Below, in pieces: positions 1 through 34,327 of a stretch of 34,327 bases of DNA. The stretch lies in the NCBI GenBank assembly GCA_004796425.1, contig QZLB01000017.1, positions 1 through 34,327 on the forward strand. The letters run 5' to 3'. A program made the translations under genes and the position numbers. Origin of the DNA: Desulfobulbaceae bacterium. Its GTDB lineage: Bacteria > Desulfobacterota > Desulfobulbia > Desulfobulbales > Desulfocapsaceae. The notes under the pieces are model-generated. The model was not told the origin of the DNA and made no database searches. It worked only from the letters and a program-made list of their open reading frames with translations. Every line of letters starts with the position of its first letter. Positions within the stretch are counted from its first letter, which is position 1.

Positions 1-325
1 TGACCGCATCAGCGGTTCCTTTGTACCAGTCCGAATCTTTTGAGCCGGTACGTGGGGGCAGGATGACTGCACCACGGCTTCTACCGGTGAGGTCCCAGGC
101 GCCACCACCTCTGATATGGTTCATCAGAGAGAGGGGTTTGTATTGGGTGAGCACGCCGACCCGGGTGAGCCCGGAATTCATCACGTTTGACAGGCTGAAA
201 TCGATAATCCGGTAGAGGCCACCAAAGGGTACGGCGGGTTTGGCACGGGTTTCCACCAGCAGGTTCAATCTGGAGCCGACACCGCCAGCGAGGAGTAGTA
301 CGAGGGCATTTTCTTGTCTTATCAT
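1..325 (-). CDS. glgC: Glucose-1-phosphate adenylyltransferase (catalytic-type GlgC), N-terminal part, cut by window edge
   Basis: ADP-glucose pyrophosphorylase makes ADP-glucose from ATP and glucose-1-phosphate, the committed step of bacterial glycogen synthesis. Only the first 108 codons lie in the window. The N-terminal nucleotidyltransferase signature is intact: LAGGVGSRL at residues 12-20 with the catalytic Arg at 19, [10 protein letters not shown] at 27-36 with the catalytic Lys at 29, and a later [10 protein letters not shown] sugar-nucleotide segment. The ATG at 325 overlaps the TGA of the upstream paralog as ATGA, so the two are probably translationally coupled. The activity call rests on the N-terminus only; regulatory sites and the C-terminal beta-helix are outside the window. 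Confidence 0.9.
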
Positions 326-1575
326 TTCAACACCCTCCCCGGCTCGACTACTTTTGGCCATTTCTCGGGCTTGAGTTTGGGTGAGATGGTGATACCCTCA
401 CCCAGGATGGTGTTGTCGGGTACCTGGTTGTTCCAGCCGACAACGGCAAGTTTGCGTTCTGCTTCTCCTTCGAGATACCCTACTTCAACATTATCACCAT
501 AGGTGGTGTTGACGTCTGAGATCAGGTTTTTGATTTTGCAATTGGCGCCGATTTTGGTGGAAAAGAAAATTACTGCGTTCTCTACGGTACTGTTTTTTCC
601 AATGTGCACCCCAGGAAAGAGAATGGAGTTTTTTACAGTGCCCTCGATGGTGCAGCCGTTATAGACCATGGAGTTGATCACGTTACCATCGTTGCCAATA
701 AGCGTGGGCTGGTGGTCTCTGATGCCGCGATGCTCAAGGTTGGTTCTGATGCCCCATTTCTGCATATCGATTAACGGGTCGTCACCAAGCAGGTCCATAC
801 TGGCATTGAAATATTCTTCGATGGTGCGGGTATAACCCCAATAGCCTTTAAATTTATAGCCGTAAATGCGTTTACCCTGTTGCATAAGGCGTGGGATAAT
901 ATCGCGGCCAAATTCAAAGGAAGAGTCCTGCTGGTTCTCTTCCAAAGCCTGGTAGAGCACTTCGGGTTTAAAGCAAAGCATGGTTAAGGAGGAGTACTCG
1001 CCTTCGGGGTTTTCGTGTTTCTCCTGGTAGTTGGTTACCCTGCCACCACGTTTGCCGTCTTCATCATCGATGGCGGCCATGCCGAACCGGTGGGCCCGAG
1101 CTTTTTTAATCTTTTTGCAGACCACGGTCAAATCGGCCTGCTTCTCGTGATGGTAGGCAAGCACTTCGCGGTAATCCATCTGGTAGATATGGTCGCCCGA
1201 GAGGATCAGGATCTCCTGGGGGTTGTGGTATTGCACGAAATCCAGATTCTTGTAGATCGCATCGGCAGAACCGCGGTACCAGTCGTTCTGTTCGGAATCG
1301 ATGAACGGCGGCAGAATGGAGACGCCGCGGTAACGACCGATCATATCCCAGGCAGCACCGGTGCCGATATGGTTAATCAGTGAATAACTGCGGTACTGGC
1401 TCAGGATGGCGATGTTCTCAATACCTGAGTTCATCAAATTGGAAAGGGGAAAATCAATAACCCGGGCAAACCCGCCAAACGGTACGGCAGCCTTGGGCCG
1501 GTAGTAGGTGAGAACACTGAGTTCCTCAGCCCTGCCCCCGGCAAGAATCATGGCCAGCGTCGTAGGTTTTAACAT
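322..1575 (-). CDS. glgC: GlgC-like paralog with degenerate active site, probably a regulatory AGPase subunit
   Basis: 417 residues, the full length of bacterial ADP-glucose pyrophosphorylase, with an N-terminal nucleotidyltransferase domain and a C-terminal left-handed beta-helix ([17 protein letters not shown] region). The fold is clear ([15 protein letters not shown] at 32-46, [10 protein letters not shown] at 126-135), but catalytic motifs have drifted. The usual GxGTRL loop reads GRAEEL, with Glu18 where the catalytic Arg should be. The DVGT-type substrate loop reads GYTRT (247-251), and EKP reads EKH (185-187). Lys28 and the metal-site Asp134 remain. ATG start with AAGGAG about 9 nt upstream. 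It overlaps an intact paralog, so a GlgD-like or plant large-subunit-like helper role is inferred. A different nucleotide-sugar activity is possible. Confidence 0.85.
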
Positions 1576-1658
1576 GCAAGCGGCTCCTTCTGATCTACTG
1601 CTGAGTTCCGGTAATTTTCGTCACCTTGAAGATCAGCACCAGCAGAAGCGGGCGTGCG

Positions 1659-2678
1659 TTACTTCAGATGACGTACAGTAAGACGCTTTAATGTCTGAGA
1701 GTTAATCTCGTACTCTGTGAGTTCAAGGTCCTGCAGTGCCACTTCGGCACGTGCGGCACCTTTATGACCGCCGGCGGACCCTAAATGGCCAAAAACCCGT
1801 GTTGCAAGTTTACCGGCACTTTTACGATAGCCATCACAGCGGAAAATTACAATCAACTTATCGTTGTGAATGCCGGATACCAAAACCCAATCGATATCCG
1901 CGACATGGTTGAGAAAGTCGGCAATAATCACCAGTACATCAGGGGATCTGACTTTGCCAATATGGCAATAGTAGCGCCCTTTCGAGTAGATAAGCTCATT
2001 GAGGGCAATTGAGAAATATTTCAGTTCCGAACGTCTGAGATCGGTCAGCTCGAATTTGCGTACCAGGTTGCGGTTGGCAATATCGAAGAGATAGCGAAAA
2101 GAAATACCGTCTGAGAGGCGTGAATCCTTCTCGAAATCCTGGGTATCCACCTTGATGCCGTAAAAGAGTGCAGTGGCCAGGGCCACGGAAGGCTTCATAT
2201 TGGCGGCGCGTAGATATTCAACCATCATTGAGGCTACAGCGCCATAATCGGGCCGGATATCGATATAGGTGGCGTCCCAGTCGCCACTGACCGGATGATG
2301 GTCGATGATCACATCAAATTTCATTTTCTCGAAGACCGGCTGGTGGCTGGGCTGTGAGTCGACGATAACTTTTTTAGTAAACTCTGTGGTTTTTATGGCA
2401 CCGAGTTTTTCCAGCGGGATGCGCAGCCGCTCAACCATTTCCAGATTGTTGAGCCTGCTGATTTCATTCGGGTGAGCGATGGTAACACTTTTTACTCGAT
2501 AGCGAAGCAGCCGTTTGATCGCCATGGCACTGCCCAGCGAATCGGGATCGGCGACGATGCAGATAAGGACGGTATCTTCTTTATCAAAGGCGTCCCAGAA
2601 TTCTTCAAGTCTGATTTTTGCCGATTTTTTATAAGACTGCTCACAAATAAAGCCGTTGGTTTTTTGCTTTTTCGCCAT
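1659..2678 (-). CDS. DHH-family phosphoesterase (NrnA/RecJ-like)
   Basis: 339 residues from the ATG at 2678. The DHH/DHHA1 architecture is visible: a DPDSLGS motif (44-50), an Asp in VIVDSQP (about 107), the DHHP motif (126-129), an Asp-bearing GIKVDTQDF segment (about 174-182) and the C-terminal GSAGGHKGAA motif that binds substrate phosphate (about 301-310). Family members hydrolyse nanoRNA, pAp or cyclic dinucleotides using Mn. The usual motif I HxNPDxD lacks its His here; Cys is at the aligned position. A TTG start 18 nt upstream (2696) is also open; neither start has a convincing ribosome site. It lies 83 nt upstream of the glgC pair, on the same strand. Substrate not assignable from sequence. 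Confidence 0.85.
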   Translation of the reverse strand: MAKKQKTNGFICEQSYKKSAKIRLEEFWDAFDKEDTVLICIVADPDSLGSAMAIKRLLRYRVKSVTIAHPNEISRLNNLEMVERLRIPLEKLGAIKTTEFTKKVIVDSQPSHQPVFEKMKFDVIIDHHPVSGDWDATYIDIRPDYGAVASMMVEYLRAANMKPSVALATALFYGIKVDTQDFEKDSRLSDGISFRYLFDIANRNLVRKFELTDLRRSELKYFSIALNELIYSKGRYYCHIGKVRSPDVLVIIADFLNHVADIDWVLVSGIHNDKLIVIFRCDGYRKSAGKLATRVFGHLGSAGGHKGAARAEVALQDLELTEYEINSQTLKRLTVRHLK

Positions 2679-2891
2679 TAATGGTAACCGTGACAATCCA
2701 TACCGTGACCATGGTCCCCCCCCTGTCGGGCATACTACTGAACAAGCTCATGGTCTTGATTCCAATGTCGCCTTGCCAGGGCGTTGGCACGATCTGCCTC
2801 GCTGTTGCTCAAGGCTCGATACGTAATATGATTGTCAGCCACCTCCTGTTGATTTATATCTCGCCAGCACCGGATCATAACGAAATAGAGA

Positions 2892-2935
2892 GGCTGCCGA
2901 GCAAAAATAGAACATCTCCGGATTGCTGGGCAGCC
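2892..2935 (-). repeat. Leader hairpin upstream of DHH/glgC genes
   Basis: Arms GGCTGCC (2892-2898) and GGCAGCC (2929-2935) pair perfectly. After one G/G mismatch a further 5 bp (AGCAA with TTGCT) pair, giving a 12-bp interrupted stem with an 18-nt loop. It begins about 6 nt after the predicted transcription start. No T-tract follows, so it is not an intrinsic terminator; it could stabilise or regulate the leader. Confidence 0.5.
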
Positions 2936-2947
2936 GCACAAAGTCAT

Positions 2948-2976
2948 ACTATAAATAGTTTGGCCTGTAATTGCAA
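2948..2976 (-). promoter_or_regulatory. Sigma70-type promoter for DHH-glgC-glgC
   Basis: Minus-strand -35 TTGCAA (2976-2971), 17-nt spacer, -10 TATAGT (2953-2948). Spacing is ideal and the hexamers match the consensus at 4/6 and 5/6. A start near 2941 would give a leader of about 260 nt before the DHH gene. No gene is called in between. Confidence 0.55.
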
Positions 2977-3005
2977 GCCCGTCATACTTATCCAACCCAT
3001 TGTGA

Positions 3006-3033
3006 TTGCTTGGTTTTTAAAATTTTTCATAAT
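3006..3033 (+). promoter_or_regulatory. Candidate promoter for crcB-lptG-DUF362
   Basis: TTGCTT (3006-3011), 16-nt AT-rich spacer, CATAAT (3028-3033). The -10 matches 5/6 and the -35 3/6. It lies 175 nt upstream of the crcB start. A second, weaker option is TTGACG (3113-3118) with a poor -10 at 3136-3141. Confidence 0.35.
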
Positions 3034-3207
3034 TTTACCTCTGGTCCTGATTGACGGTATTCACTATCTCGACACAGTCAAGCGTGGGGTTGCAAAAGCG
3101 GTTCGCTTCAGCTTGACGGATCGGGCTGGTAATGGTACCTAATGCGTCTGTTATCCCCGAAACAAACGAGGTTTTTAAAGAATCTGCGTACGTGCAGAAT
3201 CATCATT

Positions 3208-3600
3208 ATGTCTAAGATCTTTGCAGTAGCCATTGGAGGTGCCATCGGCTCGGTTGGCCGGTACCTCATCGCGCTCGGTATCGAGCGATTCGGGCGGTCG
3301 AGTTTTCCGTATGAAACGCTTACGGCCAATCTGCTCGGCTGCCTGTTGATCGGGCTGCTCTGGGGATATTTTGAAAAAGTACCGCTGAGCAACGAGTTCC
3401 GGTTGTTTCTGTTTACCGGGGTACTGGGCGGGTTTACCACCTTCTCTACCTTTGCCCGGGAGAATGTGCAGTTTCTCAAATCCGGTGCACCGTTACACGC
3501 CGTTGCCTACCTGCTGGTGAGCAACCTGTTTGGCTTGTTGCTGGTGGCAATCGGTTTTATAATCTCGATGAAGTTTTTCCGCGCTGAACGATTCTTATAA
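3208..3600 (+). CDS. crcB: Fluoride exporter CrcB/Fluc
   Basis: 130 residues, the normal length of this inner-membrane family, which forms dual-topology dimers that export fluoride. Four hydrophobic helices are visible. Family motifs present are the N-terminal GGAIGSVGRY, an Asn in TLTANLLG on TM2, and the phenylalanine-box segment GGFTTFSTFARE on TM3. The ATG at 3208 (protein starts MSKIF) is chosen because it puts the first helix at the N-terminus as in relatives; the frame is open upstream to an ATG at 3142, but those 22 residues resemble nothing in the family. No strong ribosome site is seen. It is 2 nt from lptG and presumably co-transcribed with it. Confidence 0.9.
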   Translation: MSKIFAVAIGGAIGSVGRYLIALGIERFGRSSFPYETLTANLLGCLLIGLLWGYFEKVPLSNEFRLFLFTGVLGGFTTFSTFARENVQFLKSGAPLHAVAYLLVSNLFGLLLVAIGFIISMKFFRAERFL

Positions 3601-3602
3601 GT

Positions 3603-4685
3603 ATGCAGTTACTCACCCGCTATATAATTGGTCAATTCATCCGCTATTTTCTGACGATTAACCTGGCGTTTGTCGCCATGTATCTGCTCATCGATTTTTT
3701 CGAGAAATATGATTCGTTTCTCGAAACTGATAAATCACTAGGCGTGGTGTTAAAATTTTTCATGCTCAATATCCCCTTTATTGTCGACCAGCTCGGGCCG
3801 GTGTTAACCCTGCTCTCTGGTGTTATTACCCTGGGGATCTTGAACCATACCAACGAGCTCACCGCCTTGAAGGCTGCAGGCATTCCGCTCAAGCGGATTA
3901 TCCGGCCGATTTTGATGGCAGCGATGTCAATTACCGTTATCTATTTCACGGCGGCGCAGTTTATCCTGCCTAAAACAATCTCTGTCACCAATAAGATCTG
4001 GTACGAGGATGTGCGCGGTAAGGTACCGCTGGGCATCTTCCGTAACGGCCGGTATTACTTTAAGGGCAAGGAAGGGTTCTATTCGTTTAAATGGCCCAAT
4101 AAAGAGAAACTGGCCTTCCGTACTTTCTCTTACTCCACCTGGGATGAAGAATATAACGTGAATAAAGTGCTCGTGGCGGAATTTGCCGAATGGGTGCCAC
4201 CGATCTGGATTCTGCGGGCAGGTCAGTTAGAGCAACACTCCAAAGATGGTACATATGAGACAGAGCTGTTTGTTGAGAAGGGGCTCGAGCTGCCGGAAAC
4301 ACCGCAGGACTTTTTGATTCCCGAGTATCAAACGGCGGAGCTCTCACTGGTTGGGTTATTCACCGCAATCGGCGACCAGCCTACCGAAGCGCAGGAAATT
4401 GCCGCCCGGGCCGATTTTTATTCCAGGGTGTCCTATTTGCTACTTGGCTTACCACTGCTTCTCGTGGGGCTGCCGGTTTTGCTGTTAAGTTACCAGAAAT
4501 GGGGGCGGGATCTCTCGGTTGCGGTACCGGTGAGTTGTGGTATTGCCTTCGTTGCCTGGGGCACCTGGGGGGCGCTCCAGTCGCTGGCGAAAAACGGCTA
4601 TGTTTATGCGCTGCCCGCAGCCTTTAGCATCCACATTATCTTTTCATTAATCGGGATCTATCTGCTGCTTAAACAGGATACGTAG
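3603..4685 (+). CDS. lptG: LPS export ABC transporter permease LptF/LptG family (YjgP/YjgQ)
   Basis: 360 residues with the family topology: three N-terminal membrane helices (about 12-32, 52-75, 98-118), a periplasmic beta-jellyroll of about 140 residues, then three C-terminal helices (about 270-292, 305-325, 335-357). The N-terminal TRYIIGQFIRYFL and the NELTALKAAGIPLKRI coupling segment are typical of LptF/G, which with LptB powers LPS extraction from the inner membrane towards LptC and LptA. No partner permease is in the window; most Gram-negatives need both LptF and LptG, so the other should lie elsewhere. Assigning LptG rather than LptF is a best guess. It starts 2 nt after crcB. Confidence 0.85.
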   Translation: MQLLTRYIIGQFIRYFLTINLAFVAMYLLIDFFEKYDSFLETDKSLGVVLKFFMLNIPFIVDQLGPVLTLLSGVITLGILNHTNELTALKAAGIPLKRIIRPILMAAMSITVIYFTAAQFILPKTISVTNKIWYEDVRGKVPLGIFRNGRYYFKGKEGFYSFKWPNKEKLAFRTFSYSTWDEEYNVNKVLVAEFAEWVPPIWILRAGQLEQHSKDGTYETELFVEKGLELPETPQDFLIPEYQTAELSLVGLFTAIGDQPTEAQEIAARADFYSRVSYLLLGLPLLLVGLPVLLLSYQKWGRDLSVAVPVSCGIAFVAWGTWGALQSLAKNGYVYALPAAFSIHIIFSLIGIYLLLKQDT

Positions 4686-4727
4686 CCCGCTCTGTAGTAA
4701 TCAAAATCTCCAACCAGAGAAACGAAC

Positions 4728-5555
4728 ATGGCATCTCAAAATCGTGATAACAGGGTCTGGTCAGCATCTTCGTTAAACGTGCAATTATCCATCAATACGC
4801 TGCTTGATACAGCCGGTATTGTAGAGGTACTGAATGAGCAGAAACAGGTAATTCTCAAACCCAACCTGGTGGAGACTCTGGCCCCGCCCATCACCACCCC
4901 GGTTACGTTTGTGGAAGCGGTGATAAAGTATATAACCAAACACTGCCCGGAGCTACGGATTATTGTCGGGGAGGGAACCGGATCACTTGAGTATGATACC
5001 TTCCACTGCTTTAGTGAGCTCGGCTACAACAGACTGCTGAGCTACCCTAATGTCGAGCTGATTGATCTCAATATCGAAAATTTGCGGCACATGAAAGATC
5101 CGGCCTGTAAGCGGTGGCCCGAGATGTATCTGCCGGAGCTGGTGTTTGAGAGTTATCTGATCTCACTACCGGTGCTTAAAGCCCACTCACTTGCCCGGGT
5201 CACACTGACCATGAAGAATATGATGGGGTGCGCCCCACCAGAACATTTCTCGGGCGGTGGCCCCTGGGGTAAATCGACCTTTCATCAGGGTATGCATGAG
5301 GCGGTGTTTGATCTCAATCGGTACCGGACCCCTGATTTTAGTGTGATCGACGGATCGGTCGGGATGGCTCAGGCGCATTTATGGGGACCGACCTGCAATC
5401 CGCCCGTGGAAACCTTTTTAGCCTCTTATGATCCAGTGGCGATTGATGCCTACGGCACCACCCTGCTGAAAAGAAACTGGCGTGATGTGGACCATATCTC
5501 TATGGCCAATGGCGTTCTGGGTAATGCGGATTCGTTTGAAATAATCGAGCTGTAA
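4728..5555 (+). CDS. DUF362 domain-containing protein
   Basis: 275 residues matching the DUF362 pattern: VILKPNLVE near residue 45, IIVGEGTG near 80, LPVLKAHSLARVTLTMKNMMGC near 145-165, VIDGSVGMA near 205 and a final DPVAIDAYG segment near 234-242. The family is common in anaerobes and often fused to 4Fe-4S ferredoxin domains; here there is no ferredoxin domain and no Cys cluster. Biochemical role unknown. Start ATG at 4728 is preceded by CAGAGAAACGAAC, a weak purine-rich site. It is last in the crcB-lptG run and ends 6 nt before a strong terminator. Confidence 0.8.
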   Translation: MASQNRDNRVWSASSLNVQLSINTLLDTAGIVEVLNEQKQVILKPNLVETLAPPITTPVTFVEAVIKYITKHCPELRIIVGEGTGSLEYDTFHCFSELGYNRLLSYPNVELIDLNIENLRHMKDPACKRWPEMYLPELVFESYLISLPVLKAHSLARVTLTMKNMMGCAPPEHFSGGGPWGKSTFHQGMHEAVFDLNRYRTPDFSVIDGSVGMAQAHLWGPTCNPPVETFLASYDPVAIDAYGTTLLKRNWRDVDHISMANGVLGNADSFEIIEL

Positions 5556-5560
5556 AAACA

Positions 5561-5598
5561 AAAAACGGGGTGGTTCGTAAAGGAACCCACCCCGTTTT
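5561..5598. terminator. Bidirectional intrinsic terminator between convergent genes
   Basis: Arms AAAACGGGGTGGTTC (5562-5576) and GAACCCACCCCGTTTT (5583-5598) pair with a single bulged base and a 6-nt loop. The stem is flanked by an A-run on the left and a T-run on the right, so it can stop transcription from both the DUF362 gene (plus) and the FKBP gene (minus). Confidence 0.9.
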
Positions 5599-5622
5599 AG
5601 TAGTTCTTGAAGCGTTATAAAA

Positions 5623-6537
5623 CTATTCTTTGGGCTGCTCCGGTGCTGCTTCTTCAGTCGCTTCCTCAGCAGGAGCTTCTGTTGCTTCTGCCGGTGCCTC
5701 TGCACCCTCTGTCGGCTCGGTAATGTCTTCTACCTCAACCGGTGGCTCGATGCCAAGCAGGTGAATTTCAAAAACCAGTACGGAGTTGGGTGGAATAACC
5801 GGCTGTGCGCCCGTTTCGCCATAGGCGAGCTCGGAAGGGATCGCCACTTTGAATTTGGAGCCAACGGCCATCAGTTGCAGCGCTTCGCTCCAACCCGGGA
5901 TAACCTGGTTCACCGGGAAGGTAATCGGCTCACCACGCTTGATGGAGCTGTCAAATTCAGAGCCATCGATCAGGGTGCCCACATAATCAACCTTCACGAT
6001 ATCCTCAGCGGCCGGTTTCTCACCATCACCCTGCTCCAGTACTTCATATTGCAGGCCGCTCTCGGTTACCATTACGCCTTCTTTCTTGGCGTTTTCTGCA
6101 AGGAATGCCTGACCTTCGGCCAGATTCTTCTCCATCATCGCAGCCAATTCCTGGGCCTGCTTAATTTTCATGCGCTCAGCAAAGGCTTCCTGTACTTCTT
6201 TGATTTCCTCTTCGCTCATTTTCGGCTCGGCGCCGGTGAAACCATCTTCCAGACCGAGTTTGATTGCTTCAAGATCAACCTCGCTGCCAACCTGGCTCAG
6301 GTATTTACCCAGGTCCAAGCCCATGGAGTAGCTCAGTTTTTTCAGTTCGCTGCCCAGCTCTTCGTCCGCTGCCGGTGTAGCTGCTTCCTCGGCTGCGGGA
6401 GCCGGTGCTTCTTCTGTTTTTTCAACCGCTGCTTCCGGTGCTTTCTGTTCGGCGGATTCCTGGGTAGTTGCTTCATCGCAGCCTGAGAACATGCCAACCA
6501 TCACTGCCATCAGCAGAATTTTTAACATCTTATTCAT
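5623..6537 (-). CDS. FKBP-type peptidyl-prolyl isomerase lipoprotein (Mip/FkpA-like)
   Basis: 304 residues. The N-terminus is a lipoprotein signal peptide with lipobox FSGC (Cys at 20), then an Ala/Glu/Pro-rich linker to about 60, a helical FKBP_N dimerisation region (about 60-150) and an FKBP_C catalytic domain (about 165-265, with VDYVGTLIDGSEFDSS, VIPGWSEALQLM and IPPNSVLVFEIHLL). A second acidic Ala/Glu/Pro-rich tail closes the protein. It should fold prolyl-containing envelope proteins in the periplasm while tethered to a membrane. Start ATG at 6537 has AAGGAG 5 nt upstream. It is the last minus-strand gene before the bidirectional terminator. A 128-nt gap separates it from the Smr gene, so it may have its own promoter, though I could not define one. 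Confidence 0.9.
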   Translation of the reverse strand: MNKMLKILLMAVMVGMFSGCDEATTQESAEQKAPEAAVEKTEEAPAPAAEEAATPAADEELGSELKKLSYSMGLDLGKYLSQVGSEVDLEAIKLGLEDGFTGAEPKMSEEEIKEVQEAFAERMKIKQAQELAAMMEKNLAEGQAFLAENAKKEGVMVTESGLQYEVLEQGDGEKPAAEDIVKVDYVGTLIDGSEFDSSIKRGEPITFPVNQVIPGWSEALQLMAVGSKFKVAIPSELAYGETGAQPVIPPNSVLVFEIHLLGIEPPVEVEDITEPTEGAEAPAEATEAPAEEATEEAAPEQPKE

Positions 6538-6665
6538 TCTATCTCCTTAAATTATCTTTTGAGGTTATTGACTATTCGGTTCCTACGAAAATCCTACACT
6601 ACTATAACCATCTTTTTTCACAACTGATTATGTCTTATCTCCGGTGCTGTAACGCGCTTTGTTGC

Positions 6666-7115
6666 TCACAAAACAACGATGGATACACCGGGGTTGTTAA
6701 AATCTGAGGTACACAGGCGTTCCAGGGTTGGATATTGCCTGAGCAACCCTTTGCCAGGCCCGCTTTTGCGTTTAAAGGCTTCCCCGGCGATTGCGCTTTT
6801 AATCGTGCCCTTCTGCTGATAGAAGGCCAGCATCTTTCTACATTCCTCTTTAATCAGTCCGCCTTTACCTGAGGAGCCATAGCCATGGATTAAGGTTAAG
6901 ACCTTTACCCGCTGCTGACAGGCCTGGCTGATACCCTGTTCCAGCTTACGCATGGCGGTGGCCACGGTGGGTCTGCCATATTCGAGGTTGACGATTCGGT
7001 GCAGTTGGTAGGCTGACTTTGTTTCATCACTCTTTTGCTGCAGATCCTCCCCACAGAACTTGCAGGTTGAGGCGGATCGCTCCACCTTATTGCCACATGT
7101 CGGGCAGATCATCAT
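6666..7115 (-). CDS. Zinc-ribbon plus Smr-like domain protein
   Basis: 149 residues (148 if the second of two adjacent ATG codons is used). An N-terminal zinc ribbon is clear: CPTCG near residues 4-8 and CKFCG near 17-21. The rest resembles an Smr domain, with LTLIHGYGSSGKGGLI (about 74-89) in place of the IHGxGxG motif and a final GVSIVVL strand. The LDLHG motif of active Smr nucleases is changed to VNLEYG, so nuclease activity is doubtful. Smr proteins act on branched DNA or, in SmrB, cut mRNA at collided ribosomes. It begins directly after the stop of the Phd-like gene with no gap, implying coupled translation. The Smr assignment is by motif recognition only. Confidence 0.65.
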   Translation of the reverse strand: MMICPTCGNKVERSASTCKFCGEDLQQKSDETKSAYQLHRIVNLEYGRPTVATAMRKLEQGISQACQQRVKVLTLIHGYGSSGKGGLIKEECRKMLAFYQQKGTIKSAIAGEAFKRKSGPGKGLLRQYPTLERLCTSDFNNPGVSIVVL

Positions 7116-7397
7116 CTATTCTTCAACATCCTGACAATGCAGCAACGCTCCTAAATCGGTAATAGCTTTTTCCAGCTTCTTAGAGCGGGGGCCCTTAATG
7201 CGCTTGACCAACGTCTGGTATGCTTCAACAATTTCGGGACTGGCCACCGTAACCGGAGTGGTCTGCTCGATGGGTACCAGGGCCGCCATCGAACGGTTTG
7301 AGCGCTGAATAATAAAAGTCTCCTGAAGCAGGGAGACCTCGTTGAGTAGCAAGCCGAAATTTTTCCTGGCGTACATCGCTGTTATTGTTTTCCCCAC
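7116..7397 (-). CDS. Phd/YefM-family antitoxin-like protein
   Basis: 93 residues. The N-terminus from the GTG at 7397 (MGKTITAMYARKNFGLLLNEV) and the following FIIQRSNRSMAALVPIE match the Phd/YefM DNA-binding fold, whose members repress their own operon and neutralise a toxin through a C-terminal tail. GTG is chosen over an in-frame TTG at 7415 because a GGAGAG site lies 6 nt upstream and the family N-terminus then begins correctly. No RelE, Doc or PIN toxin is adjacent; the coupled downstream gene is the Smr-like protein. The C-terminal half (KRIKGPRSKKLEKAITDLGALL) is unremarkable. It could be an orphan regulator instead of part of a toxin pair. Confidence 0.7.
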   Translation of the reverse strand: MGKTITAMYARKNFGLLLNEVSLLQETFIIQRSNRSMAALVPIEQTTPVTVASPEIVEAYQTLVKRIKGPRSKKLEKAITDLGALLHCQDVEE

Positions 7398-7460
7398 GTC
7401 TCCCTCTCCAAGCAAATAGTGATGTTCTAAGCGTACCCGATAATGCGGCTGGTGGTCCGG

Positions 7461-9671
7461 TTATGAGCGTCGAACCGAGATGACATGTTCCATCTGACGC
7501 AGATGCTGCATCAGCAATTGCAGGTGATCCAGATCCCTTACTTCCAGGACGATGGTAAAGTCGACCGTGTCAGCCGGTGTGGTGGTCGCTGAAATTTCGA
7601 TAATGGTGGCGTTATCCACGCCAATGGCAGAACTGATCTCGCCAAAAATACCCTTGTTGTTTTCAGTCGATACCTGAATTTCCGCACGATATTGCTGGCT
7701 TTCGGCATTGGACCAGTACACCTCCATCCAGCGCTGCGGATCGGTGGAAAGCAGGTTCGGGCAATCAGCCTTGTGGACCGAGACACCACGGCCGGTGGTG
7801 ATAAAACCGACAATCAGATCACCCGGTACCGGGTTGCAACACTGGCTGATTTTGATCAGCATATCATCAATACCGTCGATCTGAATAACTGAACCACTGC
7901 CCGATACCGGCGCCCGCTGTTGGCTGCTCATCGCAGCTGCCATTTCCTCGGGGCTCATCGGTGCCTGCAGGGCTTCCTGTTCCTGTCCACTTTCCGGTGG
8001 CTCAAGCGCCTTCACCAGGGTCTGAATAGTGATCACGCCGCTCCCCACCTTCACCAGCATGTCGTCCAGGGAGTTGCACTTGAGCATTTTGCACAGCGCC
8101 TTGATATGCCCCGTTTTGATCATGCGCTTCAGGGTCATATCGTACTTCTTCATCTCCCGTTCGCAGATCTCACGGCCAAGCCTCAAAGCCTTTTCCTTCT
8201 CCTCACGACGCAGCCATGAGCGGATGCGGGTCCGAGCTCTGCCGGTTTTAACAAAATCGAGCCAGCCTCTGCGGGGCCGCTGTTTGGGCGAGGTGATGAT
8301 CTCGACGATATCACCATTCTGCAAATGGTATTTGAGCGGCACCAGTTTGCCGTTAACCTTGGCTCCGGTACAGCGATCGCCTACTTCAGTATGTATCGAG
8401 TAGGCAAAATCGATTGGGCAGCTCTGGGCCGGAAATTCCTTAACTTCGCCATTGGGCGTTAAGGCGTACACCTCCGGATCATGCAATTCGCCGCGGACCC
8501 GTTCCAGGAATTCACGCGGGTCTTCAACTTCCTGCAATGAGCTGACCAGGTTTTTCAGCTCCCTGAAGAGCTTGGCATCACCGTCATTGACCTTTTGGCC
8601 TTCTTTGTAGGCCCAATGTGCGGCAACACCCTCCTGGGCAACACGGTCCATTTCCTGAGTTCTGATCTGGATTTCGATAAAGTGTTCCCGCGGACCGATT
8701 ACGGTGGTGTGCATGGAGCGGTAATTGTTCGCCTTGGGTACCGAGATAAAGTCCTTAATACGGCCGGGAACCGGTGACCAGTTGGCGTGGATGATACCGA
8801 GTGATTCGTAACACTCGTTCACCGAGTTGACGATGATCCGGAAGGCAACTTTATCGTAAACCCGCTCAAGTGGTATATTCTGGGCGATCAGCTTCTTATA
8901 GATCGAGTAGAGATGTTTGGGTCTGCCCAGGATGCGGATCGGGATGATATTACCCGTTCCCAGTTTCTCGTAGAGGATGGAAATTACTTCCTCCACATAT
9001 CGCTCACGCTCGCTTAGTGAGGATTCGAGTCGGGCATTTAAATCCTCGTACTCGGCGGGATAAAGAAACTTAAAGGAGAAATCCTCGAGCTGGCGTTTGA
9101 GCCAGTCGATACCCAGTCTGCTTGCCAGCGGTGCGTAGAGATCCATGGTCTCGTGGGCCACGTAGCGCTGCATGTCTCGATCGACCAGATCGAGCAGCAG
9201 CATATCCTGCAACCGGTCGACCAGTCGCACCAGTAGAACGCGAATATCAACCGCCATGGCCAACAGCATCTTACGCACGTTTTCGGCCTGGCTGGAGAGT
9301 TTTGAGTTGTAGTGCAGGCTGGTGGTAATCCGGGTGGTACCTTTTACGATGTGGGCCACATCTTTGCCGAATTTTCGTTCCAGCTCTTCCGGCTCAACCC
9401 CGTTTTTCAGCACCCCGTGGAGCAACCCGGCGATGATGGTATCGAGATCGAGGTGCATGGAGGCAAGGGTGGAAGCAACCTCCAAGGCATGAATCAGGTA
9501 GGGTTCGCCGGAAAAGTGCCGGCCACCCTGATGCGTTTCAACGGCCAATTCCCAGGCACGATCGATCGGTGACAGATCAATATCGTGCAGATAGTTGGCC
9601 GCCAGCAACTTCAGGCCGCCGGGGTTGACCATTGATGTGGAGATATCCATTGTCATGCCAGTCGTACTCAA
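7461..9671 (-). CDS. relA: RelA/SpoT-family (p)ppGpp synthetase, hydrolase centre degenerate
   Basis: 736 residues with the full long-RSH architecture: HD hydrolase domain (about 45-190), synthetase (about 235-355, with GRPKHLYSIYKK, Asp273, RIKD at 304-307 and Glu333 before IQIRT), TGS (about 400-460), a conserved CC-bearing zinc-finger segment near 609 and a C-terminal ACT domain (about 660-736). It transfers pyrophosphate from ATP to GDP or GTP on starved ribosomes. The hydrolase signature LLHDVVEDT is LLHGVLKNG (83-91), and RLHNM is RLQDM (153-157), so ppGpp hydrolysis is probably lost. Numbering uses the TTG at 9671; ATG codons at 9656 and 9650 are alternatives, and no ribosome site decides. 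It starts 8 nt after proS. Confidence 0.95.
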   Translation of the reverse strand: MSTTGMTMDISTSMVNPGGLKLLAANYLHDIDLSPIDRAWELAVETHQGGRHFSGEPYLIHALEVASTLASMHLDLDTIIAGLLHGVLKNGVEPEELERKFGKDVAHIVKGTTRITTSLHYNSKLSSQAENVRKMLLAMAVDIRVLLVRLVDRLQDMLLLDLVDRDMQRYVAHETMDLYAPLASRLGIDWLKRQLEDFSFKFLYPAEYEDLNARLESSLSERERYVEEVISILYEKLGTGNIIPIRILGRPKHLYSIYKKLIAQNIPLERVYDKVAFRIIVNSVNECYESLGIIHANWSPVPGRIKDFISVPKANNYRSMHTTVIGPREHFIEIQIRTQEMDRVAQEGVAAHWAYKEGQKVNDGDAKLFRELKNLVSSLQEVEDPREFLERVRGELHDPEVYALTPNGEVKEFPAQSCPIDFAYSIHTEVGDRCTGAKVNGKLVPLKYHLQNGDIVEIITSPKQRPRRGWLDFVKTGRARTRIRSWLRREEKEKALRLGREICEREMKKYDMTLKRMIKTGHIKALCKMLKCNSLDDMLVKVGSGVITIQTLVKALEPPESGQEQEALQAPMSPEEMAAAMSSQQRAPVSGSGSVIQIDGIDDMLIKISQCCNPVPGDLIVGFITTGRGVSVHKADCPNLLSTDPQRWMEVYWSNAESQQYRAEIQVSTENNKGIFGEISSAIGVDNATIIEISATTTPADTVDFTIVLEVRDLDHLQLLMQHLRQMEHVISVRRS

Positions 9672-9679
9672 ACCTTATT

Positions 9680-11380
9680 TCATCCAGTGAGCAATTTCTG
9701 CACCTGGCTAACTATCTCGTCTGGGCTTACGTCTTGCACCAGTCCATCGCGTCTTCTGCACAACTCTACCTGGCCGCTTTCCAGGAAGCGCTTACCAACG
9801 GTCAGCCGCATCGGAAAGCCAAGCAGATCAGCATCTTTGAACTTCACACCCGGCCGCTCGTCACGATCATCAATAAAGACATCGAACCCTGCCTCCTGGA
9901 GTTTCTGGTAGAGAGCCTCCACGGTCTGGCAGATCGTTTCATCCTTGAGGCCAAGGTTAACAATGGTGATCTGGAACGGGGCCAGTGGTACCGGAAAGAT
10001 TATACCATTTCCATCATGATTTTGCTCGATACAGGCTGCAACAATTCGGCTGACACCGATACCGTAACAACCCATAACCAGCGGTTTCTCATTTCCTTCA
10101 CTGTCCTGGTAAAAGGCCTTCATGGACTCGGAATAAGAGGTGCCCAGTTTAAAGATGTGGCCGACCTCGATGCCTTCTACCAAGCGAATGGTGCCGCCAC
10201 AGGTCGGGCACGGATCAGATTCGGTGATTTGCCGGATATCGACTACTTCGCTCACTTCAAAATCGCGGCCTGCATTAACGTTTAACAGGTGGAAATTCTT
10301 CTCGTTGGCACCCACGGCAAAGTTGGGGGTATTCACTACTTCCTGGTCTGCGATCAGTCTGATTTTAATACCCACGGGGCCAAGATAGCCGGTGGGGACA
10401 CCGGTGGCATCAAAGACCGCTTTGTCATCTGCCATTACCAGATCGGTGACGTTCAGGTGATTTTTCAGCTTCACCTCTTCCACCTCACGATCACCGCGCA
10501 GCAATACGGCCACCGGTTCATCGTCGGCCAGGTAGACCAGGGTCTTGACCAGCTCTGAGGGTTTGATGTTAAGAAATTCACAGACGACCCCGACTTTGCG
10601 TTTACCCGGGGTTTCGATCTTACTCATTTCCTGCAACTCTACCCCTTCGGGTTTTGGAGCAGGTACGACCACCGCTTTTTCCGAGTTGGCGGCATAGCTG
10701 CACTCGTTACAAACGGCGATGGTGTCCTCACCGGTTTCGGCAAGAACCATAAATTCGTGGGAGAAACTGCCGCCGATGGTGCCGGAGTCTGCCTCCACAC
10801 AGCGGAAATCGAGCCCGCACCGCTCAAAGATTCGGTTATAGGCGTCATGCATTTTCTGGTACGATACTTCAGCACCGGCATCATCCACATCAAAGGAATA
10901 GGCATCCTTCATGATGAACTCGCGACCACGCATTAAGCCAAAGCGCGGGCGGATCTCGTCGCGGAATTTGGTCTGAATCTGGTAAAGATTTACCGGCAGA
11001 TCGCGATAGGAGTGAAATTCTCTACGAGCGATGTCAGTGATGACCTCCTCGTGGGTCGGTCCGAGGCAGGATTCGCGCTCATGGCGATCGGTAAAGCGCA
11101 GGAGCTCAGGGCCATATTTGATATAACGACCGCTTTCCTGCCACAGATCGGCCGGCTGGACCATTGGCATCATCAGCTCTTGGGCTCCAGCCCGGTTCAT
11201 TTCTTCCCTGACGATGTTCTCCACGCGCCGGATTGCGGCAAGACCATACGGCATATAGGTATAGATACCGGAGGTCAATTTACGAATGAAGCCAGCTCTG
11301 AGCATCAGTTTATGGCTGATAACCTCAGCCTCGGCTGGTACTTCCTTAAGGGTCGGAATCAACATCTGGGAATAGCGCAT
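9680..11380 (-). CDS. proS: Prolyl-tRNA synthetase
   Basis: 566 residues, the length of the bacterial-type class II enzyme with an editing (INS) domain inserted between motifs 2 and 3. Visible are the N-terminal [12 protein letters not shown], motif 2 ([19 protein letters not shown]), the insert (about 225-400), motif 3 ([13 protein letters not shown]) and the anticodon-binding domain at the C-terminus. It charges tRNA-Pro in the cytoplasm and edits mischarged Ala-tRNA-Pro. ATG start; a weak AAGGA lies about 12 nt upstream. It sits between ispG and relA, so a charging enzyme and the starvation-signal synthetase appear to share a transcript. Confidence 0.97.
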
Positions 11381-11446
11381 CGTTACTCTGTGTCCTTTTC
11401 TCGTCGTTTCTAGAACGGTTTACATGTATCTATCTGTTCGGGTTGT

Positions 11447-12535
11447 TCAATGACTGGTCTTCTTTCGCTCTTCTTCCATCTTTTCCAGTTCTGCGATGAG
11501 GGTGGGCAGCAACTCATCTTCTTTCACTTTTTTGAACAACTCACCTTTTTTGAAGATAATACCAACTCCACGGCCTCCAGCAACACCAATATCGGCCTCC
11601 TTGGCTTCTCCAGGACCATTTACCACGCAACCCATGACGGCTACCTTGAGTGGTGATTGCATCTTCTGGATATGTTTTTCCACTGCCTCTGCCAACCCAA
11701 ACAGATCGATTCGGGTACGGCCACAGGTCGGACAGGAGATCAGCTCCGGACCACGTTCGCGAATTTTCAGCGAGCGGAGCAGTTCATAGCCCACCCGTAC
11801 TTCCTCAAGCGGGTCCCGGGTAAGGGAGATCCTGAAGGTATCACCAATGCCCTCGTGCAGTAAAATACCAAGCGCCACACTCGATTTCACGGTACCGCCA
11901 ATCAAACCTCCGGCTTCAGTTACTCCGATATGCAACGGGTAATTAGTGAGCATCGAGAGGCGACGATAGCCACTGACGGTGGTTAATACATCTGCTGATT
12001 TAATCGAAATTTTGATTTCGAAAAAGTCCTGTTCTTCCAGCAGCTCCACATTCCTCATGGCGCTTTCAATCAGGGCTCGGGGATTTTCAGCATCTGGGTA
12101 GCCATATTTTTTCAGCAGATCCTTTTCGATGGAGCCACTGTTCACCCCAACCCTGATCGGAACCTGGTGGAGTTTGGCGCAATCGACCACCTTGGCCAGC
12201 TTTTCACTGCCACCGAGATTCCCGGGGTTGATCCTGATCGCATGGGCACCCTGTTCCATCGAGGCCACGGCCAACCGGTAGTCAAAATGAATATCGGCAA
12301 TAACCGGGATAGAAACGGCTTCACGAATCTCCCTGATGGCTGCCGCGCTCTCCAGATCCGGCACTGCAACCCGAATGATCTCGCATCCCGCTTCCTGGAG
12401 ACCAATAATCTGCGCAATCGTTGCTTCGGTGTCGGCAGTATCGGTATTGGTCATCGACTGGACAGAAATGGGCGCATCGCCCCCGACCGGTACCGTGCCG
12501 ATCATAATCTGTTTGGTCTTTCGCCTCTGTATCAT
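11447..12535 (-). CDS. ispG: 4-hydroxy-3-methylbut-2-enyl diphosphate synthase (IspG/GcpE)
   Basis: 362 residues. IspG is a 4Fe-4S enzyme that reductively opens MEcPP to HMBPP in the MEP isoprenoid pathway. Cluster ligands are visible as CPTC (Cys268, Cys271) and GCVVNGPGE (Cys303, Glu310); the N-terminal TIM barrel begins with SVQSMTNTDTAD. This is the short two-domain form without the plant-type insert. Start ATG at 12535 has AAGGA 6-7 nt upstream. With dxr and uppS it is one of three isoprenoid-related genes in this run. Confidence 0.97.
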   Translation of the reverse strand: MIQRRKTKQIMIGTVPVGGDAPISVQSMTNTDTADTEATIAQIIGLQEAGCEIIRVAVPDLESAAAIREIREAVSIPVIADIHFDYRLAVASMEQGAHAIRINPGNLGGSEKLAKVVDCAKLHQVPIRVGVNSGSIEKDLLKKYGYPDAENPRALIESAMRNVELLEEQDFFEIKISIKSADVLTTVSGYRRLSMLTNYPLHIGVTEAGGLIGGTVKSSVALGILLHEGIGDTFRISLTRDPLEEVRVGYELLRSLKIRERGPELISCPTCGRTRIDLFGLAEAVEKHIQKMQSPLKVAVMGCVVNGPGEAKEADIGVAGGRGVGIIFKKGELFKKVKEDELLPTLIAELEKMEEERKKTSH

Positions 12536-12560
12536 TCCAGATCCTTGTAAAACCCAATTG

Positions 12561-13277
12561 CTACGCAGTTTTTCTGACCAAACTCAATTCCGCATCAGAG
12601 GCCCGGACATAGAGCGGAGCCGCTGAATCCAGGTCCATGAAATCCTGTTTCTGCAAGTAATCATAAGCTAGAAAGCCGCCGATTTTCGCGGAAGGATAAT
12701 CATATTCGGTGGTCATAAAGGTGACGTCCGGTCCAATTAACGCTGCCAGTTCCTGATGATAGGCACGGCTGCCGTCTCCTGCCATGATCACCGGTTCTGT
12801 TATGTTTTGTGCCAATGATTCGGCCGATTGCACTGCAGGCTCACTGATGCGTTGCATCTCGCCATCGGACGAGGGTTTATAGAGCGCATAATAGAGCTCT
12901 TTTTTGCGGGCATCAAGCGTGGCGCAGACTAAACGTTTTGTCGGTATTCGCATGCCGATGGTATCGAGAGAGGGGAGACCAATCAGCGGCACGTCAGTGC
13001 CAAAGATCAAGCCCTTGGCGGTGGCCATACCGATACGCAAACCGGTAAAACTACCGGGACCGAGTCCGACTGCAACCGCCTGCACATCTGCAATGGACAT
13101 CGATACCTGGTCAAGCAACCAGTCGATGGAACCGAGCAGTTTACGGGAGTGGGTTACACCCGCATTAAAGCTCACTTCGGCCAGACAGACGCCACTTCTC
13201 AGATCACCTCTGGTCAGGGCGACGGAGCAGCATGGGGTCGCCGTATCGAAGGAAAGGATTACGGGGTCATCTGCCAT
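12561..13277 (-). CDS. tsaB: tRNA t6A37 modification protein TsaB
   Basis: 238 residues. TsaB is a non-catalytic actin-like ASKHA-fold partner of TsaD in threonylcarbamoyladenosine synthesis on ANN-reading tRNAs. Diagnostic segments are ILSFDTATPCCSVAL at the N-terminus, GVTHSRKLL, and VAVGLGPGSFTGLRIGMATAKGL (about 67-90). The catalytic partner TsaD is not in the window. The ATG at 13277 lies inside the last codons of rseP, giving a 19-nt overlap in another frame, a sign of tight coupling. Confidence 0.93.
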   Translation of the reverse strand: MADDPVILSFDTATPCCSVALTRGDLRSGVCLAEVSFNAGVTHSRKLLGSIDWLLDQVSMSIADVQAVAVGLGPGSFTGLRIGMATAKGLIFGTDVPLIGLPSLDTIGMRIPTKRLVCATLDARKKELYYALYKPSSDGEMQRISEPAVQSAESLAQNITEPVIMAGDGSRAYHQELAALIGPDVTFMTTEYDYPSAKIGGFLAYDYLQKQDFMDLDSAAPLYVRASDAELSLVRKTA

Positions 13278-14350
13278 TGTGTTACGACTCGCACGATATC
13301 GTTGTAGAAGACAAACACCATTAATGATACCAGCAGGGCTATACCTATCTGTTGGGCAAAAATCTGGGCTCGTTCATTGAGCGGCTTACGGCGAATCCCC
13401 TCAAGGGTCAGAAATACCAGATGTCCACCATCCAGAACCGGTACCGGTAGCAGGTTCAAGAGCCCCAGGTTCACACTGAGCAGGCCCATGAAGTAACAGA
13501 GGTTAATCCACCCTGCCCGGGCCTGTTCGCCAGCCAGCTGGGCAATCAGAATCGGACCGCCCAGCTCCGAGGCGGGTACCACTTTCTGGAATATTTTTAC
13601 CACGCCCATACCGGTCAGATAAATAAAGGTCCAGGTCTGTGACAACGCGTCGGTGAAAGCCTGGATCGGGTTAACCCGTTCATAGGCGATGAGTTCTTTT
13701 TTAACGATCCCGATCATGTATCGCTCGCCGACCTTTTCCTTGAAAATATTCTCCACCGGCTGGACCGATGGTGTGACGGGAAAATCCAGCGTAGCTCCCT
13801 CGCGCAGTACCTGAAATTTCAGCTCTTCGCCATTACTCTCTTTAACGATGGTGAACACCTGTTCCCACTTGGTAATGCGATACTCATCAATTGCGACGAT
13901 CTCATCACCTGGTTTGATGCCGGCAGCAAAGGCGGGAGACTCTTCGGTCACTGCACCGATTACCGTAGTGTCCATATCTTTTGGTACACCGGCAATGATA
14001 AAGATCATGAAGAACAGGACCACCGCGAAAAGCAGGTTGAACAAAGGGCCGGCAAAGACGATAAAAAACCGATTCCAGACCGGCTTATGAGCAAAGGAAC
14101 GATCACTCTCACCTGATGCAGCGTGCTGCTCGTCAGGATGTTCACCGAGCATTTTGACATAACCGCCCAGCGGTAGAGCGGAGATCAGATATTCGGTTTC
14201 CCCGATTCTCTTGGAGATCAGTTTGGGACCAAACCCGAGGGAGAATTTGAGGACCTTGACCTTGAACAATTTGGCAAACAGGAAATGGCCAAGTTCATGG
14301 ACGAAAATCAATACACCAAGAACAACGATAAAGGATACTGCAGTATTCAT
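13259..14350 (-). CDS. rseP: RIP site-2 zinc metalloprotease RseP
   Basis: 363 residues, inner-membrane intramembrane protease. Zinc ligands are in HELGH (18-22) on the first helix and in the LLPVPVLDGGHL motif near 300. One PDZ domain is visible (about 130-175, GIKPGDEIVAIDEYRITKW), whereas E. coli RseP has two; the single-PDZ form is common outside gammaproteobacteria. It cleaves membrane-bound anti-sigma factors and leftover signal peptides. Its place between dxr and tsaB follows the familiar uppS-cdsA-dxr-rseP order. Confidence 0.95.
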   Translation of the reverse strand: MNTAVSFIVVLGVLIFVHELGHFLFAKLFKVKVLKFSLGFGPKLISKRIGETEYLISALPLGGYVKMLGEHPDEQHAASGESDRSFAHKPVWNRFFIVFAGPLFNLLFAVVLFFMIFIIAGVPKDMDTTVIGAVTEESPAFAAGIKPGDEIVAIDEYRITKWEQVFTIVKESNGEELKFQVLREGATLDFPVTPSVQPVENIFKEKVGERYMIGIVKKELIAYERVNPIQAFTDALSQTWTFIYLTGMGVVKIFQKVVPASELGGPILIAQLAGEQARAGWINLCYFMGLLSVNLGLLNLLPVPVLDGGHLVFLTLEGIRRKPLNERAQIFAQQIGIALLVSLMVFVFYNDIVRVVTQWQMTP

Positions 14351-14384
14351 TTATTTCTCTTACCAGCTAAATTTTCTTTTCTAT

Positions 14385-15542
14385 TTAATAAGACTGAATC
14401 AAGGATTGTGCCACTGCGCGGGCCTCGGAATCTGCATTAATCAGATCTTCGATCACTCGATCGTCACCATCCTGCACGCGCTTCAGCGCCTCCCCGACGA
14501 TCATCGCGATCTGGGGGAAGGATATTTTTTTATCTAAAAAGGCGGCAACAGCCACTTCATTGGCACCATTGAGCACCGCCGGGCTGACCCCGCCACGTTC
14601 CAGCGCCTCAAAGGCGAGCTTCAAGGCGGGAAACCTCTCATAATCAGGTTCCATGAACTCCAGATTACCGCATTGCCAGAGATTAAGCGGTTCCAGCTCC
14701 AGGGCCATCCGCTCCGGATAGGACAGCGCATAGGCAATGGGTATTTTCATATCGGGAATGCCCAACTGGGCCATCACCGAGCCATCCTGGTATTCGACAA
14801 GGGAATGGACAATGGACTGGGGATGCACCACCACCTTGATGCCTGTGACCTCCATATCAAAGAGCCATTTCGCTTCGATCACTTCTAAGCCTTTGTTCAT
14901 CAGGGTGGCCGAATCGATAGAGATTTTTTTTCCCATATTCCAGTTGGGATGGTTCAAGGCTTCTTCGGTGGTGACGTGATTCAGGGCCTCTTTGTCCTTG
15001 CGCAGGAACGGACCACCCGAGGCGGTCAGGATAATCCGGGCCACGTCTTCACGGCGACCCGCTTCAAGGGCCTGGAAGATGGCGCTGTGTTCCGAGTCGA
15101 CCGGCAACAGGGTTACCCCTTTCTGACGGACCGCGTCCATCACAAGCCGACCGGCCATCACCAGTGTTTCTTTATTGGCCAGACCGATGTCCTTGCCATT
15201 TTCTATGGCTGCCAGGGTTGGCAGCAGACCGGCTGAACCGACAATGGCGGTCACGGTCATCTCTGCATCGGCTTCGGCGGCTACTTCGCAATTGCCCTGG
15301 GTACCATAGCATACGTCACCATTCCAGTCAGAGGGCAGGAGTTTCTGCAGCGATTCTGCATGCGCCTCATCGATGACGGAAACCAGCCGCGGCTGAAACT
15401 CAGCGATCTGGGGGGCGAGCAGTTGCACGTTTGTTCCTGCTGCCAGTGCCGTTACCTGGTAGCGGTTCGGAAATTGTCTAACGATGGAGAGGACATTCTC
15501 TCCGATTGAGCCGGTGGAACCAAGCAGGGCAATACGTTTCAT
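14385..15542 (-). CDS. dxr: 1-deoxy-D-xylulose 5-phosphate reductoisomerase
   Basis: 385 residues from the ATG at 15542. Dxr converts DXP to MEP with NADPH, the first committed MEP-pathway step. Seen are the nucleotide-binding GSTGSIG near the N-terminus, the metal and substrate motifs [36 protein letters not shown] and [21 protein letters not shown] at 15551 would overlap the cdsA stop as GTGA; the ATG is preferred because the protein then starts [14 protein letters not shown] like its relatives, but either is possible and no ribosome site helps. Confidence 0.96.
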
Positions 15543-15547
15543 CTGAG

Positions 15548-16351
15548 TCACGAGCCAAAATAGAGAAGCGTGTAATACATAACCGGTGCGGCCATCAGGA
15601 GTGAATCTACCCGGTCCAGGACACCGCCATGGGCGCCCAGCAGACTGCCTGAATCCTTGCGGCTGGAACCGCGCTTGATAATCGATTCGATCAGGTCACC
15701 GATGATACCGAAGATGGACAGGAAGACACCCAGAATTACGATCTGCAGTACTCCTACCTCAACCGAGAGAAAGAGATAGAGTAACAGTGCTGCGGCCACC
15801 CCGCCTGAGATCCCGCCAATGGCGCCTTCTCTGGTCTTATTGGGGCTGATATTGGGGCAGAGTTTAGTTTTGCCCCATTTGGAGCCGATCCAGTAAGCAC
15901 AACTGTCTGAACCTGCAGTGATGGCGGTGAGAATGATCAGCCAGTGGGCACCATCTTCAAGGCCACGGATCATCACCAGGAAAGAGGCGAGAAAACCGAT
16001 AAAGAAAGTGCCAAAAACGCCTTTGAGCAAGGTTTCCAGCGGACTTTCCAGCTCGGAATAACGATACATCACAAAGCAGGTGATCCCGACAAAGGAAACA
16101 AAGAGGCCAAACGCGTTACAGGCAATTGACTGGCGGGAAAAGAAGGTGGCGATCACCGGAAAAGAGAAAATGAAAGTCAGCAGCAGGCGGTCTTTCATGC
16201 TGAAATCTTCGGGCATTAACATTCTGACAACTTCCCGGCCACCGGAAAGGCAGATTACCATGACACAGAGCCAGAAAAGCGTGTACGATCCCAGTAGCAA
16301 CAGAAGCAGCCAGACACAGGCAAGCAATACTCCGGGGATCGTTCTGCTCAT
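15548..16351 (-). CDS. cdsA: Phosphatidate cytidylyltransferase
   Basis: 267 residues, polytopic membrane protein that makes CDP-diacylglycerol from CTP and phosphatidate, the branch point of phospholipid synthesis. The C-terminal CDP-DAG synthase signature is present: [18 protein letters not shown] followed by LDRVDSLL (about 228-255). Several hydrophobic helices precede it. Its ATG overlaps the uppS stop as ATGA, so translation is likely coupled. Confidence 0.95.
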
Positions 16352-17100
16352 GACACTTCAGCCTCCATCTGTTCGGAAGTTTTGCCGAACCGTCGCTCAC
16401 GTCTCTGGAATTCCTGGATTGCCGCAAGGAACACCGCTCGGCGGAACTCAGGCCACATGACCGGGGTAAAATAGATCTCCGCGTAGGAGGCCTGCCATAA
16501 AAGGAAATTGGATAAACGTGATTCCCCACCGGTGCGGATCAGCAGATCGGGGTCCGGCTGGCCATGGGTATAGAGGTGGGTTGAAACCAGTTCCGGATTA
16601 ATCTGTTCAGGTGAGAGTTCACCGGCCATACATTTCTCGGCCAGAGCGCGAGCGGCCATGCAGAGCTCATCCTTTGAGCCATAGCTCAGCGCCAGGTTCA
16701 GGACCAGCCGATCATTGTCAGCGGTTTTTTCGATGGAATTGTTCAGGACCTTGCGGACATTCTCGGGCAACTTGGAAGTATCACCGATACAATTCAGACG
16801 GATTTTGTTTTTTTCCATCCGGCCGAGTTCTGAAACCAGGTAATTTTTCAGGATCGTCATCAACCCTGAGACTTCCTGCTGCGGCCGCCGCCAGTTTTCC
16901 GAGGAGAAGGCATACAGGGTCAGGTACTGAATACCGATTTCACAGGAGGTCTCAACAATCTCACGGACCGAATCGGCACCGATTTTGTGACCATATAATC
17001 TCGGTTTCTTTCTTTGTCGGGCCCACCGGCCATTACCATCCATAACGATGGCGACGTGCTGGGGAATACGCTCAGGATCAATACCAACCGGTTGTGTCAT
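16348..17100 (-). CDS. uppS: Undecaprenyl diphosphate synthase (cis-prenyltransferase)
   Basis: 250 residues. UppS extends farnesyl-PP with isopentenyl-PP to the C55 lipid carrier used for peptidoglycan and O-antigen. The catalytic Asp21 lies in VMDGNGRWA; other family marks are LTLYAFSSENWRRP and the C-terminal RTGGESRLSNFLLWQ with AEIYF. The ATG follows a T-rich stretch and has no clear ribosome site. It consumes the isoprenoid units made by the pathway that includes the neighbouring dxr and ispG products. Confidence 0.96.
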   Translation of the reverse strand: MTQPVGIDPERIPQHVAIVMDGNGRWARQRKKPRLYGHKIGADSVREIVETSCEIGIQYLTLYAFSSENWRRPQQEVSGLMTILKNYLVSELGRMEKNKIRLNCIGDTSKLPENVRKVLNNSIEKTADNDRLVLNLALSYGSKDELCMAARALAEKCMAGELSPEQINPELVSTHLYTHGQPDPDLLIRTGGESRLSNFLLWQASYAEIYFTPVMWPEFRRAVFLAAIQEFQRRERRFGKTSEQMEAEVS

Positions 17101-17149
17101 AAAAAAGCCGAGATCATCTTAGGGTCGTTAAAACGCTACCAGCCTAGAA

Positions 17150-17704
17150 CTAAACTTCCATCACCTCATTTTCCTTGGAAGTGGTGATTTCGTCAACCTG
17201 GGCGATGTAGGTATCGGTCTCGGACTGCGCCTCATCCTGCAGCTTAAACAGATCGTCCTCGGAGATTTCCTTGTCCTTCTTCTGCTTCTTCAGGGTATCG
17301 ATGGCATCTCGACGGATATTTCTGATTGCCACCCGGAACTCCTCGGCAATTTTCTTGACCTGCTTGACCAGCTCTTTACGGCGCTCTTCAGTGAGTTGGG
17401 GAATGTTCAGGCGGATGATTTTACCGTCGTTCACCGGAGTCAGGCCGATATCTGATTTGAGGATCGCCTTTTCAATTGCGCCGAGCAGTTGGACATCCCA
17501 CGGCTGTATGGCAATCATTCGGCTCTCCGGGATGGTCAAGGTACCAACCTGATTCAAAGGCATTTCGCTGTCGTAGGCATCAACCATGATCCCGTCTACC
17601 AACGCAAGTGAAGCCCGTCCCGTACGCACTTTGGAAAGTTCATTTTTAAAGGCTTCAACACTTTTTTCCATTTTTTCGGCCATCTCAAAAATAACTTCAC
17701 TCAT
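17150..17704 (-). CDS. frr: Ribosome recycling factor
   Basis: 184 residues, the standard length. With EF-G, RRF splits post-termination ribosomes. The long-helix N-terminus, RTGRASLALVDGI and the IPQLTEERRKELVKQVKKIAEE helix are clear. The ATG at 17704 (MSEVIFEM) is preferred to an in-frame GTG at 17713 because an AGGTGA site lies 6 nt upstream and the family starts here. It follows pyrH by 35 nt, as in most bacteria. Confidence 0.97.
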   Translation of the reverse strand: MSEVIFEMAEKMEKSVEAFKNELSKVRTGRASLALVDGIMVDAYDSEMPLNQVGTLTIPESRMIAIQPWDVQLLGAIEKAILKSDIGLTPVNDGKIIRLNIPQLTEERRKELVKQVKKIAEEFRVAIRNIRRDAIDTLKKQKKDKEISEDDLFKLQDEAQSETDTYIAQVDEITTSKENEVMEV

Positions 17705-17739
17705 TCCTTTCACCTAGATTAAAGATTTTCACACGTTCA

Positions 17740-18453
17740 TTACGAAGTAATGAGGGTACCCACCTGTTCTCCCAATACCGCTTTTTTGATGTTGCCCGAT
17801 ACGGTCATATTCATCACCAGGATAGGCTTGGCATCTTCCTTTGCCAGGGCAATCCCAGCCGCATCCATCACTCGCAGGTCACGGGTCAGCACCTCATCAT
17901 AGCTCAGTCGCTCGTACTTTATGGCGTCTGAGAATTTCACCGGATCCTTGTCGTAGACGCCATCGACCTTGGTTGCCTTAATGATCACATCGGCATCGAT
18001 TTCAAGGGCCCGCAACACACCGGCAGAATCGGTTGTAAAATACGGGTTACCGGTACCAGCCGCAAAAATTACCGCACGGCCTTTCTCGAGATGCCGGGTC
18101 GCCCGTCTTCTGATATAGGGCTCACAAACCGACTGCATCGGGATCGCTGACTGTACCCTGGTATCCACCCCGGCTCGCTCAAGGGCATCCTGCAGAGCCA
18201 GGCTGTTCATGACCGTTGCCAGCATCCCCATATTATCCGCTGTGGTGCGATCCATACCCTTACTGGCACCGGCTACTCCGCGGAAGATATTGCCCGCACC
18301 GATTACCAATCCAGGCTGAACACCTAAATTTACAATATGTTTGATCTCAGTTGCAACAAAATCAAGGACACCGGTATTGATCCCATAAGAATCTTCGCCC
18401 ATCAGGGCTTCCCCGCTCAACTTCAGTAAAATTCTTGGATATTTTATGGTCAT
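17740..18453 (-). CDS. pyrH: UMP kinase
   Basis: 237 residues. PyrH phosphorylates UMP to UDP as a hexamer of amino-acid-kinase fold and is usually activated by GTP and inhibited by UTP. Seen are [12 protein letters not shown] near the N-terminus, GAGNIFRG, the [15 protein letters not shown] segment and [13 protein letters not shown]. The ATG at 18453 has CAGGAG 6 nt upstream, which decides the start; an open frame extends 57 nt further to 18510 but is not conserved-looking. The 120-nt gap to tsf contains two perfect hairpins. Confidence 0.97.
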
Positions 18454-18482
18454 ACAATTCTCCTGAAAGTCTCGGTCGGGAA

Positions 18483-18498
18483 CAGACGTAAACGTCTG
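18483..18498. repeat. Small perfect palindrome in pyrH leader
   Basis: CAGACGT (18483-18489) and ACGTCTG (18492-18498) around a 2-nt spacer, about 30 nt upstream of the pyrH start. As DNA it could be an operator; as RNA the loop would be forced to about 4 nt. Confidence 0.5.
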
Positions 18499-18523
18499 AC
18501 GAGCCGGCAATGTGAATACTATT

Positions 18524-18561
18524 CCTGCGTCCGAATCCGAAGAGGCAGAAACGGACGCAGG
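18524..18561 (-). repeat. Strong tsf-pyrH intercistronic hairpin
   Basis: Arms CCTGCGTCCG (18524-18533) and CGGACGCAGG (18552-18561) are a perfect 10-bp GC-rich pair around an 18-nt loop, starting 12 nt past the tsf stop. No T-tract follows on either strand, so it is more likely an mRNA stability or processing element than a terminator. Confidence 0.6.
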
Positions 18562-18573
18562 TCAACGGGTGTG

Positions 18574-19170
18574 TTATTCAACACCGATCTGGAAACGGGC
18601 GAAACGCTTAATGGAGATATTCTCACCCATTTTTCCGACACAGTCGGTCAAGAGATCCTGAATCGTCAGATCCGGATCCTTTACGTACTTCTGCTCAAGC
18701 AGGCAGATTTCTGCCAGGAATTTCTCCATTTTCCCGGCGACGATTTTCTCGACAATATTCTCAGGTTTTCCTGATTCAAGTGCCTGCTGAACATAGATTT
18801 CTTTTTCGCGGGCCAGAACAGTCTCAGGAACGCCTTCACGGTCAACAGAAACCGGGTTGGAAGCAGCAATATGCATACCGAGATCCCGGGCGAGTTCTTT
18901 GAACTGGTCGGTCTTGGCTACAAAATCGGTTTCACAATTCAATTCAACCATTACACCGAGTTTACCACCGGCATGAATATAGGTTTCGATCACACCTTCA
19001 GAGGTCGCCCGGCCGGCACGCTTGGCGGCTACCGCAAGACCTTTTTTTCTGAGCAGATCAACGGCTTTTTCCATGTCGCCATCGGTTTCGTTGAGGGCCT
19101 TTTTACAGTCCATCATACCGGCGCTGGTCTTATCCCGAAGTTCTTTTACCATCTGGCTGGTAATTTTCAT
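18574..19170 (-). CDS. tsf: Elongation factor Ts (short form)
   Basis: 198 residues. EF-Ts exchanges GDP for GTP on EF-Tu. The UBA-like N-terminal domain (MVKELRDKTSAGMMDCKKAL) and the nucleotide-exchange motif ETDFVA (about 80-85) are present. It is about 85 residues shorter than the E. coli protein, lacking much of the second core half, as in Thermus and many deltaproteobacterial forms; this is a natural short form, with a clean stop and no frameshift. GGAGGAG lies 4 nt upstream of the ATG. It follows rpsB after a 211-nt gap that holds a terminator-like hairpin. Confidence 0.96.
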   Translation of the reverse strand: MKITSQMVKELRDKTSAGMMDCKKALNETDGDMEKAVDLLRKKGLAVAAKRAGRATSEGVIETYIHAGGKLGVMVELNCETDFVAKTDQFKELARDLGMHIAASNPVSVDREGVPETVLAREKEIYVQQALESGKPENIVEKIVAGKMEKFLAEICLLEQKYVKDPDLTIQDLLTDCVGKMGENISIKRFARFQIGVE

Positions 19171-19311
19171 GGTACTCCTCCATTACAAACGTAACGTTAT
19201 ATTTTCCAAAATGTTAGCACAAACAAAATGCATTCACAATTAACCATGATGCTGGCTGCCCCACGATCAATGGTGAGTGTTTCTTTCGCTGACTACGATC
19301 TTTTCATAGAG

Positions 19312-19344
19312 AAAAAGGGGCTCCCCCTGCACGGTCTGCCCCTT
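19312..19344 (-). terminator. Terminator-like hairpin between rpsB and tsf
   Basis: On the minus strand AAGGGGC (19344-19338) pairs with GCCCCTT (19321-19315), with a 16-nt loop, followed by a T-run (complement of 19312-19316). It begins 38 nt after the rpsB stop. Because tsf has no obvious own promoter downstream, partial termination that lowers tsf relative to rpsB is plausible. Confidence 0.6.
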
Positions 19345-19355
19345 CCTCAATTACT

Positions 19356-19370
19356 CCTGGTAAAACCAGG
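19356..19370. repeat. Short hairpin just after rpsB
   Basis: CCTGG, 5-nt loop TAAAA, CCAGG. It lies 11 nt past the rpsB stop and directly upstream of the terminator-like hairpin. Confidence 0.4.
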
Positions 19371-19381
19371 ATACGCGTTCG

Positions 19382-20173
19382 CTACTCCGTAGCTTCAGCC
19401 CCTTCGGCTGGCTCTTCCGGTGGAGCCATCTCGTCTCCGGCTCCAGCCATTGCAGCTTCCATTGCTTCGTCAGAAGCTTCGTCACCGTCCCGTGCTGCCT
19501 GACCCTGAAGTACAGACTCGGCTACGTACTGGGCAATGAGTCGAATTGATTTAATTGCATCATCATTACCGGGAATAATGAAATCGATACCATCAGGATC
19601 ACAGTTGGTATCGGTGATGGCAACAACCGGGATATGGAGTTTCCTTGCTTCGTTCACTGCGATCGCCTCTTTTTTGGGATCGACCACAACCATGACCGAA
19701 GGCAGGGATCGCATGTCTTTGATACCACCGACATTTCGCTCAAGCTTGACCCGCTCTTTTTCCATCAGCAGAATCTCTTTCTTGGGAAAGCGGTTGATCG
19801 AACCATCTTCCTGCATGGACTCGATTGATTTCAATCGCTCAACGCTGGTTTTTATGGTCTGGAAGTTGGTCAGCATGCCACCGAGCCAGCGATGGTCGAC
19901 ATAATGTCCGCCACAGCGCTTTGCTTCTTCGCGAATGATGGTCTGCGCCTGACGCTTGGTTCCGACAAAAAGAACCGTGCCACCGGCTGCTACTTCCTTG
20001 GTGATGTAATCACATGCTTTGTTAAAAAGTCTTCGGGTGATGTCCAGGTTAATGATATATATTCCGTTACGCGGTCCATAAATGTACGGTTTCATTTTCG
20101 GGTTCCAGCGTCTGGTCTGATGACCGAAGTGAAGACCCGCCTGAAGCATCTCTTTGACTGTTGCGCTTGCCAT
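19382..20173 (-). CDS. rpsB: 30S ribosomal protein S2
   Basis: 263 residues. S2 binds late to the 30S body near S1. Conserved segments are [18 protein letters not shown] near the N-terminus, [16 protein letters not shown] and the [24 protein letters not shown] segment. The C-terminus carries an acidic Ala/Glu/Pro tail of about 35 residues beyond the fold. The ATG has GGAGG 5 nt upstream. It heads the rpsB-tsf-pyrH-frr run. Confidence 0.98.
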
Positions 20174-20263
20174 ATTTTCCTCCGTTCTGGTTTTTCCTCC
20201 ATCCCCTTATATCCGCACCCACAGTGCAAACACCAGATTACAGGAGATGTGTGTAGTTAAAAC

Positions 20264-20293
20264 ATTATCCTCTGCCGTAATTCACGGCTGCAA
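20264..20293 (-). promoter_or_regulatory. Candidate promoter P2 for rpsB
   Basis: Minus-strand TTGCAG (20293-20288), 18-nt spacer, GATAAT (20269-20264). A start near 20257 would give a leader of about 85 nt. The spacer holds the small palindrome CCGTGAATTACGG. Confidence 0.45.
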
Positions 20294-20301
20294 AACGTTT
20301 C

Positions 20302-20330
20302 TTTTTACCATGGTTACCTATCTTTTTCAA
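20302..20330 (-). promoter_or_regulatory. Candidate promoter P1 for rpsB
   Basis: Minus-strand TTGAAA (20330-20325), 17-nt spacer, TAAAAA (20307-20302). It lies about 130 nt upstream of rpsB. The -10 is only a 4/6 match, so this is weaker than P2 on that element but better on the -35. Confidence 0.35.
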
Positions 20331-20357
20331 GACAGATCACCCGATCTTTGCACAAAA

Positions 20358-21122
20358 CTATGCGACCAGCGACGACTTTCCGCCCAGCACGTGTTTGATC
20401 CATTCGAAACCGAATTTAAGGAGCTCGCTGTCCTTCCTGCGGATTCTGTTTTTCATGTCGTTGGACACCCGAAACTGCTTGAGCAGTCGGTTCTCGCTGG
20501 CAAAGGAGCGAAAGCCATCGATATTGTAGCAGACAAAAAATGCCAGCTGCTGTTTCTCACCCCCAACCCCTTCACCCTTCCACGGGTTTGTCGCAAACAG
20601 GGTATCGACGGCAGCCCACAACTCATTCATCACGTTGTATTCATCGATCCGCTGATTTCTCACCCAGTCCTTTACCGTATAATGGTGATCTTCCTGGTGG
20701 CCAAGACAGTAGTCGTGGTTGGTGAGAAAGTAGAAATCATCGGGTCGACCAGTCGCAACCGTACGATCTACCGCGCGCTCGAGCGGGTAGGTACGGCAGG
20801 CAGTGGGCCGATCCTCATAGACCGAGCACCCCTCATCATTGAGAAACGGACACTGCTTTGTTCCGTCTGTTTCAGTAAGCTTGAGGCTGACGGTGGGGAA
20901 AAACGGGTTACCGCCACTTTTAAGCTCGGTGTATGCCCGCATGAACGCTTCGGAGTGCATCTTCAGTTTGTCTTTGAGGCGGACAATGTCATACGGATAG
21001 AGATCGAGATCGACATTTTTGCAGCAGACCGTAAAGCAGGCAACGCCGGGGTGACATTTGAATTTGAATTCTTTATCGCCCAGCGGCTCCATTCCTTCGG
21101 GAAATTGCTTTTCCATATTCAT
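20358..21122 (-). CDS. YkgJ-family cysteine cluster protein
   Basis: 254 residues. The family pattern is complete: Cys23, CFxxCC (Cys29, 33, 34), then CPFL (Cys91), GCSVY (Cys99), RPTACRTYPLE (Cys109) and a later HDYCLGH (Cys139). These cysteines are thought to bind zinc or an Fe-S cluster; the biochemical role is unknown. ATG at 21122 has no good ribosome site. The rplQ terminator lies only 23 nt upstream, leaving no room for a promoter, so expression may depend on read-through. Its stop is about 28 nt before the rpsB P1 promoter. Confidence 0.85.
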   Translation of the reverse strand: MNMEKQFPEGMEPLGDKEFKFKCHPGVACFTVCCKNVDLDLYPYDIVRLKDKLKMHSEAFMRAYTELKSGGNPFFPTVSLKLTETDGTKQCPFLNDEGCSVYEDRPTACRTYPLERAVDRTVATGRPDDFYFLTNHDYCLGHQEDHHYTVKDWVRNQRIDEYNVMNELWAAVDTLFATNPWKGEGVGGEKQQLAFFVCYNIDGFRSFASENRLLKQFRVSNDMKNRIRRKDSELLKFGFEWIKHVLGGKSSLVA

Positions 21123-21145
21123 TTCAGCATGTTCGATTCATAAAT

Positions 21146-21182
21146 AGAAAAAGCCGGCATGTACCTATGTGCATGCCGGCTT
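21146..21182 (-). terminator. Intrinsic terminator of the ribosomal supercluster (after rplQ)
   Basis: Perfect 11-bp arms AAGCCGGCATG (21151-21161) and CATGCCGGCTT (21172-21182) with a 10-nt loop. On the minus strand the stem is followed by TTTTTCT. It lies 37 nt past the rplQ stop. Confidence 0.9.
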
Positions 21183-21219
21183 CCAAACAATAAACTACGA
21201 AAACAACAAAACTACCAGA

Positions 21220-21621
21220 TTAGCTCTCGTCAGCTTCTACCTCTTCTGCTTCACCAAGATCTTCTTCATAACCAACCAGTTCGATGATCGCCATTGAAGC
21301 GGCATCACCCTGACGGGTACCGGTCTTGATGATTCTGGTATAGCCACCATTGCGGTCTGCAAACTGGCTCTGAATCTCATCGAAGAGTTTCGCGACCACA
21401 TCTTTGGACCTGAGGTAACTGAGCGCCTGACGTCGGGCGTGTAGATCTCCGCGCTTGGCAAGGGTAATCATCTTCTCTGCGATGGGGCGAAGTTCCTTGG
21501 CCTTGTGCTCGGTGGTAACAATTCTCTCATGTTCAAACAGAGAGGTGACCATGTTGCGAAACATCGCTTCTCTGTGGGAACTGGTGCGGCCAAGTTTTCT
21601 GCCGGATTTTCCGTGTCTCAT
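21220..21621 (-). CDS. rplQ: 50S ribosomal protein L17
   Basis: 133 residues. L17 lies near the peptide exit tunnel. The N-terminal [20 protein letters not shown] and [24 protein letters not shown] are diagnostic. An acidic tail ([14 protein letters not shown]) extends beyond the core. ATG with a GAGGT site upstream. It is the last gene of the alpha operon, as usual downstream of rpoA. Confidence 0.98.
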
Positions 21622-21706
21622 TGTGCTAACCTCTATTTATTGCCTGCAGGGTGCGGTTTTAATTCCCTGCGAAATTCACGATATCTTTACGAGATGAATC
21701 TCTGTT

Positions 21707-22744
21707 CTATTCCTTGTTCTTTTCTGGAATCTCAGGTCGTACCCAGTTTTCAAACTTCATACCGAGAGTGAGATCCATTTCTGCCAGCAGCGCCTTAATC
21801 TCATTCAATGATTTGCGACCAAAGTTCTTGGTCTTGAGCATTTCCTGATCGGTCTTCTGGGCAAGATCGCCGATGAAGTAAATCTCTGCGTTCTTCAGAC
21901 AGTTGGCTGAACGTACGGAGAGTTCGAGATCCTCAACCGGTTTATCAAGATACGGATTGAGCGGCTCTCTGTTCTCATCATCTTCAGCTTCTTTCTCAGG
22001 CTCTGCGGTTTCCTCATTGAAGTTGATAAAGATCGTCATCTGATCCTTGAGGATCTTGGCGGCAAACGCCAGTGCATCTTCGGGTCTGATGGATCCATCG
22101 GTCTCAATTTCCAGGGTCAGCTTGTCGTAGTCGGTCTGCTGGCCGACGCGAGCCTGGGAAACCACATACTGCAGTCGCTTGACCGGGGAGAAGATCGCAT
22201 CCACCGGAATCTGACCAATGGAGAGTTCCTCTTTTTCCTGCATCTCAGCCGGCTGATATCCTTTACCCCACTCAACGGTCATTTCAGCTTTGAAGACGTT
22301 GGTAGAGGTCAGGGTACAGATCACCTGCTCGGGATTCATGATCTCGACGTATCCGGTCGGGATAATATCGGCAGCGGTTACTTCTCCAGGGCCCTGTTTC
22401 TCAATGGTGATTTTCTGGGACTCTTCACAATTGAGCTTGAGCCGAACCTGCTTGATGTTCAGGATAATTTCGCTGACATCCTCTTTCACGTCCTTGAGCG
22501 TCGTGAACTCATGCAGTGCACCTTCGATCTTAACGGTGGTAATGGCAGCGCCCTGAATGGATGAAAGCAGAATCCTTCTGAGTGAATTTCCAATGGTGGT
22601 GGCAAATCCACGCTCAAGAGGTTGACAAACAATTTTCGCGTAGGAAGCGGTGTGCTTGCCTTTGTCCACCTCTAATTTTTCAGGCTTAATAAGCTCATGC
22701 CAGTTCCGGTAAGAAGGTATGTTTTCGTCGGCAACGTGAGTCAT
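21707..22744 (-). CDS. rpoA: RNA polymerase alpha subunit
   Basis: 345 residues. The N-terminal assembly domain (about 1-235) includes [23 protein letters not shown], which makes the dimer and beta contacts. A charged linker (about 240-265) joins the C-terminal domain ([19 protein letters not shown] and [15 protein letters not shown]), which contacts UP elements and activators. ATG with a GGGGT site 3 nt upstream. It is separated from rpsD by a 171-nt gap that contains a large palindrome. Confidence 0.98.
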
Positions 22745-22864
22745 ATTACCCCTTTTGTTTCTATTTTTAAAAAAGCGAAAAACCTTCGAGCAGAATCAGT
22801 TACCGGGTTAATGTGCGACCCCATAAATCACAATGCACAAAGGTACTTCAGCTATACAGTAGCA

Positions 22865-22895
22865 GTCGACTGTCTATCAGTGATAAACAGTCGAC
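22865..22895. repeat. 31-nt near-perfect palindrome between rpsD and rpoA
   Basis: Outer arms GTCGACTGT (22865-22873) and ACAGTCGAC (22887-22895) are perfect. After one mismatch, inner arms TATCA and TGATA also pair around a single central G. It starts 20 nt past the rpsD stop. No T-tract follows. It could be a protein-binding operator or an RNA hairpin for processing or autoregulation. Confidence 0.7.
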
Positions 22896-22915
22896 CCGTA
22901 TATAGTTCTCAGCCT

Positions 22916-23545
22916 TTATTTCGAGTAAAGTTCAACAATGAGCTGCTCCTGAATCGGCATGGTCAATTCTTCGCGATTCGGCATTGCCTTGATTGTTGCT
23001 TTGTAACTGTCTTTGGTTAATTCAATCCAGCTTGGTACGCCCCGTCTCTCTACTGCTTCGAGGCTCTCGTTAATAAGCGGGTTTGCCCTGCTCTTTTCCT
23101 TGATGGTGATCTCATCGCCTACAGAAACCAGGAAAGACGGTACATTTACCTTCCGGCCATTAACCATGATATGTTTATGTCTAACCAACTGCCGGGCCTG
23201 GTTCCGGGATGAGGCAAAACCCATCCGGAAAATGGTGTTGTCCAGTCTGCGCTCAAGCAGTACCAGCAGATTTTCACCGGTTACACCTTTCTGCCGGTCA
23301 GCCTTCTTAAAATTCTGTCTGAACTGTCCTTCAAGCATACCGTACATCGACTTGACTTTCTGCTTCTCACGAAGCTGAACTGCGTAGTCAGACTGTTTAC
23401 GGAACCTCGCCTGGCCATGCTGACCAGGGCCAAAGGTTCTTCTTTCAAAAGAGCATTTATCAGAGTAACATCGGTCACCCTTCAAAAACATTTTCAAACC
23501 TTCTCTTCTGCAACGCCTGCACGCTGCACCTGTATATCTAGCCAA
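22916..23545 (-). CDS. rpsD: 30S ribosomal protein S4 (zinc-type)
   Basis: 209 residues. S4 nucleates 30S assembly and in E. coli represses the alpha operon. The N-terminus has four Cys (CRRCRREG, then CYSDKC within residues 9-31), the zinc-binding form; an S4 RNA-binding domain follows ([22 protein letters not shown]). The start is TTG at 23545, giving the canonical MARYTG N-terminus, with GGAGG 6 nt upstream; no nearby ATG fits. Confidence 0.97.
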
Positions 23546-23597
23546 CTTATGCCTCCGTTGATTAATAAGCTGTTATCTAAGAGTGGCTGTCTCCAAC

Positions 23598-23996
23598 CTA
23601 TACGCGGCGACGCTTGGGTGGCTTACATCCATTGTGAGGAACTGGAGTAACATCATAAATCTTGGTTACTTCAAGTCCGGTGCTTACCAATGCGCGGAGC
23701 GCTGCTTCACGTCCCGGTCCAGGTCCTTTAACCTTTACCTCGACCTTGCGCATGCCCTGGTCAGTCGCCTTCTTTGTTGCATCAGCAACCGCGTTCTGCG
23801 CAGCAAAAGGAGTACTTTTTCGGGATCCTTTGAACCCGAGCACACCGGAACTGCACCATGAGATTACATTGCCCTGCTTATCTGAAATCGTGACAATGGT
23901 ATTGTTGAAGGTCGAATAGATAAAAACGATACCTTCCGGTACATTCTTTTTGACCTTACGTTTGGATTTGGTTTCAGTCTTCTTCGCAGCTACCAT
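23598..23996 (-). CDS. rpsK: 30S ribosomal protein S11
   Basis: 132 residues. S11 is on the 30S platform at the mRNA exit. The core [16 protein letters not shown], the [11 protein letters not shown] segment and the C-terminal [19 protein letters not shown] are unmistakable. A Lys-rich N-terminal arm (residues 4-18) precedes the fold. ATG with AGGTAA upstream. It lies between rpsM and rpsD as in the standard alpha operon. Confidence 0.98.
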
Positions 23997-24017
23997 GATA
24001 TTACCTGTGTTATTCGT

Positions 24018-24383
24018 TTATTTCCGGCGAGCGGCGCCACGACGTGGGCCTTTTCTTGTCCGGGCATTGGTCTTTGTCTTTTGTCCACGACAGGGCAGTC
24101 CCATACGATGGCGTCTGCCTCGATAACAACCCAAATCCATCAGCCGCTTGATATCCATGGATACTTCGCGACGACGATCACCTTCCACGATGTATTCATC
24201 CTCAATTACCTTCCTGATCCGCGTGACGTCATCACCACTCAGGTCATCACTGTTCATCGTGTAGGGAAGGTCAACTGAATCGAGTATTTTTCTGGCGGAC
24301 GTTATTCCGATTCCGTGAATATACGTCAGAGCCCGATCAATATGTTTATTTTTAGGAAGGTCAACTCCTGCTATACGTGCCAA
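24018..24383 (-). CDS. rpsM: 30S ribosomal protein S13
   Basis: 121 residues. S13 sits in the 30S head and contacts the P-site tRNA and the 50S A-site finger. [21 protein letters not shown], the [20 protein letters not shown] segment and the basic tail [15 protein letters not shown] are typical. The start is TTG at 24383 with AAGGAG 8 nt upstream; starting here gives the canonical N-terminus. Confidence 0.98.
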
Positions 24384-24429
24384 GGTATTTCTCCTTTCAC
24401 AGAATATTTACTGGTATGCAGATCTAACT

Positions 24430-24543
24430 CTAACCTTGTCTCTGCTTATGCTTCTTAACTTTACAGGACACGCGAACAACGCCGTTGCGCTTATATACTT
24501 TGCAGTCACTGCACATTTTCTTTACGGAAGATCGTACTTTCAT
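24430..24543 (-). CDS. rpmJ: 50S ribosomal protein L36 (zinc-type)
   Basis: 37 residues read directly from the minus strand: it begins [17 protein letters not shown] and ends KKHKQRQG. Zinc ligands are Cys11, Cys14, Cys27 and His32, so this is the C+ form. ATG at 24543 has GAGGTGG about 4 nt upstream, and the stop is TAG. It lies in its usual place between infA (10 nt away) and rpsM. Confidence 0.95.
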
Positions 24544-24553
24544 GATACCACCT

Positions 24554-24790
24554 CTATTTTTTCTTCTTGGCGTTTTTCGCCCTGAACGTGACACGGCCAC
24601 GGCTCAGATCATAGGGTGAAAGCTCTATCGTCACCCGGTCTCCTGGCAAGATTTTAATAAAATGCATGCGCATTTTGCCGGAAATATGGGCAAGTACCTT
24701 ATGCCCATTGTCCAATTCGACTCTGAACATGGCGTTGGGCAACGGCTCGATGATCGTGCCCTCCACTTCTATTGCTTCTTCCTTAGCCAT
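24554..24790 (-). CDS. infA: Translation initiation factor IF-1
   Basis: 78 residues. IF-1 is a single OB fold that blocks the A site during initiation. [32 protein letters not shown] and the [23 protein letters not shown] segment are family-typical. A Lys-rich tail (NAKKKK) adds a few residues over the 72-residue E. coli protein. ATG start without a strong ribosome site. It sits between map and rpmJ. Confidence 0.97.
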
Positions 24791-24868
24791 AAATTTTTCC
24801 GAATATCAATATTTGCCAAAAGGGCGTAATTATAATACACCTCATCAGAAAAGAGAAGTATTATTTAA

Positions 24869-25627
24869 CTAACCAACAAAATTAGCACGAGAACTCAGGA
24901 TCAACGGCCCGTCTGCGGTTACCGCGATCGAGTGCTCGAAATGGGCTGAAGGCTTTTTGTCGGCGGTGATTACAGTCCAGCCGTCTCGAAGCACTTTCAC
25001 TTTAAAGGTGCCCACATTCACCATTGGCTCAATGGCCAACACCATTCCTTCCATCAATCTCGGAGATGGTTCATTCTGTATAAAATTCGGGATTTCCGGT
25101 CCTTCATGCAGCGAGGTACCGATCCCGTGACCGACGAATTGTCTGACCACGGAAAACCCGTTTGTCTCTACATGCTTCTGTACTGCTACCGAGATATCTG
25201 AAATCCGGTTACCGGGGACGACTTTCTCTATCGCCTGATCAAGTGATTCGGCGGTAACCTCAAGCAGTTTCTTCTTGGTCGAATCGATTTTATCCACCGG
25301 AATGGTAATCGCGGAATCACCATAGTACCCCTTGTAATGGGTTCCGAAATCGACCGAGATGATATCTCCTTTTTTTAACTTCCGTTTGCGTGATGGAATA
25401 CCATGCACGACTTCTTCATTTACCGAAACACAGAGGCTTCCGGGAAACCCCCGATATCCTTTGAAGGCGGGTACTGCCTTGCGCTTCCGGCATAAATCTT
25501 CTGCTGCCCGATCCAGATCCCAGGTGGAGACGCCCGGTTCCACCATGTTTTGCAGCATTACCAGTACTTCTGCAACAATCTGGTTGGCCTCCTGCATGAT
25601 TTTAATCTCATCAGGATTTTTCACCAT
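24869..25627 (-). CDS. map: Methionine aminopeptidase, type I
   Basis: 252 residues from the ATG at 25627. Map removes the initiator Met from nascent proteins. Metal ligands are visible: the two Asp in SVDFGTHYKGYYGDSA, His in VGHGIGTSLHEGPEIPN, and the two Glu in LAIEPMV and HFEHSIAVT. The ATG starts the protein at MVKNPDEIKIMQEA like relatives. However, a TTG at 25675, just past the secY stop, has a perfect AAGGAG 6 nt upstream and would add 16 residues, so the true start is unsettled. It follows secY directly; adk, often between them, is absent. Confidence 0.95.
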   Translation of the reverse strand: MVKNPDEIKIMQEANQIVAEVLVMLQNMVEPGVSTWDLDRAAEDLCRKRKAVPAFKGYRGFPGSLCVSVNEEVVHGIPSRKRKLKKGDIISVDFGTHYKGYYGDSAITIPVDKIDSTKKKLLEVTAESLDQAIEKVVPGNRISDISVAVQKHVETNGFSVVRQFVGHGIGTSLHEGPEIPNFIQNEPSPRLMEGMVLAIEPMVNVGTFKVKVLRDGWTVITADKKPSAHFEHSIAVTADGPLILSSRANFVG

Positions 25628-25677
25628 GACCGACTTCCCCGCAGGAGTATTTGCGCTGCTGCAAGAAGCGGTCAAAC

Positions 25678-26982
25678 CTATCTCCTTCCTTTGATACGCC
25701 CCTGCTTCATGAAACCTTCGTAGTTTCTCATCACAAGATGTGATTCTATCTGGGAGATCGTATCAATTGCCACACCGACGATAATCAGCAGGGCGGTACC
25801 GCCAAAATAAAATGGCAGATTCAATTTGGAGATCAGGATGGTCGGCAGTACACAAACGGCACTGAGATAAATCGCACCAACCACCGTCAAGCGTGTTAAG
25901 GCCTTGTCGATAAATTCAGCGGTTTTCTTACCTGGTCTGATACCTGGAATGAAACCACCGTTCTTTTTCAGATTCTCCGCCACATCATCGGGCTTAAACT
26001 GGACCGCCGCGTAGAAGAAACAGAAGAAGACAATCATGCCGACAAAGGCGATATAGTAATATACCGTACCCGGTGACATGGCCGCCGATACCCGTTGAAC
26101 CCAGTCAATCTGGATAAAGGAACCGATGGTTGCCGGGAACATCATAATTGAAGAGGCAAAGATCGGCGGAATAACACCTGAAACATTGATTTTCAATGGC
26201 AGATGCGAACTCTGGCCGCCATAGACTCGTCGACCAACGACCCGCTTGGCATATTGAATCGGAATACGTCGCTGGGCCGTCTCAAAGAAGACGATCAGGC
26301 CGATGATACCAACCATCATCAGGATGATAAACGGTACAAAAAATACTTGAATCTCGCCTGCCTTGACCAATTCGTAGGAATTAACCAGTGCAGAAGGTCC
26401 GCGAGCGACAATACCTGCGAAGATGATCAGTGAAATGCCGTTACCGACCCCACGCTCGGTCATCTGCTCACCAAGCCACATGATAAAAGCAGTACCAGCC
26501 GTCAGGGTGGTCATGGTCATCAGTTTAAACTGCAAACCGGGATCGAGTACGATCATCTCACCGGATGGACCGGACATGCCCTCCAGACCAACGGCGATAA
26601 AGGAGCCCTGGATCACACTGAGGACCACGGTTCCATATCGGGTATACTGGGTGATTTTCCGTTGACCGGCTTCACCTTCTTTTTTCAGTGCTTCGAGCTG
26701 CGGAATAACTACGGTCATCAGCTGCATGATAATGGATGCACTGATGTACGGCATGATTCCCAGAGCAAAAATAGAGAAATTCTCTAGTGCACCACCGGAA
26801 AACATATTGAACATGCCAAACAGCGTGCCCGCATTCTGCTCGAAAAAGGCCCTGAGAGCATCACTGTTAATACCAGGGGTTGGTACCTGCACACCAATTC
26901 GGTATACGGCCAACATAATAATGGTAAAAAGCAGCCGTTTTCTTAACTCAGGTATTTGTGCTGCGCTTTGTATTCCGCTCAT
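25678..26982 (-). CDS. secY: Protein translocase subunit SecY
   Basis: 434 residues, ten membrane helices, the channel of the Sec translocon. The N-terminal RKRLLFTIIMLAVYRIGVQVPTPG, the plug region (FNMFSGGALENFSIFALGIMPYI), and cytoplasmic loops TERGVGNGISLIIFAGI and AQRRIPIQYAKR (ribosome and SecA contacts) are clear. ATG start with a poor ribosome site. Unusually, a strong intrinsic terminator lies between rplO and this gene with no room for a new promoter, so SecY level may depend on read-through. Confidence 0.98.
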   Translation of the reverse strand: MSGIQSAAQIPELRKRLLFTIIMLAVYRIGVQVPTPGINSDALRAFFEQNAGTLFGMFNMFSGGALENFSIFALGIMPYISASIIMQLMTVVIPQLEALKKEGEAGQRKITQYTRYGTVVLSVIQGSFIAVGLEGMSGPSGEMIVLDPGLQFKLMTMTTLTAGTAFIMWLGEQMTERGVGNGISLIIFAGIVARGPSALVNSYELVKAGEIQVFFVPFIILMMVGIIGLIVFFETAQRRIPIQYAKRVVGRRVYGGQSSHLPLKINVSGVIPPIFASSIMMFPATIGSFIQIDWVQRVSAAMSPGTVYYYIAFVGMIVFFCFFYAAVQFKPDDVAENLKKNGGFIPGIRPGKKTAEFIDKALTRLTVVGAIYLSAVCVLPTILISKLNLPFYFGGTALLIIVGVAIDTISQIESHLVMRNYEGFMKQGRIKGRR

Positions 26983-27015
26983 ATCGTAAGGTCCTGCCTG
27001 GAAACCCCGGATCTA

Positions 27016-27044
27016 ATAAAAAGGCAGGGGAACATCCCCCTGCC
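27016..27044 (-). terminator. Intrinsic terminator inside the spc operon (rplO-secY)
   Basis: On the minus strand GGCAGGGG (27044-27037) pairs perfectly with CCCCTGCC (27030-27023) around a 6-nt loop and is followed by TTTTTATT. The 8-bp GC-rich stem begins 18 nt after the rplO stop and ends about 35 nt before the secY ATG. Confidence 0.85.
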
Positions 27045-27062
27045 ATTGCGTTTGCCCTGTTA

Positions 27063-27524
27063 CTATTCAGCAGCTTCTGGTGCTGCTTCAGTCACCACCG
27101 TGCCACCCGCCTTTTCAATCTGCGCTTTGGCACCAGCACTCACTTTATCCACCTTAACAGTGACACCGGTTGAGATTTCGCCATTGGCCAGAACCTTCAC
27201 CAGCTGTCCTGCCTTGGCAAACCCGGCCTCAACCAACACTTCATTGGTGATCTCCTGTCCAGCCTCGAAGCTATCGAGCTGACTGAGGGTGATCAGTGAG
27301 TAAACCTTCTTGAATTTATTATGAAAACCGCGCTTAGGAAGCCTGCGCTGGAGCGGCATCTGGCCACCCTCAAACCCAGGTTTGGATTTGTAACCCGAGC
27401 GTGATTTCGCACCTTTATGTCCGCGGCCAGCAGTTTTACCGTGGCCGGATCCCTCTCCACGACCGACGCGTTTCTTCTGTCGTCTGGAACCTTCTGCGGG
27501 AGACAGATTACTGAGATTAATCAT
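27063..27524 (-). CDS. rplO: 50S ribosomal protein L15
   Basis: 153 residues. L15 is a 23S-binding assembly protein with a long glycine- and arginine-rich extension. INLSNLSPAEGSRRQKKRVGRGEGSG, GRGHKGAKSRSGYKSKPGFEGGQMPLQRRLPKRGF and a C-terminal KVDKVSAGAKAQIEKAGG are diagnostic; a short Ala/Glu tail ends it. ATG abuts the rpmD stop with GGAGG 5 nt upstream. Confidence 0.98.
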   Translation of the reverse strand: MINLSNLSPAEGSRRQKKRVGRGEGSGHGKTAGRGHKGAKSRSGYKSKPGFEGGQMPLQRRLPKRGFHNKFKKVYSLITLSQLDSFEAGQEITNEVLVEAGFAKAGQLVKVLANGEISTGVTVKVDKVSAGAKAQIEKAGGTVVTEAAPEAAE

Positions 27525-27707
27525 TTAAACCTCCTCTATACGAACGAGATGCTCAACTTTTGCAAGCATTCCCCTGATCTCAGGGGTGTCTTTTCGCGTA
27601 ACTTTCTTCTGCATCTTGGTCAGACCGAGTCCGGTAAGGGTTGCACGAATTTTCTTTGTGCTGCCGATCCCGCTCTTTACCAGTGTGAATGTGATTGTAT
27701 CAGCCAT
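27525..27707 (-). CDS. rpmD: 50S ribosomal protein L30
   Basis: 60 residues. The ferredoxin-like small protein is recognised by ITFTLVKSGIGSTKKIRATLTGLGLTKM and VTRKDTPEIRGMLAKVEHLVRIEE. ATG start, weak GGTG site. It lies between rpsE and rplO with no gap to rplO, the standard order. Confidence 0.97.
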   Translation of the reverse strand: MADTITFTLVKSGIGSTKKIRATLTGLGLTKMQKKVTRKDTPEIRGMLAKVEHLVRIEEV

Positions 27708-27777
27708 TTGACTACACCATTATTCCCTAATAAATGCTTCGTCCTGTAATCGATTGACAGTAACAAACTGCCGACGA

Positions 27778-28290
27778 TCAGGCGGTGATTTCCTCTACTG
27801 TTTTGCCCCTCAGCTCAGCAATTTTCTGAGCGGTTCGCAAGGTTCTTAAACCATCAAGGGTAGCCTTGACCATGTTATGCGGATTATGAGAACCCAGACA
27901 TTTGGTCAAAATGTTGCTCACACCGGCGGCCTCAAGGACGGCGCGCACCGGACCACCGGCAATAACACCGGTACCAGCCGAGGCCGGTTTCAACAGCACC
28001 TTGCCTGCGCCATACCTGCCGATAATCTCGTGAGGAATGGATGTATCAGTCAGGGAAACCGAGGTCATATCTTTCCGTGCCCGCTCAATTCCTTTTCTGA
28101 TCGCTTCGGGTACCTGATTCGCTTTTCCGAGACCGTAACCAACCTTTCCGTTACCGTCGCCAACAACAACGATTGCACTGAAGCTGAATCGCCGACCACC
28201 TTTTACAACTTTTGCAACCCGATTGATATATACAATTTTTTCAATGAGTTCCTCAGTTGCTTCACTTTTGGAACGCTTAAACTCAGACAA
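27778..28290 (-). CDS. rpsE: 30S ribosomal protein S5
   Basis: 170 residues. S5 is a fidelity and helicase-site protein at the mRNA entry. [37 protein letters not shown] and the [32 protein letters not shown] segment are unmistakable. The start is TTG at 28290 with GGGGGTG about 5 nt upstream; no ATG precedes the fold in frame nearby. Confidence 0.97.
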
Positions 28291-28313
28291 GGGACACCCC
28301 CATATGTAACATA

Positions 28314-28679
28314 TTAAAATTCAAGCCCGCCTTCGCGAGCCCCATCGGAGAGAGACTTGACACGTCCCTGATATATATAGCCACCACGATCAAAAACCAC
28401 TTTGGTGATGCCTGCCGCCTTTGCACGCTCGGCGATTACCAGGCCCACTTTCTTGGCCGCTGATGTTTTGCCTTTCTCATCATCAGATTCGAACGCTTTA
28501 TCAACGGTCGACATTGATGCAAGGGTAACTCCAGAACTATCATCTATGATTTGAGCATAGATGTGCTTGCTGCTTTTGAACACACGCAAACGTGGCTGCT
28601 CACTTGTTCCGACAATCTTTTTGCGAATTCTTCGTACCCGTTTATTTCTTGCAACGGTACTGGGATTTGTTTTTGCCAT
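28314..28679 (-). CDS. rplR: 50S ribosomal protein L18
   Basis: 121 residues. L18 binds 5S rRNA. The basic N-terminus ([12 protein letters not shown]), [29 protein letters not shown] and the C-terminal [26 protein letters not shown] are typical. ATG start with only a weak purine stretch upstream. It is 23 nt upstream of rpsE. Confidence 0.98.
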
Positions 28680-28728
28680 TTTTCTATCTCAATCTATAAG
28701 ATTATGATCGTAAATCTCGTAGTTTAAA

Positions 28729-29274
28729 TTACGCTGCTGCGGCACCGGATTTTCCGACCTTGCGAACAATGTGCTCATCCTCGTACCTGATTCCCTTTCC
28801 TTTGTAGGGTTCGGGTTTCCTGACCGCACGGATCTGAGACGCCGTCATGCCAAGGACTTCCTTGTCGATCGACTCCAGTGTAATTTTGGTATTATTTTCC
28901 ACATCGGCACTCACGCCATCCGGCAAACTGAAATCAACCGGATTCGAGTAACCAACGCTCAGAGAAAGGCTCTTGCCAGAAACGGAGGCACGATACCCAA
29001 CTCCTTCGATGATTAAAACTTTCTTGAAACCTTCGGTCACACCAACCACCATGTTATTGATCAGTGACCGCATCAACCCCCGAAAGGCGTTGATTTTTTT
29101 ATCATTATCTCCACCAGTTACGACGATCTCATTATCTTTGAGTTCAACCGTAATTTCCGGGTGGATTGTACGACTTAAGCTGCCTTTAGAACCGGTTACC
29201 TTGATATCCTGACCTTTGAGATCAATTTTGACACCAGACGGTACCGGGATTGGCATTTTTCCAATTCGAGACAT
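28729..29274 (-). CDS. rplF: 50S ribosomal protein L6
   Basis: 181 residues, two tandem similar domains. L6 sits near the factor-binding centre. SRIGKMPIPVPSGVKIDL at the N-terminus, ALTRGLMRS-like NAFRGLMRSLINNMVVGVTEGFKK, VGYSNPVDFSLPDGV and the C-terminal KPEPYKGKGIRYEDEHIVRKVGKSG are diagnostic. ATG with GGAGG 5 nt upstream. Confidence 0.98.
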   Translation of the reverse strand: MSRIGKMPIPVPSGVKIDLKGQDIKVTGSKGSLSRTIHPEITVELKDNEIVVTGGDNDKKINAFRGLMRSLINNMVVGVTEGFKKVLIIEGVGYRASVSGKSLSLSVGYSNPVDFSLPDGVSADVENNTKITLESIDKEVLGMTASQIRAVRKPEPYKGKGIRYEDEHIVRKVGKSGAAAA

Positions 29275-29298
29275 GATTTCCTCCGTTACGTACCGGTG

Positions 29299-29697
29299 TT
29301 ACCAGACTTCGCAAAGAACTTCGCCCCCGGTATTCTGCTGCCGGGCTGCACGATCTGTGACAATGCCTTTAGATGTCGAGACAATCGCAATTCCAAGACC
29401 ATTCAATACGGTGGGTATGGAATTGGCCTTGGCATATTGCCTGAGTCCCGGTTTGCTCACCCGCTTAATACCGGTGATTACCGACTCGCCATCCGGACCG
29501 TATTTCAAATCGATATTCAGTGTTCCCTGGGGCCCTTCGTCGTTCACACTGTAATCGACGATGTAGCCTTCTTCTTTCAGAACCCGTGCAACATCAACTT
29601 TCACATTTGATTTCGGTATCGCAACCGAATCATATTTTACCATTACTGCATTTCTTATCCTGGTCAGCATATCTGCCAGTGGATCGCTCATAGACAT
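29299..29697 (-). CDS. rpsH: 30S ribosomal protein S8
   Basis: 132 residues from the ATG at 29697. S8 is a primary 16S binder and the translational repressor of the spc operon in E. coli. [15 protein letters not shown] at the start and [27 protein letters not shown] at the end are typical. The ATG is chosen because AAGGAG lies 8 nt upstream; an in-frame GTG at 29706 lies too close to that site. Confidence 0.98.
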
Positions 29698-29752
29698 AGC
29701 GAACACTCCTTAGTTTTCTAATCGTTTGACGCTCTCAGCGGTTGCCTGTTGG

Positions 29753-29938
29753 TTACCAGCTGGATTTTGTCACACCAGTTATCTGCCCGCTCGAAGCAAG
29801 TTTTCTGAAACAGATTCTGCATACACCGAATTTGCGCATATAGGCACGCGGTCGGCCGCACAGCGGACACCTGTTATATTTACGAACCTTGAATTTCGGT
29901 TCTTCCTTTGCTCGAGCAATAATTGATTTCTTAGCCAA
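29753..29938 (-). CDS. rpsN: 30S ribosomal protein S14, zinc type
   Basis: 61 residues, the short zinc-binding form. Ligands are CPLCGRP and CRICFRKL (two CxxC pairs). The N-terminus [16 protein letters not shown] is canonical for type Z. The start is TTG at 29938 with GGAGG 5 nt upstream. The long zinc-free form of E. coli is 101 residues. It lies between rplE and rpsH as in other bacteria. Confidence 0.97.
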
Positions 29939-29977
29939 ACCAACCTCCAGTAGCTCAATAATGAATCGTTAGCGAAA

Positions 29978-30517
29978 TTACTTTTTAAAAGGCATACCCA
30001 TCAATCTCAGCAGTGACCGACCTTCTTCATCGGTATTGGCAGAGGTCACGATGGTGATGTTAAACCCTTTAATTTTATCAATTTTATCGTAGTCAATCTC
30101 GGGAAAGATGATCTGCTCTTTAACCCCAAGAGAGTAATTGCCGCGACCGTCAAACCATTTTGGTGACATGCCTCGAAAGTCTCGTACACGAGGCAAGGCA
30201 ATGTTGACCAGCTTGCTCAAAAATTCGTACATCCGGTCACCTCTGAGCGTTACCCGACAGCCGATGGGCATACCTTCTCTGAGTTTAAAACCGGCAATGG
30301 ATTTCTTTGCCTTGGTCACGACCGCTTTCTGGCCGGCAATTCTGGTCAGTTCCTGGACAGCTCCATCAATAATTTTTGGATTCTGGACTGCCTCCCCAAG
30401 CCCCATGTTCAGAACAATCTTCTCAAGCTTGGGTACCTGCATAATATTCGTGTAGCTATGCTCTTCTTTCAATGCAGGAACACATTCGTTGTAATAATAA
30501 TCTTTGAGCGCACCCAT
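29978..30517 (-). CDS. rplE: 50S ribosomal protein L5
   Basis: 179 residues. L5 binds 5S rRNA and bridges to S13. [51 protein letters not shown] and the C-terminal [28 protein letters not shown] are diagnostic. ATG with CAGGAG 6 nt upstream. Confidence 0.98.
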
Positions 30518-30551
30518 TTATAACTCCTGGCGTAAGCCTTAGACGTAACTG

Positions 30552-30884
30552 TTATTTACTCTCGATTGATTCGCCGCACTTTTTGCAGACACGAACCTTG
30601 GTACCATCATCGAGTATCTTTTTCCCGATTCTTCCGGTCTGTGTACACTCCGGACAAATCAGCTGCAGATTGGAAACATGAATCGGCGCCTCTCGCTCTA
30701 CGATCTGGCCCTGCTGATTCATTTCACGCGGTTTGGTGTGTCGCTTAATCATGTTGATACGTTCAACCGTCGCCTTGTTCTCCGCAGGAAATACCTTGAG
30801 CACCTTACCAACTCTGCCCTTATCCTTTCCGGCAATCACTTCAACCTGATCATCTGCCTTAAGGTATGTTCTACCTATTCTCAT
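30552..30884 (-). CDS. rplX: 50S ribosomal protein L24
   Basis: 110 residues. L24 is an assembly initiator with a KOW motif ([20 protein letters not shown], about 14-33). NMIKRHTKP follows, and four Cys near the end ([11 protein letters not shown] and CKKCGES) form an apparent zinc ribbon seen in many bacterial L24 proteins but absent from E. coli. ATG start with AGGTAAG upstream. Confidence 0.97.
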
Positions 30885-30928
30885 TTTCTTACCTATCTAC
30901 CTGTGCTTTAACCGTAATTCCCACAGCC

Positions 30929-31297
30929 CTAGAGCACTTCAGGGGCAAGAGAAATAATCTTCATGAAACCTTGGTTTCTCAGTTCTCGCGCAACCGGACC
31001 AAAAATACGGGTACCGATCGGCTCACCAGTTGCAGAGAGGATTACCGCCGCATTCTCGTCAAACTTGACCCAGGTGTCATCCATCCGTTTCATCGATTTT
31101 GCTGTACGGACGATGACCGCCTTCATCACATCGCCTTTTTTTACCTTGGCGTGCGGGATGGCTTCTTTGACGGTTACGACAATTACATCACCGATACCGG
31201 CATATCTTTTTCTGGTGCCGCCGAGAACCCGAATACACAGAACCTTTTTGGCTCCAGAGTTGTCAGCAACATTTAGCATTGTTTCTGTTTGTATCAT
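30929..31297 (-). CDS. rplN: 50S ribosomal protein L14
   Basis: 122 residues from the ATG at 31297, the universal length. L14 lies at an intersubunit bridge. [19 protein letters not shown], the [22 protein letters not shown] segment and C-terminal [20 protein letters not shown] are typical. AGGTGA 5 nt upstream of this ATG decides the start, although the frame is open to 31354. It is the first gene of the spc block. Confidence 0.98.
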
Positions 31298-31328
31298 AGT
31301 GTCACCTGATTCTAGATCAGCATAACCC

Positions 31329-31344
31329 GGTGCCGCGAGGCACC
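31329..31344. repeat. Hairpin in the rpsQ-rplN gap
   Basis: GGTGCC and GGCACC form a perfect 6-bp stem with a 4-nt loop; flanking bases may extend it. It lies 16 nt past the rpsQ stop and about 30 nt before rplN, at the S10/spc boundary. There is no T-tract. Confidence 0.5.
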
Positions 31345-31360
31345 TGAGTAACAATTCGTG

Positions 31361-31624
31361 TTAGACGACCGCCTGTTCAAGGATAGATTTAATCCGCCAA
31401 CGCTTCCGCTTGCTCAACGGTCGACATTCTTCGATCAGAACAACATCACCAATATTGCATTTGTTCTCTGGATCATCGGCGAGATACTTGACGCTGGTTT
31501 TCACATATTTGCCATAAAGCTTATGTCGAAACTTTCGTTCAACCCGAACAACGACGCTTTTTTCCATCCTGTTGCTGACAACAGAACCAGTCCTTGTTTT
31601 TCTCGATTTTTTATTTTCGCTCAT
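31361..31624 (-). CDS. rpsQ: 30S ribosomal protein S17
   Basis: 87 residues. S17 is an OB-fold primary 16S binder. KTRTGSVVSNRMEKSVVVRVERKFRHKLYGKYVK and DVVLIEECRPLSKRKRWRI are diagnostic. ATG start with no strong ribosome site. It lies between rpmC and rplN. Confidence 0.98.
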   Translation of the reverse strand: MSENKKSRKTRTGSVVSNRMEKSVVVRVERKFRHKLYGKYVKTSVKYLADDPENKCNIGDVVLIEECRPLSKRKRWRIKSILEQAVV

Positions 31625-31686
31625 AATGTAATTTCAAGATCTAGTAGCGCGTAAAATGATATGTACTATTCACTAACCGTCGTGGC

Positions 31687-31875
31687 TTAGAGTCCTTTTT
31701 CAGCAGTAACTGTTCTGATGCGCGCAATATCTTTTTTAATTTTTTTCAGTCGTGAGGTATCTTCGAGCGGCCTGATCTTATGTTGAAAGGTCAGGTTGCC
31801 AAACTCTTCTCGAAGTTCGTTTTCTTTTTTTACGAGATCCTCATCGGACATTTTTCTAATTTCATCCGTTTTCAT
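31687..31875 (-). CDS. rpmC: 50S ribosomal protein L29
   Basis: 62 residues, a two-helix protein at the tunnel exit that helps dock SRP and trigger factor. [26 protein letters not shown] and the closing [18 protein letters not shown] match the family. Its ATG overlaps the rplP stop as ATGA; AGAGGA lies 7 nt upstream within rplP. Confidence 0.97.
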
Positions 31876-32288
31876 AGCACATTCCTCTTAGACACAACCT
31901 TTGTCGCAAAGGGAAGCTTGTTTCCTGCCAGAGTAAGCGCCCGCACTGCAAGTTCTTCATCGACGCCTGCCAGCTCATAGAGGACTTTGCCAGGTTTAAT
32001 CGGTGCGACCCAAAATTCAGGGCTACCTTTACCTTTACCCATCCTGGTCTCAGCAGGTTTCTTGGTGACTGGCTTGTCCGGGAAAACCCTGATCCAAACT
32101 TTACCACCACGTTTGATTTTCCTGTTAATAGCAACACGGCCTGCTTCAATCTGCTGTGCAGTCATCTTGCCGCTGGTGACAGCTTTGAGCGCAAAATCGC
32201 CAAATGAAATCGAGGATCCTCTTTGTGCGTTGCCTCTCAGCCTACCCTTGAATACTTTTCTATGTTTTACCTTTCTTGGACTTAGCAT
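31872..32288 (-). CDS. rplP: 50S ribosomal protein L16
   Basis: 138 residues. L16 sits by the A-site tRNA elbow. [84 protein letters not shown]-type core and the [22 protein letters not shown] end are diagnostic. ATG with GGGGTAAG upstream. It overlaps rpmC by 4 nt. Confidence 0.98.
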
Positions 32289-32344
32289 GTCTTACCCCAA
32301 AAAATTACCTGCAAAGAGATCGTGTGGACAGTGGGCGCGAAGCG

Positions 32345-32992
32345 TTATTCTTCCATCGCGTCCTGGTCGTCCAGAACTTCTCCATTAAATATCCAAACCT
32401 TCACCCCAATGATGCCGTAAGTGGTGTTGGCTTCAGCCAGTGCATAATCAACATCTGCTCTGAGTGTGTGCAGTGGTACACGACCTTCACGAACCCATTC
32501 GCAGCGAGACATCTCAGCGCCACCGAGTCGGCCCGAACAGGAAATCTTGATTCCCTGGACACCAAATCTCAGCGCCGAGTTGACGGCTTTTTTCATCGCT
32601 CTTCTGAAAGCCACACGCCGAATCAGTTGAGAAGCAATATTCTCAGCAACCAGCTGTGCGTCGGCTTCAGGTCTTCTCACTTCCTGAATATCAAGTGTGA
32701 CCGGCCGGGCGACGAATTTCTCAAGATCCTTCTTCAGGGTCTCGATTTCAGCACCCTTCTTGCCAATGACAATGCCAGGACGTGCGGTGAACAATTTAAC
32801 CCGAATCTTTTCCCCGGTGCGCTCGATGATAATTTTTGAGAGCCCGGCATGAAAGAGACGTTTTTTTAAGTACTTCCGAATCTTCTGGTCTTCGATCAGG
32901 TACGATGGATACTCTTTATCCGCATACCAGATTGAATCCCAGGTACGGGTAATATTCAGTCTTAGTCCTAGTGGATTAACCTTCTGGCCCAA
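32345..32992 (-). CDS. rpsC: 30S ribosomal protein S3
   Basis: 215 residues. S3 forms the mRNA entry with S4 and S5. [13 protein letters not shown] at the N-terminus, the KH motif ([20 protein letters not shown]) and the [34 protein letters not shown] segment are unmistakable. The start is TTG at 32992, which gives the canonical N-terminus and has GGAGG 6 nt upstream. Confidence 0.98.
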
Positions 32993-33069
32993 AACAATCC
33001 TCCAACTGAGTACGTGTTTATTTTCTAAAATTAAGTTTAATTACTTCAACTTAAACAGTTTACCCTACG

Positions 33070-33402
33070 TTACACTTCATCAAGAATGACGGTGATATGG
33101 CTGGTCCGTTTAATGATTCCGGTTGCCCTGCCCATCGCTCTTGGCCTGATCCGTTTCAGAGATGGTCCACCATCGATGAAAATCTTCTTGATGAACAGAT
33201 TATCCACATCAACCTGATCGTCCTGGGTTGCATTCGCAACAGCTGATTCGATCACCTGGCGAAGGATTCCCGCTGGTTTTTTCGGCATGAATTTCAGGGT
33301 GGTGATTGCCTTATCAACATTCATTCCCCGAACCACATCTGCAACCAGCCTGGTTTTCTGTGGCGAAACTCTGATATATTTCGCTACGGCTCGTGATTCC
33401 AT
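33070..33402 (-). CDS. rplV: 50S ribosomal protein L22
   Basis: 110 residues from the ATG at 33402, the E. coli length. L22 lines the exit tunnel; its beta-hairpin tip lies in PSLKRIRPRAMGRATGIIKRTSHITVIL. ESRAVAKYIRVSPQKTRLVADVVRG is the classic N-terminus. A GGGAG site 8 nt upstream decides for this ATG over an in-frame TTG at 33417. Confidence 0.98.
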   Translation of the reverse strand: MESRAVAKYIRVSPQKTRLVADVVRGMNVDKAITTLKFMPKKPAGILRQVIESAVANATQDDQVDVDNLFIKKIFIDGGPSLKRIRPRAMGRATGIIKRTSHITVILDEV

Positions 33403-33442
33403 TATCTGTACTCCCAATGCGTTCTGTCAAAAAACAGATTCT

Positions 33443-33712
33443 TTACTTTTTCCTGTCCGATGCATGACCATAATAGGTCCTGGTCGGAGAGAACTCACCG
33501 AGCTTGTGCCCTACCATGTTTTCGGAAACAAATACCGGGACAAATTTTCGACCATTGTGAACCGCGAATGTCAAACCAACCATCTCAGGACTAATGTCGG
33601 ATCTTCTTGACCATGTCTTGATGACTTTACGCGATCCTGATTCGATGGCATCTTCAACCTTCTTCATCAGGTGATCATCGATAAATGGACCCTTTTTTAC
33701 TGAACGAGACAT
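33443..33712 (-). CDS. rpsS: 30S ribosomal protein S19
   Basis: 89 residues. S19 sits in the 30S head with S13. [67 protein letters not shown]-type core and the HASDRKK end are typical. ATG with AGAGGAG about 5 nt upstream. It is 13 nt from rplB. Confidence 0.98.
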
Positions 33713-33725
33713 TATCTACTCCTCT

Positions 33726-34327
33726 TTACGATCTACGTTTGACAATCATTTTGTCAGAAGCTTTTCTATTTCTGGTTTTATAACCTTTGGTCGGCTTACC
33801 CCATGGAGTACATGGATGTCGGCCACCTGAACTCTTACCTTCACCACCGCCCATCGGATGATCAACCGGGTTCATTGCCACACCACGCACGTGCGGTCTG
33901 CGTCCGAGCCAGCGGGACCTTCCGGCCTTGCCAAGCTTGCGGCTCTCATACTCACGGTTACCAACCTGACCAATGCAGGCGCGGCAGAGATTGTTGAATT
34001 TGCGAACCTCGCCTGAGGGCAGTCGAACCAGGACATAGTTGCCCTCTTTGGCCATCAACTGAGCTGAGGCACCGGCACTGCGGACAAGCTGTCCACCTTT
34101 GCCGATTTTCATCTCGATATTATGAATGATGGTACCCAGCGGGATATTGACCATCGGCAGACAGTTGCCAGGCTGGATATCCACATTATCGCCTGCGACA
34201 ACTTTGTCGCCAACTGCAATACCATCCGGGGCGAGAATGTATTTCTTCTCACCATCGAGGTAACTCAGCAGTGCGATGTTCGCGGATCGATTTGGATCAT
34301 ATTCAATCGAAACAACTTTAGCCGCAA
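33726..34327 (-). CDS. rplB: 50S ribosomal protein L2, C-terminal part, cut by window edge
   Basis: About 200 residues to the stop at 33726; the reading frame is open to the right edge, so the N-terminal 70 or so residues are missing. L2 is essential for subunit joining and peptidyl transfer. [58 protein letters not shown] and the C-terminal [21 protein letters not shown] with the conserved His are diagnostic. Confidence 0.98.

Follow-up and report, generated by a model that had tools for sequence, protein, structure and literature searches.

A Rel of Desulfobulbales predicted to be a dedicated (p)ppGpp synthetase, and its candidate hydrolase-only partner

The window, i.e. the whole stretch of 34,327 nucleotides that was analysed, carries the gene of a long RSH whose (p)ppGpp hydrolase site looks dead and whose synthetase site is complete. 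The reading that we favour, and that sequence comparisons make very probable, is that this protein is a Desulfobulbales Rel that now serves only to synthesize (p)ppGpp (a Rel[hS]), and that a second long RSH of the same genome, the [Hs] protein of contig C28, is its partner and hydrolyses (p)ppGpp in trans. Presumably acting at starved ribosomes, the window protein would synthesize (p)ppGpp and be unable to remove it; the C28 protein would do the 3'-pyrophosphohydrolase job and be unable to make (p)ppGpp. The host genome is a 4.4 Mb draft from a Desulfofustis-like member of the order, and the closest relative found is Desulfofustis glycolicus DSM 9705 (80% identical).

The window protein and its two catalytic sites

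Table 1. Features of the relA locus (positions are those of the window; residue numbers are those of the window protein unless Rel_Seq is named)
Feature	Position	Strand	Remarks
Long RSH (RelA-like), predicted synthetase-only, Rel[hS]	7461..9671	-	736 aa, TTG start at 9671
Alternative ATG start of the same ORF	9656	-	731 aa
Pseudo-hydrolase HD_4 domain, residues 39-188	9108..9557	-	Pfam and key-residue alignment
RelA_SpoT synthetase domain, residues 249-359	8595..8927	-	14/14 key residues intact
TGS domain, residues 402-460	8292..8468	-	Pfam
C-terminal AH/RIS (473-648) and ACT_4 (658-735)	7467..8255	-	Pfam; ribosome-sensing half by analogy
His52 where Rel_Seq has Arg44	9516..9518	-	Alignment to Rel_Seq
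Degenerate HD motif LLHGVLKNG, residues 83-91	9399..9425	-	Asp78 to Gly86, Glu81 to Lys89, Asp82 to Asn90; His77 kept as His85
Degenerate motif RLQDM, residues 153-157	9201..9215	-	His147 to Gln155, Asn148 to Asp156; Asp144 kept as Asp152 just ahead
Catalytic Asp273 (Rel_Seq D264)	8853..8855	-	Alignment
RxKD motif, RIKD 304-307	8751..8762	-	Sequence reading
Catalytic Glu333 (Rel_Seq E323)	8673..8675	-	Alignment
proS (prolyl-tRNA synthetase), directly upstream of relA	9680..11380	-	Same strand as relA
Smr-domain protein, zinc-ribbon and Smr, downstream of relA	6666..7115	-

The gene product (Table 1) has the long RSH layout (HD-SYNTH-TGS-helical-CC/ZFD-ACT) and scores 681.7 bits, against a cut-off of 499.2, with the NCBIfam model of the RelA/SpoT subfamily (TIGR00691); it does not rise above the cut-off of either of the two NCBIfam equivalog models, the bifunctional SpoT-type and the RelA-type. 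Its AlphaFold model (mean pLDDT 70.8, pTM 0.47) is good for the HD domain and parts of the SYNTH domain, and poor for the TGS domain. The modelled catalytic half compares with the Rel structures 8acu, 7oiw, 24io and 1vj7 at TM values of 0.83-0.88 (by target), and the model can be taken to confirm the fold only. Activation by ribosome and tRNA would go through the TGS/ZFD/ACT half.

Besides proS, ispG is found directly upstream of the window relA. At all 75 named loci with enough upstream DNA, proS lies less than 300 bases from relA, and a Smr-domain gene is present 3' of relA at 66 of the 67 with enough downstream DNA: a ribosome-linked enzyme has the Smr-domain protein as its conserved neighbour. 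A small ORF (7116-7415, minus strand) that separates relA from the Smr gene gave a weak match to Phd/YefM antitoxins (24.3 bits, below the cut-off), and such a match was found 3' of relA at just 11 of the 67 named loci. From 22,900 to 34,327, ORFs of at least 150 aa are sparse compared with the remainder of the window.

Residue equivalences were taken from an alignment to Rel_Seq (1vj7), to other solved Rels and to E. coli SpoT. The key hydrolase residues of Rel_Seq, R44 H53 H77 D78 E81 D82 D144 N148, read H H H G K N D D in the window protein, i.e. three of the eight are kept (H61, equivalent to H53, together with H85 and D152). Which of them bind the metal and which are catalytic is presumably as assigned by Hogg et al. 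2004. The preliminary description had seen LLHDVVEDT turned into LLHGVLKNG and RLHNM into RLQDM, and the alignment bears out each of these replacements. Among the residues that it gave as remaining, His61, His85 and Asp152 stand; Arg51 does not, because Rel_Seq R44 aligns to His52, Arg51 being one residue off that position and not conserved. The site is therefore more damaged than first described. According to a study of A. baumannii SpoT, a single substitution of E82, D83 or N147 abolishes hydrolysis in that enzyme (PMC9974481); these are the sites of E81, D82 and N148, and the window protein is altered at all three plus one metal ligand.

The preliminary description had also found Asp273 and Glu333 of the synthetase to look intact, and the alignment agrees: all 14 synthetase residues are present, including these two catalytic ones, and the motif is RIKD and not ExDD. 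Bifunctional Rel/SpoT enzymes carry RxKD, and the synthetase-only RelA of beta/gamma-proteobacteria carries ExDD. On these motifs, Atkinson et al. 2011 (PMC3153485) cite Sajish 2009. The window protein hence combines lost hydrolase residues with kept synthetase residues, and the intact hydrolase residues expected of a Rel[HS] are not there.

The C28 partner and the conservation of the pair in Desulfobulbales

The preliminary description had argued that the cell would need a separate hydrolase and had proposed a search of the same genome for a second long RSH with an intact HD site. There is one. The genome contains two PF13328 (HD_4) proteins and two PF04607 (RelA_SpoT) proteins, which are the same two genes, and the only HD_4 protein other than the window protein is the long RSH of contig C28, a 728-residue open frame. 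Its hydrolase residues are all in place (8/8, RHHDEDDN) and only 4 of its 14 synthetase residues are left (D264 to T, E323 to L, Q325 to K, RxKD to TxRD); the lysine-bearing stretch of the nucleotide site is lost as well. Intact hydrolase residues with lost synthetase catalytic residues are what defines an [Hs] protein. Pfam recognised HD_4, a weak RelA_SpoT and TGS in it, and gave no RIS or ACT match. A small alarmone hydrolase was also considered as the trans hydrolase; the genome is without one, both PF13328 matches being long RSHs.

The same kind of partner, hereafter type A, was read in 42 Desulfobulbales genomes out of 42 (the host, 30 named genomes and 11 further order members), always with 8/8 hydrolase residues and a dead synthetase; in the 30 named genomes it is in each case a second long RSH. 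Another 50 named genomes were examined by HMM counts, and all but one had a second HD_4 protein, which brings the named total to 79 of 80, the exception (G359) being a 1.7 Mb MAG with a decayed Rel. In an even sample of the order, at least two HD_4 proteins were present in 113 of 117 genomes (mostly HMM counts). The remaining four are G390, G430 and G434, drafts 90-95% complete with a decayed Rel and no second HD_4 match, and G391, with one weak HD_4 match only. Altogether 53 type A partners were read, and all 53 have the eight hydrolase residues and have lost the synthetase catalytic residues. Some relatives carry short HD_4 proteins or extra short synthetases, the constant one being the long partner. 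Several larger Desulfobulbales genomes hold both short synthetase-like and short HD_4 proteins (L150, L152 and extra PF04607 matches), so that the alarmone network there is bigger than the pair.

On the side of the Rel, 80 named Desulfobulbales homologues were read residue by residue. All 80 have Gly for D78 and Asp for N148; Lys or Arg replaces E81 in 79, and His replaces R44 in 76; H53 and H77 are retained in 80 and D144 in 79; the synthetase residues and RxKD are all present in 80. The loss thus marks the whole order, which answers the question, raised in the preliminary description, of whether it marks a clade. The replaced states (G86, D156 and mostly K89) are nearly fixed across the order, save that the deep families, with the same decay, have more varied replacement letters. 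In 14 close pairs, dN/dS of the pseudo-HD domain was 0.045-0.142, against 0-0.091 for the synthetase domain: the pseudo-HD domain is under purifying selection. Given this selection, and D78G and N148D in 80 of 80 relatives, the pattern is not due to chance.

Such constraint bears on two other readings. One is that the window protein is still bifunctional, with His61, His85 and Asp152 binding Mn2+ and the altered site slowly hydrolysing (p)ppGpp or another nucleotide. The strong constraint on the domain would agree with it, as would the His-His-Asp metal triad, kept in 113 of the 118 decayed Rels read in the phylum (90 of 92 in Desulfobulbales, 23 of 26 elsewhere). We nevertheless consider it improbable, since 88 of the 92 Desulfobulbales Rels have other residues at each of D78, E81, D82 and N148, a single change at one of the last three sites being enough to abolish hydrolysis by A. 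baumannii SpoT, and since a full hydrolase is maintained in trans. As the triad is so widely kept, decayed Rels may have residual metal binding, and the least decayed ones outside the order may have weak activity. The other reading is that the pseudo-HD is neutral wreckage on its way to being lost, without a role. That other families lost their catalytic residues in differing ways speaks for it; the low dN/dS and the near fixation of the replaced states speak against it, and in E. coli RelA the pseudo-hydrolase domain is reported to switch synthesis (PMC8012599). We hold it to be very improbable. The pseudo-HD of the Rel[hS] would rather persist as a conserved pseudo-enzyme that still folds and probably has an allosteric or structural role, and by analogy with E. 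coli RelA the domain with its His-His-Asp triad most likely stays a regulatory one.

Decayed Rels in other Desulfobacterota and the order of events

The loss recurs in other families of the phylum. The phylum sample comprised 296 genomes, 290 of them with an HD_4 protein, and the Rel was read in about 127 of these 290, the single-match genomes read being the strongest and weakest scorers and a few in between. Decayed Rels were found with a type A partner in families f37, f70 and f87, with a different long partner (type B) in f21, f45, f78 and f92, and with a shorter partner (type C) in f60 and f79. All 26 decayed Rels from outside Desulfobulbales keep the 14 synthetase residues, which makes RxKD present in 118 of the 118 decayed Rels read (92 and 26), and each of their 26 genomes also encodes a synthetase-dead partner in which the HD residues are complete (8/8). 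Among the 88 Rels read from genomes in which no partner of this kind was recognised, 87 have 8/8 hydrolase residues; the 88th (L170) is a frameshifted gene in which the HD piece is intact. The type C partners (L231, L232, L253, L254, L326 and L327, from f60, f79 and f96) are open frames of about 480-545 aa with an intact HD and a remnant synthetase. They resemble a long RSH that has been shortened and, to our knowledge, fit no known RSH subgroup.

A comparison of 89 intact Rels (the 87 above plus L185 and L303, see below) gave 47 HD columns conserved in at least 95% of them. The 118 decayed Rels lose D78, E81, D82 and N148 to varying degrees and keep E130, R133, D142, R144, R185 and E196 (window numbering) at 90-100%. 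The 53 type A partners, which keep the eight catalytic HD residues, have E130, D142, R144 and E196 at 0% and R185 at 6%. There is thus a mirror at the level of residues: much of what is gone from the Rel is retained by the partner, and vice versa.

A tree of 88 proteins was built with the hydrolase columns excluded and with members hand-picked for spread (19 of the 92 Desulfobulbales Rels, 26 of the 28 Rels of other partner-hosting genomes, 41 of the 88 remaining Rels and two E. coli proteins). The decayed Rels form four clades with intact Rels between them, the inter-clade branches being weak: Desulfobulbales (support 100/100), f37+f70+f87 (100/99), f21+f45+f78+f92 (100/100) and f60+f79+f96 (100/96), the last with two members still intact. 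The window protein is nested among Desulfobacterota Rels and descends within the Rel part of the tree, as a Rel[HS] would; E. coli RelA is found elsewhere, on a long branch whose exact place is unsure. Descent from the beta/gamma RelA/SpoT duplication is not what this tree gives, with E. coli RelA long-branched. The proposal that the window protein took an independent route to a dedicated synthetase is thereby upheld, and the interpretation as a whole is both supported and, by these residue comparisons, widened.

The tree also bears on a third alternative, namely that the window protein is a horizontally acquired RelA of the beta/gamma type or a second copy, and not the resident Rel. The functional outcome would indeed be that of RelA. 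Its position among Desulfobacterota Rels, its RxKD in place of ExDD and the linkage of proS and relA at 75 of 75 loci all go against an acquired RelA, and the host has no other synthetase-competent long RSH, so that we regard this alternative as extremely improbable. Among the other genomes read, only G412 has such an RSH. It is an additional Rel whose hydrolase and synthetase residues are all intact (L337, G412:C5:500-4500), beside the decayed Rel L351 of that genome, and is either a transfer or a contaminating contig.

A single clade of Desulfobulbales and f37/f70/f87 (the type A hosts) was not rejected (p 0.30); a tree constrained to unite all 45 partner-hosting rows gave an AU p of 0.043, for a group that was named after seeing the tree. 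A single origin of all decayed Rels was set aside on the basis of the four clades, with one clade only just disfavoured. There was at least one origin, and probably two to four. In a tree of the HD domains, in which long branches are in play, each partner type forms one clade (A 100/99, B 100/100, C 94/95), with A set apart from B and C. Type A also stands apart from E. coli SpoT and from the Rels, on a long branch, in this tree, which has no Moraxellaceae SpoT. By parsimony, the partner changed 4 times and the HD state 6 times. The independent-pairs sign test gave p 0.5; it had 2 pairs when restricted to supported branches, and 4 when all branches were used. With just 2 independent pairs significance is unreachable, and the co-occurrence of Rel decay and partner is therefore given as counts.

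Several living states suggest the order of events. Two type C hosts, L185 (f79) and L303 (f96), have a Rel in which the hydrolase site is still complete, and L308, of the same genus as L185, has a single change in its Rel, Glu81 to Ala. Among the type B hosts, L306 has only N148 changed to Asp and L189 only D82 changed to Glu. Since intact or nearly intact Rels are found beside partners, the partner can precede the decay of the Rel site. These states, which are not a dated series, suggest that the partner came first and the decay of the Rel later: an ancestor with a bifunctional Rel would already have had a hydrolase partner, and the HD site of its Rel would then have been freed from constraint.

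A wider scenario can be drawn, which we regard as possible and rather short of probable. In Desulfobacterota, the work of the bifunctional Rel would have been divided several times between a Rel that only synthesizes and a partner that only hydrolyses, always along the same path: presence of a partner of one of the three types, then decay of the catalytic Glu, Asp and Asn residues of the Rel, with the His-His-Asp triad and the synthetase kept. In Desulfobulbales, the pocket would then have become fixed as Gly86/Lys89/Asp156, perhaps with the lysine in place of the metal, and would control synthesis as a switch or alarmone sensor that does not hydrolyse.

Comparison with known RSH proteins

The components are of known kinds. 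Like RelA[hS] of beta- and gamma-proteobacteria, of which E. coli RelA is the example, the window protein is a long RSH with lost hydrolase residues, a complete synthetase core and a hydrolase in trans. The two differ in that E. coli RelA has 0/8 hydrolase residues and E.DD, whereas the window protein has the His-His-Asp triad, RxKD and a different place in the tree; their partners differ too, SpoT of E. coli being bifunctional and the C28 protein synthetase-dead. With Rel[HS], the window protein shares descent, domain layout, RxKD and the synthetase core, and differs by the loss of the hydrolase residues. The C28 protein resembles SpoT[Hs] of Moraxellaceae (A. baumannii SpoT, 7qpr) by its intact HD, lost synthetase catalytic residues and long RSH layout. 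It differs in that type A partners form a clade apart from E. coli SpoT in the HD tree and in having no ACT or RIS match; the Moraxellaceae pair is described as deriving from RelA/SpoT (PMC9974481).

In Atkinson et al. 2011 (PMC3153485), RelA[hS] is restricted to beta/gamma-proteobacteria, delta-proteobacteria are labelled Rel[HS], often with small RSHs, and RshD[HS] are second long copies in four delta genomes, those of Desulfotalea psychrophila and Syntrophobacter fumaroxidans grouping together at 100%. Judging by taxonomy, the C28 partner is probably an RshD. The [HS] label given to RshD there contrasts with the loss of the synthetase catalytic residues in 53 of 53 type A partners. An RSH inventory in which the delta copies are entered as Rel[HS] or RshD[HS] would give both members of the pair a wrong label, and the ppGpp physiology deduced for these sulfate reducers would be off as a consequence.

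Among the papers listed by searches of the open PMC literature, we found none that describes a Rel confined to synthesis together with a partner confined to hydrolysis. The pairing, its order-wide reach, its recurrence and the kept RxKD look new, and judged by its residues and place in the tree the window protein is best described as an independent subfunctionalisation of Rel that retains RxKD. If this is true, RxKD is compatible with a dedicated synthetase, and ExDD is a trait of a lineage and not a need. The system makes it possible to examine how a bifunctional enzyme is divided, whether a dedicated synthetase needs ExDD and why a dead hydrolase domain persists. The split between RelA and SpoT has been presented as a matter of beta/gamma groups that reached completion in Moraxellaceae; here, its mirror-image pair extends over an order of another phylum. 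Further origins number at least one, and probably several, and there are living intermediates such as two genomes of the same genus, both with a partner, one with an intact Rel and the other with a single Glu to Ala change.
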